From positions 63,627 to 127,626 of the forward strand of contig NZ_JAMGSL010000008.1 in NCBI RefSeq assembly GCF_025195125.1: a DNA stretch of 64,000 nucleotides, in the 5' to 3' direction. Below the pieces are notes generated by a model. That model did not search any database, was not told the DNA's origin, and saw only the letters and a list, made by a program, of their open reading frames with translations. The stretch comes from Streptomyces sp. Je 1-79. Its GTDB lineage: Bacteria; Actinomycetota; Actinomycetes; Streptomycetales; Streptomycetaceae. Numbering within the stretch: the first letter of the stretch is position 1; every line of letters starts with the position of its first letter. This document shows, in pieces, positions 1 through 64,000 of the stretch. The translations under genes were made by a program, and so were the position numbers.

Positions 1-22
1 GGCCGCACCTTCGGGTGCGGCC
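1..22. terminator. Rho-independent-type hairpin of an upstream gene
   Basis: A 9-bp perfect stem closed by a TTCG tetraloop (GGCCGCACC / GGTGCGGCC). No T-tract follows, as is normal in Streptomyces. It probably ends a gene lying left of the window. Confidence 0.7.
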
Positions 23-87
23 CGCCCGGCCGTCGTTCACGGGGGTCCGTGTGGTGCTCCGCACACTGTCCCGCCGCAGGTCAAGCG

Positions 88-234
88 TGAGTTGACGGGT
101 GTTCCCGCACGTGGTGGACTTCCGGGGCCATTACGGCGGCAATGCAGAGGAAGCCCGGTGCGAATCCGGCGCGGTCCCGCCACTGTGACCGGGGAGCCCC
201 CGGGAGCCAGGAACTCTCGCCGCCGGTCACGTCG
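88..234 (+). promoter_or_regulatory. Cobalamin (B12) riboswitch
   Basis: The conserved cobalamin-aptamer core is visible: a GGTGCGAATCC block near 157, then GTCCCGCCACTGTGA near 173-188, then the B12 box GAGCCAGGAACTCTCGCC at about 203-221. The boundaries are approximate, set by a plausible P1 pairing between about 93 and 228. The cobD start lies 40 bases downstream, so the element most likely lowers expression of the whole cobD-cobB operon when adenosylcobalamin is plentiful. In actinobacteria this usually works by hiding the ribosome site; here the GAGGA ribosome site lies at about 256-260, within reach of such a fold. Confidence 0.93.
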
Positions 235-270
235 AGCCAGGGCGCGGACCCTGAGTGAGGACACAGCGCC

Positions 271-1233
271 ATGCCCGGCCGCAGTTCAGCCACAGGTGCA
301 TTCGCTTACGGCGCCGCCGCCGGTCTGGCCGCGGACCTGATCGTCGGCGACCCCCGCCGCGGCCATCCGGTCGCCGCGTTCGGCCGTGCCGCAGGGGCCG
401 TCGAGAGGCTGCTCTGGCGCGACCACCGCGGGTGGGGCGCCATGCACACCACCGTCTGCGTCGCCGGTGCCGCGGGCGCCGCCGCGCTGGCCGCCCGTAC
501 CGTACGCGCCCACCCCCGGGCCTCCGTGGCGCTGACCGCCGCCTCCGTGTGGGCCGTCGTCGGCGGGACCACCCTGGGCCGCGAGGCCCGCGCGATCGCC
601 GGGGCCCTGGCCGCCGGGGACCTGGACGTGGCCCGTGAGCGGCTCCCCCATCTGTGCGGCCGCGACCCGCAGTCCCTGGACGGTCCGGCGATGGCCCGCG
701 CGGTCGTGGAGTCCGTCGCCGAGAACACCTCCGACGCCGTCGTGGGGGCCCTGGTCTGGGGGGCCGTCGCGGGCGTTCCCGGCCTGGTCGGCTTCCGCGC
801 GGTGAACACCCTGGACGCGATGGTCGGCCACCGGTCGGCCAGGTACCGGCGCTTCGGCTGGGCCTCGGCCCGGCTCGACGACGTGGCCGGCTGGCCCGGC
901 GCCCGGCTGACGGCCGCCCTCGCCACGGTGGCCGGGGGGAATCCGCGCGGCGCGGTACGCGCCTGGAAGGCGGACGCGGCGAAGCACCCGAGCCCCAACG
1001 CCGGCCCCGTCGAGGCCTCGTTCGCGGGGGCGCTCGGCGTACGGCTCGGCGGGACGCTGTCGTACGGCGGCCGGGTCGAGCACCGGCCCGTACTGAACGG
1101 GGAGGGCCGGGCCGTGGAGGTCGGGGACATCGAACGGGCGGTCCGGCTCTCGCGCCGGGTGACCGGTCTGACGCTCGCCGCCTGTGTGGGCGGACGGATC
1201 GTGGCGGGCGCGTGGAAGCGGAGGAAGGCATGA
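271..1233 (+). CDS. cobD: Adenosylcobinamide-phosphate synthase CobD/CbiB
   Basis: This 320-residue integral membrane protein attaches the aminopropanol (or its phosphate) to adenosylcobyric acid, making adenosylcobinamide (phosphate). It has the family's usual length and its recognisable blocks: an N-terminal [13 protein letters not shown] (about residues 20-32), [17 protein letters not shown] in the middle and [20 protein letters not shown] after it. Several hydrophobic stretches fit a polytopic membrane protein. It starts at the first ATG after the B12 riboswitch, with a GAGGA ribosome site. Its stop overlaps the cobQ start (ATGA), so the two are translationally coupled. It is the first gene of a five-gene cobalamin operon. 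Confidence 0.95.
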
Positions 1234-2738
1234 GAGGCGGGGGGCTGCTGGTCGCGGGGACCACGTCCGACGCGGGCAAGAGCGTCGTCACGGCGGGCAT
1301 CTGCCGCTGGCTGGTCCGGCAGGGCGTGAAGGTCGCCCCGTTCAAGGGCCAGAACATGTCCCTGAACTCCTTCGTGACCCGCGAGGGGGCGGAGATCGGC
1401 CGGGCGCAGGCCATGCAGGCGCAGGCGGCCCGGGTCGAGCCGACCGCGCTGATGAACCCGGTGCTCCTGAAGCCCGGCAGCGACCGCTCCAGCCAGGTCG
1501 TCCTGATGGGCAGGCCGGTGGGCGAGCTGAGTGCGCGGGGGTACCACGGGGGCAGGCAGAAGGAGCTCTTCGAGCCCGTCATGGCGTGCCTGGAGGAGTT
1601 GCGGGGCACGTATGACGCCGTGATCTGCGAGGGGGCGGGCAGTCCGGCCGAGATCAACCTGCGGCGCACGGACATCGTGAACATGGGCGTCGCGCGGGCC
1701 GCGCGGCTGCCGGTCCTCGTCGTCGGGGACATCGACCGCGGCGGGGTGTTCGCCCAGTTCTTCGGCACGACGGCGCTGCTCGCTCCCGAGGACCAGGAGC
1801 TGGTCGCGGGCTATCTCGTGAACAAGTTCCGTGGTGACGTGACCCTGTTGGAGCCTGGGCTCGACATGCTGTACGACCTGACCGGGCGCCGGACGTTCGG
1901 TGTGCTGCCGTACGCGCACGGGCTCGGCATCGACGAGGAGGACGGGCTGCGGGTCTCCCTGCGGGGCGCGGTCCGCGAGTCCGTCGTCGCGCCGCCGATC
2001 GGCGAGGACGTCCTGCGGGTCGCCGTCTGCGCCGTACCGCTGATGTCGAACTTCACGGACGTGGACGCGCTGGCGGCCGAACCGGGCGTGGTCGTGCGGT
2101 TCGTGGACCGGGCCGAGGAGCTCGTCGACGCGGACCTGGTGGTCGTCCCCGGCACCCGGGGCACGGTCAAGGCGCTGGCCTGGCTGCGCGAGCGCGGTCT
2201 CGCGGACGCGCTGGCGCGGCGGGCGGCGGAGGGCCGGCCGGTGCTCGGCATCTGCGGCGGCTTCCAGGCGCTCGGGGAGCGGATCGAGGACGAGGTCGAG
2301 TCGAAGGCGGGCACCGTCGACGGGCTCGGACTGCTGCCCGTACGGGTCCGGTTCGCGGCTGAGAAGACGCTGGCCCGGCCGGTCGGCGAGGCGCTCGGCG
2401 AGCCGGTCGAGGGGTACGAGATCCACCACGGCGTCGCGGAGGTGCTGGGCGGGGAGTCCTTCCTGGACGGCTGCCGGGTCGGCGCGGTCTGGGGGACGCA
2501 CTGGCACGGCTCCCTGGAGAGCGACGGCTTCCGCCGGGCGTTCCTGCGGGAGGTCGCGGCGGCGGCCGGACGGCGCTTCGTACCGGCTCCGGACACGTCC
2601 TTCGGCCTGCTCCGCGAGGAGCAGTTGGACCGCCTGGGCGACCTGATCGAGGAGCACGCGGACACGGACGCGCTGCTGCGGCTGATCGAGAACGGGGCGC
2701 CGGCGGGGCTGCCGTTCGTGCCCCCGGGCGCGCCGTGA
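1230..2738 (+). CDS. cobQ: Cobyric acid synthase CobQ/CbiP
   Basis: This glutamine-dependent amidotransferase amidates the b, d, e and g side chains of adenosylcobyrinic acid a,c-diamide to give cobyric acid. The 502-residue protein has the family's two halves. The N-terminal ATP-binding synthetase half carries GTTSDAGKS (residues 10-18) and [12 protein letters not shown]. The C-terminal glutaminase-like half carries [12 protein letters not shown], with the nucleophile at about Cys342, and a [12 protein letters not shown] block near the end that supplies the histidine. The start is the ATG overlapping the cobD stop; the upstream in-frame extension lies inside cobD and is not used. It is followed by chlD after about 70 bases. 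Confidence 0.95.
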
Positions 2739-2811
2739 CGCCCCTTCCCGTGCGCCTCCGGCTCCCCGTGTGCCTCCGCCCGCGAACCGAACTCGAAGAG
2801 AGGACCACCCG

Positions 2812-4857
2812 ATGAGCACCAGGTATCCGTTCACCGCCGTCGTCGGCATGGACGACCTGCGCCTCGCGCTGCTGCTCAACGCGGTGAGCCCGGCGGTGGG
2901 CGGTGTCCTCGTGCGCGGCGAGAAGGGCACCGCGAAGTCGACCGCCGTACGGGCGCTCGCGGACCTGCTGCCCGAGGTCCCGGTGGTCGCGGGCTGCCGG
3001 TTCAGCTGCGACCCGGCCGCGCCCGATCCGGGGTGCCCGGACGGCCCGCACGAGACCGCACCCGCCGCCGCGCGTCCGGCCCGGATGGTGGAGCTGCCCG
3101 TCGGCGCCTCCGAGGACCGGCTGGTCGGCGCGCTCGACATCGAACGGGCCCTCGCCGAGGGCGTGAAGGCCTTCGAGCCCGGGCTGCTCGCGGACGCGCA
3201 CCGCGGGATCCTGTACGTCGACGAGGTCAACCTCCTCCACGACCACCTGATCGACCTCCTCCTCGACGCGGCCGCGATGGGCTCCTCGTACGTCGAGCGC
3301 GAGGGCGTCTCCGTACGGCACGCCGCGCGTTTCCTGCTCGTCGGCACGATGAACCCCGAAGAGGGCGAGCTGCGGCCGCAGTTGCTGGACCGGTTCGGGC
3401 TGACCGTCGAGGTCGCGGCCTCCCGCGAGCCCGAGCAGCGTGTGGAGGTCGTCCGGCGCCGGCTGGCCTTCGACGACGACCCGGCCGCCTTCGCGGCCCG
3501 CTGGGCCGGCGAGGAGACCGCGCTGCGCGAGCGGATCGTGGCGGCGCGCGAGCTGCTGCCGAGCGTGGTGCTCGGGGACGCGGCCCTGCTCCAGATCGCC
3601 GCGACCTGCGCCGCGTTCGAGGTGGACGGCATGCGCGCGGACATCGTGATGGCGCGGACGGCGACGGCGCTCGCCGCGTGGGCCGGGCGGACGGACGTCA
3701 CCTCCGACGACGTACGGCAGGCCGCGCTGCTCGCCCTCCCCCACCGCAGGCGGCGGAACCCCTTCGACGCGCCGGGGCTCGACGAGGACAAGCTCGACGA
3801 GACGCTGGAGCGGTTCAAGGGCGAGGACGAGGGCGACGACGACCCGGACCCCGGTCCCGAGGGCCCCGGCGGCCCCGGTGGCGGCGGTGTGCCGCCGCAG
3901 GGCGAGGGGCCGGACTCCGCGCCCGAGAGCGACCGGCCGGACCGGACCGACCCCGCCGACGGCGCCGACGAGGCCCCGGCGCCCGCCCCGGGCGGGAGCG
4001 GCGCCGGTGAGCGTGCCGCGGTGAAGGCCGCCGAGCCGTTCCGTACGAAGATGCTCAGCGTGCCCGGCCTCGGCGAGGGCGCGGCCGGGCGCCGCTCCCG
4101 GGCCCGCACCGAGCACGGCAGGACGACCGGCGCCGTACGGCCCCGGGGCGCGCTGACCAAGCTGCACCTGACCGCGACCGTGCACGCCGCCGCCCCGCAC
4201 CAGAAGGCGCGCGGCCGGACCGGCCCCGGGCTCGTGGTCCGCCGGGACGATCTGCGGCAGGCCACGCGCGAGGGCCGGGAGGGGAACCTGGTGCTCTTCG
4301 CCGTGGACGCCTCCGGTTCGATGGCGGCGCGGCAGCGGATGAGCGCGGTGAAGGGCGCGGTGCTCTCGCTGCTCCTCGACGCCTACCAGCGGCGCGACAA
4401 GGTCGGCCTGGTGACCTTCAGGGGCCGGGACGCCGAGGTGGCCCTGCCGCCGACCTCGTCCGTGGACGCGGCGGCGGCACGGCTGGAACAGCTCCCGACG
4501 GGCGGCCGCACACCGCTGTCGGCGGGGCTGCTCAAGGCCCATGACGTGCTGCGCGTCGAGCGGCTGCGCGACCCCTCGCGCCGCCCCCTGCTCGTCGTGG
4601 TCACCGACGGCCGGGCGACCGGGGGCGGCGCCGACCCGGTGGCGCTCGCCGCGCGTGCCGCGCGACTGCACGCCTCCGAGGGCACCGCGGCCGTCGTCGT
4701 GGACTGCGAGACCGGTCCCGTACGGCTGGGGCTCGCCGGTGACCTCGCCCGCGAACTGGGCGGCACCGCCGTGACCTTGGACGAGCTGCGCGCCGACTCG
4801 ATCGCCGGTCTCGTCAGGAACGTTCAGGCAGAGCACGCAACGAGGAGGGCCGCTTAA
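2812..4857 (+). CDS. Magnesium/cobalt chelatase ATPase, fused ChlI-ChlD type
   Basis: This 681-residue protein fuses the two ATPase subunits of a metal chelatase. The AAA+ (ChlI-like) part has Walker A GEKGTAKST at residues 36-44 and Walker B ILYVDEVNLL. An acidic, Gly/Pro-rich linker covers about residues 340-405. The C-terminal VWA (ChlD-like) domain has the MIDAS motif DASGS near residue 499. In actinobacteria such a protein is thought to power cobalt insertion with a CobN-type subunit; the cobalamin context supports this, but no cobN is in the window. ATG at 2812 was chosen over an upstream in-frame GTG because an AGAGAGGA ribosome site sits just before it. It overlaps cobO (TAATG). Confidence 0.9.
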   Translation: MSTRYPFTAVVGMDDLRLALLLNAVSPAVGGVLVRGEKGTAKSTAVRALADLLPEVPVVAGCRFSCDPAAPDPGCPDGPHETAPAAARPARMVELPVGASEDRLVGALDIERALAEGVKAFEPGLLADAHRGILYVDEVNLLHDHLIDLLLDAAAMGSSYVEREGVSVRHAARFLLVGTMNPEEGELRPQLLDRFGLTVEVAASREPEQRVEVVRRRLAFDDDPAAFAARWAGEETALRERIVAARELLPSVVLGDAALLQIAATCAAFEVDGMRADIVMARTATALAAWAGRTDVTSDDVRQAALLALPHRRRRNPFDAPGLDEDKLDETLERFKGEDEGDDDPDPGPEGPGGPGGGGVPPQGEGPDSAPESDRPDRTDPADGADEAPAPAPGGSGAGERAAVKAAEPFRTKMLSVPGLGEGAAGRRSRARTEHGRTTGAVRPRGALTKLHLTATVHAAAPHQKARGRTGPGLVVRRDDLRQATREGREGNLVLFAVDASGSMAARQRMSAVKGAVLSLLLDAYQRRDKVGLVTFRGRDAEVALPPTSSVDAAAARLEQLPTGGRTPLSAGLLKAHDVLRVERLRDPSRRPLLVVVTDGRATGGGADPVALAARAARLHASEGTAAVVVDCETGPVRLGLAGDLARELGGTAVTLDELRADSIAGLVRNVQAEHATRRAA

Positions 4858-5465
4858 TGCCGCAGGGACAGCCGACCGTCGTTCCCGACGACGGTCTCAC
4901 GACCCGTCAGCGCCGCAACCGCGCGCTGGTGATGGTCCACACCGGCGTCGGCAAGGGGAAGTCGACCGCCGCCTTCGGCATGGCGCTGCGCGCCTGGAAC
5001 CAGGGCTGGCCGATCGGGGTGTTCCAGTTCGTCAAGTCCGCCAAGTGGAAGGTCGGCGAGGAGAACGCCCTCAAGGCGCTCGGCGAGACCGGCAAGGGCG
5101 GCACGGTCACCTGGAACAAGATGGGCGAGGGCTGGTCCTGGATCCAGCGCGAGGTCGCCGAGGGCGAGCAGTCGCACGAGGACAAGGCGCGCGAGGGCTG
5201 GGAGCAGGTCAAGCGTGACCTCGCCGAGGAGAGGTACAAGTTCTACGTCCTCGACGAGTTCGCGTACCTGCTGCACTGGGGCTGGATCGACACGGCCGAG
5301 GTGGTCGAGGTGCTGCGCGACCGTCCCGGGCACCAGCACGTCGTCATCACCGGCCGCCACGCCCCGCAGGAGCTCGTGGACTTCGCGGACCTCGTGACGG
5401 ACATGTCGAAGGTGAAGCACCCGATGGACGCGGGTCAAAAGGGCCAGCGGGGCATCGAGTGGTAG
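4857..5465 (+). CDS. cobO: Cob(I)alamin adenosyltransferase CobO/BtuR
   Basis: This enzyme transfers the 5'-deoxyadenosyl group of ATP to cob(I)alamin or cob(I)yrinic acid a,c-diamide, forming the Co-C bond of the coenzyme. The 202-residue product has the family's ATP-binding loop HTGVGKGKSTAAFGMALR (about residues 24-41) and the conserved YVLDEFAYLLHWGWID segment, where E. coli BtuR has its LDE motif. The GRHAP block follows (TGRHAPQELVDFADLVTDM). It starts at an ATG that shares one base with the chlD stop, and its end overlaps the cobB start by seven bases, so it is read as part of the riboswitch-controlled operon. Confidence 0.95.
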   Translation: MPQGQPTVVPDDGLTTRQRRNRALVMVHTGVGKGKSTAAFGMALRAWNQGWPIGVFQFVKSAKWKVGEENALKALGETGKGGTVTWNKMGEGWSWIQREVAEGEQSHEDKAREGWEQVKRDLAEERYKFYVLDEFAYLLHWGWIDTAEVVEVLRDRPGHQHVVITGRHAPQELVDFADLVTDMSKVKHPMDAGQKGQRGIEW

Positions 5466-6874
5466 CACGTCTCGTCATCGCGGCGCCGTCCTCCGGCGCG
5501 GGCAAGACCACGGTCGCGACCGGTCTGATGGCCGCGTTCGCGGGCCGTGGTCTGGCGGTCTCGCCGCACAAGGTCGGGCCGGACTACATCGACCCGGGGT
5601 ACCACGCGCTCGCGACCGGCCGCCCGGGCCGCAACCTCGACGCGTACATGTGCGGTACGGGGCTGATCGCGCCGCTCTTCGAGCACGGGGCGCGCGGCTG
5701 CGACCTGGCGGTCGTCGAGGGCGTCATGGGCCTGTACGACGGCGCCGCCGACCAGGGGGAGCTGGCGTCGACGGCGCAGGTGGCGAAGATCCTCAAGGCG
5801 CCGGTCGTCCTCGTCGTGGACGCCTCGTCGCAGTCGCGGTCGGTGGCGGCGCTGGTGCACGGGTTCGCCTCGTGGGATCCGGAGGTGCGGATCGGCGGGG
5901 TGATCCTGAACAAGGTCGCCACGGACCGGCACGAGCATCTGCTCCGGGAGGCGCTGGGCGGGTCGGGGGTTCCCGTACTGGGTGTGCTCCGGCGCGCCCC
6001 GGCCGTCGCCACGCCGTCGCGGCACCTGGGGCTGGTCCCGGTCGCGGAGCGGCAGGCGGCGGCGGTTGCCGCCGTGGCGGCGCAGGGGGAGCAGGTTCTC
6101 CAGGGCTGCGACCTGGATGCGTTGCTGGCCCTCGCGCGATCGGCGCCGGAGCTGCACGCCGAGGCGTGGGAGCCCCTCAGGTCGTGGGCAGACGTTCCGC
6201 AGGGCGCAACGGGTGGGCGGAACCCGGCCACCGGCCCGCACCCGGCACAGAACCGGGGCCGTCGCCCGGTGGTCGCCGTGGCCGGTGGCGCCGCCTTCAC
6301 CTTCTCGTACGCCGAGCACACGGAGCTGCTGACCGCCGCCGGCGCCGAGGTCGTCACCTTCGATCCGCTGCGGGACGAGGCACTTCCCGACGGGACGAGC
6401 GGGCTCGTCATAGGCGGGGGGTTTCCCGAGATGTACGGGGCCGAGCTCTCCGCCAACGAGCCGCTGCGGAAGGCCGTCGCCGCACTGGCCGCCTCCGGGG
6501 CGCCGGTCGCCGCCGAGTGTGCCGGGCTGCTGTACCTCGCCCGTTCGCTCGACGGGACGCCGATGTGCGGCGTGCTCGACGCCGACGCGCGGATGTCGGA
6601 GCGGCTCACGCTCGGGTACCGGGACGCCGTGGCCGTGAGCGACAGTTCGCTCGCCGCGGCCGGGGCGCGGATGCGGGGCCACGAGTTCCACCGGACCGTG
6701 ATCGAGCCGGGCGCGGGCATGCAGGCGGCCTGGGGGCTGCGGCAGCCGGAGCGGCGCATGGAGGGGTTCGTACAGCAGGGGGTGCACGCGAGTTATGTGC
6801 ACACCCACTGGGCGGGTGCCCCGGAGGCCGCCGTGCGGTTCGTGGAGCACTGCGCGAACGGGCCCGCCGCGTGA
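5459..6874 (+). CDS. cobB: Cobyrinic acid a,c-diamide synthase CobB/CbiA
   Basis: This glutamine-dependent amidotransferase amidates the a and c acetate side chains of (hydrogeno)cobyrinic acid. The 471-residue protein has an N-terminal ATP-binding domain starting with LVIAAPSSGAGKTTVATGLM and continuing with KVGPDYIDPGYH. The C-terminal glutaminase domain has VIGGGFPEMY and AECAGLLYLARSL, which holds the nucleophilic Cys, and a late HTHWAG histidine block. The GTG start lies inside the cobO end. It is the last gene of the operon and converges with the ZIP gene, whose stop lies only three bases away, so no separate terminator fits between them. Confidence 0.94.
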   Translation: MVARLVIAAPSSGAGKTTVATGLMAAFAGRGLAVSPHKVGPDYIDPGYHALATGRPGRNLDAYMCGTGLIAPLFEHGARGCDLAVVEGVMGLYDGAADQGELASTAQVAKILKAPVVLVVDASSQSRSVAALVHGFASWDPEVRIGGVILNKVATDRHEHLLREALGGSGVPVLGVLRRAPAVATPSRHLGLVPVAERQAAAVAAVAAQGEQVLQGCDLDALLALARSAPELHAEAWEPLRSWADVPQGATGGRNPATGPHPAQNRGRRPVVAVAGGAAFTFSYAEHTELLTAAGAEVVTFDPLRDEALPDGTSGLVIGGGFPEMYGAELSANEPLRKAVAALAASGAPVAAECAGLLYLARSLDGTPMCGVLDADARMSERLTLGYRDAVAVSDSSLAAAGARMRGHEFHRTVIEPGAGMQAAWGLRQPERRMEGFVQQGVHASYVHTHWAGAPEAAVRFVEHCANGPAA

Positions 6875-6876
6875 GA

Positions 6877-7656
6877 TCAGCCGCCGGAGACGCCCACCAC
6901 GACCCAGATGAAGCCCACGCCCCCCACCGTGCACAACAGGGTGGAGAGGGCCGGGTGTTCGTGGTGGGCCTCCGGGAGGATCTCGGCGGCGGCGAGGTAG
7001 AGCAGGGCGCCGCCGAAGAATCCGAGATAGCTGCCGAGCAGTTCCTCCGGAAGGGTGAACAGCAGAGTGGACGCGGCGCCGACGATCGGCGCGAGAGCGT
7101 CCGCGATCAGCATGATGACCGCCTTGCGACGGGCGTTCCCGTACAGGCTGGTGATCGTGTACGTGTTGAATCCGTCGGCGAAGTCGTGGGTGATGACGGC
7201 GAGCGCGACGGTCGCGCCCATGCCTCCGCCGACCTGGAAGGCGGCGCCGAGCGCGATGCCGTCCATGAGGCTGTGGGCGACCATCGCGGCCGCCGCGGTA
7301 AGGCCGACCTGCGGTACGCGCCCGCCCGTCTCCCGACCACCACCCCTCGTCGAAGCGCTTCGCGCTGCTCCCCAATCGGCGCCCACCCCGTGTGCCGCCT
7401 GACGGACCGCCAGCAGCCGTTCCACGACATGGGCGAAGAGGAAGCCGCCGACGAAGAGCAGCAGGGCCTGCGGCACGCCGAAGAGGGGGGTGCCCGCGGC
7501 CTCCACGGCCTCCGGCAGGAGGTCGAGCCCGACCACGCCGAGCATGAGTCCGCCGGCGAGGCCGAGGACGAGGTGGCGCCGGTCGGTGACGCGCTGCGCC
7601 GTCCAGCCGCCGAACAGCGTCATGAGGAACGCGCCGAGCGCGACGAAAACGGCCAT
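6877..7656 (-). CDS. ZIP-family metal transporter
   Basis: This 259-residue polytopic membrane protein belongs to the ZIP family of divalent-metal importers. The diagnostic metal-site helices are present: HSLMDGIALG (about residues 148-157) and HDFADGFNT (about 178-186), plus a late ILPEAHHEH. A variable Gly/Arg-rich loop precedes the HSLMDG helix. Members carry Zn, Fe, Mn or Co; the cobalamin context makes cobalt an attractive but unproven substrate. There is no riboswitch or clear Zur site upstream. The start has an AAAGG just before the ATG and a TATCC/GGATA-rich segment about 15 bases upstream, so a very short leader is likely. It diverges from the cobE-cobC fusion. Confidence 0.85.
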   Translation of the reverse strand: MAVFVALGAFLMTLFGGWTAQRVTDRRHLVLGLAGGLMLGVVGLDLLPEAVEAAGTPLFGVPQALLLFVGGFLFAHVVERLLAVRQAAHGVGADWGAARSASTRGGGRETGGRVPQVGLTAAAAMVAHSLMDGIALGAAFQVGGGMGATVALAVITHDFADGFNTYTITSLYGNARRKAVIMLIADALAPIVGAASTLLFTLPEELLGSYLGFFGGALLYLAAAEILPEAHHEHPALSTLLCTVGGVGFIWVVVGVSGG

Positions 7657-7718
7657 GCGCCTTTGCTATCCGATCGCGCGCGGTCCGCGCACATCGTTGT
7701 GCCGACCGGGGGCGCGCG

Positions 7719-9266
7719 GTGAACGGCGTGACGGTGGGCGTCGGCGCCCGGTCCGGGGTGCCTGTGGACGAGGTCCTCGCCTTGGTCGCGGCGGCGCTGC
7801 GGGAGGCTGGTCTCACGGCTTCGGACGTGACGGCGCTCGCCACGCTGGAGGCGCGGGCGGCCGAGCCCGGGATCGTGGACGCGGCCGGGCGGCTCGGCGT
7901 GCCCCTGCGGGGTTACCGGGCCGAGGAGTTGGCGGCCGTGTCCGTACCGCACCCCTCGGCGGCTCCGCTGGCGGCGACGGGGACGGCGTCGGTGGCGGAG
8001 GCCGCGGCGCTGCTCGCGGCGGGCGCCGGTGCCGTGCTTCTCGTACCGAAGCGGAAATCGGCGCGCGTGACGTGCGCGATTGCCCGTTCCCTCCCCTTTC
8101 ATCCGAACGAAGATGCCGCTGCCGTACGGTTGTTGCCCCGGAGACAGGGGTACATCGCTGGTCAGACGGAGCCCCGTACACCCCCCACTCATCACCCGAC
8201 GGCGGCCATGGATATCCACGCGCACAGAGACGTCCACGATCTGCGACACCACGGTGACGCGGAGGTACGGGACGAGAAGCTGATCGACCTCGCGGTCAAC
8301 GTCCGGACGAACACTCCGCCGGAGTGGCTGCGGGCGCGGATCGCCGATTCCCTGACAGGTCTGGCGCTCTACCCGGACGGACGGGCCGCGCGGGCGGCGG
8401 TCGCCGAGCGGCACGATCTGCCGGCCGGGCGCGTGCTGCTCACGGCCGGGGCGGCGGAGGCGTTCGTGCTGATCGCGCGGGCGCTGCCGGCACGGCGGCC
8501 GGTGGTGGTGCACCCGCAGTTCACCGAGCCCGAGGCGGCCCTGCGCGACGCGGGCCACGAGGTGGGCCGGGTGCTGCTCCGGGAGCGGGACGGCTTCCGG
8601 CTCGATCCCGCGACCGTGCCGCAGGACGCGGACCTGGTGGTGATCGGCAACCCGACGAACCCGACGTCCGTGCTGCATCCGGCGGAGACGATCACGGCGC
8701 TGGCGCGGCCCGGCCGGACGCTGGTGGTGGACGAGGCGTTCATGGACGCGGTGCCGGGCGAACGGGAGTCGCTGGCCGGGCGGACGGACGTGCCGGGGCT
8801 TGTGGTGCTGCGGAGCCTCACGAAGACCTGGGGTCTGGCGGGGCTGCGGATCGGCTACGTCCTCGCGTGTCCGGAGACGGTCGCGCTCCTTGAGCGGGCG
8901 CAGCCGCTGTGGCCGGTGTCCACCCCCGCGCTGGTGGCGGCGGAGGCGTGCATGTCGCGGGCGGCGCTCGCGGAGGCGGAGCTGGCGGCGCACCGGATCG
9001 GGGTGGAGCGGACCCATCTGCTGGCGGGGCTCGCGGAGTTCGACGAGGTGCGTGCGGTGACGGCGGCGGAGGGTCCGTTCGTACTGGTCCGGATCGATCG
9101 CGCGGACGCGGTACGGGAGCGGCTGCGGGCGCTGGGTTTCGCGGCGCGGCGCGGGGACACGTTCCCGGGGCTCGACCGGAACTGGCTGCGGCTGGCGGTG
9201 CGGGACCGGGTCACCACGAACAGATTCCTGCAGGCCCTGGACCAGGCCCTGTTGATCGAGGGCTAG
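7719..9266 (+). CDS. cobC: CobE/CbiG-C domain fused to CobC-type PLP enzyme
   Basis: This reading frame joins two cobalamin proteins. Residues 1-125 match the CbiG C-terminal/CobE fold (TVGVGARSGVPVDEV start, ATLEARAAEPG middle). Residues from about 164 on are a PLP-dependent enzyme of the CobC/HisC class, with NPTNPTSVL and the Schiff-base lysine in SLTKTWGLAGLRIGY. This class (Rv2231c/CobC) is linked to making the aminopropanol phosphate arm. The linker, residues 126-163, is low-conservation and looks like translated intergenic DNA. An ATG at 8208 (MDIHAHRDVHDL) could start a separate CobC, but no ribosome site is visible there. Start: GTG with upstream GGGGG. Fusion versus two overlapping products is unresolved. 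Confidence 0.8.
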   Translation: MNGVTVGVGARSGVPVDEVLALVAAALREAGLTASDVTALATLEARAAEPGIVDAAGRLGVPLRGYRAEELAAVSVPHPSAAPLAATGTASVAEAAALLAAGAGAVLLVPKRKSARVTCAIARSLPFHPNEDAAAVRLLPRRQGYIAGQTEPRTPPTHHPTAAMDIHAHRDVHDLRHHGDAEVRDEKLIDLAVNVRTNTPPEWLRARIADSLTGLALYPDGRAARAAVAERHDLPAGRVLLTAGAAEAFVLIARALPARRPVVVHPQFTEPEAALRDAGHEVGRVLLRERDGFRLDPATVPQDADLVVIGNPTNPTSVLHPAETITALARPGRTLVVDEAFMDAVPGERESLAGRTDVPGLVVLRSLTKTWGLAGLRIGYVLACPETVALLERAQPLWPVSTPALVAAEACMSRAALAEAELAAHRIGVERTHLLAGLAEFDEVRAVTAAEGPFVLVRIDRADAVRERLRALGFAARRGDTFPGLDRNWLRLAVRDRVTTNRFLQALDQALLIEG

Positions 9267-9306
9267 GCCCTGTCGGGGTAGAGCGCGGACGCCGACGCGC
9301 GGGGTC

Positions 9307-9326
9307 GGGCGGTGTCACCACCGCCC
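9307..9326. terminator. Hairpin between convergent genes
   Basis: Perfect 8-bp arms GGGCGGTG / CACCGCCC around a 4-base loop, placed between the convergent cobC fusion and the surface-protein gene. It could serve both strands. Confidence 0.55.
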
Positions 9327-9354
9327 TCGCCCGCTCCCCTCCCCCTCGGGTCGG

Positions 9355-10338
9355 TCAGCCCCGGGCGCGGCTGCGCGCCAGGACGAGCGCTCCCGCGCCG
9401 CCGCCGAGCAGGACGACGGCGCCGCCGGCCAGGTACGGGGTCATCGAGCTGCCGCCCGTCGCGGCGAGGTTCTGGTCGGCCGGGTTGGAGCCGTCGTTCT
9501 GGGTCTCCACGCCACCGCCGTCGCTCGGCTTCGCGGAGGGCTCGTTCGAGGGCTCCTCGCTCGGCTGCTCGGTGGGCTTCTCGGTGGGCTTCTCGGTGGG
9601 CTTCTCCGTCGGCTGGGTCCCCTTCGGCGTCTCGCAGGTGGCCTCGGCGAGCGTCACCACACCCTTGACCTCGGCCACACCGAGCTTCAGCGGGTCGACG
9701 TCCACCTTCAGTTCGAGCGCGGTCGCCGCGGCGGTGCGTGAGGTCGTGGAGGTACGGGACAGGTCGAGGGTCACCTCGCCGACGCCCGGCACGGTGACCT
9801 TGGTCTGCCCGGCCGTCGACAGGGTGGTCTTCTTGCCGAAGACGGTCACGTGGCCGAGGACGTTGGCCTCGGCGACGGGCCGCCTGCCCGTCTCGCAGAC
9901 CGCGTCGGCGGTGACCTTCTCGACCTCGATCAGGGAGAGCGCCCGGATGCCGGGAACGTGGACCCGCGCCTTGACGAGGTTCACGTGCCCCTCGGCCTTG
10001 TTCTTCTCCACCGTGGCCGCCGAGGTGGCGACGTCCGCCCGCAGGATGCTGATCGGCTTGCCGTTCTCGGCGCCCTCCACCTTCACGGTCAGCGCGGTCC
10101 TGTTCTCGCTCTGAGGCGCCTTCACCTCGTTGAGGGAGGTCCGCACCGGTACCTGGACCGACTTGCCGAGCAGGGAGACGTCGAGACCGGCCCGCAGGAC
10201 GACGGCGGTCGCGCGCCCTTCGCCGCCGGTGGCGTGCGCCGCGGGGGCCATGAGGACCACGGGCCCGACGGCCAGCGCGGCGACAGTCGCGGCGGCGGCG
10301 GTGCGGCGTACGGGCGCGCGGAAGGTGTTGCTGTTCAA
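9355..10338 (-). CDS. Secreted sortase-type (LAETG-like) surface protein
   Basis: This 327-residue protein has the layout of a sortase-anchored wall protein. A signal peptide comes first (PVRRTAAAATVAALAVGPVVLMAPAAHA), then an all-beta-looking exported domain with two cysteines (VCETG, TCETP), then a Pro/Thr/Glu wall-spanning linker of PTEK repeats. The C-terminus has the sortase-like LAATGG motif, a hydrophobic helix and the positive tail RSRARG. It resembles the SCO1860-type family often found beside the cobalamin genes (recall only); its function is unknown. The TTG at 10338 (Leu-Asn-Ser-Asn-Thr) is the chosen start. In-frame GTGs at 10383 and 10386 would add about 16 residues before the signal peptide. 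Confidence 0.82.
   Translation of the reverse strand: MNSNTFRAPVRRTAAAATVAALAVGPVVLMAPAAHATGGEGRATAVVLRAGLDVSLLGKSVQVPVRTSLNEVKAPQSENRTALTVKVEGAENGKPISILRADVATSAATVEKNKAEGHVNLVKARVHVPGIRALSLIEVEKVTADAVCETGRRPVAEANVLGHVTVFGKKTTLSTAGQTKVTVPGVGEVTLDLSRTSTTSRTAAATALELKVDVDPLKLGVAEVKGVVTLAEATCETPKGTQPTEKPTEKPTEKPTEQPSEEPSNEPSAKPSDGGGVETQNDGSNPADQNLAATGGSSMTPYLAGGAVVLLGGGAGALVLARSRARG
9571..9606 (-). repeat. 12-bp tandem repeat encoding PTEK units
   Basis: Three identical 12-bp units (GGTGGGCTTCTC on the plus strand) encode the PTEK repeats of the wall-spanning linker in the surface-protein gene. Copy-number change would stay in frame and lengthen or shorten the linker. Confidence 0.85.
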
Positions 10339-10526
10339 GATGGTGGAACCCCCACAAGAGACATGGCGTCGCCGGCCGCTCACCACGGGGACACGGGGTC
10401 GACGCGGCCTCGGCGACTTGAGACACCCGAATCTTTACGCACGGAGAGTGAACCGACAGACACCTGACGTGAGTTCACTCCAAAGGGGGGTTTCCGCGCC
10501 CATATTCGATTCTTTCGGCACAGGCG

Positions 10527-10572
10527 TTCCCGCGCGCCCCGCGTGTTGCGCATCGCGCGGGGCTCGCGGGAA
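10527..10572. terminator. Long hairpin downstream of the siderophore-interacting gene
   Basis: A 17-bp near-perfect inverted repeat (TTCCCGCG and GCCCCGCG arms with one mismatch between them) around a short loop. It lies just past the 3' end of the minus-strand siderophore-interacting gene and upstream of the surface-protein gene. Placement and strength fit a terminator. The remaining 10387-10640 sequence holds no gene I can support. Confidence 0.65.
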
Positions 10573-10640
10573 GTGATTCAACGAGCCGCACCGGCCTCGG
10601 GTAACGGACGGTCAACCCGGCGCACCGGCAAGGGCCCTGC

Positions 10641-11366
10641 TCAGACGGCGCGCCAGTAGCCCAGGGAGTGGACCCGGTCCTTGGGGAGGGCGAGCTCCTT
10701 GCGTACGTACGAGGCGAGGGTGCGGGTGGTCGCCGTGTCGCAGGCGATCCAGACGTACGGGTCGTCGCCGAGCAGCTCGGGGAGCTCCTTGCGCACCTGC
10801 TCGACGAGGGCCGCGCCGCCGCCCTGACGCGGGACCCGGCGCAGTTCGTGCCGGTCCGTGTCGAGGCGCAGCGGCAGCTCCTCGCCGGCGTCGTGGGAGG
10901 TCTCGAACCAGAGCGTGGCAGGCACCTCGGGCACGGAGCCGAGGAGGGAGTTGATGGCGGGCAGCGAGGCCGGGTCGCCGATGACGAGCAGCCGGCCGGG
11001 GCGGGGGTCGGGGGCGGTGAAGCCGGTGCCCTGGAGGGTGGCCTCGATGGTGTCGCCGGCGGCGCAGGAACGGGCCCAGTCGCTGGCGGCGCCCTCGTGG
11101 AGGGCGAACTCCAGGCTGAAGGTCCCGGCGTCCGGGTCGGGGTCGACCAGGGTGTAGGCGCGCTGGTGCGGCTTGCCCGCGTTCTCGAACCAGAGCCGCA
11201 CCCACATCGTCGGATGGACACCGGCGGCGGCGAGGAGCCCGCCGTCCGTCAGGTGCACCCGGCGGTAGTGGTCGGTGACCTGCTCGGCCCCGGTCACGGT
11301 GAACGTGAAGTCCCGGCCCCGGAACAGCTTGAGGACCACACCTTCCCAGCCATGCCCTTGCCCCAC
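10641..11366 (-). CDS. Siderophore-interacting protein (ViuB/YqjH-like ferric reductase)
   Basis: This 241-residue FAD/NAD(P)H flavoprotein of the siderophore-interacting family likely reduces ferric siderophores in the cytoplasm to free iron. Family blocks are present: HYRRVHL and the RAYTLVDPDPDAGTFSLEFALH flavin-binding segment, GDTIEATLQGTGF, RLLVIGDPASLPAINSLL for the nicotinamide side, and a C-terminal SLGYWR. GTG at 11366 was chosen because GGGGAGG lies eight bases before it; the longer frame back to 11393 has no ribosome site and runs close to the iron box. A DmdR/IdeR iron box 34 bases upstream indicates iron repression. Confidence 0.88.
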   Translation of the reverse strand: MGQGHGWEGVVLKLFRGRDFTFTVTGAEQVTDHYRRVHLTDGGLLAAAGVHPTMWVRLWFENAGKPHQRAYTLVDPDPDAGTFSLEFALHEGAASDWARSCAAGDTIEATLQGTGFTAPDPRPGRLLVIGDPASLPAINSLLGSVPEVPATLWFETSHDAGEELPLRLDTDRHELRRVPRQGGGAALVEQVRKELPELLGDDPYVWIACDTATTRTLASYVRKELALPKDRVHSLGYWRAV

Positions 11367-11399
11367 CGCGAACGCCTCCCCTGCGTAGCCCATCAATGC

Positions 11400-11418
11400 T
11401 TAGGTCAGCCTAACCTAA
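11400..11418. promoter_or_regulatory. Iron box (DmdR1/IdeR operator)
   Basis: TTAGGTCAGCCTAACCTAA is a near-perfect copy of the 19-bp actinobacterial iron box consensus (TTAGGTTAGGCTAACCTAA on either strand). It lies just upstream of the siderophore-interacting gene, over its likely promoter. Fe(II)-loaded DmdR1/IdeR would repress here. Confidence 0.9.
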
Positions 11419-11477
11419 GCATCGAACGAACTGGCGTCCGCGCGGGGGCCGGTGACGGCCGCGGGGCCGCCGCCGGA

Positions 11478-12563
11478 TCAGCCGATGACCCGCCCGTTCA
11501 CGACCACCCGGCGCGGCGCCGCCAGGGCGCGGACGTCCGCGCGGGGGTCCTCCCCGTAGACCACGAGGTCCGCCGGGGCTCCCTCCTCCAGGGAGGGGCG
11601 GCCCAGCCAGGCGCGGGCGCCCCAGGCCGTGGCCGAGAGGGCCTCGATCGGCGGGATGCCCGCCTTGACCAGCTCCTCGACCTCGGCCGCGACCAGGCCG
11701 TGGGCCAGGGAGCCGCCCGCGTCCGTGCCGACGAAGACCGGGACGCCCGCGTCGTACGCCGAACGGACCGTGTCGTACCGGCGCTCGTACAGCCGTCGCA
11801 TGTGCGCGGACCAGCGCGGGAACTTCTGCTCGCCGCCTTCGGCGAGCTTCGGGAACGTGGCGATGTTGACGAGCGTCGGAACGATCGCGACGCCCCGCTC
11901 GGCGAAGAGCGGGATGGTGTCCTCGGTGAGTCCGGTGGCGTGCTCGATGCAGTCGATGCCCGCCTCCACCAGGTCCCGCAGCGAGTCCTCGGCGAAGCAG
12001 TGCGCGGTGACCCGCGCTCCGAGCCGGTGGGCCTCGGCGATCGCCGCCTGGGCCTCGGCGCGGGGCCAGCAGGCGCCCAGGTCGCCCGCGTCGCGGTCCA
12101 GCCAGTCGCCGACGAGCTTGACCCAGCCGTCGCCGCGCCTGGCCTCCTGTCCGACGTACGCCACCAGGTCTTCGGGCTCGATCTCATGGGCGTAGTTGCG
12201 GATGTAGCGGCGGGTGCGGGCGATGTGCCGGCCGGCCCGGATGATCTTCGGCAGGTCCTCGCGCTCGTCGATCCAGCGGGTGTCGGACGGCGATCCCGCG
12301 TCACGGATCAGGAGCGTGCCCGCGTCGCGGTCGGTCAGCGCCTGCTTCTCACTGGTGGCCTCGTCGACCGGGCCGTGCCGGTCCAGGCCGACGTGGCAGT
12401 GCGCGTCGACGAGACCCGGCAGGGCCCAGCCCTCCACGGTCAGCGCGTCGCCGGACGGCCGGGTGTACGTGATGCGGCCGTCGACCGCCCACAGCTCGTC
12501 CCGTACGTCCTCCGGGCCGACGAGCACCCGCCCCTTCACGTGCAGCACCATGCGATCGCTCAT
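11478..12563 (-). CDS. Amidohydrolase family metal-dependent hydrolase
   Basis: This 361-residue enzyme is a member of the amidohydrolase superfamily, closest in layout to the imidazolonepropionase/prolidase-like branch. The metal ligands can be read in order: LVDAHCHVG (HxH, about residues 52-60), a candidate bridging lysine in DGWVKLVGDW, histidines in VTAHCF and CIEHATG, and the late aspartate in FVGTDAGGS. It ends with the usual beta-sandwich tail GAPADLVVYGEDP. The substrate cannot be told from sequence; cyclic amides, dipeptides or xenobiotics are all possible. It sits alone between two divergent or unrelated genes, so the context does not help. Confidence 0.85.
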   Translation of the reverse strand: MSDRMVLHVKGRVLVGPEDVRDELWAVDGRITYTRPSGDALTVEGWALPGLVDAHCHVGLDRHGPVDEATSEKQALTDRDAGTLLIRDAGSPSDTRWIDEREDLPKIIRAGRHIARTRRYIRNYAHEIEPEDLVAYVGQEARRGDGWVKLVGDWLDRDAGDLGACWPRAEAQAAIAEAHRLGARVTAHCFAEDSLRDLVEAGIDCIEHATGLTEDTIPLFAERGVAIVPTLVNIATFPKLAEGGEQKFPRWSAHMRRLYERRYDTVRSAYDAGVPVFVGTDAGGSLAHGLVAAEVEELVKAGIPPIEALSATAWGARAWLGRPSLEEGAPADLVVYGEDPRADVRALAAPRRVVVNGRVIG

Positions 12564-12613
12564 GTCTGCACTCTACGAGGGGCGGGCACCCCGCCACAGA
12601 GGGGCCGTTCCCC

Positions 12614-12662
12614 GATCGCCGCACCGGAGCGGGCGCGCGTGATCGCCGCACCGGAGCGGGCG
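12614..12662. repeat. 22-bp direct repeat, two copies
   Basis: Two identical 22-bp units (starting GATCGCCGCACC) lie 27 bp apart in the gap between the divergent amidohydrolase and aminotransferase genes. The position suggests paired binding sites or a local duplication; no known operator family is recognised. Confidence 0.7.
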
Positions 12663-12746
12663 TCCGTGCGGACGTCCGGAGCCCTCGGGAACCGGCTCGG
12701 TACCCTGAAACCGACGCTCGATCCTCCTTTCGAAGAAGGCACCACC

Positions 12747-13856
12747 GTGACCGTGACTCATCCGCTGCTGGACCTGGCCCCGCTGACCGCCGCGCACTTC
12801 GCCTCCATCGAGCGGAGGGTCGCCGCCCTGCTCTCCACCGAGCAGGACGTGGTCATCACCCAGGGCGAGGCGCTGCTGCCGCTGGAGGGCTGCATCCGCA
12901 GCGGGGCCCGGCCCGGTTCGACGGCGCTGAACATCGTCACGGGGCCGTACGGCCAGACGTTCGGCAACTGGCTGCGGGACTGCGGCGCCACGGTCGTCGA
13001 CCTGGAGGTGCCCTTCCACACGGCGGTGACGGCCGCCCAGGTGGAGCGGGCGCTGACCGCGCACCCGGAGATCGACTTCGTCTCCCTGGTCCACGCGGAG
13101 GCGGCGACCGGCAACACCAACCCGGTCGCCGAGATCGGCGAGGTCGTGCGGGCGCACGGCGCGCTGTTCTACCTGGACGCGGTGGCGTCGATCGGCGCGG
13201 AGCCGGTGCTGCCGGACGCGTGGGGCGTGGACATGTGCATCATCGGCGCGCAGAAGGCGATGGGCGGCCCGGCGGGTGTCTCGGCGGTCTCCGTGAGCGA
13301 GCGGGCGTGGGAGCGGTTCGCCGCCAACCCGCGGGCGCCGCGCCGTTCGTACCTCTCCCTCCTGGACTGGAAGGAGCGCTGGATCGACGGCGGCCGCACG
13401 GCGCTGCTGCACGCGCCGGCCCAGCTGGAGATGCTGGCGCTGGAGGCGTGCGTGGAGCGGATCGAGGCGGAGGGCCTGGACGCGCTGATGGCCCGTCACG
13501 CCTCCGCGGCGGCCGCGACCCGCGCGGGCACGCTGGCGCTCGGCGGCGGCCTGGAGCCGTACGTCCACGCGGCGAAGGACGCGGCCCCCGTCGCGACGAC
13601 CCTGCGCGCCCCGGCGGGCGTGGACGCCTCGGAGCTGGTCGCCAGGGCGCTGGCGGCGGATCCGTCGCTGCCGCTGATCGCGGGCGGCGGGGCGCTGGCG
13701 AAGGAGATGATCCGGGTCAACCACTACGGGGTGGACGCGACCCCGGGCGCCGTGCAGTCCTCGCTGGCGGCGCTGGGCGCGGCGCTCGGCGAGACGGGCC
13801 GCACGGTGGACCTGGAGGGCGCGCGCCGCGCGGTCACGGAGGCGTGGGGCCGGTAG
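12747..13856 (+). CDS. Class V PLP-dependent aminotransferase
   Basis: This 369-residue fold-type I PLP enzyme is of the class V type (serine-glyoxylate/alanine-glyoxylate/pyridoxamine-pyruvate aminotransferase layout). Visible features are NIVTGPYGQTFGNW (cofactor phosphate side), LVHAEAATGNTNPV, FYLDAVASIGAEP (Asp and Ser that contact PLP) and IIGAQKAMGGPAGVSAVSV with the Schiff-base lysine. Its donor and acceptor are not predictable. The GTG start at 12747 follows GAAGAAGG at a good distance; the longer frame upstream is non-coding. A strong hairpin follows the stop, so it is probably a single-gene unit just ahead of the ectoine operon. Confidence 0.85.
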   Translation: MTVTHPLLDLAPLTAAHFASIERRVAALLSTEQDVVITQGEALLPLEGCIRSGARPGSTALNIVTGPYGQTFGNWLRDCGATVVDLEVPFHTAVTAAQVERALTAHPEIDFVSLVHAEAATGNTNPVAEIGEVVRAHGALFYLDAVASIGAEPVLPDAWGVDMCIIGAQKAMGGPAGVSAVSVSERAWERFAANPRAPRRSYLSLLDWKERWIDGGRTALLHAPAQLEMLALEACVERIEAEGLDALMARHASAAAATRAGTLALGGGLEPYVHAAKDAAPVATTLRAPAGVDASELVARALAADPSLPLIAGGGALAKEMIRVNHYGVDATPGAVQSSLAALGAALGETGRTVDLEGARRAVTEAWGR

Positions 13857-13874
13857 TCCACCACGGAACACGGA

Positions 13875-13905
13875 GGACGGGCGGGGCCGACGGCCCCGCC
13901 CGTCC
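13875..13905 (+). terminator. Strong intrinsic terminator
   Basis: A 14-bp perfect GC-rich stem (GGACGGGCGGGGCC and its complement) with a 3-base loop, then CGCTTTCC. It ends the aminotransferase transcript and insulates the ectoine operon. Confidence 0.85.
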
Positions 13906-14222
13906 CGCTTTCCCACCCGGCAATTTCCACCGTCAGCTCTCCACGCATTTGAAAGGGAATACCGTCTCGCATTCTCCGAGCAAATTCCCTTACTTCTTCC
14001 GCGTTCTTCTGCCCCGTTTTCCGGACCCTAAACGCAAAGGTTTCATCAGCGTTTCCGTCCACATTCCGTCTCTGTGACCGACCCCACAGCGCGCTAGATT
14101 TGCCCGGATTTATACGGGCATACCGGTGGTGATCCGCGCTCGCGCGAATAACACATCCGATGCCGTAAGCCCACCCCATCGCCCGATGCAATTACAGAAT
14201 TCGGTCGGTACATTTCCTCGGC
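13906..14222 (+). promoter_or_regulatory. ectA upstream regulatory region
   Basis: A 317-bp gene-free stretch that is clearly more AT-rich than its surroundings, as expected for a regulated promoter. It contains a 6-bp inverted repeat TGCCCG-N8-CGGGCA at 14101-14120 that may be an operator. No -10/-35 pair stands out enough to name. No supportable ORF lies here; a minus-strand frame running through it has no coding character. Control by osmotic stress or heat is expected for ectoine genes but is not shown by the sequence. Confidence 0.6.
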
Positions 14223-14747
14223 ATGACCGCAGCACAAGCAGCCATGACACTGGAAAGCCCACGAGTGGAGGACGGAGCCGCGATCTGGCGTATCGCCCGC
14301 GATTCCGCGGTGCTGGACCTGAACTCCTCGTACAGCTACCTCCTGTGGTGCCGCGACTTCGCCGCCACCTCGCTGGTCGCCCGCTCCGCCGACGGCGAGC
14401 CGGTCGCCTTCGTCACCGGATACCTGCGCCCGGACCGCCCCGGGACCCTCGTCGTCTGGCAGATCGCCGTCGACGAGAGCCACCGCGGACGCGGCCTGGC
14501 CGGGGTGCTGCTCGACGCGCTGACCGCCCGGGTCGCCCCGGACGCCGTCGAGACGACGGTCACCCCCGACAACACGCCGTCGGACCGGCTCTTCACCGCC
14601 TACGCCGCCCGGCACCGCCTCCCCCTGGAGCGCGAAGTCCTCTTCGACGGAGGCCTGTTCCCCGGCTCCGCCGAGGGCGACGCCGCCCACCAGCCCGAAG
14701 TCCTGTACCGCATCGGCCCCTTCCACCCCACGGGAGCATCGCTGTGA
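14223..14747 (+). CDS. ectA: L-2,4-diaminobutyrate N-gamma-acetyltransferase EctA
   Basis: EctA is a GNAT-fold enzyme that acetylates L-2,4-diaminobutyrate with acetyl-CoA, giving N-gamma-acetyl-diaminobutyrate, the second step of ectoine synthesis. The 174-residue protein has the EctA hallmarks DLNSSYSYLLWCRDF (about residues 33-47) and the CoA loop QIAVDESHRGRGLAGVLLD, followed by TVTPDNTPSDRLF and the late EVLFDGGLF. It is the first gene of ectABCD and its stop overlaps the ectB GTG start. The AT-richer upstream region should carry the osmotic-stress promoter. Confidence 0.96.
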   Translation: MTAAQAAMTLESPRVEDGAAIWRIARDSAVLDLNSSYSYLLWCRDFAATSLVARSADGEPVAFVTGYLRPDRPGTLVVWQIAVDESHRGRGLAGVLLDALTARVAPDAVETTVTPDNTPSDRLFTAYAARHRLPLEREVLFDGGLFPGSAEGDAAHQPEVLYRIGPFHPTGASL

Positions 14748-16012
14748 CCATCACCCCGCCCGAACTGAGCGTCTTCGAGACCCTTGAGTCGGAGGTGCGC
14801 AGCTACTGCCGCGGCTGGCCCACCGTCTTCGACCGCGCGCAGGGCGCCCGCCTCACCGACGAGGACGGCCACGAGTACCTCGACTTCTTCGCCGGCGCCG
14901 GCTCTCTCAACTACGGCCACAACAATCCCGTTCTCAAACGGGCGCTGATCGACTATCTGGAACGCGACGGGATCACCCACGGTCTCGACATGGCGACCAC
15001 GGCCAAGCGGACCTTCCTGGAGACCTTCCAGGAGGTCGTGCTGCGGCCGCGCTCCCTGCCGTACAAGGTGATGTTCCCGGGGCCGACCGGCACCAACGCG
15101 GTGGAGTCCGCGCTGAAACTGGCCCGGAAGGTGAAGGGCCGCGAGTCGGTGGTCTCCTTCACCAACGCGTTCCACGGCATGTCGCTGGGTTCGCTCGCCG
15201 TCACCGGCAACGCCTTCAAGCGGGCCGGCGCGGGGATCCCGCTGGTGCACGGCACGCCGATGCCGTTCGACCACTACCTCGACGGGCAGGTGCCGGACTT
15301 CCTCTGGTTCGAGCGGCTGCTCGAGGACCAGGGTTCCGGTCTGAACAAGCCGGCCGCGGTGATCGTGGAGACGGTCCAGGGCGAGGGCGGCATCAACGTG
15401 GCCCGCGCCGAGTGGCTGCGGGCGCTCGCCGATCTGTGCCGGCGCCAGGACATGCTGCTGATCGTCGACGACATCCAGATGGGCTGCGGCCGCACCGGCG
15501 CCTTCTTCTCCTTCGAGGAGGCCGGCGTGACGCCGGACATCGTCACGCTCTCGAAGTCGATCAGCGGCTACGGGCTGCCGATGTCGCTCTGCCTGTTCCG
15601 GCCCGAGCTGGACGTGTGGGAGCCGGGCGAGCACAACGGCACCTTCCGGGGCAACAACCCGGCCTTCGTCACCGCCGCCGCCGCGCTCGACACGTACTGG
15701 GCCGACGGCCAGATGGAGAAGCAGACCCTGGCGCGCGGCGAGCAGGTCGAGCAGGCGCTCCTCGCCATCTGCGAGGAGAACTCCGCCTACGGCGCCCACT
15801 ACCGCGGCCGGGGCCTGGTCTGGGGCCTGGAGTTCGCCGACCGGTCCCGGGCGTCGAAGGTCTGCGCCCGCGCCTTCGAGCTGGGGCTCCTGCTGGAGAC
15901 CTCCGGCCCGGAGAGCCAGGTCGTCAAACTCCTGCCGCCGCTGACCATCACCCCCGACGAGCTGGACGAGGGTCTGCGGACGCTGTCCCGCGCGGTCCGC
16001 GAGACCGTCTGA
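14744..16012 (+). CDS. ectB: Diaminobutyrate-2-oxoglutarate transaminase EctB
   Basis: EctB is a class III PLP aminotransferase that converts L-aspartate-4-semialdehyde and glutamate to L-2,4-diaminobutyrate, the first committed step of ectoine synthesis. The 422-residue product has YLDFFAGAGSLNYGHNNP, GPTGTNAVESALKLARK, FHGMSLGSLAVTGN, VDDIQMGCGRTG and the PLP lysine in TLSKSISGYGLPMS. The chosen GTG overlaps the ectA stop (GTGA) and has GGGAG eight bases upstream; the longer open frame to the left is inside ectA. The aspartate semialdehyde it uses is shared with the lysine route, two genes of which lie at 50-53 kb. Confidence 0.96.
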   Translation: MTITPPELSVFETLESEVRSYCRGWPTVFDRAQGARLTDEDGHEYLDFFAGAGSLNYGHNNPVLKRALIDYLERDGITHGLDMATTAKRTFLETFQEVVLRPRSLPYKVMFPGPTGTNAVESALKLARKVKGRESVVSFTNAFHGMSLGSLAVTGNAFKRAGAGIPLVHGTPMPFDHYLDGQVPDFLWFERLLEDQGSGLNKPAAVIVETVQGEGGINVARAEWLRALADLCRRQDMLLIVDDIQMGCGRTGAFFSFEEAGVTPDIVTLSKSISGYGLPMSLCLFRPELDVWEPGEHNGTFRGNNPAFVTAAAALDTYWADGQMEKQTLARGEQVEQALLAICEENSAYGAHYRGRGLVWGLEFADRSRASKVCARAFELGLLLETSGPESQVVKLLPPLTITPDELDEGLRTLSRAVRETV

Positions 16013-16053
16013 ACCATCCGTAACACCGCTAGACGCAAGGGAGTTGCAGCACC

Positions 16054-16452
16054 GTGATCGTCCGATCCTTCAAGGACATCGAGAACACCGAACGCCATGT
16101 GCGGGCGAAGTCCGGCACCTGGGAGAGCAAGCGGATCGTCCTCGCCAAGGAGCGGGTCGGCTTCTCGCTCCACGAGACCGTGCTCTACGCGGGCACCGAG
16201 ACGTCCATGTGGTACGCCAACCACATCGAGGCCGTCCTGTGCGTCGAGGGCGAGGCCGAGCTGACGAACGACGAGACCGGCGAGACGCACTGGATCGAGC
16301 CGGGCACGATGTACCTGCTCGACGGCCACGAGCGCCACACCATGCGCCCCAAGACCGACTTCCGCTGCGTCTGCGTCTTCAACCCGCCGGTGACCGGCCG
16401 GGAGGACCACGACGCGAACGGGGTGTACCCCCTGCTCACGGAGGAGGCCTGA
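16054..16452 (+). CDS. ectC: L-ectoine synthase EctC
   Basis: EctC is a small cupin that cyclises N-gamma-acetyl-L-2,4-diaminobutyrate to ectoine by eliminating water. The 132-residue length is typical. Recognisable are [18 protein letters not shown] at the start, the substrate/iron region [22 protein letters not shown], then [19 protein letters not shown] and the C-terminal [18 protein letters not shown]. It begins at a GTG 41 bases after ectB with an AGGGAG ribosome site, and ectD follows two bases after its stop, so the last two steps are co-expressed. Confidence 0.97.
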
Positions 16453-16454
16453 CC

Positions 16455-17321
16455 ATGACGGACGTCCTGACCGACCTGTACCCGACCCGCGGCGCGTCCG
16501 AGGTGCTCACGCCCCGCCGGGACCCGGTGGTGTGGAGCGACGCCCCGGGCCTGGAGTCGTTCGAACGGGACGGCTTCCTCGTCGAGCCGGAGCTGCTGGC
16601 CGACGACGAGGTCGCCGCGTACCGGCGCGAGCTGGACCGGCTGGTCGCCGATCCGGCCGTACGCTCCGATCCGCGCGCGATCGTCGAGTCGAAGTCGGCG
16701 ACCGTACGCTCCGTCTTCGAGGTGCACCGGATCAGCGAGGTCTTCGCCCGGCTGGTCCGGGACGAGCGGGTGGTCGGCAGAGCCCGCGACATCCTCGGCT
16801 CGGACGTGTACGTCCACCAGTCGCGGATCAACGTGAAGCCGGGCTTCGGCGCCTCCGGGTTCTACTGGCACTCGGACTTCGAGACCTGGCACGCGGAGGA
16901 CGGGCTGCCGCGGATGCGCACGGTGTCGGTGTCGATCGCGCTGACGGAGAACCACGACACCAACGGCGGTCTGATGATCATGCCGGGCTCGCACCGGACG
17001 TTCCTGGGCTGCGCGGGCGAGACGCCGAAGGACAACTACAAGCGCTCGTTGCAGATGCAGGACGCGGGCACCCCGTCCGACGAGGCGCTGACCTCGCTCG
17101 CGGACGCGCACGGGATCCGGCTCTTCACGGGCCGGGCCGGTTCGGCGACCTGGTTCGACTGCAACGCGATGCACGGCTCGGGCGACAACATCACGCCGTA
17201 TCCGCGGAGCAACGTCTTCATCGTCTTCAACAGCGTGGAGAACGCGGCGGTGGAGCCGTTCGCGGCGCCGGTACGGCGGCCGGAGTTCATCGGGGCGCGG
17301 GACTTCACGCCGGTACGGTGA
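16455..17321 (+). CDS. ectD: Ectoine 5-hydroxylase EctD
   Basis: EctD is a non-haem Fe(II)/2-oxoglutarate dioxygenase that hydroxylates ectoine to 5-hydroxyectoine, a better desiccation and heat protectant. The 288-residue protein has the signature FYWHSDFETWHAEDGLPRMR, which supplies the His-x-Asp of the iron triad, the distal His in NAMHGSGDN, and NGGLMIMPGSHRTF. The ATG has GAGGAGG just upstream and lies two bases after the ectC stop. As the fourth gene it completes ectABCD; an aspartate kinase gene, present in some ect operons, is not seen here. A 19-bp hairpin follows. Confidence 0.97.
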   Translation: MTDVLTDLYPTRGASEVLTPRRDPVVWSDAPGLESFERDGFLVEPELLADDEVAAYRRELDRLVADPAVRSDPRAIVESKSATVRSVFEVHRISEVFARLVRDERVVGRARDILGSDVYVHQSRINVKPGFGASGFYWHSDFETWHAEDGLPRMRTVSVSIALTENHDTNGGLMIMPGSHRTFLGCAGETPKDNYKRSLQMQDAGTPSDEALTSLADAHGIRLFTGRAGSATWFDCNAMHGSGDNITPYPRSNVFIVFNSVENAAVEPFAAPVRRPEFIGARDFTPVR

Positions 17322-17357
17322 ACCGGGTGCGGTGAGCCGGGCGGGCTGAGCCGGGTG

Positions 17358-17400
17358 CTGTGAGGGAGCGGGGGCCTGTCGGGCCCCCGCTCCCTCACAG
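17358..17400. terminator. Bidirectional terminator after ectD
   Basis: 19-bp perfect arms (start CTGTGAGGGAGCGG) with a 5-base loop, between ectD and the convergent old-yellow-enzyme gene, whose stop codon lies within the right arm. Confidence 0.88.
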
Positions 17401-18462
17401 CGCCGGGTAGTCCGTGTATCCGCGGTGGTCGCCGCCGTAGAACGAGGCGCGGTCCGGGATGTTGTACGGGCCGCCGTTCCTCAGCCGCGCCGGCAGGTCC
17501 GGGTTGGCGATGAACAGCGCGCCGTACGCGACCATGTCGGCCGTACCGTCCTCGATCAGGGCCAGCGACGCGGCGCCGGTCGGGCTCTCGGTCGCCGGGT
17601 TGAGGACGAAGGTGCCGGAGAACCGCTTGCGCAGGGCCAGCGTCAGCTCACGGACGGCCGGGGCGGCCTCCATGAGGTGCAGATACGCGATGCCGAGCGG
17701 GTCGATCGCCGCGATCAGCGCGGTGTACGTCTCCTCCGTCCCGGTCTCCGCGATGTCGTTGTAGGGGTTGGCCGGGGAGATGCGCAGGGCCGTGCGCCCG
17801 GGACCGATCTCGGCGGCGACGGCCTTCGCCACCTCGACGGCGAACCTGATCCGGTTCTCGACCGGACCGCCCCACTCGTCGGTGCGGTGGTTGGTGCCGG
17901 TGGCCAGGAACTGGTGGACGAGATAGCCGTTGGCTCCGTGTATCTCGACGCCGTCGAAGCCCGCGTCCACGGCGTTGCGCGCGGCGGCCGCGTAGGCGGC
18001 GACGGTGGTGCGCACCTCGTCGGAGGTCAGCTCGCGCGGGGTGACGTAGTCCTTGAGCCCGTCGAACGTGAAGAGCCGGCCGTCGGCGCGTACGGCGGAC
18101 GGGCCCACGGGGTGGAGGTCGCCGTCGAGAAGGTCGGGGTGGCCGATCCGGCCCGTGTGCATCAGCTGGGCGAAGATCGTGCCGCCGCGGGCGTGGACGG
18201 CGTCGGTGACCGCGCGCCAGGCGGCCGTCTGCTCGGCGCTGTGCAGCCCCGGGGTGTTCGGGTAGCCCTGGCCCTCCGCGGCGGGCTGGATGCCCTCGGT
18301 GATGATCAGGCCGGCGGAGGCGCGCTGGGCGTAGTACTCGACAGCCAGGGCGGTCGGGGTCCGGTCCACGGCGTCGGCCCGGCTGCGGGTCATCGGGGCC
18401 ATGGCGATGCGGTTGGCGAGGCGGATGCCGGAGAGGTCGATCGGGTCGAAGGCGGTGGTCAT
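17395..18462 (-). CDS. Old yellow enzyme family ene-reductase
   Basis: This 355-residue FMN-dependent NAD(P)H oxidoreductase of the OYE/NemA family reduces activated C=C bonds or nitro compounds. The TIM-barrel signatures are present: NRIAMAPMTRSRA near the N-terminus, GLIITEGIQP, IFAQLMHTGRIGHPD, GFDGVEIHGANGYLVHQFL and NHRTDEWGGPVENR, and a C-terminal FYGGDHRGYTDYPAL typical of the class I enzymes. ATG at 18462 has a TTGGGAGA ribosome site. It diverges from a marR gene, and a copy of the shared operator sits between its start and its promoter, so it is probably induced by electrophilic or oxidised compounds through that MarR. Confidence 0.92.
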   Translation of the reverse strand: MTTAFDPIDLSGIRLANRIAMAPMTRSRADAVDRTPTALAVEYYAQRASAGLIITEGIQPAAEGQGYPNTPGLHSAEQTAAWRAVTDAVHARGGTIFAQLMHTGRIGHPDLLDGDLHPVGPSAVRADGRLFTFDGLKDYVTPRELTSDEVRTTVAAYAAAARNAVDAGFDGVEIHGANGYLVHQFLATGTNHRTDEWGGPVENRIRFAVEVAKAVAAEIGPGRTALRISPANPYNDIAETGTEETYTALIAAIDPLGIAYLHLMEAAPAVRELTLALRKRFSGTFVLNPATESPTGAASLALIEDGTADMVAYGALFIANPDLPARLRNGGPYNIPDRASFYGGDHRGYTDYPAL

Positions 18463-18484
18463 GACGGTCTCCCAAGAATTTATG

Positions 18485-18540
18485 TGGTCGGCCAAGCATT
18501 CGGCCTGACGTCACTGTAACGCATTACTTGGCCGACCAAG
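18485..18540. promoter_or_regulatory. Paired MarR-type operators between OYE and marR
   Basis: The site CTTGGCCGACCAAG (18527-18540, CTTGG-N4-CCAAG dyad) is repeated in inverted orientation as TGGTCGGCCAAG at 18485-18496. One copy faces each divergent gene, which fits autoregulation plus control of the ene-reductase by the adjacent MarR protein. Confidence 0.8.
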
Positions 18541-18577
18541 GTAATCTGGGCACACCACCCGCAACGAGGAGCGACCG

Positions 18578-19102
18578 ATGCCCGAGTCCCCGTCCGTGAA
18601 CCCGTCGGAGCCCGTCTGTACGGGCCCGGTGCCGTCCGCCGCGCTGGGCGGGCCGGTGAGTCACGGGCTCTCCCGCGTGGCCCGGCTGCACCGGATCGCC
18701 GCGGGGCGGCTGCTCAAGGAGGTCGGGCTCTTCCCGGGCCAGGAGTTCCTGATGATGTGCCTGTGGGACCGGGGGCCGGTGCGTCAGTCGGAGCTGATCA
18801 AGGCGATGGGCCTCGACCCGTCGACGGTCACGAAGATGCTCCAGAGGCTGGAGCAGAGCGGTCACGTCCGCCGCAGTCCGGACCCGTCCGACCGCCGCGC
18901 GGCCCTGGTCGAGGCGGCGGAGGACGGGGGCGCGCTGCGGACGGGGGTCGCGGACGCCTGGACGGGCCTGGAGGAGTACACCCTGGCCGGGCTCACCCCG
19001 GCCGAGCGCACGGAACTGACCCGCCTGCTCTCGAAGGTGGAGGAGAACCTCTGCGCGGAGATGGACAGGTGCGGCGAGGCGAAGCGGGGCGAGGGCGCGT
19101 AG
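18578..19102 (+). CDS. MarR-family transcriptional regulator
   Basis: This 174-residue protein has a winged-helix MarR domain: RQSELIKAMGLDPSTVTKMLQRLEQSGHVRRSPDPSDRRA supplies the recognition helix and the wing with its DxRxA-like motif, with dimerisation helices before and after. An N-terminal tail of about 27 residues is disordered-looking. The ATG has GAGGAG seven bases upstream. It diverges from the old yellow enzyme gene with two matching operators between them, so it most likely represses both genes until a ligand or oxidant releases it. The lone Cys residues at the C-terminus (LCAEMDRCG) could sense redox, but this is only a suggestion. Confidence 0.9.
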   Translation: MPESPSVNPSEPVCTGPVPSAALGGPVSHGLSRVARLHRIAAGRLLKEVGLFPGQEFLMMCLWDRGPVRQSELIKAMGLDPSTVTKMLQRLEQSGHVRRSPDPSDRRAALVEAAEDGGALRTGVADAWTGLEEYTLAGLTPAERTELTRLLSKVEENLCAEMDRCGEAKRGEGA

Positions 19103-19146
19103 CGGGCCGGACCCCGGGGCCCCGGGCCCGGCCCTCGCGTACGGAC

Positions 19147-19176
19147 CGAGGCGCCCGGGAGGGCCCGGGCGCCTCG
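19147..19176. terminator. Bidirectional terminator
   Basis: 13-bp perfect stem (CGAGGCGCCCGGG and its complement) with a 4-base loop, between the convergent marR and class V aminotransferase genes. Confidence 0.85.
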
Positions 19177-19210
19177 GGAACGGCACCTGCGCGCGTACGG
19201 GCGCGCGGCG

Positions 19211-20266
19211 TCAGCCCGCCAGGACCTCCAGGGCCCGGTCGACGTCCACCGCGCTGTTGTAGAGGTGGAAGGACGCCCGCAGGTTGCCCGCGCGGGCGGA
19301 CATCAGGACGCCCGCCGCGCGCAGGGCGTCCTGACGGTCGCCGAGGCCCGGCACGGCGACGACGCCGGAGACGTCCGGCACCGGGGCGTGCCCCAGCTCC
19401 GCGAGTCCGGCCCGGAACCGGGCGGCGAGGGCCTTGTTGTGGGCCTCGATCCGCTCGATGCCGACCTCCTCGAGCAGCGCGAGCGAGCGGGCCGCGCCGT
19501 GGTACGAGAGGAAGGCCGGCGGCTCGTCGAACCTCCGTGCCGAGCGGGCGAGTTCGCGCACCGGGCCGTAGCTGTTGGTCCACAGCTCCTCGCCCGTGAC
19601 CCAGCCCGCGTGGATCGCGACCAGCGAGTCCTGCGCCTCCTCCGTGACGGTGAGGAAGGACGCCCCGCGCGGGCAGAGCAGGAACTTGTAGCCACCGGCC
19701 ACCGTGTAGTCCCACTCCCCCGCCCGCAGCGGCAGCCAGCCCGCCGACTGGGTGGCGTCGAGGAGCGTACGGGCGCCGTGCGCGGCCGCCGCGGCCCGTA
19801 CCGCCGCGAAGTCGGCCGTCCGGCCGTCCGCCGACTGGACGGCGGAGAAGGCGACGAGCGCGGTCTCGGGGCGGACCGACTCGGCGAGGAGCTCCAGCGG
19901 CACGAAGCGCGTCTTGAGATCGCCGCGCACGGTGAAGGGCGTGATCACCGAGCTGAAGTCGCCCTCGGGGAAGAGGATCTCGGCGCCCGGGGGCATCGAC
20001 TGCGCGATCAGGCCGACGTGGACGGAGACCGAGCTGCCGACCGCGACCCGGTCCGGATGGACGTCCATGAGCCGGGCGTAGGTGGCGCGGGCCTCGGCGA
20101 CGATGTCGAAGTCGCCGGCGCCGCCCGCGCGCCCGGCCGCGGTCTCCTCGGCGAGCAGGGTGATCGCCTCGATCGTGCGGCGCGGGAGCAACGCGCAGGC
20201 GGAGGTGTTCAGATACGTCTGCTGCGGCGCGAACTCGGCTCCGCCGAGAGGTTCGATGGCATCCAT
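19211..20266 (-). CDS. Class V aminotransferase / cysteine-desulfurase-like enzyme
   Basis: This 351-residue PLP enzyme has the NifS/kynureninase-like class V layout: TYLNTSACALLPRRTIEAI at the start, VAVGSSVSVHVGLIAQSM, TLLDATQSAGWLPLRAGEWDYTVAGGYKFLLCPRGASFLTV with the Schiff-base lysine in YKFLL, and a C-terminal NLRASFHLYNSAVDVDRALEVL. The YN-x-x-x-D ending is typical of the group sometimes annotated as isopenicillin-N-epimerase-like. No active-site cysteine loop of the SufS kind is obvious, so sulfur transfer is less likely than transamination or C-C cleavage. Substrate unknown. The neighbours give no clue. Confidence 0.82.
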   Translation of the reverse strand: MDAIEPLGGAEFAPQQTYLNTSACALLPRRTIEAITLLAEETAAGRAGGAGDFDIVAEARATYARLMDVHPDRVAVGSSVSVHVGLIAQSMPPGAEILFPEGDFSSVITPFTVRGDLKTRFVPLELLAESVRPETALVAFSAVQSADGRTADFAAVRAAAAAHGARTLLDATQSAGWLPLRAGEWDYTVAGGYKFLLCPRGASFLTVTEEAQDSLVAIHAGWVTGEELWTNSYGPVRELARSARRFDEPPAFLSYHGAARSLALLEEVGIERIEAHNKALAARFRAGLAELGHAPVPDVSGVVAVPGLGDRQDALRAAGVLMSARAGNLRASFHLYNSAVDVDRALEVLAG

Positions 20267-20453
20267 GGCCCCAGCCTGGGGTCCCCCCGGGCCGCCGTCA
20301 ATTGCCGTTGATCATGGGGAGAGGCCAAGCGCGGCTTATGCGCGCAGGTCGGAGCCGTGCCGACCGAAGGCGGACGCGCCCCGGACACCCTGGGCATCCG
20401 CCCCCGGACACGCCTCGGCCCCGGACCCTCCCGCAGCGGCCCCGACACGCCTC

Positions 20454-20480
20454 GGCCCCGGACGGTCCGCGTCCGGGGCC
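20454..20480 (-). terminator. Terminator of the FrnE-like gene
   Basis: 10-bp perfect stem GGCCCCGGAC / GTCCGGGGCC with a 7-base loop, 25 bases past the FrnE-like stop. The adjoining 20300-20450 sequence has degenerate CCCCGGAC-rich repeats but no gene. Confidence 0.8.
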
Positions 20481-20505
20481 GGGGGGCGAGGGAGGGGCGG
20501 GCCGG

Positions 20506-21204
20506 TCAGACCTCGCAGCCGCCGTCGACGTCGCAGGCCGCGGCGTCGCCGCCGACCGGCTGGAGCGCCCGGCCCTGCCACGCCTGCTCCAGAGCCTGGG
20601 TGAAGACCTCGGCGGGCTGGCCGCCGGAGATGCCGTAGCGGCGGTCAAGGACGAAGAACGGGACGCCGTTCGCGCCCAGCTCGGCCGCCTCGCGCTCGTC
20701 CGCCCGTACCGCTTCGGCGTACGCGGTCTCGTCGGCGAGGACGGCGCGGACCTCGGCCTCGTCCAGGCCGGCCTCGGCCCCGAGCCGTACCAGCGTCTCG
20801 GCGTCGAAGACGGACCGCTCCTCCGCGAAGTTGGCGCGGTAGGCGAGGTCGAGCAGCTCGTTCTGCCGGCCGCGCTCCTTGGCGAGATGGAGCAGGCGGT
20901 GGATGTCGAAGGTGTTGCCGTGGTCCCGGCCCTCGGTGCGGTAGCCGAGGCCCTCGGAATGCGCGTTGGAGGCGACGTGCGCCTCCATGGAGCGGGCCTC
21001 GTCCAGGGTCCGCCCGTACTTCTTCGCCAGCATGTCGATCACCGGAGCGGTGTCACCCTTGGGCCGGTTCGGGTCGAGCTCGAAGGAGCGGTGCACGACC
21101 TCGATCTCGTCGCGGTGGGCGAAGGCCGCGAGCCCCTTCTCGAAGCGGGCCTTGCCGATGTAGCACCACGGGCAGGCGATGTCGCTCCAGATCTCGACGC
21201 GCAT
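20506..21204 (-). CDS. FrnE-like DsbA-family oxidoreductase
   Basis: This 232-residue protein is a DsbA-superfamily member of the FrnE type, with the thioredoxin-fold CPWCY motif at residues 11-15 (MRVEIWSDIACPWCYIGK). The family is cytoplasmic; there is no signal peptide. The all-alpha insertion (DPNRPKGDTAPVIDMLAKKYG to HLAKERGRQNELLDLAYRANF) and the cis-Pro segment NGVPFFVLDRRYGISGGQPAEVF are as expected. FrnE proteins are named for a polyketide locus and in Deinococcus act as oxidative-stress disulfide isomerases; the role here is likely redox protection. The C-terminus is extended with two extra cysteines (AACDVDGGCEV). Start ATG 21204; upstream frame is not coding. Confidence 0.9.
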   Translation of the reverse strand: MRVEIWSDIACPWCYIGKARFEKGLAAFAHRDEIEVVHRSFELDPNRPKGDTAPVIDMLAKKYGRTLDEARSMEAHVASNAHSEGLGYRTEGRDHGNTFDIHRLLHLAKERGRQNELLDLAYRANFAEERSVFDAETLVRLGAEAGLDEAEVRAVLADETAYAEAVRADEREAAELGANGVPFFVLDRRYGISGGQPAEVFTQALEQAWQGRALQPVGGDAAACDVDGGCEV

Positions 21205-21266
21205 GTTCTTGCTTCTCTCCGGGGTCGTGGGGTGTTCCGTCGCCGGAACGCCCCGGCCGGGCGGTT

Positions 21267-21743
21267 TCATTCCGCGGCGGGCGCCACTGTGAGGCGGAGC
21301 ACGACATGGGTGCCGGAGCGCGGGGTGTCGGGGTCCGGGGTCCAGCCGTGGGCGGCGTAGAAGGCCTGGGCCCGCTCGTTCTTCTCGAAGACCAGCAGGC
21401 GGGCGGTGGCGATGCCCTCGGCGCGCCAGACGTCCAGACAGGCCGCGTGCAGGGCGGTGCCGAGACCTCGGCGCCACCGGTCGGGACGGACGTGGAGCTG
21501 GGTGAGCGTCACCACGCCGTCGCCCCTGCTGTACGCGGCGACTCCGCCGACCTCGCCGTCCCGCTCGGCACAGAGCACGTCGCCCCGCTCCACGGCCCTG
21601 CTCCACCCCTCCCGGGTGCGGGCCAGCTCCTCGGGCCCGGCGAACTCGGCGTCGGGGATGTGCCCGCCGTAGTACGTGGCCCGTGCCTGAAGGTGCAGGG
21701 CGGCGATGGCGTCGAGGTCGCGGGGGGTCGCAGTTCTGATCAT
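21267..21743 (-). CDS. GNAT-family N-acetyltransferase
   Basis: This 158-residue protein is a GNAT-fold acetyltransferase. The acetyl-CoA loop is RPDRWRRGLGTALHAACLD (motif A, about residues 84-102), and motif B with ARLLVFEKNERAQAFYAAHGW follows. The substrate is unknown. The start is placed at the ATG of MIRTATPRDLDAIAALH, which is where GNAT homology begins; the longer open frame upstream runs into the repeats in front of the divergent AMP-ligase gene. No ribosome site precedes that ATG, so a leaderless transcript is possible. It lies 62 bases upstream of the FrnE gene on the same strand and may be co-transcribed. Confidence 0.82.
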   Translation of the reverse strand: MIRTATPRDLDAIAALHLQARATYYGGHIPDAEFAGPEELARTREGWSRAVERGDVLCAERDGEVGGVAAYSRGDGVVTLTQLHVRPDRWRRGLGTALHAACLDVWRAEGIATARLLVFEKNERAQAFYAAHGWTPDPDTPRSGTHVVLRLTVAPAAE

Positions 21744-21917
21744 GACAACGGGGACGCGAGGGGCGGGACGGCGGTTGCGGACGGGCCGGACGAGGGCGAT
21801 CCCGCTGGTGGGCGGCGCCCCTTGGACGTTCCGCCGAGGGGAGCCGGCGCGCCTTGGTCGGTACGGCACCTTGCGTACGGGTGTGCGGGAGCACTGGACT
21901 TCCACGGTCGACACGGC

Positions 21918-21967
21918 GGCATCCGGTACCGGTCGCCGGTATGGCATCCGGTACCGGTCGCCGGTAT
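21918..21967 (+). promoter_or_regulatory. Duplicated operator-like 25-bp repeat
   Basis: Two perfect, directly abutting 25-bp units. Each holds the dyad TACCGG-TCG-CCGGTA (21926-21940 and 21951-21965) and an overlapping CCGGTACCGG palindrome. The array ends 12 bases before the AMP-ligase start, next to its GGAAGGAAG ribosome site, where a bound protein could block transcription or translation start. The regulator is not identified. Confidence 0.75.
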
Positions 21968-21979
21968 GGAAGGAAGCGC

Positions 21980-23359
21980 ATGACACCCCTGCCCGACGGC
22001 CGCACACCCTGGCCCGAGGAGTTCGTCGACCGCTACTGGGCGGCCGGGCACTGGCGTGGCAACACGCTGGACAACCTGCTGCGCGGCTGGGCCCTGCAGT
22101 ACGGACCGCGGACCGCGCTCGTGCACGGCGGCACCCGCGTCACGTACGCGCAGCTGAACCGGCGGGTGGACCGCATGGCCGCCGGATTCCGGCTGCTCGA
22201 CCTCCGGCCCGGGCAACGGGCCGTCGTGCAGCTGCCGAACGTTCCCGAGTTCGTGGTCACCGTGTTCGCGCTGATGCGCGCCGGGGTGGCCCCCGTGTTC
22301 TGCCCGCTCCCGTACCGCGCGTCCGAGGTGTCCCGCCTCGTGCGGGTCACCGAGGCCGTCGGCTATGTCGGACCCTCGACGTACGAGGGCTTCGACCACA
22401 CGGCGATGGCGGCCGGTATCGCGACCCAAGGGCCCTTCCTGCGACGGGTGTTCACCTACGAGGAGCCGGGCGCCGAGTCCCCGTACGGCGGCTTCACGAC
22501 CGACCCGTCGGGCTGCCACTACGTCCCGCTGGGCTCCGTCGACGCCCCGCCGGCACCGGCGCGCGCGACCAGCGCCGACCAGGTGGCGTTCTTCCTGCTC
22601 TCCGGCGGGACCGACGGGGCTCCCAGGCTCGTTCCGCGTACCCACGACGACTACGCCTGCCAAGCGCGGGCCGCCGCCGAGCTCGTGTCGCTCACCGAGG
22701 ACGACGTGTACCTGGCCGCGCTGCCCGCGGGCTCCACCTTCGCCTTCGGCTGCCCCGGCGTCGTCGGCACCCTCTCCGTCGGCGGCACCGTCGTCCTGGC
22801 CGCGGACCCGGAACCCGCCGCGTGCCTTCCGGTCGTCGAACGGGAGCGGGTCACCCTCACCTCGGTGGACCCCGGCGCAGCCCGACGCTGGCTCGACGCG
22901 CTCTCCTCCGTCGGTGCCGACGTGAGCAGTCTGCGTCTCCTCCAGGTCGGCGGGGCGCTCCTGCCGCGGGCGGACGCCGAACGTGTGGGACCCGAGCTGG
23001 GCTGCCGCCTCCAACAGGTCTTCTCCATGGCCGAGGGGCCGCTCACCTTCACCCGGCCCGCCGACCCGGACGAGACCGTGTTCACCACGCAGGGCCGCCC
23101 GCTCTCGCCGGACGACGAGCTCCGCCTGGTCGACGCCTTCGGAGAGGACGTGCCCGACGGGGAGCCCGGCGAACTCCTCGCCCGCGGCCCGTCCGTCCCG
23201 CGCGGCCACCTCCGGACCCCCGACGAGGACGCCCGCGCCTTCACCCCCGACGGCTGGTTCCGCACCGGCACCCTGGCACGACGCACCCCGGACGGCGACC
23301 TGGTGGTGACCGGGGGCATTCGCGGGGGCACGGCCGAGAACCGCGAAGCCGCCCCTTAA
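21980..23359 (+). CDS. Truncated DhbE/EntE-like aryl-AMP ligase, probably inactive
   Basis: The 459-residue product follows 2,3-dihydroxybenzoate/salicylate-AMP ligases (DhbE/EntE/YbtE type), which load aryl acids for siderophores or antibiotics. Alignable blocks include the N-terminal FVDRYWAAGHWRGNTLDNLL, the phosphate loop SGGTDGAPRLVPRTH (residues 208-222), LLQVGGALL and QQVFSMAEGPLTFTR. Two things are wrong. The A7 motif reads FRTGTL where the family has YRTGDL, so the ribose-binding Asp is Thr431. The frame also ends in ENREAAP where the last ~80 residues, with the A10 lysine, should follow. Family members run about 540 residues. It is either a relic or a non-catalytic binder. Start: ATG with GGAAGGAAG. 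No siderophore genes lie nearby. Confidence 0.75.
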   Translation: MTPLPDGRTPWPEEFVDRYWAAGHWRGNTLDNLLRGWALQYGPRTALVHGGTRVTYAQLNRRVDRMAAGFRLLDLRPGQRAVVQLPNVPEFVVTVFALMRAGVAPVFCPLPYRASEVSRLVRVTEAVGYVGPSTYEGFDHTAMAAGIATQGPFLRRVFTYEEPGAESPYGGFTTDPSGCHYVPLGSVDAPPAPARATSADQVAFFLLSGGTDGAPRLVPRTHDDYACQARAAAELVSLTEDDVYLAALPAGSTFAFGCPGVVGTLSVGGTVVLAADPEPAACLPVVERERVTLTSVDPGAARRWLDALSSVGADVSSLRLLQVGGALLPRADAERVGPELGCRLQQVFSMAEGPLTFTRPADPDETVFTTQGRPLSPDDELRLVDAFGEDVPDGEPGELLARGPSVPRGHLRTPDEDARAFTPDGWFRTGTLARRTPDGDLVVTGGIRGGTAENREAAP

Positions 23360-23399
23360 AGGGTGTTGCAGAAGGCCCAGTTGCGGGCATTTCTCCTGC

Positions 23400-23835
23400 C
23401 AGTGCTTCGACATCGGCGACGAGACCCCGTGGAACCCGTCCAATGGAGCTTCCCGCATGTTTCCAGCGCCAGGTAGCGGTCTTCGAAGCGGAGCTGGAAC
23501 TCCCCTCGGGCATCGGGCCGATGGAGAACGACGAGTGTCAGATCAGCCCCGATACCTTCGAAACCTTCGTGAACGCCCTTGTGGCGAAGCACCGAAGAAC
23601 GAGCCACGCCATCTGGCTCGCGCTCTCCGAAGGCTTCACTGCCACGGTGCTCGTTCTTGCAGAACGCGCCGCGATCAAGGTGGACTGGGCACGGCACGGA
23701 GCCACCCCGGAAGCCCCGCTCGAAGACGTGCAGGTTTCCACCGTCACGGGGCTGTCCGCCCCTGCGGAAGGCGCAGCCTGGGCTGCGGGGCTGCGCGAGA
23801 AGGCCCGGGAGCTGGGACGGCGCATGCCCCGCTGA
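23400..23835 (+). pseudogene. Frameshifted DUF6086-like gene
   Basis: Two frames together give one recognisable protein. Frame one reads QCFDIGDETPWNPSNGASRM; the other continues FQRQVAVFEAELELPSGIGP and on to the stop. This matches the small actinobacterial family I know as DUF6086 (recall, not searched). The break is at a TTT run, 23460-23462, where one extra T would explain it. The family's start (MSQYF-like) is also lost: no start codon lies in the first frame. An ATG at 23443 could give a 130-residue product of the second frame (MELPACFQRQV...), but its first residues are out-of-frame nonsense. It follows the truncated AMP ligase by 40 bases. Confidence 0.7.
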
Positions 23836-24125
23836 CCAGAGCAGCCGCGCCTGACGAACCCGATCGCAACCTCTCACCGCTGCAGCCGCCATAAGAACTG
23901 AACCACCAACGGAAACGGCTGCTAAGAGGCGCAGGGCGGCGGCCACTGAGTCAGAGCCGCTCCGCGCGCCGGCGCGCATCGTCGACGTCACCGCCCGTTC
24001 GCGGGTTGAGCTGTGTTCGTGCGCGCAGGTGGCTGCCATCTCCGGCGAGGGCGGTGTCGTCGCGGTGACCACGGCGGGTCTAAGATCACGCCCTACCTTG
24101 ATCGCTTAGATGCGGGAGGACATTG

Positions 24126-24575
24126 ATGGCCAAGATGAGGACCCGGATAGCGACCCTGCTTGCGGCGACCGCCGTGACGGTCGGTGCCACCCTTGGCACT
24201 GGTGCGGGTACTGCCGCGGCAGCGCCCCGGCTCACCGTCCAGACGAGCTGGTACCAGGACACCCATTCGGTGGTCGCCTACCTCTACGCCGACGGCAAGT
24301 ACGCCGGATACGTGAACTGGAACGCGGACCCGGTGGGAACCGACCCTGGAGACGCGCTGCGAGCAAATGACGACGCGGCCGACGGGTGGGGCGTCAAGGG
24401 GATCATCACGAACGCCTGGGTCTACCGCGAGGCTTCGACTCAGGGGCACTCGTCCCCTTACACGACCTCATGGAAGACCGGTGACCTGGACGAAGGCCAG
24501 CGTCTGTCCCTCGACGTGTGCCTGGTGAAGGGCTCGGAGCAGGTCTGCAGCCGCGGCCTCCCTGTCCGGTCGTAG
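24126..24575 (+). CDS. Small secreted protein of unknown function
   Basis: This 149-residue protein has a clear Sec signal peptide (RTRIATLLAATAVTVGATLG then TGAGTAAAAP, cleavage near residue 32). The mature part of about 115 residues is rich in aromatic residues and Gly/Asp (SWYQDTHSVVAYLYADGKYAGYVNWNADP) and ends with two cysteines (DVCLVKGSEQVC), likely a single disulfide. I do not recognise a family. ATG 24126 has GGGAGGA five bases upstream. Codon use is less GC-biased than in the core genes, and the gene sits in a decayed island, so it was probably acquired. A second, unrelated small secreted protein gene lies 0.5 kb downstream. The 290 bases upstream hold no supportable gene. Confidence 0.75.
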   Translation: MAKMRTRIATLLAATAVTVGATLGTGAGTAAAAPRLTVQTSWYQDTHSVVAYLYADGKYAGYVNWNADPVGTDPGDALRANDDAADGWGVKGIITNAWVYREASTQGHSSPYTTSWKTGDLDEGQRLSLDVCLVKGSEQVCSRGLPVRS

Positions 24576-24735
24576 GCGGATCTCCCACCCAGCTGAGGCG
24601 AGTGCACGCAGGCCTGAGCGGACAGTTCCGCAAGTGTCCAGCCTGGACTCGGCAGTGCCCCGGTCCCGTCACGGGCAGGTCTCGGGGCACTGCGGCCGTC
24701 CGCTGTCCGCCACAGGAAGGCGACCTCTCACGCCG

Positions 24736-25024
24736 TCAGAGTGGTGACCGTGCCACCCTCCAGCCGCTCCTCGGCGTCATCGCGTGCGCGGCGCAGACCA
24801 GATGCAAGCCGCCATGGGGGTCGGCGACCTCGTACGTCAGGGGCTCCCCACAGGCCCTGCTCGGCCTGTCGTAGCCGAAGGAAGCGCCGACAGGCCAACT
24901 CCCTGCACCAGGCGCGGCCGCCATGGCTCCTGAGGGTGCTGTAGCGGTCGGGGCAGACGCTCCACGGGGGCCGCGCGGCTGCATCCGTATGGCAGTTGTG
25001 CGGGTGCAGTGGGCATTCGATCAC
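24736..25024 (-). pseudogene. Frameshifted Cys/His-rich small protein gene
   Basis: Two minus-strand frames appear to be halves of one gene. The first, from a GTG at 25024, reads IECPLHPHNCHTD ... VCPDRYSTLRSHGG ... AWCRELAC. The second reads GASFGYDRPSRACGEPLTY and EVADPHGGLHLVCAAHAM up to a stop at 24736. One extra C near 24885-24893 would account for the shift. Joined, it would be a protein of about 95 residues with eight cysteines plus histidines, spaced like a zinc-binding protein. I do not recognise the family, and it is possible that only one of the two frames is real. The rest of 24576-25101 shows no other gene. Confidence 0.4.
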
Positions 25025-25101
25025 ACGTTCGAGATGTCGCAAAAGATCATGCTAGCCTCCGCTGTTCGATGACGTCTTCCTTCCAGCGGAGGTTTTGCAG
25101 T

Positions 25102-25491
25102 ATGAGGATTCGGCGTGCTCTCGGGCGCACGGGTGCCATGGGCTCCACGGTGATTGCACTGTTGGGCGTGATCCTGGTTCCGCAGGCAAGCGCTGCAGAG
25201 ACCTGCGTCAGTACGACCGGGGCCAAGATGTGCTGGCAGTCCACGGGTGATGACGTCTACATCACCGACACCAAGGCCGATGGCCACCGTGCGGGCGGCT
25301 ACTACGCCACGGACCGTGGAAGTTACGGATGGTGTGAGAACACCAAGGGCGCGAACACCACGGTGAAGTGCAACCTCGAACTCGAGGAGCCCGACATGAT
25401 CGATTTCTACGCCGCCAGGTGCGAAGGCCCCTGCGCTCCCTTTGGGAGTACCGCTCTGAACAAGTCCGGCTGGAAGCGCGTAGCCGTGTGA
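25102..25491 (+). CDS. Small Cys-rich secreted protein of unknown function
   Basis: This 129-residue protein has a Sec signal peptide (RRALGRTGAMGSTVIALLGV then ILVPQASA, cleavage before AETC). The mature part of about 98 residues has six cysteines (ETC, KMC, YGWC, VKC, ARC, GPC), consistent with three disulfides and an extracellular role. No family is recognised. ATG 25102 has GGAGG nine bases upstream. The promoter region is AT-rich for this genome (GCAAAAGATCATGCTAGC). A perfect hairpin follows the stop. Like the neighbouring secreted gene at 24.1 kb it lies in an island with pseudogenes and a transposase relic, and its base composition is lower in GC than the backbone. Confidence 0.78.
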   Translation: MRIRRALGRTGAMGSTVIALLGVILVPQASAAETCVSTTGAKMCWQSTGDDVYITDTKADGHRAGGYYATDRGSYGWCENTKGANTTVKCNLELEEPDMIDFYAARCEGPCAPFGSTALNKSGWKRVAV

Positions 25492-25511
25492 TTCAGATGC
25501 CACGCTGAGGC

Positions 25512-25539
25512 GCGGCTCTCAGGAACTCCTGAGAGCCGC
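25512..25539 (+). terminator. Intrinsic terminator of the secreted Cys-rich gene
   Basis: 13-bp perfect stem (GCGGCTCTCAGGA and its complement) closed by two bases, 20 bases after the stop. Confidence 0.8.
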
Positions 25540-25557
25540 CGCCCATACCGACCGACG

Positions 25558-25839
25558 ATGGGCCACGTGCAGTGCCGCCGACGGTGGTCCCTGGGCATCT
25601 CCGGTGCGAACATGCACGACAGCCAGGGCCTGGAGCCGCTCGTCCGGGGCATTCCGCCCGTCCGCTCCCGCCGTGGGCCCCGGCGCCGTCGGCCGGCGAA
25701 ACTCCATGCCGACAAAGGATGCGACTACGGCCACCTGTGTCGACGGCTCCACCGGCGCTATGAACGGAAGGCCGAGCACTTCCTCGCCTTCGTCGGCATA
25801 GCCGCAAGCCTCATTGGCTACCGAAGGCTCACAGGCTGA
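25558..25839 (+). mobile_element. IS5-family transposase remnant, internally deleted
   Basis: The 93-codon frame carries recognisable IS5-family DDE transposase sequence: SGANMHDSQGLEPLV, GIPPVRSRRGPRRRRP, KLHADKGCDY, then CRRLHRRYERKAEHFLAF and SLIGYRRLTG. In full-length relatives a segment of roughly 35-40 residues, with the catalytic glutamate region, sits between DKGxDYxHL and RRLHRRYERKA; it is missing here. The N-terminal two thirds of the gene is absent too. No terminal inverted repeats are visible at the edges. This is a dead fragment marking past insertion into the island. Confidence 0.82.
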
Positions 25840-25847
25840 GGCGCCGG

Positions 25848-26071
25848 TTACCCGATGAGCTGTTCCGTCGCCCGGCGATACTGTTTCGACCGACTTTCCG
25901 TCAGTTCCCACGGAGCAGGCAGGCCGTCCTCCCGCATCCGGGCTTCCGCCTCTTGCCGGTATGCGACCTCGAAGCGGATCAGACTGTCGAAGGAGTCGAT
26001 ACGGACGGCGGACGGCGGACGGCGGACGGCGGACGGCGGACGGCCAGGATGCCGCCGCCGTCGAGGCGCAC
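25848..26071 (-). pseudogene. Small ORF disrupted by a heptanucleotide repeat
   Basis: Reading the minus strand, the last 50 codons before a TAA at 25848-25850 have real protein character (IDSFDSLIRFEVAYRQEAEA, RMREDGLPAPWELTESRSK, QYRRATEQLIG) but no start in frame. Upstream, past six copies of a 7-bp unit, a GTG at 26071 opens RLDGGGILAV in another frame. If the unit were present once, four or seven times the two would join; with one copy the protein would be MRLDGGGILAV-RIDSFDSLIRF..., about 62 residues. With the present six copies it is out of frame. It starts just after the aldehyde dehydrogenase stop. Function unknown. Confidence 0.6.
26003..26044. repeat. Six-copy 7-bp tandem repeat (GGACGGC)n
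   Basis: Six perfect, uninterrupted copies of GGACGGC. Because 7 is not a multiple of 3, each gain or loss of a unit changes the reading frame of the small minus-strand ORF spanning it. Confidence 0.97.
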
Positions 26072-26091
26072 TCCCCCGTCGTCACCAGGGA

Positions 26092-27585
26092 TCAACGGCG
26101 GGGCAGTCCCAGCGGGTTGCCGTCTCGCAGCTCCTGCGGGAGCAGGTGCTGCGGGGTCGACTGGTAGGTGACCGGGCGCAGCCAGCGTTCGATCGCGGTC
26201 GCGCCGACCGAGGTGGCGGTGGAGGTGGTGGCCGGGTAGGGCCCGCCGTGGTGCTGCGCGCCCGCCACCGCCACGCCCGTCGGCCAGCCGTTGACGAGCA
26301 CGCGGCCCGCCAGCGGGGTCAGTTCGGCGAGCAGGGAGGCGGCCTCCGGGTCCTCCTCCGCCATCTGGAGCGTGGCGGTGAGGTTGCCGGGGAGCAGGCC
26401 GAGGACCGCGGTGATCTCGTCCCGGGAGGAGTAGCGGGCGACCAGGGTCACGGGGCCGAAGCACTCGTGGAGGATCGCGCTGTGCGCGCCCTTGAGCAGG
26501 ATCTCGGCGTCGAAGGTCAGGAAACCCGCGTTGACGGTGTGCGGACCGCCCGGGCCCGGGTGGACGGGCGCGGCGACGCCGGCGATCTGGGCGAGCTCGT
26601 AGGTCGCGGTGAGGAAGCGGTCCCGCATCCGGTGGTCGAGCATCACGCCGGGCTCGGACTCGCTGATGGCGTCCGTGAGGGCGGAGACGAAGCGGTCGCC
26701 GGCCTCGCCCGTGGGCGCCAGGACGAAGCCGGGCTTGGTGCAGAACTGCCCCTGGCCCAGGGTCACCGAGGCCGCGAGGCCGGCCCCGATCTCCGCGGCC
26801 CGCTCCTCGGCGGCGGCCGCGGTGATCACGACCGGGTTGAGCGAGCCGAGTTCGCCGTGGAAGGGGATGGGGACGGGCCGGGCCGCCGCCGCGTCGAAGA
26901 GCGCCCGCCCGCCCGTGACGGAACCGGTGAAGCCGGCCGCCGCGACCAGCGGGTGGCGGACGAGGTCGACACCCGCGTCGAAGCCGTGGACCAGGACGAC
27001 CACGTCCTCGGGCAGCCCGACCTTGGCCGCGGCCCGGCGCAGGAGCGAGGCGCAGAGCTCGGAGGTGGCCGGGTGGTCCGGGTGGGCCTTGATCACGACG
27101 GGGCAGCCGGCCGCGAGGGCGCTGGCGGTGTCGCCGCCGGGGACGGAGAAGGCGAGCGGGAAGTTGCTGGCCGCGTAGACGGCGACGACCCCGAGCGGGA
27201 CCTTCCAGCGGCGCAGGTCGGGGCGGGGCGGGGTGGTCGTCGGGTCGGGCAGGTCGATCCGTACGTCGAGGAAGGAGCCCTCGTCGACCACGTCCGCGAA
27301 GGACCGCAACTGGGCCGTGGTGCGCGCGAGTTCACCGGTCAGCCGGGCCGGTCCGAGCGCGGTCTCGGCGTCGGCGGCCTCGATGACGTGCGGTCCCGCC
27401 TCGTCGAGGAGGTCCGCGGCGGTACGGAGCAGGGCCGCCCGCGTCGCACGGTCGGCGAGCGCCTCGCGGGCGGCGGCCGCGGCCCGGACGGCCCGGTCGA
27501 TCTCCTCGGCTGTGGCCTCCACCGCAACCTGCTCCCGTGGCTTCCCCGTCCGGGGGTCCACACTCCACACTGGTTCAGCTGCCAC
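26092..27585 (-). CDS. Aldehyde dehydrogenase (2-oxoglutarate semialdehyde dehydrogenase-like)
   Basis: This 497-residue NAD(P)+-dependent aldehyde dehydrogenase has the family's Rossmann part (YAASNFPLAFSVPGGDTASALAAG, VIKAHPDHPATSE, AGFTGSVTGGRALF), the general base in ELGSLNPVVI and the catalytic cysteine in LGQGQFCTKPGF. The HGELGSLNP form and the SxPGGDTASAL variant are those of the alpha-ketoglutaric semialdehyde (2,5-dioxopentanoate) dehydrogenase group. That would be the last step of oxidative uronate or pentose breakdown, matching the udh and dehydratase genes at 38.8-40.8 kb. A GTG at 27585 gives good spacing to GGAGGGG; ATG 27591 is too close to it. It diverges from an IclR gene. 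Confidence 0.88.
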   Translation of the reverse strand: MAAEPVWSVDPRTGKPREQVAVEATAEEIDRAVRAAAAAREALADRATRAALLRTAADLLDEAGPHVIEAADAETALGPARLTGELARTTAQLRSFADVVDEGSFLDVRIDLPDPTTTPPRPDLRRWKVPLGVVAVYAASNFPLAFSVPGGDTASALAAGCPVVIKAHPDHPATSELCASLLRRAAAKVGLPEDVVVLVHGFDAGVDLVRHPLVAAAGFTGSVTGGRALFDAAAARPVPIPFHGELGSLNPVVITAAAAEERAAEIGAGLAASVTLGQGQFCTKPGFVLAPTGEAGDRFVSALTDAISESEPGVMLDHRMRDRFLTATYELAQIAGVAAPVHPGPGGPHTVNAGFLTFDAEILLKGAHSAILHECFGPVTLVARYSSRDEITAVLGLLPGNLTATLQMAEEDPEAASLLAELTPLAGRVLVNGWPTGVAVAGAQHHGGPYPATTSTATSVGATAIERWLRPVTYQSTPQHLLPQELRDGNPLGLPRR

Positions 27586-27604
27586 AGCCATGCCCCTCCG
27601 CGCG

Positions 27605-27628
27605 CTCTGTTCGCTATTCTGAACAGAG
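27605..27628. promoter_or_regulatory. IclR-type palindromic operator
   Basis: A perfect dyad CTCTGTTC-N8-GAACAGAG lies between the divergent aldehyde dehydrogenase and iclR starts, 20 bases from the former. The TGTTC...GAACA form suits an IclR dimer; it probably mediates autoregulation and control of the dehydrogenase. Confidence 0.78.
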
Positions 27629-27702
27629 TTCCTGTAGATGAATCAGGACTCTATTGACGGGCGTGCCGACTCCACAAGAGGCACGGAAAGAGGGGCGAGG
27701 CA

Positions 27703-28473
27703 ATGTCGACTGCCGACACGGGTGGGGCCCAGGTCAAGTCCGCGGTGCGCACCGTGGAGCTGCTCGAGTACTTCGCCGGGCGCCCGGGAATGCACTCGCT
27801 CGCCGCCGTCCAGGAGGCCGTCGGCTACCCCAAGTCCAGCCTGTACATGCTCCTGCGCACCCTGGTCGAGCTGGGCTGGGTGGAGACGGACGCGACGGGC
27901 ACGCGGTACGGCATCGGGGTGCGGGCGCTGCTGGTCGGCACGTCGTACATCGACGGCGACGAGGTGGTCGCGGCCGCACGGCCCACCCTCGACCGGCTCT
28001 CCGACGACACGACCGAGACCATTCACATGGCGCGGCTCGACGGCACCAACGTGGTCTACCTGGCGACCCGTCAGTCCCAGCACTATCTCCGGCCGTTCAC
28101 GCGCGTCGGCCGCCGGCTGCCGGCGCACTCGACCTCGCTCGGCAAGGCGCTGCTCGCCACCCACAGCGACGAGCAGGTCCGCAAGCTGCTCCCGGAGACA
28201 CTGCCGGCGCTGACCGAGCACACGATCACCGACCGCGAGAGGCTCATCGAGGAGCTGCACCTCATCCGCGAGCAGGGCTACGCCGTGGACCGCGAGGAGA
28301 ACACCCTCGGACTGCGCTGCTTCGGGATCGCGATCCCGTACCGGACGCCCGCGCGCGACGCGATCAGCTGCTCGGTGCCGGTGGCGCGGCTGACCCCGGG
28401 GCACGAGCAGATGATCAAGGACGCGCTCTTCGACGCCCGTGACCGTCTGACCCTGGCGACCCGCCGCCTCTGA
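27703..28473 (+). CDS. IclR-family transcriptional regulator
   Basis: This 256-residue regulator has the N-terminal winged helix (KSAVRTVELLEYFAGRPGMH, then VQEAVGYPKSSLYMLLRTLVELGWVE) and the C-terminal GAF-like ligand domain typical of IclR proteins (RVGRRLPAHSTSLGKALLA, then REQGYAVDREENTLGLRCFGIAIPY, ISCSVPVARLTPGHEQ). IclR proteins usually sense acids or aromatic or sugar-acid intermediates. It diverges from the 2-oxoglutarate-semialdehyde-type dehydrogenase with a perfect palindrome between them, so a uronate or sugar-acid intermediate is a likely ligand. ATG 27703 follows an AAGAGGGG ribosome site. Confidence 0.92.
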   Translation: MSTADTGGAQVKSAVRTVELLEYFAGRPGMHSLAAVQEAVGYPKSSLYMLLRTLVELGWVETDATGTRYGIGVRALLVGTSYIDGDEVVAAARPTLDRLSDDTTETIHMARLDGTNVVYLATRQSQHYLRPFTRVGRRLPAHSTSLGKALLATHSDEQVRKLLPETLPALTEHTITDRERLIEELHLIREQGYAVDREENTLGLRCFGIAIPYRTPARDAISCSVPVARLTPGHEQMIKDALFDARDRLTLATRRL

Positions 28474-28498
28474 GGAACCGCTAGGCCCTGGGCTGGTC

Positions 28499-28517
28499 GG
28501 GGGAGGGTCTCTCCCCC
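28499..28517 (+). terminator. Short hairpin after iclR
   Basis: 7-bp stem GGGGGAG / CTCCCCC with a 5-base loop, 25 bases downstream of the iclR stop. Confidence 0.55.
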
Positions 28518-28585
28518 CGCGCGGCGGAGGCGGTTCGTCTGTGGGCAGGAGGTGCGGGGAGGGGCGCGCGCGGGAGCGTGGGGCC

Positions 28586-29578
28586 ATGACGCAGACCGCT
28601 CCCCACCTCCCCGTTCCGAGGCCGGCCGGCCGCCCGGACGCCGCCCGCAGGATCCTCCGCACCCTCGCCGGCGTGGCCTGCCTCCCGTACATCTCGCTCA
28701 AGATCGCCTGGGTGTTCGGCAGCGAGATCGGCATTCCGGCCGGGAGCGTGCTCCTGGAACACCGGACCCTGCTGATCGTCGCCAACTCGGTCTCCGTGGT
28801 GATGGACGCCGTGGTGGCCGTCCTCGCCCTGCTGCTCACCCAGCCGTGGGGCCTGCGGGTGCGGGCCTGGCTCCTCGCGTTCCCCCTGTGGGCCGCGACC
28901 GGGCTGCTCTCCCCGATCATGATCGGCTTCCCCGCGCAGCTCGCGGTCTCCCTCGTCACCGGCCCGCCGAAGCCGGCCGCCGGCGGCGAACCGTTCCTCG
29001 ACGACTGGGTCTTCGGGATCGTCTACGGCGGCTTCATCGTCCAGGGGCTCGCGCTCGGCACCCTCTTCGTCCTCTACGTACGCGAGCGCTGGGCGCACGT
29101 GTGGCGCGGCACCCTGGGCGACCTGCCCGCCCGGCTCTGCGGCACCGGCACCCGCGTCACGGCCGCCCTCGCCTCGCTGCTCGCCCTGGTGCCCGCCGCC
29201 GTCCATGTGATGTGGGCGTCCGGCGCGACGCGTGGGCTCTCCCCGGCGCAGATCGCCCGGCGCACCGACGACTTCTACGTCCTGGAGTGGACGCGCGCGC
29301 TCTTCGTCGCCGTCGCCGTGGCCGGCGTGGTGCTCCTGGTCCTCCGGCGGGCCCGGTCGCTGTCGGTCCGTACGACCCTGGGCCTGGCCTGGGTCGGCTC
29401 GGGCGGAGTCGGGTGCTGGGGCGCCTACATGATGCTCGTGACGTTCATGCCGGACACCGATCCCGACAAGGCGTTCACCGGCCTGGCTCAGCTGACCTAC
29501 GCTGGGGAAATGATCACCGGGTTCCTGCTGGCGGGCTGTCTGGCCGACTTCCTGCGGCGCCGGAGCGCGAGCGCGTGA
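28586..29578 (+). CDS. Polytopic membrane protein of a two-component operon
   Basis: This 330-residue protein is dominated by hydrophobic helices; about eight are evident (such as LLIVANSVSVVMDAVVAVLA, WVFGIVYGGFIVQGLALGTL, VTAALASLLALVPAAVHVMW). No enzymatic motif is visible and I do not recognise a domain beyond general membrane topology. It starts at an ATG after GGGAGCG and its TGA overlaps the GTG start of the histidine kinase gene, so the two are co-translated. This makes it a candidate sensor partner or the transported-signal component of the kinase. The region upstream (28518-28585) has no other gene. Confidence 0.82.
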   Translation: MTQTAPHLPVPRPAGRPDAARRILRTLAGVACLPYISLKIAWVFGSEIGIPAGSVLLEHRTLLIVANSVSVVMDAVVAVLALLLTQPWGLRVRAWLLAFPLWAATGLLSPIMIGFPAQLAVSLVTGPPKPAAGGEPFLDDWVFGIVYGGFIVQGLALGTLFVLYVRERWAHVWRGTLGDLPARLCGTGTRVTAALASLLALVPAAVHVMWASGATRGLSPAQIARRTDDFYVLEWTRALFVAVAVAGVVLLVLRRARSLSVRTTLGLAWVGSGGVGCWGAYMMLVTFMPDTDPDKAFTGLAQLTYAGEMITGFLLAGCLADFLRRRSASA

Positions 29579-30879
29579 GACCGCTGCTCGCACCGATCCT
29601 GGGCCGGCGGGCCAGGCTCCGCTGGGTGCATCTGATCCTGGGCGGCGCCCTGTTCATGCCGTACTGGCTGGTGGGCTCGGTGGTCGTGGCCATGCTCACG
29701 GGCGGGGAGGCGATGTTCGGGGCGAGCCTGACCGTGCAGTTCGGGGCGTACGCGGTGGGCCTGCCACTCGCCGCGCTCACCTCGCTCTTCCCGCTGACCC
29801 GGCCGATGTCGGTCGCGGCGGCGCGGGCGCTGTGCGGGATCGGGGGCGGCGACCGGACCGGGGGCGAGCGGGTCCCGGGCGACCGGACGGCTGTCGACCG
29901 GGCCGTGGGCGACCGGCTCGCCGACGGACCCGCTCGGGGGCGCGGTGCCAAGGCGCGCACGGCGGGCTGGTTCACGCTCCATCTGGGGATCGGCGCGCTG
30001 GTAAGCGGGGCGACGCTGGCCCTGCCGCCGTTCGCGGTCACGGTGATGGCGCTGCCGTTCTCGGCTTCGCTCCAGGAGTCGGAACTGGCCTCGTTCTGGG
30101 GTCTGGACCGGCCGTGGGTGCAGTGGCTCGGCGTCCCTGCCGGGCTGCTGATGCTGCTCGCGCTCGCCGCCGTCGCCGCGGGCACGGGGACCTTCCTCGC
30201 CCGGCAGGCGCCGCGGCTGCTCGGTCCGAGCGCGACGGACCGCCTCGCGGCGGCCGAGCGGCGCGCCGCCGAGCTGGCCGTGCGCAACCGGCTCGCGCGT
30301 GAGCTGCACGACTCCGTCGGCCACGCGCTGAGCGCGGTCACGCTCCAGGCGAGCGCGGCGCGCCGGGTCCTGGACGCCGACGTGGAGTTCGTACGGGAGG
30401 CACTGGCCGCGATCGAGGAGACCACCCGGCGCACGGTCGGCGAACTGGACTCGGTCCTGGGCCTGTTGCGCGAGGGCGAGGACGACGGGGAGCTGCCGGG
30501 GCCCCGGCTCGACGCGCTGGACGCGCTGGTGAGGGGCGCGGGGCGGCGGGTGGAGCTGACGGTGACCGGGGAGCTCGACCGGGTGCCGGACGCGGTGTCG
30601 AGGGAGGCGTACCGGATCGTCCAGGAAGGTCTGACGAACGCGGCCCGGTACGCGGGCGGCGAGCGCGTGACGGCGCGGCTCGCCCTGGACGACGACGAGT
30701 TGGAGATCACGATGGAGAATCCCCTGCCCGCCCGCGCGGCGGTGACCCGGCCCGACGGCGGCCGCGGTCTGCGCGGCATAGCCGAACGGGCCCGCCTCCT
30801 CGGCGGCACGTCCGAGGCGGGCCCGGTGGCCGGCGTCTGGCGCCTCGCCGTGCGCCTGCCGCGGGGAGGTGTCCGGTGA
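29575..30879 (+). CDS. Sensor histidine kinase, NarL/DesK-type
   Basis: This 434-residue membrane kinase has N-terminal transmembrane helices (about six), then the HisKA_3 dimerisation box LARELHDSVGHALSAV with the phosphorylated histidine, and a short HATPase_c domain (EAYRIVQEGLTNAARYAGG, GRGLRGIAERARLLGG). This combination marks the class that pairs with NarL/LuxR response regulators, and one follows directly with a GTGA overlap. The cytoplasmic loop around residues 90-130 has a low-complexity Gly-Asp-Arg insert (GDRTGGERVPGDRTAVDRAVG) that looks like a local expansion. The stimulus is unknown; the preceding membrane protein may contribute to sensing. Confidence 0.9.
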   Translation: MRPLLAPILGRRARLRWVHLILGGALFMPYWLVGSVVVAMLTGGEAMFGASLTVQFGAYAVGLPLAALTSLFPLTRPMSVAAARALCGIGGGDRTGGERVPGDRTAVDRAVGDRLADGPARGRGAKARTAGWFTLHLGIGALVSGATLALPPFAVTVMALPFSASLQESELASFWGLDRPWVQWLGVPAGLLMLLALAAVAAGTGTFLARQAPRLLGPSATDRLAAAERRAAELAVRNRLARELHDSVGHALSAVTLQASAARRVLDADVEFVREALAAIEETTRRTVGELDSVLGLLREGEDDGELPGPRLDALDALVRGAGRRVELTVTGELDRVPDAVSREAYRIVQEGLTNAARYAGGERVTARLALDDDELEITMENPLPARAAVTRPDGGRGLRGIAERARLLGGTSEAGPVAGVWRLAVRLPRGGVR

Positions 30880-31526
30880 TCAGGATCGTGCTCGCGGACG
30901 ACGAGCGGATGGTGCGGACCGCCCTGCGGGTCATCCTGGACGCGGAGGCGGATCTGGAGGTCGTGGGCGAGGCGTCCACGGGGGCCGAGGCGGTGTCCGT
31001 CGTGCGCGAGACGCGGCCGGACGTGGTCCTGATGGATGTCCGGATGCCGGAGATCGACGGGATCCGGGCGACCGAGCAGATCCTCGCGGGGATGGCGGAA
31101 CCGCCGCGGATCGTGGTGGTGACGACCTTCGAGAACGACGCGTACGTCTACGACGCGCTGCGGGTGGGCGCGGCCGGCTTCCTGCTGAAGCGGGCCGGCG
31201 CGGAGGAGCTCGTGGACGCGGTCCGGCTGGTCGCCCGCAGCGACTCGCTCCTCTATCCGGCGGCGGTACGGGGCCTGGCCGCCGAGCACGCCCGCCGCCG
31301 ACCCCCGGCGGCGCCGCCCTGGGTGGCCCGGCTGACCGAGCGGGAGGCGGAGGTGCTGCGTCTGGTGGCGACGGGGCTGACCAACGCGGAGATCGCCGGG
31401 CGCATGGGGGTCGGCCCGGCGACGGTGAAGACCCATGTGGCGGCGGTCCTGGCCAAGACGGGTGCGCGGGACCGTACCCAGGCGGTGATCCTGGCGTACG
31501 AGTCGGGCTTCGTCGGGGCACGCTGA
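30876..31526 (+). CDS. NarL/LuxR-family response regulator
   Basis: This 216-residue DNA-binding regulator has a receiver domain (acidic pair in VLADDERM, phospho-acceptor Asp in PDVVLMDVRMPEIDG, switch Thr in VVTTFENDAYVYDAL, Lys in FLLKRAG) and a C-terminal LuxR-type HTH (LTEREAEVLRLVATGLTNAEI then AGRMGVGPATVKTHVAAVLAK). It starts at a GTG inside the kinase stop and is the last gene of the three-gene operon. Targets are not visible. A 6-bp dyad CGTTTC-CTGA-GAAACG at 31641-31656, and a TTCCTGA...TCAGGAA dyad around it, lie between it and the next gene and could be a site for this or another regulator. Confidence 0.92.
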   Translation: MIRIVLADDERMVRTALRVILDAEADLEVVGEASTGAEAVSVVRETRPDVVLMDVRMPEIDGIRATEQILAGMAEPPRIVVVTTFENDAYVYDALRVGAAGFLLKRAGAEELVDAVRLVARSDSLLYPAAVRGLAAEHARRRPPAAPPWVARLTEREAEVLRLVATGLTNAEIAGRMGVGPATVKTHVAAVLAKTGARDRTQAVILAYESGFVGAR

Positions 31527-31704
31527 GCGGGCAGGTCGAGGCGGGACGCGCTGAGGCGGGGCGGCGGCGTCCTGCCCCCGGCCCGTCTCCCCTCCTCACG
31601 CCCCGCCGAGCGGCCGCGACGCGCGGTGACCAGGCATGAACGTTTCCTGAGAAACGGGACACATCAGGAACGCCACGCCCCCTCCCGCTCGTCCCGCATA
31701 TGGG

Positions 31705-33153
31705 ATGAACAAGACGATCAGGCGCGCCTCGGTCTTCTCGCTGCTCCTGGTGCTCGCCCTGCTGGGCCGGGCGACCTGGGTGCAGGTGTACGAAGGCAAG
31801 GCCCTCGCGGACGACAAGAACAACCGGCGGAAGGCCATGGCGCAGTACGCGCAGCCGCTCGGGAACATCATCGTGGCCGGTTCGCCGGTCACGGGCTCGA
31901 AGGAGACGGAGGGTGGCGATCTCGCGTACAAGCGCGACTACACCGACGGCGAGCTCTATTCGGCCGTCACCGGGTACAGCTCCCAGGCCTACGGGGCCAC
32001 GCAGCTGGAGGGCATCTACGCGGACGTCCTGGACGGCACCGACACCCGGCTGAAGAACCCCCTCGACGCCCTCACCGGCAAGCAGCAGGAACCCGGTGAT
32101 GTGCTCACGACCATCGACCCGGCCGTCCAGAAGGCCGCCTCCAAGGCGCTCGGGGACACCAAGGGCGCGGCCGTCGCCATCGACCCGAAGACCGGCCGGA
32201 TCCTCGGGCTGGTGTCCACCCCCTCGTACGACCCCTCGGCGATCGCCGGTCTGACCGACGGCGACACCTGGCAGAAGCTGACCGAGGACGAGGACAAGCC
32301 GCTGGTCAACCGTGCCCTGCGGCAGCCGCTGCCACCCGGCTCGACCTTCAAGCTGGTCGTCGCGGCGGCCGCGCTCGAGGACGGGCTCTACGGCTCCGTC
32401 GACACGGCGACCGACAGCCCGAACCCGTACAGGCTGCCCGGCTCCACCCGCTACCTGGAGAACGAGAACCCCTCCGCGCCCTGCGAGAACGCCACGCTCC
32501 GCACCGCGCTCCAGTACTCCTGCAACAACGTCTTCGCCAAGATCGCGGTCGACCTCGGCCAGGAGAAGGTGAAGGCGACGGCGGAGAAGTTCGGCTTCAA
32601 CGACGAGCAGCAGGACGTGCCCGTGCGGGCCTACCCGAGCGTGTACCCCTCCGGCATGGACAAGGCGCAGACCGCTCTGACCGGCATCGGCCAGTTCGAT
32701 GTGACGGCCACGCCGCTCCAGATGGCCATGGTGTCGGCGGCGATCGCCAACGACGGCCTCATGGCGGCGCCCCACATGGTCTCGAAGGTGGTGGACTCCG
32801 ACGGCGACACCCTCGACTCCTTCGAGGACGGGGACACCGAGCGGATCGTCTCCTCCGCGACGGCGGAGCAGCTGCGCAGCGCGATGGTGACCGTGGTCGA
32901 CAAGGGCACGGGCTCGAACGCGGCGATCCCGGGCACCGAGGTCGGCGGCAAGACCGGCACCGCCCAGCACGGCGAGAACAACAGCAAGACGCCGTACGCC
33001 TGGTTCACGTCGTACGCGAAGGACGCGGACACCGGCAAGGAGGTCGCGGTCGCCGTGCTGATCGAGGACTCGGGCGCGGCGCGCTCGGAGGTCAGCGGCA
33101 ACGGCCTGGCGGCCCCGGTGGCCCAGAAGATGATGAAGGCGGCGCTGAAGTGA
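31705..33153 (+). CDS. Class B penicillin-binding protein (transpeptidase)
   Basis: This 482-residue secreted D,D-transpeptidase crosslinks peptidoglycan. It has an N-terminal membrane anchor (ASVFSLLLVLALLGRATWVQV), a short PBP-dimer-like region and the penicillin-binding domain with all three motifs: SxxK in PGSTFK (Ser213), SxN-like YSCNN (Ser272) and KTG in GGKTGTAQHG (Lys416). In size and layout it is like the PbpA-type class B enzymes of actinobacteria rather than the longer FtsI. No rodA/ftsW partner is adjacent, so it is probably a lateral or spore-stage paralogue. No clear ribosome site precedes the ATG. It converges on the GNAT gene with two bases between the stops. Confidence 0.9.
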   Translation: MNKTIRRASVFSLLLVLALLGRATWVQVYEGKALADDKNNRRKAMAQYAQPLGNIIVAGSPVTGSKETEGGDLAYKRDYTDGELYSAVTGYSSQAYGATQLEGIYADVLDGTDTRLKNPLDALTGKQQEPGDVLTTIDPAVQKAASKALGDTKGAAVAIDPKTGRILGLVSTPSYDPSAIAGLTDGDTWQKLTEDEDKPLVNRALRQPLPPGSTFKLVVAAAALEDGLYGSVDTATDSPNPYRLPGSTRYLENENPSAPCENATLRTALQYSCNNVFAKIAVDLGQEKVKATAEKFGFNDEQQDVPVRAYPSVYPSGMDKAQTALTGIGQFDVTATPLQMAMVSAAIANDGLMAAPHMVSKVVDSDGDTLDSFEDGDTERIVSSATAEQLRSAMVTVVDKGTGSNAAIPGTEVGGKTGTAQHGENNSKTPYAWFTSYAKDADTGKEVAVAVLIEDSGAARSEVSGNGLAAPVAQKMMKAALK

Positions 33154-33154
33154 C

Positions 33155-33700
33155 CTACCGGTCCAGGGGCCTTGCCATGAAGAGGGCGGTCTCGCCCTCG
33201 GACTCGGTGCCGGTGTAGAGCGTGGTGTCCAGGCCGCAGAGCCGGAACCCCATGCGCCGGTAGGCCCGTACCGCCGGCACGTTGACGCTGGTGACCTCCA
33301 GCCAGGCGGTACGGGCGCCGCGCTCGCGGCCGTGGGCCAGGGCGCGGCGCATCAGCTCGCCGCCGATGCCCCGGCCGCGGTGGGCCGGGTCGACGGTGAC
33401 CTGGTGGACGACGAGCCGCCGGTTCCACTCCTCCACGCCGACGGAGATGAACCCGACGGGCCTCCCGTCGGCGTCGACGGCCACGATCTCGTGCGCGTCC
33501 GCCGCGTGGCCGTCCTCGTCCGGGCCGTCCTCCACCGGGAAGGCCTTGACCAGCGGGGGCTCCACGGCGACGAGCCGCAGCCCGAAGCCGAGGTCCCCGG
33601 AAGCGACTTCGTAGACGTGCTCCGTGCTGAACGAGTCGTCGAGCGCGGCGAGGGCCGATTGGTCGGCGGGACCCGCGACACGGTATGCAAGGTCATTCAT
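33155..33700 (-). CDS. Streptothricin/nourseothricin acetyltransferase-like GNAT
   Basis: This 181-residue GNAT closely follows the Streptomyces NAT/SAT proteins that inactivate streptothricins by acetylating the beta-lysine. Shared, by recall, are the Asp-rich middle (KAFPVEDGPDEDGHAADAHE), EEWNRRLVVHQVTVDPAHRGRGIGGELMRRA, GARTAWLEVTSVNVPAVRAY and RRMGFRLCGLDTTLYTGT with an E-TALFM ending. Streptothricin resistance is thus plausible, but streptomycete chromosomes carry several such enzymes and the real substrate may be another amine. No streptothricin biosynthetic genes are present. The ATG at 33700 was chosen where homology starts; the longer frame leftward is antisense to other genes. Confidence 0.82.
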   Translation of the reverse strand: MNDLAYRVAGPADQSALAALDDSFSTEHVYEVASGDLGFGLRLVAVEPPLVKAFPVEDGPDEDGHAADAHEIVAVDADGRPVGFISVGVEEWNRRLVVHQVTVDPAHRGRGIGGELMRRALAHGRERGARTAWLEVTSVNVPAVRAYRRMGFRLCGLDTTLYTGTESEGETALFMARPLDR

Positions 33701-33736
33701 GAACCGAGCATAGTTTCGACCCCGCGGAGGACCGCC

Positions 33737-34159
33737 GTGCGACTGCCCCGTTCCCTGTCCGGCTGGACCATGGCCGTCTTCGGACTGCTCGCCGCGGCGC
33801 TGGGGGCGGTGGGACTGGTGGCGCCCGACGCCCTGCTCACCGTCATGGGCTTCGCACCCGTACCCGACGCGAGCCGCGCGGACGGTGACCACACCCTCGT
33901 CTTCCTGACCGCTTCCTCGATGGCGGCGCTCAACATGGGCATCTACTACGTCCTGGCCGCGCTCGCGGACTGGAAGCCGTTCTTCCGCTGGACGGTCCCG
34001 TTCCGGCTCCTCACCTGCGCCGTCTTCACCCTCGCGGTGGTCACCGGCCGCGCACCGGCGGGCTTCCTCGGCGTGGGGCTGTGGGAGGGCCTGGGCGCTC
34101 TGGTGACGGGCGCCGCCCTGCGGTACGAGAACCGGGCACGGAAGGGAGCGGTGGCATGA
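33737..34159 (+). CDS. Small four-helix membrane protein
   Basis: This 140-residue protein has four hydrophobic helices (SGWTMAVFGLLAAALGAVGL, LTASSMAALNMGIYYVLAAL, WTVPFRLLTCAVFTLAVVTG, GFLGVGLWEGLGALVTGAAL) and a short basic C-terminus. It resembles small actinobacterial integral membrane proteins annotated only as hypothetical. The GTG at 33737 follows GGAGG at eight bases. Its TGA overlaps the ATG of the HEAT-repeat gene, so the two form an operon. It diverges from the acetyltransferase, with 36 bases between starts. Confidence 0.78.
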   Translation: MRLPRSLSGWTMAVFGLLAAALGAVGLVAPDALLTVMGFAPVPDASRADGDHTLVFLTASSMAALNMGIYYVLAALADWKPFFRWTVPFRLLTCAVFTLAVVTGRAPAGFLGVGLWEGLGALVTGAALRYENRARKGAVA

Positions 34160-36159
34160 ACACCGACGCCCTCGCGGGGCTCGACGCCCTCGACTGGGCG
34201 GCCCTGCGGCACGCCTACGGGTCGGCCGAGGACGTGCCCGTGATGCTGCGGGACCTGTACCGGCCGGAGAAGGCGGCCCAGGCCTCCGACACGTTGCTGA
34301 CCCACGTCCACCACCAGGGCGGCGAGATCTGCTCCTCGGCGCCGCCCGTCCTCCCGTACGTGCTCCGCGCCGCGGCCGACCCCCGCGTCGCACCGGCCGT
34401 ACGTCGGGAACTCGTCGAGTTCGTCGGGGCCCTGGCCCGCTCGGCGAACACCGCCCGCCCGCAGCATGTCGATCCGGCCTGGCCCGCCGCGTGGGACCAG
34501 GCGGTGACACTGCTCCTCCCCCGGCTCGTCGCGCCGGAGGCGGCGATCCGCCGGGCCGTGGCGGAAGGCCTCGCCGAGGCCCGTCACCGGGCCGACGAGG
34601 TGCTCACGGCGCTGCGGGCCCGGTGGGAGGTGGATCCCGACCCGGACACCCGGCACCAACTCGTCGACTCCGTCGGCGCCTTGACGCCCTACGCCGAGGA
34701 ACAGCGGGAGGCGTCCCTCGGCTGGCTGCGCGGGCTGACGGGCGGCGGCGTTCCGGCCGCCCGGCTCGCCGCCGTGAAGGCGCTGCACACGGCCCTGCGG
34801 GGCCGGCCCGACGACGCGTACGCGCGGACCGTGTCCGAGGTCCTGCTGGGCACCGACCCGGCGGCCTGGCATCCGGACGCCGCCCACGTCGAGTGGACCG
34901 TGCTGCGTACCGTCGGCCTGCTGGACGCCGACCCGGCCGAGCAGATCGCCGCGATCCGCAACCTGCTCGCGCATCCGGACGCGGGCGTCCGGACCGGCGC
35001 GCTGAAGGCGGCGGCCGAGGCGATCAGCCGCCGGCGCTCCGCCGTACCCGCACTGCTGCCCGCCGTCGCCCGGCTGTTGTCCGACCCCGAGCCCGGCCAC
35101 CGGCTCTTCGCCGCCCGTTTCCTCGGTATGTGCGGTCACGCGGCCCGCCCCTGGGCCGACGCGCTGGCCGCCATGGTCACGGACGAGGGCGAACCCCACC
35201 CGCCCGCCCAGGACCACGCCGTCTGGGCGCTGTCACGGCTCGGGGACGCCCGGTGCGTACCCCCGCTCGTGGAGCGTCTCGCCGGGGAGCGGCTGGGGTT
35301 CGCCGACCACGGGACGCATGCCGACGGCTGGTGGACGTACGAGCTGGGTCTGGTCGAGACCGCGGGCGGTCTCGCCGCCCATGCCGACGTCCTGCTGCCG
35401 CCGCTGCGGTCCCGGCTCGCGGCCGCCTCGTCCCTCGGTGAGCGCCGCGCGCTCTGCCGGCTCCTGGAGCGCTGGGGCCCCGCGGCGGCTCCCGCGATCC
35501 CCGAACTGCTGGCCCTCCTGGACACCGACTGCGCCGTGTGGGCTCTGGACGCGCTCGCCGCGATCGGCCCCGCGGCCGCGGCGGCCGTGCCCCGGGAGCG
35601 GCTGCGGGCCCTTCTCCCGCCCCCGTCCGAGGGCTGGTCGTTCGAGGGGCCCGCTCTGGCGCGCGCGTACGGACGGCTCACCGGCGACCGGGAGCCGGCG
35701 CTCGCCCATCTGCTGCCGAGGCTCGACGCTCCGTACGGCCTGGACGACGCCGTCACGCTCCTCGGCGAACTGGGGCCCGCGGGAGCCCCGTACGTCCCGC
35801 GGCTGCGCGCACTCCTCACCCGGCACAGGACGAGCTGGCTGCCGCTGCGCGTCGGCGCGGCGCTGTGGCGGATCACCGGGGAGACGCACGAGGTCGTCCC
35901 CGTTCTTATCGGGGCGATCGAGCCCTTCGCCGGAGGGGGCGGAAAGGCCACCCGCGCGGTCACCGAGACGATCAGGCTGCTCGGCGAGATCGGCCCGCCC
36001 GCCGTCGAGGCCGTCCCCCTCCTGCGACGGTATCTGGACGCCGACGAGCGGCCGGTCCCGCACGGCGGCTGGCGCTCGGTCCCGGACGACGACGAGCTGT
36101 GCGCCGCCGCCCGCGCCGCGCTGCTCGCCGTCCGCGGAGGTCGGTCTCCCCAAGGGTGA
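34156..36159 (+). CDS. HEAT-repeat scaffold protein
   Basis: This 667-residue protein is built of repeated helical pairs with the HEAT/PBS-lyase pattern, e.g. DAGVRTGALKAAAEAI, EPGHRLFAARFLGMCGHAA, QDHAVWALSRLGDARCVPPL, GPAAAPAIPELLALLDTDC. There is no signal peptide, membrane helix or catalytic motif. Such proteins act as docking surfaces for other proteins. It is translationally coupled to the small membrane protein before it, which suggests a membrane-associated complex. The target is unknown. The start ATG overlaps the upstream stop. A weak hairpin and a mobile element follow. Confidence 0.85.
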   Translation: MNTDALAGLDALDWAALRHAYGSAEDVPVMLRDLYRPEKAAQASDTLLTHVHHQGGEICSSAPPVLPYVLRAAADPRVAPAVRRELVEFVGALARSANTARPQHVDPAWPAAWDQAVTLLLPRLVAPEAAIRRAVAEGLAEARHRADEVLTALRARWEVDPDPDTRHQLVDSVGALTPYAEEQREASLGWLRGLTGGGVPAARLAAVKALHTALRGRPDDAYARTVSEVLLGTDPAAWHPDAAHVEWTVLRTVGLLDADPAEQIAAIRNLLAHPDAGVRTGALKAAAEAISRRRSAVPALLPAVARLLSDPEPGHRLFAARFLGMCGHAARPWADALAAMVTDEGEPHPPAQDHAVWALSRLGDARCVPPLVERLAGERLGFADHGTHADGWWTYELGLVETAGGLAAHADVLLPPLRSRLAAASSLGERRALCRLLERWGPAAAPAIPELLALLDTDCAVWALDALAAIGPAAAAAVPRERLRALLPPPSEGWSFEGPALARAYGRLTGDREPALAHLLPRLDAPYGLDDAVTLLGELGPAGAPYVPRLRALLTRHRTSWLPLRVGAALWRITGETHEVVPVLIGAIEPFAGGGGKATRAVTETIRLLGEIGPPAVEAVPLLRRYLDADERPVPHGGWRSVPDDDELCAAARAALLAVRGGRSPQG

Positions 36160-36176
36160 GCCGGCCGGGTCCAGGA

Positions 36177-36203
36177 GTGTCCGACCCTGATCCGCCCGGA
36201 CAC
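36177..36203 (+). terminator. Possible terminator of the HEAT gene
   Basis: 7-bp arms GTGTCCG / CGGACAC with a 13-base loop directly before the MITE. Its right half also resembles the MITE end (TGATCC...GACACCCC), so it may be part of a second, older element rather than a dedicated terminator. Confidence 0.45.
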
Positions 36204-36210
36204 CCCCTAG

Positions 36211-36401
36211 GGGGTGTCTTGTGGATCAGGCCGGATCAGGGAGCGGCGTCTGGTGCGTGCGATCGCAAGGCGGAGGAAGGAGTCGACGCGGAGCGTCGGC
36301 GACTGACGACAACGCGGCGTGGGGGCACCTCCCGTGCCCGAAGGGCTACGGGGGAGGGCGTGCCAGGCGTCGCGAGCCCGGCCTGATCCACAAGACACCC
36401 C
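36211..36401. mobile_element. 191-bp MITE with 24-bp inverted repeats
   Basis: The two ends are perfect 24-bp inverted repeats beginning GGGGTGTCTTGTGGATCAGG. The element is flanked on both sides by CTAG (36207-36210 and 36402-36405), a 4-bp target duplication. It has no ORF of its own. CTAG fits the YTAR target of the IS5 subgroup, so it may have been moved by an IS5-family transposase. Immediately left, a partial end-like sequence (TGATCC...GGACACCCC) suggests a second related insertion. Confidence 0.88.
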
Positions 36402-36453
36402 CTAGGGCATCTGCCCGATCCGCGCGCCCCGCCTCAGACGCCAGGCTGCGGCC

Positions 36454-37647
36454 ATGAAGTGGACTGCGGGTCTCTATCTGACCGGGGTACTGGTGTCGGG
36501 GTTCGGCTCGACGGCGATGTGGCTGGCGTCGGGGATCTGGGTCAAGTCCCTGACCGGCTCGGACAGTCTGGCGGCGCTGACCGTGTTCGCGCTGTGGGCG
36601 CCGGTGCTCGTCGGCCCGCTGCTCGGCACGGTCGCGGACCGGGTGCGGCGGCGGCCGCTGATGGTGTGGTCGAACGCGGCGATGGCGGCGCTGCTGCCGA
36701 CCCTCCTCTGGGTCGACGGCGCGGACCGCGTCTGGCTGCTGTTCGCCGTCCTCGTGCTGTACGGGATCCAGGGCACCGTCCACGACGCGGCGGAGGTCGC
36801 GCTGGCGGCGAGCGCGCTCGACAAGCGGCTGCTCGGGGACTTCAACGGGCTGCGGACCACGGTCAACGAGGGCGTGAAGCTGATCGCCCCGCTCGTCGCG
36901 GCCGGTCTCTTCGCACGGTACGGCGCGGGGCCCGTGGCACTGCTCGACGCGGCGACGTTCGCGCTGGCCGCGGGGGTGTTCGCGCTCATGCGGGTACGGG
37001 AGGAGAAGCCGGCGCGCCCGGCGTCGGCGCACTGGCTGCGCGACACCGGCGAGGGCCTGCGCACGATCGGCTCCTCGCCCGTCCTGCGCCCGCTCGTCCT
37101 CATGGGCGCGTTCACGATGCTGCTCGCCGGGGTCAACGGAGCGGCTGTCTACACCGTGGTGGATCAGGGGCTCGGCCACTCCCCCGCGTACGCAGGGGTG
37201 TTGTACGCGGCGCAGGGCGCGGGTTCGGTCGTGACGGGTCTGGCGGCGGGGCCGGTGCTGCGGCGCGTCCCGGGGCGGTCGGCGGCCGCCGCCGGGCTGG
37301 CCCTCTTCGCCCTGGCGGCCGGCGTCCGCGCCGTCCCGCACGACGGCGTGGCGCTGGCGGCGAGCGTCCTGATCGGTGTGGGTCTGCCGCTCGTCCTGAT
37401 CGCCGTCATGACGGCGATCCAGCGGGAGGCCCCCGCGGACGCCGTGGGCCGCGCGGCGGCGACGGCCCACACCCTCCTCTTCGTCCCGAACACGGTCGCG
37501 TTGGCGCTCGGCGCGGCCCTGGTCGGCCTCGTCGACCTCCGGGTGCTGCTGCCCCTGCTGGCCGTCGCCGGCCTGGCCGGGGCGATCGCCCTGGCCGGCC
37601 GAGGGGCTGCCGCACGCGTCGACGCCCCGGCGGGGACGGGCGCCTGA
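36454..37647 (+). CDS. MFS transporter
   Basis: This 397-residue protein has about twelve hydrophobic helices in two sets of six and the major-facilitator loop 2-3 signature in GTVADRVRRRPLMVWSNA. The layout (YGIQGTVHDAAEVALAAS, LLGDFNGLRTTVNEGVKLIAP) is that of the actinobacterial drug-efflux-like MFS group without a sugar-transport motif. Substrate unknown; export of a small toxic compound is the usual guess. It stands alone after the MITE and converges with the minus-strand sugar-acid operon 16 bases away. The ATG at 36454 has no strong ribosome site. Confidence 0.85.
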   Translation: MKWTAGLYLTGVLVSGFGSTAMWLASGIWVKSLTGSDSLAALTVFALWAPVLVGPLLGTVADRVRRRPLMVWSNAAMAALLPTLLWVDGADRVWLLFAVLVLYGIQGTVHDAAEVALAASALDKRLLGDFNGLRTTVNEGVKLIAPLVAAGLFARYGAGPVALLDAATFALAAGVFALMRVREEKPARPASAHWLRDTGEGLRTIGSSPVLRPLVLMGAFTMLLAGVNGAAVYTVVDQGLGHSPAYAGVLYAAQGAGSVVTGLAAGPVLRRVPGRSAAAAGLALFALAAGVRAVPHDGVALAASVLIGVGLPLVLIAVMTAIQREAPADAVGRAAATAHTLLFVPNTVALALGAALVGLVDLRVLLPLLAVAGLAGAIALAGRGAAARVDAPAGTGA

Positions 37648-37663
37648 GGCATCCGTCCCCGTC

Positions 37664-38794
37664 TCAGCCGAGCGCCCGCAGGGCACGCGCCACCAGGGCC
37701 AGATCGGCGTCGGAGGCCAGACCCGCGTGGTAGAGGCGGAGTTCGGTGGCGCCCTCCGCCCCCGCCCGCTTCGCGTCGTCGGCGAGTGTGGCGGGGGAGC
37801 CTCCCATGCCCGTCACCACGCCGAAGTTGGCCGCGAGGACGGTGTCCGGTCCGGCCGCTGCGGCGAAGGGGGCCACGGAGGCGGCCGGGGTGACGACACC
37901 GTCCGCGACCGCGAGGACATGGACGGGGTCGGTGCCCACGTTGGCGCCGCAGCGGTGGGGCAGTGGGTCCGCGTGGAGCAGGACGCGGAAGCCGGGCGGG
38001 GCGGCGGCGCGGACCGCGGCCACGGCGGACTCCTGGAGCGCGCGGGCGGTCCGCGTGCGCCAGGCGAGCACCGGTGCCTCGAAGGCGTCGAGCCCGCGCG
38101 CCGGCCCGCCCGCCCAGACGGGCTCCAACGCGCCGCGCACGGCCGCCGCGAGCGTGTCCGGGTCGACGCCCTCCTCGCCGTACCCCTGGCGGCAGGAGGG
38201 GCAGAAGCAGAGCGACATCAGGTACTGCTCGCGGTCGCCGAGCGCGGCCCCCGCGGTCTTGTCGTGGGCGTGGAGGTGGGCGAGGCCGTACCAGCCGCAG
38301 GACTCCAGCTCGGTGCCGGCCGCCCCGGGCCGTACCGCCGCCTCGGCCGCCAGGTCCACGAGGTGGGCGCGGACGTCCGGCCGGGCGATGCAGGGCGCCC
38401 AGGGGTAGCGGTCGCCGTAGGCGTTGACGACCGAGGTCGCCGGATGTTCCGCGCCGAGGCGGGAGTTGTGGGCGAGGACCACCCAGCTGTGGACCTCCAG
38501 GCCCGCGTCCGCGAGCGCGTCCGCCGCCTCGCCGTACGCGTCGCCGGGCGCCCACTCGCCCGCCTCGTACGGCCGGAGCGCGCGCCCCGACCAGCGGGCG
38601 CCGTCCGGTGGGTAGAGGACGGCGGCGTGTGCGGCGGTGACGATCCGGTGCCTGGGGTGCCGGGGCGTCAGGGCCCGTGTGGAGTGGTACGCGGAGGCGA
38701 GCGTGACGCTTCCGACGCCCAGGTCGGCGAGGCGGCCGGGCGCGGCCGGGTCGCCGACGACGTCCCAGGGGTAGACGAAGGTCCCGGCCCTCAC
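37664..38794 (-). CDS. Unknown protein coupled to the KDG dehydratase
   Basis: This 376-residue cytoplasmic protein has no signal peptide and no family I can name. The pattern of alternating short hydrophobic strands and helices (GTFVYPWDVVGD, VGSVTLASAYHSTRALTP, EVHSWVVLAHNSRLG, ELESCGWYGLAHLHAHDKT, FRVLLHADPLPHRCGAN, DTVLAANFGVVTGMGG) looks like a TIM barrel, perhaps a glycoside-hydrolase-like or metal-binding one. It carries a CFCPSCRQGYG cysteine cluster that could bind zinc. Its GTG start overlaps the dehydratase stop (GTGA), so it is read with that enzyme. A role in sugar-acid breakdown, or in freeing the sugar acid, is inferred only from this linkage. Confidence 0.75.
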   Translation of the reverse strand: MRAGTFVYPWDVVGDPAAPGRLADLGVGSVTLASAYHSTRALTPRHPRHRIVTAAHAAVLYPPDGARWSGRALRPYEAGEWAPGDAYGEAADALADAGLEVHSWVVLAHNSRLGAEHPATSVVNAYGDRYPWAPCIARPDVRAHLVDLAAEAAVRPGAAGTELESCGWYGLAHLHAHDKTAGAALGDREQYLMSLCFCPSCRQGYGEEGVDPDTLAAAVRGALEPVWAGGPARGLDAFEAPVLAWRTRTARALQESAVAAVRAAAPPGFRVLLHADPLPHRCGANVGTDPVHVLAVADGVVTPAASVAPFAAAAGPDTVLAANFGVVTGMGGSPATLADDAKRAGAEGATELRLYHAGLASDADLALVARALRALG

Positions 38795-39720
38795 GCGTCG
38801 CCCCCCAGCAGGGCGCGGCCGCGCTCGACGATCGTGGCGAGCTCCTTCAGATGCTCGGGCGCGGGTTCGCTGAGCGGCGGCCGTACCTCCCCGACGTCCA
38901 GGCCCCCCATCCGTACCGCGGCCTTGACCAGGGAGACGGCGTAGCCGCGCCCCTGGGCGCGCAGTTCGACGAGCGGCCGGTAGAAGCCGTCGATGAGCCG
39001 TTCCACGGTCGCGTCGTCGCCGGACGTCAGGGCGCGGTGGAAGGCGAGGGCGATGTCGGGGGCGAAGCAGAAGACGGCCGAGGAGTAGAGGGTGACGCCG
39101 ATGCCGCGGTAGGCGAGACCGGTGAGTTCGGCGGTCGGCAGGCCGTTGAAGTAGAGCAGGTCGAGGCCCTCGGCCCGGACCGCGCTGACGATCCGCTGCA
39201 TGAGGTCGAGGTCGCCGTGGCCGTCCTTGAGGCCGATGATCCCCTCGGCGCGGGCGAGGGCGACGGCCGTCTCGGGGGTGAGGATCGCGTTGTCGCGCTG
39301 GTAGACGATGACGTCGAGCGAGGTGGCGGCGGCCAGTTCGGTGTAGTGCCGCAGGAGCCCCGGCTGGTCGGCGACGACGAGGTACGGGGGCATGGCGAGG
39401 AGGCCGTCCGCGCCGGCCTCCTCGGCGAGCCGCGCGTAGCGGATCGCGAGCGCCGTGCCGTAGCCGGCGCCGGCGAGGACCGGGACCCGGCCGGCCGACT
39501 CCTCCACGGCGGCGGCGACGCAGTCGCGGAACTCCTCCGGGGTCAGGGCGTGGAACTCCCCCGTGCCGCAGCAGGCGAAGACGGCGGCGGCGCCCGCCTC
39601 GATGCCCGCGCGCACATGGGCGCGGAAGACGTCGAGGTCGACGGTGCCGTCCGGGGCGAAGGCGGTGACGGGGAAGAACAGCAGGCCGTCGAGCCGTTCG
39701 GCGAGCGGGGCTGTGGTCAC
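38791..39720 (-). CDS. 5-dehydro-4-deoxyglucarate dehydratase (DHDPS family)
   Basis: This 309-residue enzyme belongs to the dihydrodipicolinate synthase/N-acetylneuraminate lyase superfamily. Motifs match the 5-keto-4-deoxyglucarate dehydratase branch: FFPVTAFAPDGTVDLDVFRAH at the start, CCGTGEFHALTPEE, MPPYLVV, VIVYQRDNAILTPE, the Schiff-base lysine in IIGLKDGHGDLDLMQRI and FNGLPTAELTG. The reaction makes 2-oxoglutarate semialdehyde with loss of CO2 and water. The GTG at 39720 has TGGGAGC upstream; an upstream start near 39759 lacks one. It diverges from the uronate dehydrogenase gene, and the product's downstream dehydrogenase is likely the one at 26.1 kb. Confidence 0.87.
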   Translation of the reverse strand: MTTAPLAERLDGLLFFPVTAFAPDGTVDLDVFRAHVRAGIEAGAAAVFACCGTGEFHALTPEEFRDCVAAAVEESAGRVPVLAGAGYGTALAIRYARLAEEAGADGLLAMPPYLVVADQPGLLRHYTELAAATSLDVIVYQRDNAILTPETAVALARAEGIIGLKDGHGDLDLMQRIVSAVRAEGLDLLYFNGLPTAELTGLAYRGIGVTLYSSAVFCFAPDIALAFHRALTSGDDATVERLIDGFYRPLVELRAQGRGYAVSLVKAAVRMGGLDVGEVRPPLSEPAPEHLKELATIVERGRALLGGDA

Positions 39721-39739
39721 GGGCGCTCCCAGAGAAGTC

Positions 39740-39759
39740 CGTCGTGCACCGTCGTGCAC
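39740..39759. repeat. Tandem 10-bp repeat in the udh/dehydratase promoter gap
   Basis: Two head-to-tail copies of CGTCGTGCAC, each holding the palindrome GTGCAC, between the dehydratase start and its likely promoter. They may be operator half-sites in the dehydratase leader. Confidence 0.7.
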
Positions 39760-39790
39760 AGTTATGATTGTTGTCCATATTCTTGAACGC

Positions 39791-39824
39791 CTCTAAGCTA
39801 GAGCAGCTTCAAAGCGCCGGTCAA
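39791..39824 (-). promoter_or_regulatory. Predicted promoter and operator of the dehydratase operon
   Basis: On the minus strand TTGACC (39824-39819), an 18-bp spacer and TAGCTT (39800-39795) form a good vegetative-type promoter. The dyad CTCTA-AGC-TAGAG (39791-39803) covers the -10 and is a likely repressor site. Confidence 0.65.
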
Positions 39825-39872
39825 GGCTCAAACCCGTCTCGAACGTGCGGTCTTGACGGTCCGTGTGCGCTC

Positions 39873-39902
39873 TTGACGCTTGACGAACCGGCTCCCTACC
39901 TT
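39873..39902 (+). promoter_or_regulatory. Predicted promoter of udh
   Basis: TTGACG (39873-39878), 18-bp spacer, TACCTT (39897-39902). It faces the uronate dehydrogenase gene, whose start is about 40 bases downstream. Repeated CTTGACG words lie around it. Confidence 0.65.
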
Positions 39903-39942
39903 GTCCACGGTTGTGAATACGTTCCACGGACGGAGACCCTCC

Positions 39943-40752
39943 ATGCCCACACCCCGCACCGTCCTGCTCACCGGCGCCGCCGGTGCCGTCGGCACGATGA
40001 TGCGCGAGCTGCTGCCCGCGTACGGTTACGAGCTCCGCCTGCTCGACATGGCACCCGTCGCCGGCGCACCGGAGGCGATCGTCGCCGACCTCGCCGACCG
40101 CGAGGCGCTGCGCGAGGCCGTCCGGGGCGTCGACGCGATCGTCCATCTCGCCGGGGTCTCCCTGGAGGCCGAGTTCGAGACGATCCTGGCCGCCAACATC
40201 ACCGGGCTGCACCACGTCTACGAGGCCGCGCGCGAGGAGGGGGTGGGCCGGATCGTGTTCGCCTCCAGCAACCACGCCGTGGGCTTCACCCCCCGGCCGC
40301 GCGAGGGCGACCCGCTGATCCCCGTCCACACCCCGCACCGCCCGGACACCTTCTACGGGCTCTCCAAGTCCTTCGGCGAGGACCTGGCCCAGTACTACTG
40401 GGACAAGCACGGCCTGGAGACCGTCTCCGTACGGATCGGCTCCTGCGTCCCCGAGCCGTCCGCCGTGCGCATGCTGTCGACCTGGCTCAGCCCGGCCGAC
40501 TGCGCGCGGCTGGTGCACGCGGCGCTCGCCGCCGAGGGTGTCGGACACACCGTGGTGTACGGGTCCTCCGCCAACACCCGGCTGTGGTGGGACCTCTCCT
40601 CGGCACGGGAGCTCGGATACGAGCCGCAGGACGACTCGGAGCCGTACGCGGAAGGGCTCATCGCCGAGCAGGGGCTGCCGAAGGACGACGACCCCGCGCA
40701 CGCCCACATCGGCGGCCACTTCTGCACGAATCCGCCGCGCTGGCCGCACTGA
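39943..40752 (+). CDS. udh: Uronate dehydrogenase
   Basis: This 269-residue short-chain NAD-dependent dehydrogenase follows bacterial uronate dehydrogenases (Udh of Pseudomonas/Agrobacterium), which oxidise D-glucuronate or D-galacturonate to the aldaro-lactone. The Rossmann loop TGAAGAVGT is at the N-terminus. Udh-specific blocks are GRIVFASSNHAVGF, the YGLSK catalytic pair, RIGSCVPEPSAVRMLSTWLS and VVYGSSANTRLWWD. ATG 39943 has GGAG eight bases upstream; an earlier in-frame start lies in the promoter. It diverges from the 5-dehydro-4-deoxyglucarate dehydratase operon, giving an oxidative uronate route with the aldehyde dehydrogenase at 26.1 kb. An aldarate dehydratase is not in the window. 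Confidence 0.9.
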   Translation: MPTPRTVLLTGAAGAVGTMMRELLPAYGYELRLLDMAPVAGAPEAIVADLADREALREAVRGVDAIVHLAGVSLEAEFETILAANITGLHHVYEAAREEGVGRIVFASSNHAVGFTPRPREGDPLIPVHTPHRPDTFYGLSKSFGEDLAQYYWDKHGLETVSVRIGSCVPEPSAVRMLSTWLSPADCARLVHAALAAEGVGHTVVYGSSANTRLWWDLSSARELGYEPQDDSEPYAEGLIAEQGLPKDDDPAHAHIGGHFCTNPPRWPH

Positions 40753-40773
40753 CGGCGGCGGAGGGACGTACAC

Positions 40774-40812
40774 GGGCCCGGCCGGACTTATGCGGGGGCG
40801 CCGGCCGGGCCC
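40774..40812 (+). terminator. Terminator of udh
   Basis: 12-bp perfect arms GGGCCCGGCCGG / CCGGCCGGGCCC with a 15-base loop, 20 bases after the udh stop. The remaining bases to 40992 hold two imperfect direct repeats built around GGTGCGCACGC but no gene. Confidence 0.8.
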
Positions 40813-40992
40813 GGGTCACGACATGCGCTGGCACACGCGACGGAGGGAACGTTACGGCGGCGGCGCCCAGGGCCGCGATCCGCTCAGCGCGGCAGCTGTC
40901 CGCGGAACGCGGCGGATCCGGCCAGGGCCGGTGCGCACGCGGCGCCTTCGCCTCACCGCACGGTGCGCACGCACCCGCGGCGCGCGTTCGTC

Positions 40993-41967
40993 TCACCCGC
41001 CGGCGCCGGCCCGCAGGGTCTGCGAGGGCGTCTCCCCGAACCGGGTCCGGTACTGGGCCGCGAACCGCCCGTGATGCGCGAAGCCCCAGCGCCAGGCCAC
41101 CTCGCTCACGCTCAGCTCCCCCGGCCCCGCGCCCCGCAGCTCCTCACGGACCCGTTCGAGCCGGACCTCACGGACGTACGCCATCGGTGACATGCCCACG
41201 TACTCCCGGAACGACTCCTGGAGCCGGCGCACGCCCACCCGGGCGAGGACCGCGAGTTCGGTCGTGGTGTGGGGGTGTTCGGGGCGGGCCCGTACGGCGT
41301 CCATCGCCCGCTTGACGGGCCCGGGCCTGAGCCGTTCGCCCGGGTGGGCGAGCTCGTCCCGCCAGGGGTGCTCGGCCGCCAGCAGAAGCCCGTTGAGCAG
41401 CGCCTCCTGGAGGGGCACGGCGACCAGCTCGTGGTGGGCCAGGCTGTCCCCGGCGAGCGCCTCGCGCGCCACCTGCCGGGCGAAGCGCACCCAGCTCAGA
41501 CCGGGGCCGCGGGTGGTGTCCAGGTGCGGCGCGAGCGCGAGGTGCCCGCGTGGCGGGCGCCCGAGGAGCCGCTCCAGACGCTCGCGCAGAGCGGCCGCGT
41601 CGATCTTGACGGAGAGGGTGCGGCAGTCCCCGCTCCAGCGCTCCAGGACGGTGTCGCCCGAGGGGTCGAGCACCACCGCCCCGGTCGCCGTCGCCACCAC
41701 CGGGGCGCTGTCGCCCTGGCGCAGCTCCATCGTTCCGGCGAGCGGGGCGTTGACATGGAAGGCCCCGAGCTCGCCGAAGCGCATGCGGACGTCCGCCCCG
41801 CAGGACAGGTCGCCGATGACCAGCGGCCCGAGTGCGAAGGTGTCGAACTCGGCGGCGAAGGGACGTCTCTGCCGCTCGATGACGTCCATGAAGTTGGCGT
41901 AGTACCGCGCGTCGATCTCCTGGCGCGCCTGGTCCACGTCCTGCGTACGAAAAGTGCTCCGACCCAC
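40993..41967 (-). CDS. AraC-family transcriptional regulator
   Basis: This 324-residue regulator has an N-terminal effector-binding half of the AraC_binding_2 type (FAAEFDTFALGPLVIGDLSC, GAFHVNAPLAGTMELRQG) and a C-terminal pair of helix-turn-helices (TTELAVLARVGVRRLQESFRE, then MSPMAYVREVRLERVREEL and VSEVAWRWGFAHHGRFAAQY with the RTRFGETPSQ end). It starts at a GTG with no ribosome site, so a leaderless transcript is possible. It lies beside udh but on the opposite strand and separated by a terminator, so regulation of udh is possible but not shown. A GAGCGGA-N10-TCCGCTC dyad lies directly upstream of its start. Confidence 0.9.
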   Translation of the reverse strand: MGRSTFRTQDVDQARQEIDARYYANFMDVIERQRRPFAAEFDTFALGPLVIGDLSCGADVRMRFGELGAFHVNAPLAGTMELRQGDSAPVVATATGAVVLDPSGDTVLERWSGDCRTLSVKIDAAALRERLERLLGRPPRGHLALAPHLDTTRGPGLSWVRFARQVAREALAGDSLAHHELVAVPLQEALLNGLLLAAEHPWRDELAHPGERLRPGPVKRAMDAVRARPEHPHTTTELAVLARVGVRRLQESFREYVGMSPMAYVREVRLERVREELRGAGPGELSVSEVAWRWGFAHHGRFAAQYRTRFGETPSQTLRAGAGG

Positions 41968-41991
41968 GAGCGGAAAGAATACGATCCGCTC
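41968..41991. promoter_or_regulatory. Inverted repeat upstream of the AraC gene
   Basis: Perfect 7-bp arms GAGCGGA-N10-TCCGCTC in the short gap upstream of the AraC start, overlapping the likely promoter of that gene. A candidate operator for autoregulation. Confidence 0.6.
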
Positions 41992-42037
41992 GAATATTCA
42001 TATGACGGACCTGCCCGGGACCGGCAGGATGCCCGTC

Positions 42038-42268
42038 ATGCCACACCCTCATGGATTCAGCTACGAACAGCGCGCCGACGGCACCGTCGTCCTCACCCAC
42101 CGGGGGCGCGCCGCCGGCACCCTGCGCGGGGGCCGAGCGGAGAAGTTCCTGGCGGAGGTGGGGTCGGGGGACGCCCAGATGGTCATGGCGCGCTGGACGG
42201 GCGCGTACAGGTTCGGCAACGAGCGGACGGCCCGGAGCCACCCCCGTAACCAGAGTGGCCGAAGGTAG
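42038..42268 (+). CDS. Small conserved hypothetical protein
   Basis: This 76-residue cytoplasmic protein has the pattern of a small streptomycete family: MPHPHGFSYEQRADGTVVLT, a TLRGGRAEKFLAEVGSGDAQ helix and a highly charged end (MARWTGAYRFGNERTARSHP then RNQSGRR). The conserved FGNERTARSHPRN tail suggests nucleic-acid binding but there is no known domain. The ATG at 42038 was chosen because the homologous part begins there; ATG at 42002, or the start at 41954, would add residues from the promoter region. The function is unknown. Confidence 0.65.
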   Translation: MPHPHGFSYEQRADGTVVLTHRGRAAGTLRGGRAEKFLAEVGSGDAQMVMARWTGAYRFGNERTARSHPRNQSGRR

Positions 42269-42313
42269 GCAAGGTAAGGGAACGGCAAAGCGGTCTCGCT
42301 CGTTACGCTTGGC

Positions 42314-43543
42314 ATGACCGCTATGACCCCCGGCTCGAACATCCCGCTCTCCGCCGCGCGCGTGGCGGTGGACGTCGCCGCTCCGGTACGGCTCGACGTC
42401 TCGGGCCTCCTGCTCAGCGCCAGTGGCAAGGTGCGCTCGGACGACGACTTCATCTTCTACAACCAGCCGACCGGCCCCGGTGTGACCTACCGCTCCGGCG
42501 GCGGCTCGGCCCCTGACGCGATCGTCGTGGACACCGGCGCGGTGCCGCCGGGCATCGAGAAGATCGTCGTCACCGCCAGCCCCGACGCCGCGGGCCAGAC
42601 CTTCCAGGGCGTCGAGCCCACGGCGACGATCCGCAACGCGGACGACGGCAGCGTCCTCGCCACCTTCACCCCGCCGCAGCTCGGTACGGAGACGGCGCTG
42701 GTGGTCGTGGAGATCTACCTCCGCAACGGCGCCTGGAAGGCGCGCGCGGTGGGCCAGGGGTACGCCGACGGGCTGGCGGGCATCGCCACCGACTTCGGCG
42801 TCTCCGTGGACGAGGAGCCCGCGGCCGCCGCTCCTCCCGCGCCCGTCGCCACCCCCGCCCCCTCGGCGCCGGTCGCGCCGCCCGTGGCCGCGCCCGCGGA
42901 CCCGCGGATCGCCGCCCCGACGCCTCCCCCGCCGGCCGCCGCCCCGGCCGCACCGGTCTCCACCGGCAAGATCAACCTGGACAAGGGCCGGGTCAACCTC
43001 CAGAAGAACCAGACCGTGTCCCTGGTCAAGGGCGGCCGTCCGCTGCTCTCCCAGGTCAAGATGGGGCTCGGCTGGGAGCCCGCGTACCGCGGCAAGGACA
43101 TCGACCTCGACGCCTCCGTCATCGCGTACGGCCCCCAGCGCAACCACCTGGACAGCTGCTACTTCGGCAAGCTCTCGATCCTGAACGGCTCCGTCAAGCA
43201 CTCGGGTGACAACCTGACCGGCGAGGGCGCGGGCGACGACGAGGTCATCGTCGTGGACCTCGGCCGGCTCCCCGCCGACGCGACGGGCCTGGTCTTCACG
43301 GTCAACTCCTTCACCGGCCAGAAGTTCACCGAGGTCGCCAAGGCCTACTGCCGGCTGATGGACGCGGCGACGGGCGAGGAGCTGGTCCGCTTCGACCTGA
43401 CCTCGGCCGAGCCGCAGACCGGCGTGATGATGGCCAAGCTCATCAAGCAGTTCTCCGGCGAGTGGGAGATGACGGCGTTGGGCGAGTTCGTGAAGTCGCG
43501 GACGGTCCGGGGCATGGTGAAGCCCGCCGCACAGGCGCTCTGA
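42314..43543 (+). CDS. Two-domain TerD-family (tellurium resistance) protein
   Basis: This 409-residue protein has two TerD/TerE-like domains joined by a long Ala/Pro linker (about residues 168-212, with PAPVATPAPSAPVAPPVAAP). The second copy is the more complete: INLDKGRVNLQKNQTVSLVK, VKMGLGWEPAYRGKDIDLDA, SCYFGKLSILNGSVKHSGDN and LTGEGAGDDEVIVVDLGRLP, with the Ca-binding aspartates in GDDEVI and DLDAS. TerD proteins relate to tellurite, colicin and phage stress and bind calcium. No other ter gene is adjacent here. No good ribosome site precedes the ATG, so it may be leaderless. A very strong terminator follows. Confidence 0.88.
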   Translation: MTAMTPGSNIPLSAARVAVDVAAPVRLDVSGLLLSASGKVRSDDDFIFYNQPTGPGVTYRSGGGSAPDAIVVDTGAVPPGIEKIVVTASPDAAGQTFQGVEPTATIRNADDGSVLATFTPPQLGTETALVVVEIYLRNGAWKARAVGQGYADGLAGIATDFGVSVDEEPAAAAPPAPVATPAPSAPVAPPVAAPADPRIAAPTPPPPAAAPAAPVSTGKINLDKGRVNLQKNQTVSLVKGGRPLLSQVKMGLGWEPAYRGKDIDLDASVIAYGPQRNHLDSCYFGKLSILNGSVKHSGDNLTGEGAGDDEVIVVDLGRLPADATGLVFTVNSFTGQKFTEVAKAYCRLMDAATGEELVRFDLTSAEPQTGVMMAKLIKQFSGEWEMTALGEFVKSRTVRGMVKPAAQAL

Positions 43544-43551
43544 CGGCTGCG

Positions 43552-43598
43552 ACGACGAGGGGCCCCGCCGGTCGGTGACCGGCGGGGCCCCTCGTCGT
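43552..43598. terminator. Strong bidirectional terminator
   Basis: 22-bp perfect stem (starting ACGACGAGGGGCCCC) with a 3-base loop, between the TerD gene and the convergent PhoX-like gene. Confidence 0.92.
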
Positions 43599-43611
43599 AC
43601 GGGTACGGACG

Positions 43612-45057
43612 TCAGCGGCGGGGCTGGCGGCGCCACGGGCCGGTGACGGCCACCATGATGCCCGGGTCCTGGATGTTGGCGAAGAGGGTGTCGCCGTCGG
43701 GCGAGAAGACGACGCCGGTGAACTCGCTGTCGTTCAGGTCGTTGCGGGCGATGGGATACGTGCGGCCGCGCTCGGTGGCCCCGAAGAGGTGCTGGACGCC
43801 CTCGCCGTCCTCGGCGATGACGAGACCGCCGTAGGGGGAGACGGTGATGTTGTCCGGGCCGTCGTAGGCGCCGTCCTCGTCCGGGTCGGCGTTGACGCCC
43901 AGGAGGACCTGGAGGGTCAGGGTGCGGCGCCTGGGGTCGTAGAACCAGACCTGGCCGTCGTGCGCGGCGCCGGGGCTCTCGTCACGGGCGTAGGAGGAGA
44001 CGATGTACGCGCCGCCGTCGGCCCACCACATGCCCTCCAGCTTGCGGGCGCGGGTGACCTCGTCGGGGCCGAACTGCTCGCGGACCTCGACCTCGCGGCC
44101 GTCGCGGTCGGGCACGTCCAGCCAGTCCACGCCGTAGACCGTGCCGATCCGGGTGGCCCGGGAGAGGTCGTCGACGAAGCGGCCGCCGGAGTCGATGCAG
44201 CGGGGCGCCTGGAGCACGCCGGCGTCGTCGGCGAGGGTGCGGAGCCTGCCGCGGCCGTGCTCGAAGCCCCTCGGCGGCACCCAGCGGAAGAAGAGGCCGT
44301 TGGGCTCGGAGGCGTCCTCGGTGAGGTAGGCGTGACCGCGCCTGGGGTCGATGACGACCGCCTCGTGGTCGTAGCGGCCGAACGCCTTGATCGGCTTGGG
44401 GTCGCGGTTGGCGCGGCGGTCGCGCGGGTCGACCTCGAAGACGTAGCCGTGGTCCCTGGTCATGCCGTTCTCGCCGGCGCGGTCGGAGTTCTCCTCGCAG
44501 GTGAGCCACGTGCCCCAGGAGGTGCGGCCACCGGCGCAGTTGGTGGAGGTGCCGGCGATGCCGACCCACTCGGCGACGGTGCCGTCGCGGTGCACCTCGA
44601 CGACCGTGCAGCCACCGGACGCGGCGGGGTCGTAGACGAGGCCCTCGGTGAGCGGGACCGGGTGCTTCCAGCCGGAGCGGACGCCCTTGAGCTCGTGGTT
44701 GTTGACCAGGAGCGTGGTGCCGCGGGGGCCGGCGAAGGTGGCGGTGCCGTCGTGCTTCTGCGGGGTGAACTCGCCGGACTCCAGCCTGGTGACCCCGCTG
44801 TGGGTGATGACGCGGTACGTGAACCCGGCGGGGAGGGCGAGCACGCCGGCGGGGTCCTCGACGAGGGGGCCGTAGCCGAGCCGGTGCCGGTCGCCCGCCT
44901 CCGCCCGCTCCTCGGCCAGGTCGTCCCGGTCCTCCCGGTCGTCGGCGGTGGCGAGCGCCTCGGGTGCGGTGGCGAGCGCGGCGACCGTGCCGGTCAGGAC
45001 GAGGCCCGCGCCGGCGGCGGTGGACTGCTTGGCGAACTCTCTGCGGTTGAGGGGCAT
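43612..45057 (-). CDS. PhoX-like Tat-exported phosphatase (DUF839)
   Basis: This 481-residue protein starts with a twin-arginine leader (MPLNRREFAKQSTAAGAGLV, NRREF fitting the RRxF/L rule) and then a beta-propeller-type DUF839/PhoX domain: YRVITHSGVTRLESGEFTPQ, LLVNNHELKG, GGRTSWGTWLTCEEN, YDHEAVVIDP, GLFFRWVPP and DNITVSPYGGLVIAEDGEG. PhoX enzymes are Ca/Fe-dependent alkaline phosphatases exported folded. This one is shorter than the 650-700 residue classical PhoX, so it may be a related phosphatase or esterase. The ATG at 45057 has GGGAG upstream. PHO boxes lie 50-93 bases before the start, so induction by phosphate starvation through PhoP is likely. A secreted nuclease gene follows 2 kb away. 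Confidence 0.85.
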   Translation of the reverse strand: MPLNRREFAKQSTAAGAGLVLTGTVAALATAPEALATADDREDRDDLAEERAEAGDRHRLGYGPLVEDPAGVLALPAGFTYRVITHSGVTRLESGEFTPQKHDGTATFAGPRGTTLLVNNHELKGVRSGWKHPVPLTEGLVYDPAASGGCTVVEVHRDGTVAEWVGIAGTSTNCAGGRTSWGTWLTCEENSDRAGENGMTRDHGYVFEVDPRDRRANRDPKPIKAFGRYDHEAVVIDPRRGHAYLTEDASEPNGLFFRWVPPRGFEHGRGRLRTLADDAGVLQAPRCIDSGGRFVDDLSRATRIGTVYGVDWLDVPDRDGREVEVREQFGPDEVTRARKLEGMWWADGGAYIVSSYARDESPGAAHDGQVWFYDPRRRTLTLQVLLGVNADPDEDGAYDGPDNITVSPYGGLVIAEDGEGVQHLFGATERGRTYPIARNDLNDSEFTGVVFSPDGDTLFANIQDPGIMVAVTGPWRRQPRR

Positions 45058-45106
45058 GGCGTGGTCGTCTCCCTGTCGTCGCCCGGTGTCGGGACACGGT
45101 CCCGCC

Positions 45107-45150
45107 CACGTGCGAACGCGAGTTGAACGGAGGAACGCCCTGCCATGAAC
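45107..45150 (-). promoter_or_regulatory. PHO box array (PhoP direct repeat units)
   Basis: On the minus strand there are four consecutive 11-bp units: GTTCATGGCAG, GGCGTTCCTCC, GTTCAACTCGC, GTTCGCACGTG. Three begin with GTTC, matching the GTTCACC-like 11-nt direct repeats that Streptomyces PhoP binds. The array lies 50-93 bases upstream of the PhoX-like start, consistent with activation by PhoP under phosphate limitation. Confidence 0.78.
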
Positions 45151-45238
45151 CTGCACCCGCTCGGCGCGCCACGGGCCCAGCGGGGGCAGCGGGAGACTGC
45201 GGCCGGGGGTCCGGAGACCCCCGCACCGCGTCGCGCGG

Positions 45239-45327
45239 TCACCCCCCGGCGCGCGAGGGCGACCCGGCGGCCGAGGGCTCCTTCAACGGCCTCACCCCGA
45301 AGCCGAAGCTCACCCCCCGGCGCGCGA
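45239..45327. repeat. 18-bp direct repeat flanking a nuclease-gene fragment
   Basis: TCACCCCCCGGCGCGCGA occurs at 45239-45256 and again at 45310-45327, where it is the 3' end of the next minus-strand gene. Between them, 45257-45309 reads in one plus frame EGDPAAEGSFNGLTPKPK (its Glu codon uses the last two repeat bases), matching EGDPAAAGSVNGLTLKPT in the secreted nuclease gene at 46974. The segment therefore looks like a copied piece of that gene inserted beside a duplicated gene tail. No complete gene is present between the two PHO-linked genes. Confidence 0.75.
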
Positions 45328-46761
45328 CCTCGCCTTGAACGCCGCCTTGCGGGCCTCCTTGGCCGAGGCCTTGTCGGGGTGCAGCCGGCCCATGGCCTCC
45401 AGGACCTCCGCCGTCGCCGGGTGCTCCACCCGCCAGGCCGCCTCGAAGAAGCCGCTGTGCCGTCCCGTCAGGCCCTCGATCAGCTCCCGGAGCTCGTCCA
45501 GGTCGCCGCGCGCGTCCAGCTGCGCGGCGATCGTGTCGATCGCCAGCCAGAAGATCATCGACTCCGAGGGCGCGGGCACGTCCGCCGCGCCGTGCTCCGC
45601 CAGCCAGACCCGGGCGAGCCCGCCCAGTTGGGGGTCGTCGAGCACCTCCCGTACCGCGGGTTCCGCCTCCGCGCCCACGAGCGAGAGCGCCTGCTGGCAG
45701 TGGAGCCGGCGCAGCGGGGAGCCCTCGTCGGCGCCCCGCGCCGCGCCGAGCAGCTCCCGCGCGGCGCCCACCGCGTCCCGCCCGGCCAGCCAGACCACGG
45801 TCTCGGCGCGCGCCGCCGTCTCGGGGTAGATCGCGAGCCCGTCGAGGAGCACGTCGGCGCCCTTGCCGGCCAGGTCGCCGACGGCCGGCGCGTCCACGCC
45901 CGCCTCCTGCATCCGGGCGCGTACGCCGTAGAGCCCGAGCGGCGTCAGCCGGACCATGCCGTACCGGGTGACGTCCTCCTCGTCGACCTCGTCGATCTGC
46001 GGGGAGGGCTCCTCGCCCTCCTCGACCATCAGCGCCTCGTCGACGGGCTGGTACTCGACCAGCCCGATGGGTTCGAGCAGCCGGAACTGGTCGTCGAGGC
46101 GCATCATCGCCTCCGAGACCTGCTCCAGCACGTCGTCGGTCGGCTCACCCATGTCGTCCGGGACGATCATCGAGGCGGCGAGCGCCGGCAGCGGTACGGG
46201 GCCCTCGCCCGGTCCGCCCTCGCCGACCGTGAGCAGGTACAGGTTGCCGAGCACGCCCTCCAGGAACTCGGCCTCCTCCTCCGGGTTCCAGTCGAGGAGC
46301 TCGAAGTCGATCTCGCCGTCCTCGCCGATGACGTCCGCCAGGTCGTCCAGGACGGGCGCGGTGGCGTCGGCTAGAACGACGTCCAGGCCGTCGAGCCAGA
46401 TGCCGAGGACGTCGAGCGGGGCACCGCCGGTGAGGAGCGCGAGGTTCTCGCCCGCGGTCACCGCGCCCGGGGTGTCGTCGTCGCCGTCCTCGACCTCGAC
46501 GAGCCCGGTGTCGACCGCGAGGCGCCAGGCCTCGCTCGCGTACGCCTCGCCGTCCTCGTCCCCTGTGAGCCCCAACACATCGGCCGCGTCCGGAAGTTGC
46601 TCCTCGACGAGCTCGCCGCCCGCGCCGACCCGGGTCTCGGGGCCGGCCCAGCGGGCGAGCCGGGCGGCCCGGGCCAGAAGGGGCGTGGCCAGGGCATCCC
46701 TCGCCAGCTCCGCGTCCGAGTGCAGCTGAACGGGGGGCAGGGTGGGGCGGTCCGGTGCCAT
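45310..46761 (-). CDS. Conserved hypothetical cytoplasmic protein, acidic, repeat-like
   Basis: This 483-residue protein is strongly acidic and helix-rich, with no signal peptide or membrane helix. It has runs such as LLTVGEGGPGEGPVPLPALA, DEEDVTRYGMVRLTPLGLYG and later HEAT-like pairs (PLRRLHCQQALSLVGAEAEP, GGLARVWLAEHGA). A basic C-terminal tail (KASAKEARKAAFKARSRAGG) may bind nucleic acid. It looks like a protein common in streptomycetes, but no function is known to me. It lies between the phosphatase and the nuclease genes and diverges from the latter by about 210 bases. The last codons are duplicated 71 bp downstream of its stop. Confidence 0.75.
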   Translation of the reverse strand: MAPDRPTLPPVQLHSDAELARDALATPLLARAARLARWAGPETRVGAGGELVEEQLPDAADVLGLTGDEDGEAYASEAWRLAVDTGLVEVEDGDDDTPGAVTAGENLALLTGGAPLDVLGIWLDGLDVVLADATAPVLDDLADVIGEDGEIDFELLDWNPEEEAEFLEGVLGNLYLLTVGEGGPGEGPVPLPALAASMIVPDDMGEPTDDVLEQVSEAMMRLDDQFRLLEPIGLVEYQPVDEALMVEEGEEPSPQIDEVDEEDVTRYGMVRLTPLGLYGVRARMQEAGVDAPAVGDLAGKGADVLLDGLAIYPETAARAETVVWLAGRDAVGAARELLGAARGADEGSPLRRLHCQQALSLVGAEAEPAVREVLDDPQLGGLARVWLAEHGAADVPAPSESMIFWLAIDTIAAQLDARGDLDELRELIEGLTGRHSGFFEAAWRVEHPATAEVLEAMGRLHPDKASAKEARKAAFKARSRAGG

Positions 46762-46973
46762 CTGGGGTCTTCTCCTCGAAGGGCGTGCGAGCCTGGTGGC
46801 CGTGCGGTCGGCGAACGGACTTCAGCGTAGACGCATTTCGCGAACGGCCCGCCGGTTCACCGGGCTGTCAGCCTTCGTACACCCGTCGACCCTTGACAAG
46901 TCCACCGCCCAGCCAAGAGATTGACGCGCGTAGATCCATCGACCGTTCATCCAAGCGTCTCCGGAGTTCCCTG

Positions 46974-48821
46974 ATGCCTTCCTCCATACCGAGATCCGCG
47001 GCCGTGGCCGCCGTCGTGTCGGCCGCCCTCGCGGCCGGTCTCCTCGCGGGCTCGACCGCCTCGGCGAACACCTCGGCGGAGACCGCCGCCGGTGTCCGTA
47101 TCCACGACATCCAGGGCACCACCCGCGTCTCGCCGCTCGTCGGCACCCAGGTCACCGGCGTCACGGGCATCGTGACCGGCGTCCGGACCTACGGCTCGCG
47201 CGGCTTCTGGATCCAGGACCCGCAGGCCGACGCCGACCCGGCCACCAGCGAGGGCCTGTTCGTCTTCACGAGCTCCGTGCCCACCGTCGCCGTCGGTGAC
47301 GCCGTCAGCATCGACGGCACGGTCGGCGAGTACGTCCCCGGCGGTCTGACCTCCGGCAACCAGTCGGTGACGCAGCTCTCCAAGCCCACCGTCACCGTGG
47401 TCTCCTCCGGCAACCCGGTCCCGGCGCCGGTGACCATCTCGGCCTGGTCCGTCCCCGACGCGTACGCCCCCGAGGGCGACCCGGCGGCCGCGGGCTCCGT
47501 CAACGGCCTCACCCTGAAGCCGACGCGGTACGCCCTGGACTACTACGAGTCGCTGGAGGGCACCAACGTCCGCGTCGGCACGTCGCGGGTGGTGGGCGCC
47601 ACCGACCCGTACGCCGAGCTGTGGGTGACGGTGAAGCCCTGGGAGAACCGCAACTGGCGCGGCGGCACGGTCTACGGCTCGTACACCGCGCAGAACACCG
47701 GCCGGCTCCAGATCCAGTCGCTGACCCCGATCGCCCAGCAGCCCTTCCCGACGGCGAACGTCGGCGACGTGCTCTCCGGCACGACGGAGGGCCCGCTGGA
47801 CTTCAACCAGTTCGGCGGCTACACGCTGACGGCGCGCACCCTGGGCACGGTCGTCGACCGCGGCCTGGAGCGCGAGGTCACGGACCGGCAGCACAGGAAC
47901 GAGCTGGCGGTCGCGACGTACAACGTCGAGAACCTCGACCCGTCCGACCCGCAGGAGAAGTTCGACGCGCTGGCCGCGGCCGTGGTGAAGAACCTGGCCT
48001 CGCCCGACATCCTGGCCCTGGAGGAGATCCAGGACAACAACGGCGCCAAGAACGACGGCACGGTCGCCGCCGACCAGACGCTGAAGAAGTTCACCGACGC
48101 CATCGTGGCGGCGGGCGGACCGGCCTACGAGTGGCGCTCGATCGACCCGGAGAACAACAAGGACGGCGGCGAGCCGGGCGGCAACATCCGTCAGGCCTTC
48201 CTCTTCAACCCGGAGCGGGTCGCGTTCACCGACCGCGCGGGCGGCGACGCGGCCACCGCGACGGACGTGGTGCGCGGCGCGGGCGGCCGTCCGGAGCTGA
48301 CCCTCTCCCCCGGCCGGATCGACCCGGCGAACACGGCGTGGGAGAGCAGCCGCAAGCCGCTGGCGGGCGAGTTCACCTTCCGCGGCCGTACGGTCTTCGT
48401 GGTCGCCAACCACTTCGGCTCCAAGGGCGGCGACGAGTCGCTGACCTCGCACCATCAGCCGCCGGTCCGCTCCTCCGAGGCGAAGCGCCTGCTCCAGGCG
48501 CAGTCCGTCAACGCCTTCGTCAAGGACGTCCTCTCGATCCGCAAGGACGCGGACGTCCTGGTCCTCGGTGACATCAACGACTTCGAGTTCTCCGGGACGA
48601 CGAAGGCGCTGACCGACGGCGGCGCGCTCTACCCGGCGGTGAAGTCCCTGCCGCGCAGCGAGCGCTACTCGTACGTCTACCAGGGCAACAGCCAGGTCCT
48701 CGACCAGATCCTGACCAGCCCCGGCATCGGCCGCTTCGAGTACGACAGCGTCCACATCAACGCGGAGTTCGCGGACCAGGACAGCGACCACGACCCGCAG
48801 GTGCTGCGCTTCCGCCCGTAA
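46974..48821 (+). CDS. Secreted endonuclease/exonuclease/phosphatase-family nuclease
   Basis: This 615-residue extracellular nuclease has a signal peptide (AAVAAVVSAALAAGLLAGST), then an OB-fold-like segment (RIHDIQGTTRVSPLVGTQVT, GVTGIVTGVR, SRGFWIQDPQADADPATSEG) as in ExeM/NucH-type nucleases. The catalytic EEP domain follows, with motifs ELAVATYNVENLD, DILALEEIQDNNG, VFVVANHFGSKG, VLVLGDINDFE and a final SDHDPQVLRF. It probably degrades extracellular DNA. ATG 46974 follows GGAG. The upstream gap holds a consensus PHO-type unit GTTCACCGGGC (46855-46865) and a TTGACA -35-like box near 46893, in line with phosphate-starvation induction together with the PhoX-like gene. Confidence 0.88.
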   Translation: MPSSIPRSAAVAAVVSAALAAGLLAGSTASANTSAETAAGVRIHDIQGTTRVSPLVGTQVTGVTGIVTGVRTYGSRGFWIQDPQADADPATSEGLFVFTSSVPTVAVGDAVSIDGTVGEYVPGGLTSGNQSVTQLSKPTVTVVSSGNPVPAPVTISAWSVPDAYAPEGDPAAAGSVNGLTLKPTRYALDYYESLEGTNVRVGTSRVVGATDPYAELWVTVKPWENRNWRGGTVYGSYTAQNTGRLQIQSLTPIAQQPFPTANVGDVLSGTTEGPLDFNQFGGYTLTARTLGTVVDRGLEREVTDRQHRNELAVATYNVENLDPSDPQEKFDALAAAVVKNLASPDILALEEIQDNNGAKNDGTVAADQTLKKFTDAIVAAGGPAYEWRSIDPENNKDGGEPGGNIRQAFLFNPERVAFTDRAGGDAATATDVVRGAGGRPELTLSPGRIDPANTAWESSRKPLAGEFTFRGRTVFVVANHFGSKGGDESLTSHHQPPVRSSEAKRLLQAQSVNAFVKDVLSIRKDADVLVLGDINDFEFSGTTKALTDGGALYPAVKSLPRSERYSYVYQGNSQVLDQILTSPGIGRFEYDSVHINAEFADQDSDHDPQVLRFRP

Positions 48822-48848
48822 CCGCGTCGGGGGGCGCGGGTGCGCCGG

Positions 48849-49559
48849 TCACACGCCCGGGCGCAGGCTCAGCGCGGGCGTGTACCGGTGCAACCGGCTG
48901 CGCAGGAGCCCCGGGTGGTGGCGTACGGCCGCCCAGGGGCCCTCGGCGGCGCCTTCGGCGGTCAGCCACTCCTCGTGGGCCCGCTCGGACTCCCACTCGG
49001 CGTAGTTGAGGACCCGGGAGCCGTCCGCGGAGAGGTGGAAGTGCGCCGCGATCCCGCCTCGCGCCGGGCGGGTCCCGGCGTCCGCCGCCAGGGCGGCGCG
49101 GACGGCCTCCACCCAGGCCTTCAGCCGCTCCGGGCCGGGTCCGGCGAAGTCGACCTCGACGAGGGCGACGCAGCCGGGCACCGCGCCCGCGCTCTCCTCG
49201 CTCAGCACGAACGAGCGGAACGGGACGTACCGGTGCGAGGCCACGCGCTCGATGCCGGGGACGGCCCGGTCGATCTCGGCGTCCCGGTCGGCGCGAACCG
49301 TGCGGACGACGTCCTCGTACGCCCGCTCGTCCGTCCACTGGGCCAGGTGGAGCAGCGTGTCGCCGTCCGTCCCGAGGGCGACGGAGTACGCGAGCAGCCC
49401 CACGTGCGGCCAGTCGTGGCTCAGCCACGTCCGTTCGACGGCCTCGGCGGCCGCCCGCTGCCGCTCCGGGGTCGCGACCCGCCAGGTGTGGGCCGTCACG
49501 AAGGCGACACCGCACTGCGCGAAGTCGGGACGGGCATGCGCCTGGACGACGGTCTTCAT
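48849..49559 (-). CDS. Antibiotic-biosynthesis-monooxygenase-like (ABM) two-domain protein
   Basis: This 236-residue protein repeats a ferredoxin-like alpha/beta domain twice, as in the antibiotic biosynthesis monooxygenase (ABM) superfamily: domain one around FVTAHTWRVATPERQRAAAE to GDTLLHLAQWTDERAYED, domain two around GCVALVEVDFAGPGPERLKA to LNYAEWESERAHEEWL. Small ABM proteins oxidise quinones or degrade haem-like substrates without cofactors. No polyketide genes are nearby, so its substrate is unknown. The ATG has GGAGG six bases upstream. It converges with the nuclease gene, 27 bases away. Confidence 0.82.
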   Translation of the reverse strand: MKTVVQAHARPDFAQCGVAFVTAHTWRVATPERQRAAAEAVERTWLSHDWPHVGLLAYSVALGTDGDTLLHLAQWTDERAYEDVVRTVRADRDAEIDRAVPGIERVASHRYVPFRSFVLSEESAGAVPGCVALVEVDFAGPGPERLKAWVEAVRAALAADAGTRPARGGIAAHFHLSADGSRVLNYAEWESERAHEEWLTAEGAAEGPWAAVRHHPGLLRSRLHRYTPALSLRPGV

Positions 49560-49700
49560 CCTGGACCTCCTGTTCGTTCGGAGGATCCAAGCCTCTGACC
49601 TCGACCACGCTTGAGGTCAAGCCGTACACCCGTGCGACGCCCGGCCCCGGCCTTCGTCCCGCCGACCGCACCGCACCGCGGATCGCCGGGCCCCGGCGGC

Positions 49701-50441
49701 TCAGCCGAGCAGGTGGCCTCCGCCGTCGACGAGCAGCACCTCGCCGGTGATGTACGAGGCGTTCGTGAGGTCGAAGACGGCCCCGGCGATGTCCTCGGGC
49801 CGCCCCACCCGGCGCAGCGGGACCGCGCCCGCCACATGGGCCTTGGCCTCGTCCGCGCCCTCCACCCCGTCGAACCACGGGGTGTCGACGAAGCCCGGTG
49901 CGACCGCGTTGACCCGGACGTCCGGGCCGAGGGTCTTGGCGAGCAGCTTCGTCATGTGGTTGACGGCGGCCTTCGAGACGGCGTACGGGATGGAGCTGCC
50001 GCCGGGGCGGACGCCGGCCTGCGAGGAGATGTTCACGACGCAGCCCGCTCCGTGCGCGCGCAGGTGCGGGACCGCGGCGGTGACGGTCTGCCAGACCCCG
50101 ATGACGTTGACGTCGTAGAGATGACGCCAGACGTCGGGCGAGGCCGCGTCGAGGTCGTCGTGGGGGATGAACCGGATGGTGCCTGCGCAGTTGACGAGGA
50201 TGTCCAGGCGTCCGTACGCCTCCACGGCGGCGGCGACCAGGGCTGCCGCCTGGGCCTCGTCGGAGACGTCGGCCCTGACGTAGACGGCGTCCGGCAGTTC
50301 GGCGGCGAGCGCCTCGCCCGCCTCCACCGAGCGCGCCGAGTTGACGACGACCCGGATCCCGGCGGCGGCGAGCCGGCGGGCGACGGCGGCGCCGATGCCC
50401 GAGGACGAGCCGGTGACCAGGGCGACACGTTGTTCGCTCAT
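49701..50441 (-). CDS. Short-chain dehydrogenase/reductase
   Basis: This 246-residue classical SDR has the cofactor loop TGSSSGIG (residues 10-17), NCAGT in the middle, the catalytic Ser of VVNISSQAG and the YAVSK Tyr/Lys pair, and a C-terminal ITGEVLLVDGGGHLL ending. It would use NAD(P)(H) with an alcohol or ketone; the family is too broad to name a substrate. The ATG at 50441 follows GGAGAGAG. It diverges from the dapA-like gene with about 130 bases between starts, which must carry both promoters. Confidence 0.9.
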   Translation of the reverse strand: MSEQRVALVTGSSSGIGAAVARRLAAAGIRVVVNSARSVEAGEALAAELPDAVYVRADVSDEAQAAALVAAAVEAYGRLDILVNCAGTIRFIPHDDLDAASPDVWRHLYDVNVIGVWQTVTAAVPHLRAHGAGCVVNISSQAGVRPGGSSIPYAVSKAAVNHMTKLLAKTLGPDVRVNAVAPGFVDTPWFDGVEGADEAKAHVAGAVPLRRVGRPEDIAGAVFDLTNASYITGEVLLVDGGGHLLG

Positions 50442-50571
50442 GCTGTTCTCTCTCCATGTCCTCCTGTCGCGCAGGGAGATCATGCCAGAGACCACTCTTC
50501 AGGGTTGCTTACCCCTCACCCGAAGCAGAACTAAGTGGACCTTCACGGTCGAGTCCGCGCAGACTTCCCGG

Positions 50572-51450
50572 ATGAGTACTGAACGCCCCTTCGGCCGAGC
50601 GCTCTGCGCGATGATCACCCCGTTCACCGCCGCCGGCGAGCTGGATCTCGACATCGCCCGCGAGCACGCCGCCCACCTGGTCTCCGAGGGCTGCGACGGG
50701 CTCGTCCTCAACGGCACCACCGGTGAGTCACCGACCACGACGGACGCCGAGAAGGCGGCCCTGATCGAGGCGGTCCGCGAGGCCGTCGGGCCCGGCCCCG
50801 CCGTCCTCGCGGGCGTGGGCACCTCCGACACCCGCCATACGGCCGAGCTGGCGCGCCAGGCCGAGAAGGCGGGCGCGGACGGGCTCCTGGTCGTCACCCC
50901 GTACTACAGCCGCCCTCCGCAGGACGCCGTCGAGGCGCACTTCCGCAAGGTCGCCGACGCGACCGGTCTGCCGGTGATGCTGTACGACATCCCCGGCCGC
51001 ACCGGCACCCGGATCGAGCCGGAGACGATGATGCGGCTCGCCGGCCACCCGAGGATCGTCGCCGTCAAGGACTGCGCCTACGACCTGCTCGGCTCGGCCA
51101 AGGTGATCGCCCGCACCTCGCTCGCGTACTACTCCGGCTGCGAGGAGCTGAACCTCCCGCTGTACGCGGTGGGCGGCGCCGGCTTCGTCAGCACGGTGGC
51201 CAACGTGGCGCCCCGTCAGATGCGGGCCGTGCTCGACGCCTTCGACCGGGGCGACACGGCCGGCGCCGCCCGGCTCAACGCGCTCACGCTGCCGCTGGCC
51301 GAGCTGATGATGGCCTCCGGTCTGCCGGGCACGGTGACGGCCAAGGCGCTCCTCGGCGACTTCGTCCGGGAACCGCTGCAGCCCGCCGACCTGGAGACGG
51401 TCGACGGGCTGCGGGCGGCGTACGAGGATCTGGTTCAGTCGAACACGTAG
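50572..51450 (+). CDS. dapA: 4-hydroxy-tetrahydrodipicolinate synthase-like (DapA)
   Basis: This 292-residue DHDPS-family protein condenses pyruvate with L-aspartate-4-semialdehyde on the path to lysine and meso-diaminopimelate. It has NGTTGESPTTTDAEK, YYSRPPQ (the GTTGE and YY motifs), YDIPGRTGTRI with the Arg that binds the semialdehyde carboxylate, and the Schiff-base lysine in AVKDCAYD. Streptomycetes usually have more than one dapA; this one may be the biosynthetic copy, since dapD follows. ATG 50572 has no ribosome site. An upstream in-frame ATG at 50482 would add 30 residues with poor codons (TTA, AGA, ACT) and is rejected. It overlaps the next gene's stop by 16 bases. Confidence 0.88.
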   Translation: MSTERPFGRALCAMITPFTAAGELDLDIAREHAAHLVSEGCDGLVLNGTTGESPTTTDAEKAALIEAVREAVGPGPAVLAGVGTSDTRHTAELARQAEKAGADGLLVVTPYYSRPPQDAVEAHFRKVADATGLPVMLYDIPGRTGTRIEPETMMRLAGHPRIVAVKDCAYDLLGSAKVIARTSLAYYSGCEELNLPLYAVGGAGFVSTVANVAPRQMRAVLDAFDRGDTAGAARLNALTLPLAELMMASGLPGTVTAKALLGDFVREPLQPADLETVDGLRAAYEDLVQSNT

Positions 51451-51653
51451 GTGGTGCCGAAGAGCGCCGCGTGCTCGAGGACGTCCTCCAGCGGGTCGTC
51501 GATCTGCCCCGTGTGAAGGGTGAGGCTGGGACCGTTCGAGACGTACGGACCGTTGTACGTCCGTGAGTGCGTCTCGTCCGCGGAGGCGGCCGCGGCCGGC
51601 AGGAGCACCGCCGCCACGGTCATCGCTCCCACGATGATGGGCCTCGTCCTCAT
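51435..51653 (-). CDS. Small secreted protein
   Basis: This 72-residue protein has a Sec signal peptide (RTRPIIVGAMTVAAVLLPAA, AAASA cleavage site) and a short mature part of about 45 residues (DETHSRTYNGPYVSNGPSLT, DPLEDVLEHAALFGTTYVFD). There are no cysteines, so it is likely an unstructured or assembled secreted peptide. No family is recognised. ATG 51653 has GAGGAG before it. Its 3' end overlaps the dapA 3' end by 16 bases on the opposite strand, an unusual arrangement. A GTGTGAC...GTCACAC dyad about 27-60 bases upstream may be part of its promoter or the dapD terminator. Confidence 0.72.
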   Translation of the reverse strand: MRTRPIIVGAMTVAAVLLPAAAASADETHSRTYNGPYVSNGPSLTLHTGQIDDPLEDVLEHAALFGTTYVFD

Positions 51654-51729
51654 GTCGACTCCTCGCCTTGTCTGTTCGTGTGACTCAACGTCGTACTGAC
51701 AACGCAGCGTCACACGGGCAGGTCACGGC

Positions 51730-52713
51730 TCAGTTGTGGCTGTGGAGGATCTCGTTGAGTCCGCCCCACACCGCGTTGTTCGGGCGGGCCTCGACGGCGC
51801 CGGTCACCGAGTTGCGGCGGAAGAGGATGTTGTCGCCGCCGGAGAGGTCACGGGCCTTGACGATCTCGCCGTCGGGCATGGTGACGCGGGTACCGGCGGT
51901 GACGTACAGACCGGCCTCGACGACGCACTCGTCGCCGAGCGCGATGCCGACGCCCGCCTCGGCGCCGATCAGGCAGCGCTCGCCGATGGAGATGACGACG
52001 TTGCCGCCGCCGGAGAGGGTGCCCATCGTGGAGGCGCCGCCGCCGATGTCGGAGCCGTCGCCGACGACGACGCCCGCGGAGATGCGGCCCTCGACCATCG
52101 AGGTGCCGAGGGTGCCGGCGTTGAAGTTGACGAAGCCCTCGTGCATGACGGTGGTGCCGGCGGCGAGGTGCGCGCCGAGGCGGACCCGGTCGGCGTCGGC
52201 GATCCGGACACCGGCGGGGACGACGTAGTCGGTCATCCGCGGGAACTTGTCGATCGAGGTCACCTGGAGGTGCAGGCCCTCGGCGCGCGCGTTGAGGCGG
52301 ACCTTCTCGATGTCGTCGACGGCGACGGGGCCGAGCGAGGTCCAGGCGACGTTGGCGAGCAGGCCGAAGAGGCCGTCGAGGCTCTGGCCGTGCGGCTTGA
52401 CCAGCCGGTGGCTGAGCAGGTGCAGACGCAGGTACGCGTCGTGCGCGTCGAGCGGCTTGTCGTCGAGCGAGGAGATGACGGTGCGGACGGCGACCACCTC
52501 GACGCCACGGCGGGCGTCCACGCCGAGGGCCTTGGCGGCGCCCTCACCGAGGGCGTTGACGGCGGCGTCGGGGGTGAGCCGCTCGGTTCCGGCGGGCCCG
52601 GGCGCGTCGGTCAGCTCGGGGGCGGGGAACCAGGTGTCGAGAACGGTGCCGTCACCGGCGATGGTGGCGAGGCCGGCGGCGACGGCGCCGGTGGTGCGAG
52701 GAGCAGTGGTCAT
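51730..52713 (-). CDS. dapD: Tetrahydrodipicolinate N-succinyltransferase DapD
   Basis: DapD uses succinyl-CoA to open tetrahydrodipicolinate in the succinylase branch of lysine/diaminopimelate synthesis. The 327-residue length and blocks match the actinobacterial type (Rv1201c-like): [11 protein letters not shown] at the start, then the left-handed beta-helix of hexapeptide repeats ([79 protein letters not shown]) and a C-terminal [20 protein letters not shown]. It is a single gene here; the dapA-like gene lies just downstream on the other strand. It starts at ATG 52713 with an AGGTTCTCC segment upstream but no strong ribosome site. Confidence 0.95.
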
Positions 52714-52937
52714 GCGGAGAACCTAACGTTCGAGGCGGCGCCCGGGCCAACCGGTCTCATGTCGCGGTACCCCTCCCGGCGGATCCGCCGACAACGACCG
52801 CGGCGCCTTGGCGGATCGACCGGAGCCGGGCACTCCGCCCGACGACCGACCGCCCTGCGGGCCCGACCGCCCGCGCCGGCATGCCGGGCGATGGCGTACG
52901 AGCACCGCCCGGCGGAGCCCCTGCCGGGCCGGAGGGC

Positions 52938-52960
52938 GGCCCCCGGTGGTTCCCGGGGCC
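52938..52960 (-). terminator. Possible terminator of the SMR/TetR operon
   Basis: Arms GGCCCCCGG / CCCGGGGCC with a 5-base loop and one mismatch, 11 bases past the TetR stop on the minus strand. The rest of 52714-52937 is GC-rich with no gene. Confidence 0.5.
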
Positions 52961-52970
52961 CCGCCCCCCG

Positions 52971-53525
52971 TCACGGGCGGGCCGCCAGGAGCCGCGTCAG
53001 CACCTCGCGGGCGTACTCCTCGTCGTACTCCGCGTCCGTCAGCAGCACCTGCAGACAGATGCCGTCCATGAGCGCCACGAGCGCGCGGGCGGTGACGGGG
53101 TCGGTGTGGCGCGCGAGCGCCGTGGCGACCGCCTCCGTCCACTCCGCCGCGACGGGGCGCAGGGCCGGCCGGCGCAGCGCGCCCAGGTAGAGCTCGTACT
53201 CCAGCTCCACCCCGCTCCGCGCGCCGCCGACCCACTCCCCCGTCAGCCGGGCGAGGACCGCGGCGAGGTCGACGCCGTCGCCTTCGAGCGCCGGGCTCTC
53301 GCGCAGCTCCCGGCCGAAGCCCTCGTTGGCCTGGCGCAGCGCGGCGACGAGCAGTTCGTCGAGGGAGGCGAAGTGGTAGGTGGTGGAGCCGAGCGGCACG
53401 TCCGCCTCGGCGGCGACCGTCCGGTGGCTCAGTCCGGCGATGCCCCGGGCGCCGACCACGCGCAGCGCGGCGTCGACGATCCGCTGCCGTCGCTCGGGGT
53501 CGTGGCGGCGCGGACGGGCCGCCAT
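52971..53525 (-). CDS. TetR-family transcriptional regulator
   Basis: This 184-residue regulator has the N-terminal HTH of the TetR family (RIVDAALRVVGARGIAGLSH, RTVAAEADVPLGSTTYHFAS) and a helical ligand-binding part ending with VLTRLLAARP. Its start codon overlaps the stop of the SMR gene (TGATG), so it is translated with the pump and probably controls it. The palindrome in front of the SMR gene is its likely operator; an efflux substrate would be the inducer. Confidence 0.92.
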   Translation of the reverse strand: MAARPRRHDPERRQRIVDAALRVVGARGIAGLSHRTVAAEADVPLGSTTYHFASLDELLVAALRQANEGFGRELRESPALEGDGVDLAAVLARLTGEWVGGARSGVELEYELYLGALRRPALRPVAAEWTEAVATALARHTDPVTARALVALMDGICLQVLLTDAEYDEEYAREVLTRLLAARP

Positions 53526-53845
53526 CAGTGCGCTCCCCCCATGTTGAGCACGAGGACGCCCGCGATGATCAGGAGGACCCCCGCGACCTTGGCGACGCTG
53601 AGGGTCTCGTTCATGAAGAGGATGCCGATGACGGCGACGGCGGCGGTGCCGGCACCGGACCAGATCGCGTAGGCGGTGCCGACCTGGAGGGTCTTCAGCG
53701 CCTGGGCGAGCAGCGCGAAGGCGATCACATAGCCCGTGCCGGTGACGACCGAGGGCCAGAGCCTGGAGAAGCCGTCGCTGTACTTCATCGAGACCGTCGC
53801 GACGATCTCCGCGGTGATGGCTCCCGCCAGCAGTCCGTATCCCAT
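53525..53845 (-). CDS. SMR-family efflux protein (EmrE/SugE-like)
   Basis: This 106-residue protein has four hydrophobic helices (LLAGAITAEIVATVSMKYSD, FALLAQALKTLQVGTAYAIW, GTAAVAVIGILFMNETLSVA, AGVLLIIAGVLVLNM). It carries the SMR catalytic glutamate in the first helix (AEIVATVSMK), the YAIW-SG motif and LFMNE. Such proteins export lipophilic cations or guanidinium; the class is not resolved by sequence alone. ATG 53845 is immediately downstream of a nested palindrome and the stop overlaps the tetR start. Confidence 0.92.
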   Translation of the reverse strand: MGYGLLAGAITAEIVATVSMKYSDGFSRLWPSVVTGTGYVIAFALLAQALKTLQVGTAYAIWSGAGTAAVAVIGILFMNETLSVAKVAGVLLIIAGVLVLNMGGAH

Positions 53846-53883
53846 GCGTACGAGGGTACACAACGATGTGTACGGGCGTACGC
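53846..53883. promoter_or_regulatory. Nested palindrome upstream of the SMR/TetR operon
   Basis: An inner dyad GTACAC-N6-GTGTAC (53856-53873) sits inside an outer dyad GCGTAC...GTACGC (53846-53851 and 53878-53883), both centred on the same point, abutting the SMR start codon. A good candidate TetR operator, perhaps for two dimers, and it may also affect the divergent membrane-protein gene. Confidence 0.82.
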
Positions 53884-53908
53884 AAAGCCTCCCGATACGG
53901 TGTCCCGC

Positions 53909-54982
53909 ATGACCTATCCCTCGGGGCCGTACGGCTACGGCTACGCTCCCCCACCCCCTCCGCCGAAGCCCGGCGTGATACCCCTGGCGCCGCTGGGTCT
54001 CAGCCAGATCCTGACCGGCGCCTTCGCCACCGTCGGCCGCTACTGGAAGCAGCTGCTCGGCGTGGCCGTGGCCGCCTACGGCGCGGCCCTTCTTCTGATC
54101 GCGGCGGCCTTCGGCATCGCGTACGCGCTGGTCGCGGACCATCTGCCGGGGGTCTTCGACCTGCCGAGCGGCCAGGAACCCAGCTGGGACGACGGCCTCC
54201 CGCTGCTGATCGCGTTCGGCGCGGTCTGGCTGGTCGGGCTGGTCGGGATGCTGGTCGCGAGTGCCGTGGTGTACGCCGCGTGCCCCGTCGTCCTCCAGGA
54301 GGCGGTGCTGGGCAGGCGGACGACCTTCGGAGCCGTCTGGCGCCGATCCTGGTCGCGGATGCCGGCGGTGATCGGCACGGTCTTCCTGACGTCGCTGATC
54401 CTGTTCGTACCCGTCGCCCTCTTCGTGCTGGCGATGATCGGCTTCGTGGTCGCTCTCGCCACGGCCGCGGCGGACGAGACCACCGGGACGGGAGTGTTCT
54501 CGCCCGGCGTGGCCGTCCTCGCCTTCCTTCTCGCCCTGGCCGCCATGCCCCTGGCCACCTGGATCTGGGTCAAGCTCAGCCTGGCGCCGTCGGCGGCGGT
54601 GTTCGAGGGGCAGGGCGCGATGGCCTCCATGCGGCGCTCGAACGAGCTGGTACGCGGCTCCTGGTGGCGGATCTTCGGCGCGCTGCTGGTCGCGGGCATC
54701 ATGGCCGGCGTGGCGAACTGGTTGATCCAGCAGGTCTTCGGCCTGCTGGTCACGACCCCCTTCTCCTTCGCCGAATCGAGCGGTTACGAGACCGGGAGCG
54801 AGGTCCTGATCGCGCTCGTGCCGGTCGTGGTGCTCCTGCTCCTCGGGGGGATGGTGGCGCAGGCCTTCTGTTCGGTCTTCCCGCCCCTGGTCACCGGCCT
54901 GGTCTACGTCGACCAGCGCATCCGCAAGGAGAACCTGGCCCCCGCCCTCGCACAGGCGGCGGGGACTCCGTTCAGTCCGTGA
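53909..54982 (+). CDS. Membrane protein with Pro/Tyr-rich N-terminus (DUF7544/GP_PDE_M-like)
   Basis: This 357-residue protein begins with a cytoplasmic Pro/Tyr/Gly tail (YPSGPYGYGYAPPPPPPKP) and has about six to seven transmembrane helices, e.g. LLGVAVAAYGAALLLIAAAF, LPLLIAFGAVWLVGLVGMLV, FVLAMIGFVVALATAA, GALLVAGIMAGVANWLIQQV. It resembles actinobacterial membrane proteins with a glycerophosphoryl-diester-phosphodiesterase membrane domain (GP_PDE_M type), but no enzyme domain follows. The conserved AAVFEGQGAMASMRRSNELV-RGSWWRIFG segment is a hallmark of that group. Function unknown, perhaps membrane organisation. The 3' end overlaps the VOC gene end by 11 bases. Confidence 0.82.
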   Translation: MTYPSGPYGYGYAPPPPPPKPGVIPLAPLGLSQILTGAFATVGRYWKQLLGVAVAAYGAALLLIAAAFGIAYALVADHLPGVFDLPSGQEPSWDDGLPLLIAFGAVWLVGLVGMLVASAVVYAACPVVLQEAVLGRRTTFGAVWRRSWSRMPAVIGTVFLTSLILFVPVALFVLAMIGFVVALATAAADETTGTGVFSPGVAVLAFLLALAAMPLATWIWVKLSLAPSAAVFEGQGAMASMRRSNELVRGSWWRIFGALLVAGIMAGVANWLIQQVFGLLVTTPFSFAESSGYETGSEVLIALVPVVVLLLLGGMVAQAFCSVFPPLVTGLVYVDQRIRKENLAPALAQAAGTPFSP

Positions 54983-55337
54983 GCGACCGCTTCGGGCGCA
55001 GCACGCAGAACTCGTTGCCCTCGGGGTCGAGGAGCACGACCCAGGTCGCGTCCTCACCCTGACCGACGTCGGCGCGCCGGGCGCCGAGGGCGAGGATCCT
55101 CTCGACCTCCGCATCCCGGTCGTCGGGCGTCAGGTCGATGTGCAGCCGGTTCTTGACGGTCTTGGCCTCGGGCACGGGAACGAAGCACATCCCCGGCAGG
55201 GCGTGGGCGTCGGCACCGATGACGATCTCGTCCTCGGCCTCGAAGACGATCTGCCAGTCCAGCACCCGCGACCAGAAGCGCGCCTGGGCGGGCAGATCGT
55301 GGGCGTCGACGAGGATCTGGTACATGCGAACGGCCAT
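54972..55337 (-). CDS. VOC/glyoxalase-like protein
   Basis: This 121-residue protein has the vicinal-oxygen-chelate fold pattern in two halves: MYQILVDAHDLPAQARFWSR and EIVIGADAHALPGMCFVPVP first, then NRLHIDLTPDDRDAEVERIL and WVVLLDPEGNEFCVLRPK. VOC proteins include glyoxalases and antibiotic-binding proteins; no metal set is certain here. The ATG at 55337 is paired in a 20-bp hairpin with its GGAGGGC, which is only one base from it; ATG at 55325 is the other choice. It is separated from the suf operon only by that hairpin. Confidence 0.82.
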   Translation of the reverse strand: MAVRMYQILVDAHDLPAQARFWSRVLDWQIVFEAEDEIVIGADAHALPGMCFVPVPEAKTVKNRLHIDLTPDDRDAEVERILALGARRADVGQGEDATWVVLLDPEGNEFCVLRPKRSLTD

Positions 55338-55371
55338 GCCCTCCAGTCTGCCTGGAGGGCATGGCCGTTCG
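55327..55371. terminator. 20-bp perfect inverted repeat over the VOC gene start
   Basis: Two 20-bp perfect arms (starting CGAACGGCCATGCCC) with a 5-base loop. It lies 33 bases downstream of the last suf gene, so it should end the suf transcript, yet it also contains the ATG and ribosome site of the VOC gene in its left arm. Transcripts that read through would have that start locked in a stem. Confidence 0.85.
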
Positions 55372-55403
55372 TGTGAGGAAAACGGTCGGACGTCGGAAAC
55401 GGA

Positions 55404-55742
55404 TCAGACGTTGAACCCGAGCGCGCGCAGCTGCTCGCGGCCGTCGTCCGTGATCTTGTCCGGACCCCACGGCGGCATCCAGACCCAGTTGATCTTCAGC
55501 TCGTTGACGATGCCGTCGGTGGCGGCCTTCGCCTGGTCCTCGATCACATCGGTCAGCGGACAGGCCGCCGACGTCAGGGTCATGTCCAGCGTCGCGATGT
55601 TCGACTCGTCGATGTGGATGCCGTAGATCAGGCCCAGGTTGACGACGTCGATGCCCAGCTCGGGGTCGACGACGTCGTACAGCGCCTCACGGACTTCTTC
55701 CTCGGAGGCCGGCTTCATCGTGGCCTCGGCGTTCTCGGTCAT
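55404..55742 (-). CDS. sufT: SufT-like DUF59 Fe-S assembly protein
   Basis: This 112-residue MIP18/DUF59-family protein helps Fe-S cluster maturation and delivery. Characteristic are the N-terminal VREALYDVVDPELGIDVVNL, GLIYGI and the conserved cysteine in TLTSAACPLTDVIEDQ. In actinobacteria it is the last gene of the suf operon, as here. Its start overlaps the sufU stop (ATGA). It ends 33 bases before the long hairpin. Confidence 0.92.
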   Translation of the reverse strand: MTENAEATMKPASEEEVREALYDVVDPELGIDVVNLGLIYGIHIDESNIATLDMTLTSAACPLTDVIEDQAKAATDGIVNELKINWVWMPPWGPDKITDDGREQLRALGFNV

Positions 55743-56200
55743 GCCGACTTCCTCTCCGCGTCGCCCAGCGCCTGGGCCGTCGCGTCCTTCCACGCCATCC
55801 AGCTGAGCAGCGCGCACTTCACCCGGGCCGGGTACTTGGAGACACCCGCGAACGCGACCGCGTCCTCCAGGATCTCCTCCATCGCGTCGTCCGGCTCGAT
55901 CTGGCCCTTGGACTGCATCAGCTCCAGGAACGTGCCCTGGATCTTCTGCGCCTCGGCCAGCTCCTTGCCGACGAGCAGCTCGTTCAGGACCGAGGCCGAA
56001 GCCTGGCTGATCGAGCAGCCCTGACCCTCGTAACTGACGTCCTCGATCCGCGAGCCGTCGTACTTCACCCGCAGCGTGATCTCGTCGCCGCACGTCGGGT
56101 TGACGTGGTGCACCTCGGCGTCGCCGTCCCGAAGACCGCGCCCGTGCGGGTGCTTGTAGTGGTCCAGGATGACGTCCTGGTACATCGAATCCAGCTTCAC
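55739..56200 (-). CDS. sufU: SufU Fe-S scaffold / sulfurtransferase
   Basis: This 153-residue protein is of the SufU type (IscU fold, zinc-bound), which takes persulfide sulfur from SufS and passes it to SufBCD. The three cysteines lie in NPTCGDEI, GQGCSISQAS and VKCALLSW, with the conserved Asp of TCGDEI. The SufU-specific insertion between the second and third cysteine is present. GTG start at 56200, nine bases after the sufS stop; its end overlaps sufT. Confidence 0.95.
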   Translation of the reverse strand: MKLDSMYQDVILDHYKHPHGRGLRDGDAEVHHVNPTCGDEITLRVKYDGSRIEDVSYEGQGCSISQASASVLNELLVGKELAEAQKIQGTFLELMQSKGQIEPDDAMEEILEDAVAFAGVSKYPARVKCALLSWMAWKDATAQALGDAERKSA

Positions 56201-56209
56201 GAGGTTCCC

Positions 56210-57478
56210 CTAGCCGAAGAAGTTCCGTACGTGCTCCAGCCCCTCGACCAGCGCGTCGACCTCGCCGGGGGTGGAGTACAGATAGAACGACGCTCGCGTG
56301 GTCGCAGGAATTCCGTACCGCAGGCAGACCGGCCGCGCGCAGTGGTGGCCGACCCGGACCGCGATGCCCTGCTCGTCCAGGACCTGGCCCACGTCGTGCG
56401 GGTGGATGTCGCCGAGCGTGAAGGAGATCGCCGCGCCGCGGTCCTCGGCCGTGGTGGGGCCGATGATCCGCAGGTCCGGCACCTCCTGGAGGCGGCGGAC
56501 GGCGTACTCGGTGATCGCGTGCTCGTGGCGCGCGATGTTCTCCATGCCGATCGCCGACAGGTAGTCCACGGCCGCGCCGAGGCCGACGGCCTGGGCGATC
56601 GGGGGCGTACCCGCCTCGAACTTGTGCGGAGCCGGCGCGTACGTCGAGGAGTGCATCGAGACGGTCTCGATCATCTCGCCGCCGCCGAGGAACGGAGGCA
56701 GGTCCTCCAGGAGCTCCTGCCGTCCCCACAGCACGCCGATGCCGGTCGGACCCACCATCTTGTGGCCGGTGAAGGCCACGAAGTCGGCCTGGAGCGCCTG
56801 CACGTCGAGCACCATGTGCGGGGCCGCCTGCGAGGCGTCGATGCAGACCAGCGCACCGACCTCCTGCGCACGCCGGATGATCGTCTCCACCGGGTTGATC
56901 GTGCCCAGCAGGTTCGAGACCAGCGTGAACGAGACGATCTTGGTCTTCTCGGTGATGACCTCTTCGATGTTCGAGAGGTCGAGACGGCCGTCGTCGGTGA
57001 GGCCGAACCACTTCAGCTTCGCGCCGGTGCGCTGCGAGAGCAGCTGCCACGGCACGATGTTGGAGTGGTGCTCCATCTCCGTGATGGCGATCTCGGTCTC
57101 GTGGTCCACGCGGTAGGGCTCGTCGGCCCAGCCCAGCATGTTGGCCACGAGGTTGAGCGACTCGGAGGCGTTCTTGGTGAAGATCACCTCGTCGCGGCTC
57201 GGCGCGTTGATGAACGCCGCGACCTTGTCACGGGCGCCCTCGTACAGCGCCGTCGCCTCCTCGGCGACCGTGTAGACGCCGCGGTGGACATTGGCGTTGT
57301 GGCGCTCGTAGTAGGTGTTGAGCGCGTCGAGCACCTGGCGCGGCTTCTGCGAGGTCGCCGCGGAGTCCAGGTACACGATCTTCTTGCCGTCGTGGACCAC
57401 GCGATCCAGGAGCGGGAAGTCCTTGCGGATCGCCTCGGTGTCGAGGAGGCCGGAGAGCCCCTGATGGGCAGATGTCAC
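56210..57478 (-). CDS. sufS: Cysteine desulfurase SufS
   Basis: This 422-residue class V PLP enzyme (group II, SufS type) removes sulfur from cysteine and holds it as persulfide. Visible features: YLDSAATSQKPRQVLDAL, KNASESLNLVANML, EMEHHSNIVPWQ, IDASQAAPHMVLDVQ, the Schiff-base Lys240 in TGHKMVGPTGIGVLWG and the persulfide Cys380 in VGHHCARPVCLRYG. The GTG at 57478 overlaps the sufC stop (GTGA). The following gene, SufU, is its natural sulfur acceptor. Confidence 0.96.
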   Translation of the reverse strand: MTSAHQGLSGLLDTEAIRKDFPLLDRVVHDGKKIVYLDSAATSQKPRQVLDALNTYYERHNANVHRGVYTVAEEATALYEGARDKVAAFINAPSRDEVIFTKNASESLNLVANMLGWADEPYRVDHETEIAITEMEHHSNIVPWQLLSQRTGAKLKWFGLTDDGRLDLSNIEEVITEKTKIVSFTLVSNLLGTINPVETIIRRAQEVGALVCIDASQAAPHMVLDVQALQADFVAFTGHKMVGPTGIGVLWGRQELLEDLPPFLGGGEMIETVSMHSSTYAPAPHKFEAGTPPIAQAVGLGAAVDYLSAIGMENIARHEHAITEYAVRRLQEVPDLRIIGPTTAEDRGAAISFTLGDIHPHDVGQVLDEQGIAVRVGHHCARPVCLRYGIPATTRASFYLYSTPGEVDALVEGLEHVRNFFG

Positions 57479-58239
57479 GCGGATGCGCCACCCTTCACGT
57501 ACTTGTCGTAGCCCTCGTTCTCCAGCTGGTCGGCGAGCTCGGCGCCGCCGGACTCGGCGATGCGGCCGTTCGCGAAGACGTGCACGAAGTCGGGCTTGAT
57601 GTAGCGGAGGATCCGCGTGTAGTGCGTGATCAGCAGGGTGCCGACCTCGCCGGTCTCGCGGACGCGGTTGACGCCCTCGGAGACGATGCGAAGGGCGTCG
57701 ACGTCGAGGCCGGAGTCGGTCTCGTCGAGGATCGCGATCTTCGGCTTCATCAGTTCGAGCTGGAGGATCTCGTGGCGCTTCTTCTCACCGCCGGAGAAGC
57801 CCTCGTTGACGTTGCGCTCGGCGAAGGCCGGGTCCATGTGGAGCTTCTCCATGGCCTCCTTGACCTCCTTCACCCAGGTACGCAGCTTGGGCGCCTCGCC
57901 GCGGACGGCGGTGGCGGAGGTGCGCAGGAAGTTGGAGACCGAGACGCCGGGGACCTCGACCGGGTACTGCATGGCCAGGAAGACGCCGGCGCGGGCGCGC
58001 TCGTCGACCGACATCTCCAGGACGTCCTCGCCGTCCAGGGTCACGGTGCCACCGGTGATCGTGTACTTCGGGTGGCCCGCGAGGGAGTACGCCAGGGTCG
58101 ACTTGCCGGAGCCGTTGGGGCCCATGATGGCGTGGGTCTCGCCCTGCTTCACGATCAGGTCGACGCCCTTGAGGATCTCCCGGGGGCCGTTCTCGGCCTC
58201 GACGGAGACGTGCAGGTCGCGGATTTCAAGCGTTGCCAT
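57475..58239 (-). CDS. sufC: Fe-S assembly ATPase SufC
   Basis: This 254-residue ABC-type ATPase drives the SufBCD scaffold complex. Walker A is MGPNGSGKST (residues 39-48), the signature region is NEGFSGGEKKRHEILQLELM, and Walker B with the catalytic Glu is AILDETDSGLDVDALRIV; the switch His is LLITHYTR. ATG at 58239 (MATLEIRDLHV) is the family's start; a longer frame from 58278 runs through the 3' end of the Rieske gene. It overlaps sufS by four bases. Confidence 0.96.
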   Translation of the reverse strand: MATLEIRDLHVSVEAENGPREILKGVDLIVKQGETHAIMGPNGSGKSTLAYSLAGHPKYTITGGTVTLDGEDVLEMSVDERARAGVFLAMQYPVEVPGVSVSNFLRTSATAVRGEAPKLRTWVKEVKEAMEKLHMDPAFAERNVNEGFSGGEKKRHEILQLELMKPKIAILDETDSGLDVDALRIVSEGVNRVRETGEVGTLLITHYTRILRYIKPDFVHVFANGRIAESGGAELADQLENEGYDKYVKGGASA

Positions 58240-58246
58240 GGGTGAC

Positions 58247-58567
58247 TCAGGACTCCTGGGTGACGGAGACGAGCACATCGTCCCCTTCGATCTTTACGGG
58301 GTATACGGGGACGGGGCGCGTCGCGGGAAGGCCGGACGGCTTGCCGGTGCGGAGGTCGAAGCTGGAGCCGTGCAGCCAGCACTCGATGGAGCAGTCCTCG
58401 ACCTCGCCCTCCGAGAGGGAGACGTTGGCGTGCGAGCAGATGTCGTTGATCGCGAACACCTCGCCCTCGGTGTGCACGACCGACACCGGCGTGCCGTCGA
58501 CCTCGACCCGCTTCGGGGTGTCGGCCTCCAGCTCGCTCAGCGCGCAGACGCGGACGAAGTCGGCCAT
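58247..58567 (-). CDS. Rieske [2Fe-2S] ferredoxin of the suf operon
   Basis: This 106-residue protein is a small Rieske-type ferredoxin. The cluster ligands are visible: CSHANVSLSEGEVEDCSIEC-WLHGSSF, in which C-x-H and C-x2-H motifs (CSH and CWLH) bind the cluster. It is like the ferredoxin subunits of ring-hydroxylating dioxygenases (HcaC/NirD group) but lies between sufD and sufC, where streptomycetes and mycobacteria keep it, so it most likely supplies electrons or is a cluster-receiving partner in Fe-S assembly. The ATG overlaps the sufD stop by one base. Confidence 0.92.
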   Translation of the reverse strand: MADFVRVCALSELEADTPKRVEVDGTPVSVVHTEGEVFAINDICSHANVSLSEGEVEDCSIECWLHGSSFDLRTGKPSGLPATRPVPVYPVKIEGDDVLVSVTQES

Positions 58568-59748
58568 CAGACGGACGCCTCCAGCTCGGCCTCGATCTTG
58601 GCGATGAGACGCTCCTGGACGTCCGGCAGACCGATCTGCTGGACCAGTTCGGCGAAGAAGCCACGGACGACGAGGCGGCGGGCCTCGGTCTCCGGGATGC
58701 CGCGGGCCATCAGGTAGAACAGCTGCTCGTCGTCGAACCGGCCGGTGGCCGAGGCGTGACCGGCGCCGGCGATCTCGCCGGTCTCGATCTCCAGGTTCGG
58801 CACGGAGTCGACCCGGGCGCCGTCCGTCAGGACCAGGTTCCGGTTGAGCTCGTACGTGTCGGTGCCCTCGGCGGCGGCCTGGATCAGGACGTCGCCGATC
58901 CAGACGGCGTGCGCGTTCTGGCCCTGCAGCGCGCCCTTGTAGGCCACGTTCGACTTGCAGTGCGGCATGTTGTGGTCGACCAGGAGGCGGTGCTCCTGGT
59001 GCTGGCCGCCGTCGGTGAAGTACAGGCCGAAGAGCTCGGCCTCGCCGCCGGTCGCCGCGTACCGGACCCTCGGGTGGAGACGGACGACGTCGCCGCCGAA
59101 CGTCACCACGACCGACTTGAAGGAGGCGTCGCGGCCGACCAGCGCGTTGTGCTGGGCGACGTGGACGGCCTTCTCGTCCCAGTCCTGGACGGAGACGACG
59201 GTGAGCTTGGCGCCGTCGCCGAGCAGGTAGTCGACGTTGGAGGCGAGCACCGCGTCACCGGTGTGGTCGATGACCACGACGGCCTCGGCGAAGGCGCCGA
59301 GCTCGATGACCTGGTGGCCGAAGGCGACCCCGCCCTCGCCGTGGACCGCGATGCGGATCGGCTCGCTGAGGACGGTCTCCTTGGCGACGGTGACGACCGA
59401 GGCCTTCTCGAAGGAGGAGTACGCCTGGGCGGCTACGCGGTCGACGGGCGTGCCGGCCTTGCCGAGCCGCGCGTCGTCACGGCCGACGGTCTCCACGGTG
59501 ACGCCCTCGGGGGCCTCGATCTCGACCTTGACGCCCTCGCCGGTCGCGACGGCGGTGCCGTCGTGCAGACCGCGCAGGCGCTCCAGCGGCGTGAACCGCC
59601 ATTCCTCCTCGCGGCCGTGCGGGACCGGGAAGTCCGCGACGTCGAAGGACGGGGGCGCGCTCATGCGCGTGGCGACGGTGGACTCGGCGGCCACCGCGAT
59701 CGAGCCGGCGGTGGTGGAGCCCACCGGGATGTTCTGAGCCTCAGCCAT
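58567..59748 (-). CDS. sufD: Fe-S cluster assembly protein SufD
   Basis: This 393-residue protein is the SufD half of the SufBCD scaffold, with the beta-helical core that dimerises with SufB. Recognisable are DFPVPHGREEEWRFTPLERL near the start, the repeated beta strands (DASFKSVVVTFGGDVVRLHP, TGGEAELFGLYFTDG), the conserved DHNMPHCKSNVAYKG and SATGRFDDEQLFYLMARGIP. The C-terminus (ARRLVVRGFFAELVQQIGLP) binds SufC. It is placed after sufB with an 86-base gap, and its stop overlaps the Rieske gene. Confidence 0.95.
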   Translation of the reverse strand: MAEAQNIPVGSTTAGSIAVAAESTVATRMSAPPSFDVADFPVPHGREEEWRFTPLERLRGLHDGTAVATGEGVKVEIEAPEGVTVETVGRDDARLGKAGTPVDRVAAQAYSSFEKASVVTVAKETVLSEPIRIAVHGEGGVAFGHQVIELGAFAEAVVVIDHTGDAVLASNVDYLLGDGAKLTVVSVQDWDEKAVHVAQHNALVGRDASFKSVVVTFGGDVVRLHPRVRYAATGGEAELFGLYFTDGGQHQEHRLLVDHNMPHCKSNVAYKGALQGQNAHAVWIGDVLIQAAAEGTDTYELNRNLVLTDGARVDSVPNLEIETGEIAGAGHASATGRFDDEQLFYLMARGIPETEARRLVVRGFFAELVQQIGLPDVQERLIAKIEAELEASV

Positions 59749-59834
59749 GGCTGTCGTCTTGCTCTCTTCCTACGTTTCGATCCTCGGCCCGCCGCGTGGG
59801 GCGGGCCGCTAGCTGGTGGTGGGACGTCGGTGCG

Positions 59835-61250
59835 TCAGCCGACGGACCCTTCCATCTGCAGCTCGATCAGCCGGTTCAGCTCGAGCGCGTACTCCATCGG
59901 GAGTTCCTTGGCGATCGGCTCGACGAAGCCGCGCACGATCATCGCCATCGCCTCGAACTCGGTCATGCCGCGGCTCATCAGGTAGAAGAGCTGGTCCTCG
60001 GAGACCTTGGAGACCGTGGCCTCGTGACCCATGGAGACGTCGTCCTCGCGGACGTCGACGTACGGGTACGTGTCCGAGCGGGAGATGGTGTCGACGAGCA
60101 GCGCGTCGCAGAGCACGTTCGACTTGGCACCCGGGGCGCCCTCGCCGATCTCGATGAGACCGCGGTAGGAGGTGCGGCCGCCGCCTCGCGCCACCGACTT
60201 GGAGACGATGTTCGAGGAGGTGTTCGGGGCCATGTGGACCATCTTGGCGCCGGCGTCCTGGTGCTGGCCCTCGCCCGCGAAGGCGATGGAGAGGGTCTCG
60301 CCCCTGGCGTGCTCGCCCATCAGGTAGACGGCCGGGTACTTCATCGTGACCTTGGAGCCGATGTTGCCGTCGACCCACTCCATGGTCGCGCCCTCGTAGG
60401 CCACAGCGCGCTTGGTGACCAGGTTGTAGACGTTGTTCGACCAGTTCTGGATCGTCGTGTAGCGGCAGCGGCCGCCCTTCTTCACGATGATCTCGACGAC
60501 CGCGGAGTGCAGCGAGTCGGAGGAGTAGATCGGGGCGGTGCAGCCCTCGACGTAGTGGACGTAGGCGTCCTCGTCGACGATGATCAGCGTCCGCTCGAAC
60601 TGGCCCATGTTCTCCGTGTTGATACGGAAGTAGGCCTGCAGCGGGATCTCGACGTGCACGCCCTTCGGCACGTAGATGAACGATCCGCCGGACCAGACGG
60701 CCGTGTTCAGCGAGGCGAACTTGTTGTCGCCGACCGGGATGACCGTGCCGAAGTACTCGCGGAAGAGCTCCTCGTGCTCCTTCAGCGCGGTGTCGGTGTC
60801 GACGAAGATGACGCCCTGCTCCTCCAGGTCCTCGCGGATCTGGTGGTAGACGACCTCGGACTCGTACTGGGCCGCGACACCGGCGACGAGGCGCTGCTTC
60901 TCCGCCTCGGGGATGCCGAGCTTGTCGTACGTGTTCTTGATGTCCTCGGGCAGTTCCTCCCAGGAAGCGGCCTGCTTCTCGGTGGAGCGCACGAAGTACT
61001 TGATGTTGTCGAAGTCGATGCCCGACAGGTCGGAGCCCCAGCTCGGCATGGGCTTCTTGTCGAAGAGGCGCAGACCCTTCAGCCGCAGCTTCAGCATCCA
61101 CTCGGGCTCGTTCTTCTTCGAGGAGATGTCGCGGACGACGTCCTCGTTCAGACCGCGCTTGGCGGCGGAGCCTGCCGCGTCGGAGTCGGCCCAGCCGTAC
61201 TCGTACCGACCCAGGCCCTCGAGCTCGGGGTGGCTGATCTCGGTGGTCAT
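59835..61250 (-). CDS. sufB: Fe-S cluster assembly protein SufB
   Basis: This 471-residue protein is the cluster-forming SufB subunit. Blocks include [80 protein letters not shown] with the conserved Cys region, [20 protein letters not shown] and [22 protein letters not shown]-terminal [20 protein letters not shown] follows. No intein is present, unlike mycobacterial SufB. The ATG overlaps the sufR stop (ATGA), so repression by SufR and expression of SufB are directly coupled. Confidence 0.97.
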
Positions 61251-61975
61251 GCGGGGTTCCTCCCGGCCGTACTTGCGGATGCTTCTGATGGGGTGGTCTG
61301 TGGGGCGCTGTGCGGGATGAACGTCGTGCAGACGCCGTCACCATGGGCGATGGTGGCGAGACGCTGGACATGCGTTCCCAAGAGGCGGGAGAAGATCTCC
61401 GTCTCCGCCTCGCACAGCTGGGGGTACTGCTCGGCCACATGGGCGACCGGGCAGTGGTGCTGGCAGAGCTGCTCGCCGACCGGCGCGTTCCGCGCAGTGG
61501 CAGCGTACCCGTCCGCACTCAGCGCCTTGGCAAGCGCCTCGGTGCGGTGCTCGGGGTCCGCCGACTCGACGGCCTCGCGGTACGCCTCCGCCTGGTGTTC
61601 GAGACGGTCGCGGGCGAACGCCGCGACGGCGGCTTCCCCTCCCGCATTCTTCTCGATCCAGCGCAGCGCGTCGACGGCGAGGGAGTCGTACGACTGGTCG
61701 AAGGCGTCCCGGCCGCAGTCGGTCAGTGCGAAGACCTTGGCGGGGCGGCCGCGGGTGCGCGCTCCGTAGACGCGCTTCTCCCGGGCTTCGACGACATTGT
61801 CGCTGACGAGCGAATCCAGATGCCGGCGCACGGCCGCCTGGGTGAGGCCGAGCCGTGTCGCCAGATCGGAGACGGTCGACGGGCCGTGATCCAGGATGGA
61901 CCGCGCGACACGGTTGCGCGTGGAACGCTCACCGGTCGCGAGTTCCTCCACGGGAGCCTCGCCGACGTTTTTCAC
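61247..61975 (-). CDS. sufR: Fe-S dependent suf regulator SufR
   Basis: This 242-residue ArsR/DeoR-like repressor senses Fe-S status. The N-terminal winged helix is [20 protein letters not shown] and [20 protein letters not shown], followed by the [17 protein letters not shown] block. The cluster-binding cysteines are in [21 protein letters not shown] near residue 180. GTG at 61975 ([11 protein letters not shown]) is the chosen start; the open frame continues upstream to 62047 but through the operator region. With cluster bound it represses the suf operon from the site next to its start. Confidence 0.93.
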
Positions 61976-61988
61976 AACGCCATTGTTG
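61975..61988 (-). promoter_or_regulatory. SufR-type operator CAAC-N6-GTTG
   Basis: CAAC-GCCATT-GTTG, a perfect dyad of the form described for SufR sites (CAAC-N6-GTTG in Synechocystis SufR work, by recall), abutting the sufR start codon. It fits autoregulation of sufR and the suf operon. Confidence 0.72.
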
Positions 61989-62047
61989 CGTAATTCCTTC
62001 GAGAGTGACAAGCGACCCCCGGGTGGGGTCGCGGTGCCGTGCATCAC

Positions 62048-62066
62048 GTAGGTAAGGCTTACCTGA
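62048..62066 (-). promoter_or_regulatory. Iron box upstream of sufR
   Basis: GTAGGTAAGGCTTACCTGA holds a perfect 7-bp dyad AGGTAAG-G-CTTACCT and agrees with the DmdR/IdeR iron-box consensus at about 15 of 19 positions. It lies 73-91 bases upstream of the sufR start, so the operon may respond to iron as well as to Fe-S status. Confidence 0.72.
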
Positions 62067-62096
62067 CCTGCGGAAACGATCTCCGGAGCCTCCGAC

Positions 62097-62121
62097 GGCC
62101 GCGCCCTGGAAGGGCGCGGCC
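62097..62121 (-). terminator. Terminator of the secreted protein gene
   Basis: 11-bp perfect stem GGCCGCGCCCT / AGGGCGCGGCC with a 3-base loop, 20 bases past the 62141 stop. Confidence 0.82.
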
Positions 62122-62140
62122 GCGGTCGTCCGGGAGGGGC

Positions 62141-63667
62141 TCAGAGACCCTGACCGGCCTCTCCGGAGCCCCTGTGACCTCGCACGATCACCTTCACCGG
62201 GAGGTCGATCACGGGCCCGCGGCCGCTGTCCGAACGGACCCGCAATGTCCCTTTCAGTACCGTGCCGGGGGCCACGCCCGTGGTGTCGACGGTGATCGTC
62301 ACCGCCGTCCGGTCGTGCGGCTCCTGTCCGGCGCCCTCCAGGCCTCCGGCGGCCGGGGAGACGGTGAGCCAGTCCTGCCCGTCCTTCTCGGCCACCGTGT
62401 ACGCGGTAGGGATGCCGCCCGCGTTGGTCAGGGTGAGCGTCCGGGTGCGCCGGGAGTCCGCCGGGGCCTTCACCGTCAGGGACCGCTTGTCGGCGGTGAC
62501 ACGGCCGGTGCCGAGCTCGCCGTTCACGAGGCGGACCGCGCCGGGGACGGCGGTGACCGTGATCCGGTCGCCCCAGTAGTACGGGGCGTCGAGGACGACG
62601 TCGTAGTCCTGCCGGTCCGCCGGGACCTGGAACAGGTAGGCGCCGTCGGCGTCGGCGGAGCCGGACGGCCCCAGGCCCCCGCTGTAGGCGCCGACCCGGG
62701 CGCCGGCGACCGGGAGCTGGTCGTTGGCGTCGACGACCCGGCCGAGGATCACGGCGGTCCTCGTCTGGCGCAGGGCGATCACCGTCCCGTCGCGGAGCGT
62801 GCCCTCGTCCCGCGAGTAGATCAGGGCGCCCGCCCCGGTGTGGCTCTCCGTGCCGATCGTGGCGGACGAACCGTTCTCCCGTCCGGTACCGGAGAGGTCC
62901 CGGTAGTGCAGGGAGGCGGTGCCGTCCTCGCCGATCACGGCGGCGAAGGTGATCCGCTCACCGGTCGCCGGCCCGGCCGTCCTCACGTTCCGCCACTCGA
63001 CGACGATCTTCCGGTGCGGGGCGGTGCCGGTGGCGGCCCAGTACACACCCGACCGGCCGTCGACGGCGAGGTCGTCCCCGAAGGCGTGGAGCGTGCCGTC
63101 GGCCGTCTGCCCGCCGGGCGTGACGAAGGAGAGCGTGCCGTCGACGGAGGCGGTCAGCGAGCGGTACGCGTGGCCGTAGAAGGGCACCGGGAACGGCAGT
63201 GCGAGGTCCGCTGTGCCGGAGGCCCGGTCGGCGAAGCGGAGCCGCTGCGTTCCGGCCGGGAACTCGGCGGCGGTGGTGACCGAGCAGGCGGTGCCGAACG
63301 CGTCGGTACGGGGTGCGAGCGCGACGTCCTCGACCCCGCCGGAGGCGGTGACCTCGACCTGGACGGTGGCGGGCGAGGCGCAGCGGTGGGCGGGGGCGAC
63401 GGCGAGTCCGTACCCGCCGGCGGCGGGAAGCCGCAGGGTGTAGCGGCCGTCCGCGCCGGTCGTCGCGGTGGCGCCGGACGGCGAGGCGGTGACGACCGCG
63501 CCCGCCTCGGCGCCGGTGGCGCCGGTCACGATGCCGGTGAGGTCGATCGTGGCGGTGTCGGCCTGCGCGGGGGCGGCGGCCAGCGCCAGGGGCAGCGCGA
63601 GTGCGGCGGCGGTGAGCGCGGCGAGGGTTCTCCGTCGGTCACGTCGGTGCGATCGGGCCAGGTGCAC
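62141..63667 (-). CDS. Secreted protein with carboxypeptidase-regulatory-like domains
   Basis: This 508-residue protein has a signal peptide ([26 protein letters not shown] cleavage). The mature part is beta-sandwich domains: an N-terminal CarboxypepD_reg-like one ([40 protein letters not shown]), a middle nidogen/tandem-like region ([40 protein letters not shown]) and a second CarboxypepD_reg-like one ([20 protein letters not shown]). The C-terminus has a choice-of-anchor-like domain ([20 protein letters not shown]). No catalytic domain is seen. It may be a fragment-like relative of the C-terminal accessory parts of streptomycete secreted subtilisins. GTG at 63667 has GGAGAG upstream. Confidence 0.8.
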
Positions 63668-63841
63668 GGACTCTCCTTCACGGAAGGTGCGACATTTGTT
63701 CGCACGATCACCCGATCGTGGAGGAGAGGTGTGCTCGGCGTGGCGCCTTTCGCCCAATGTTTTCGGCCATTCCCGGGGTGTGGAGGCGGCCGGTTCTCCC
63801 CGCCGACCGGAGTATCCGGACGGCTCTCTAGACTTCCGGGC

Positions 63842-64000
63842 ATGAAGAACGAGTCCGTCGTCCAGGTCCGGGGCCTGGTCAAGCGGTACGGGAACAAGAC
63901 CGCCGTCGACGGCCTCGACCTCGACGTCCGGGCGGGCACCGTGACCGCCGTCCTCGGCCCGAACGGGGCCGGGAAGACCACCACGATCGAGACCTGTGAG
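63842..64000 (+). CDS. ABC transporter ATP-binding protein, 5' part
   Basis: The first 53 codons of an ATPase of a DrrA/CcmA-type export ABC transporter. The segment ends just after the Walker A motif ([17 protein letters not shown]), with the usual start [23 protein letters not shown] 63842. The rest lies beyond the window edge, so the type (drug efflux or other) cannot be told. Confidence 0.9.

Follow-up and report, generated by a model that had tools for sequence, protein, structure and literature searches.

Probable decay and slippage, rather than an on/off switch, at a six-unit heptanucleotide array in Streptomyces sp. Je 1-79

The array described here lies in a window of 64,000 nt of the Streptomyces sp. 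Je 1-79 genome (contig NZ_JAMGSL010000008.1, positions 63,627 to 127,626), by which we mean the whole stretch of DNA analysed. The source genome of 7.28 Mb is assembled in 30 contigs, and the contig harbouring the array comprises 440,886 bases. The features of the locus are listed in Table 1.

Table 1. Features at the array locus (positions in the window)
Feature	Position	Strand	Remarks
Heptanucleotide array, six perfect GGACGGC units (GCCGTCC on the gene strand)	26003-26044	.	Two heptamer-like units in homologues
Gene remnant, 3' part	25848-26074	-	About the last 65 residues and stop, with 28 extra bases; homologues L010, L077-L085
Spacer of 8 bp between two convergent stop codons	25840-25847	.	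Equal length in 6 of 10 homologous loci
IS5-family transposase gene remnant, 3' part	25587-25839	+	5' half absent; in-frame internal deletion of 120 nt near 25738-25748
Aldehyde dehydrogenase gene, neighbour, apparently intact	26092-27591	-	Pfam Aldedh, 144 bits; relatives

The six perfect units are present as reported in the preliminary description of this DNA. At 43 bases, the perfect period-7 run is far beyond chance: the longest one was 19 bases when 100 first-order Markov sequences as long as the window were examined. It is the sole site with at least three exact GGACGGC units in its own genome. At the level of the genus such arrays are not rare: those with at least four exact units were found in 37 of 392 genomes including the own one (36 of the 391 others), and a control unit, reversed but not complemented, formed arrays in 74 of 392 (hand count). 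Heptamer arrays of this type are thus a common feature of these GC-rich genomes. They can also be long, as exemplified by L061 with 11 GGACGGC units. For twenty other GGACGGC arrays, open frames and GC3 gave no decisive indication of a location inside genes.

From the array, about 50 open minus-strand codons lead to the TAA at 25848-25850. The earlier suggestion that they represent real protein was borne out, since they match the C-terminal end of an uncharacterised 177-residue protein. In a plasmid DNA search the best match was NZ_CP108363.1, which carries a 177-codon hypothetical gene, and the C-terminus of its product aligns with the 50-residue tail. A protein search of the 392 genus genomes returned the own locus and matches in 4 of the 391 others, with open frames of 204, 272, 183 and 99 residues. 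A scan of genome contigs revealed nine loci, each matching residues 1-177; these apparently overlap the four genus matches in two genomes (L084 with L008, L085 with L006). A DNA search of 199 relatives gave matches in 138 genomes, and among the matches listed none but the own one extends past query position 304, which lies in the transposase part.

The remnant adjoins the aldehyde dehydrogenase gene and is without a native start. When it was compared base by base with its homologues, approximately 30 bases upstream of the array were found to be homologous (27 of 30 match L079), followed by similarity at chance level. Since homology ends there, about 112 of the 177 codons are missing. The remnant is thus homologous to intact genes, shorter than these, and frameshifted by the array.

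Ten intact genes (L010 and L077-L085) were used to determine the copy number in homologues. All ten have 177 codons plus stop and two heptamer-like units at the site of the array, with no extra units, which is in line with the earlier proposal of an expansion within a once-intact gene. Both units are perfect in two genes, one is perfect and one altered in six, and both are altered in two (L010 and L085). The site reads TGG CCG TCC GCC GTC CGC in L081 and TGG CCG TCC GCC GTC CGT in L082, in each case exactly two perfect GCCGTCC units. With two units placed between them, the halves of the window copy align without gaps to nine of the ten homologues (L084 gave no match), best to L079 with 88% over 103 nt. 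Judged from the homologues, the ancestral number is two, and the present six would correspond to two plus four, adding 28 bases and a frameshift. Against this counts that the closest homologue, L079, reads GCCGACC GCCGTCC at the site and not two perfect units.

The comparison also indicates which reading frame is the homologous one. Alignment to the intact homologues gives ECASTAAASWPSAV for the codons upstream of the array. These codons share their frame with the listed ORF 25519-26085, and this frame joins the tail at 2, 5 or 8 units, as follows from an ancestral number of two. The preliminary description had instead started from a GTG at 26069-26071, in a frame different from that of the 50 codons, and had stated that only 1, 4 or 7 units join the two. 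The arithmetic is correct, one unit giving 62 residues from this GTG, but the homologous frame needs 2, 5 or 8. Nor is the GTG supported as a start: homology extends upstream beyond it to about 26074, so that it sits within the homologous stretch but not in the homologous frame, and it is immediately preceded by the purine run GGGGGA, leaving no ribosome-binding-site spacing. The 62-residue protein is therefore an accidental reading, the homologues having 177 residues in the other frame. With 2 units a tail of 69 residues could be read, and with 5 units one of 76, but only via a second GTG at 26083-26085 with no ribosome-binding site visible. As the first 112 or so codons are gone, no copy number restores the protein, and the tail presumably yields no functional product, whatever the number of units.

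The gene on the other side of the 8-bp spacer is also incomplete. It matches annotated IS5 transposase genes at the DNA level, and its best stretch in the NCBIfam profile NF033580 covers positions 143-182 of 258 with 44.8 bits, the cut-off being 110. It is thus a fragment of the IS5 family and not a working member. The match starts abruptly at 25587, roughly half of the plasmid gene of 809 nt has no counterpart, and 120 internal bases are missing in comparison to L010, L077 and L079. In NZ_CP108363.1 an annotated IS5-family transposase gene and the 177-codon gene are convergent, their ends lying 8 bp apart. The window junction matches that of the plasmid, with the transposase stop ending at 25839, 8 bp and the TAA. 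The same distance to an IS5 3' end was found in six of the ten loci (L010, L077, L078, L079, L080 and L081); for the other four (L082-L085) BLAST gave no IS5 match. This convergence suggests that the 177-residue-protein gene may travel with the IS element. Compared with the gene of the WP_327135844.1-type protein (NZ_CP108363.1; L077-L081), the window copy shares the C-terminal part, the stop position and the 8-bp IS5 junction; it differs in lacking approximately codons 1-112 and in having four additional heptamer units.

Based on these observations we consider it highly probable that the locus contains a decayed remnant associated with a mobile element, in which the array grew from two units to six by slippage. 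An IS5-family transposase gene and the convergent 177-residue-protein gene would once have formed a module beside the aldehyde dehydrogenase gene. Both would then have decayed, the transposase gene by loss of its 5' half and the 120 internal bases and the 177-codon gene by loss of its first 112 or so codons. The tail would have held an adjacent pair, GCCGTCC GCCGTCC, within W-P-S-A-V-R codons. Replication slippage at this pair, the mechanism that we infer, would have added four units (28 bases), giving six and shifting the frame; truncation and expansion could have occurred in either order. This account draws on the match of the 50 residues to the C-terminus of longer proteins, on the unexpanded site in all ten intact genes (with two perfect units in L081 and L082), and on the end of homology about 30 bases upstream of the array. 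It further draws on the broken state of the adjoining transposase gene, on the 8-bp junction common to six of ten loci, and on the frequency of arrays of GGACGGC and of the control unit in the genus. The absence of a stop in the remaining 50 codons counts against it. The window copy has nine nonsynonymous and four synonymous private changes, which is weakly consistent with relaxed constraint. As proof of decay the substitutions were rejected, because the changes are too few and intact relatives are also rich in nonsynonymous ones: of four such relatives, three show private changes that are all nonsynonymous (3, 2 and 1), and in the fourth there is one as against four synonymous.

An on/off switch, as proposed in the preliminary description, would mean that heptamer slippage toggles a protein of 62 to 76 residues in the manner of simple-sequence contingency loci. 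The array does resemble such loci, in that a perfect tandem unit not divisible by three lies in a former coding frame, six perfect copies are prone to slip, and the frame from the GTG opens at 1, 4 or 7 units. In Streptomyces, phase variation that depends on a repeat tract is reported at the G tract of pglX in the Pgl phage-resistance system of Streptomyces coelicolor (PMC4365076), where, as here, changes in the length of a repeat tract in a coding sequence shift the frame. However, pglX is intact there and its switching frequency has been measured, and nothing comparable is present at the window locus. Likewise, a study on Haemophilus influenzae (PMC2651432) reports heptanucleotide repeats in the hmw1a and hmw2a promoters and one within the hmw1a ORF of strain PittAA. 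These, too, are heptamers in perfect tandem, and a change in their number alters the reading frame or the spacing of the promoter, but as described they vary between strains and belong to intact surface-protein genes, whereas two thirds of the window gene are missing and its homologues are arrayless. No number of units yields a complete gene that has a start, and the array is not kept in homologous genes, more than two units occurring in none of the ten intact homologues. Together with the non-homologous frame of the GTG and the purine run abutting it, this makes a functional switch very unlikely, and that the short protein is toggled has hardly any probability. A real switch would make this a heptamer contingency locus of an unusual kind for Streptomyces, but the evidence speaks against one. 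The counter-case which the preliminary description had itself named, a simple dead gene, fits best.

Another possibility is a domesticated C-terminal fragment, retained for some function and still translated, with ribosomes reading through or re-initiating past the end of the aldehyde dehydrogenase gene; the array would then be a transient mutation. The remnant begins no more than about 20 bases from the stop of that gene on the same strand, its frame upstream of the array is the aldehyde dehydrogenase frame, and the 50 codons are still free of stops. However, translation from the nearest GTG (26083-26085) through six units would continue in a wrong frame to 25519, and L032 and L033, the closest aldehyde dehydrogenase relatives, have a different sequence after the stop; a protein search of their genomes did not find the tail. 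Such domestication is very improbable. A variant combining it with frequent slippage, in which 5 or 8 units would yield a short C-terminal peptide from the aldehyde dehydrogenase message, a domesticated and switchable micro-protein, is scarcely credible. Finally, an error of sequencing or assembly could have produced the array length, given that the array occurs at this place in one genome only and that the assembly consists of 30 contigs. Yet 42 bases are short in comparison to ordinary reads, the contig is long and similar arrays exist in 36 of 391 other assemblies, so that an artefact is extremely improbable.

On the reading that we prefer, decay with slippage, the locus looks like a case of ordinary decay and not like an on/off switch. 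It illustrates that a frame-switching repeat can be misleading when a single sequence is considered, and that homologues reveal together how many units there were ancestrally, which frame is the true one and that the gene is truncated. Our literature search yielded no paper combining slipped-strand mispairing, a tandem repeat, Streptomyces and a pseudogene.

Regarding the 177-residue family, the protein of L010 or L056 gave no Pfam and no NCBIfam match, the 50-residue tail had no Pfam match, and PADLOC had no match for six rows of set A1. A phage or widely plasmid-borne gene family was considered and dropped, with no phage match and two plasmid records, one of which is the query's own source. 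SUKH-type (immunity-protein) genes lie near two intact family members, in L006 at 655-1479 (SUKH_6, 28.0 bits versus a cut-off of 27) and in L056 at 1105-1560 (SUKH-3, 91.7 bits). A role of the family in a toxin-immunity island would be a guess.

The aldehyde dehydrogenases of 20 out of 22 relatives run 4-9 residues past LPRR. Truncation of the window gene at the junction was nevertheless rejected, as the two closest relatives (L032 and L033) likewise end in LPRR-stop. In eight of the 22 relatives, of which flanks of at most 1.5 kb were compared, a match to window positions 20578-21234 lies 0.1-1.4 kb past the end of the aldehyde dehydrogenase gene, and the same distance in the window is about 4.9 kb. 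The two closest relatives showed no match to this region within flanks of up to 1.5 kb. The distances in the eight relatives suggest, but do not prove, that the intervening stretch of about 4.9 kb is inserted material. The same stretch contains, besides the gene remnant, a (2,3-dihydroxybenzoyl)adenylate-synthase-like frame at 21854-23359, which matches profile positions 4-428 of 526 and thus probably lacks the C-terminal domain. Upstream of this frame, at 21918-21969, there is a perfect 25-bp tandem repeat of 2.1 copies (GGCATCCGGTACCGGTCGCCGGTAT).
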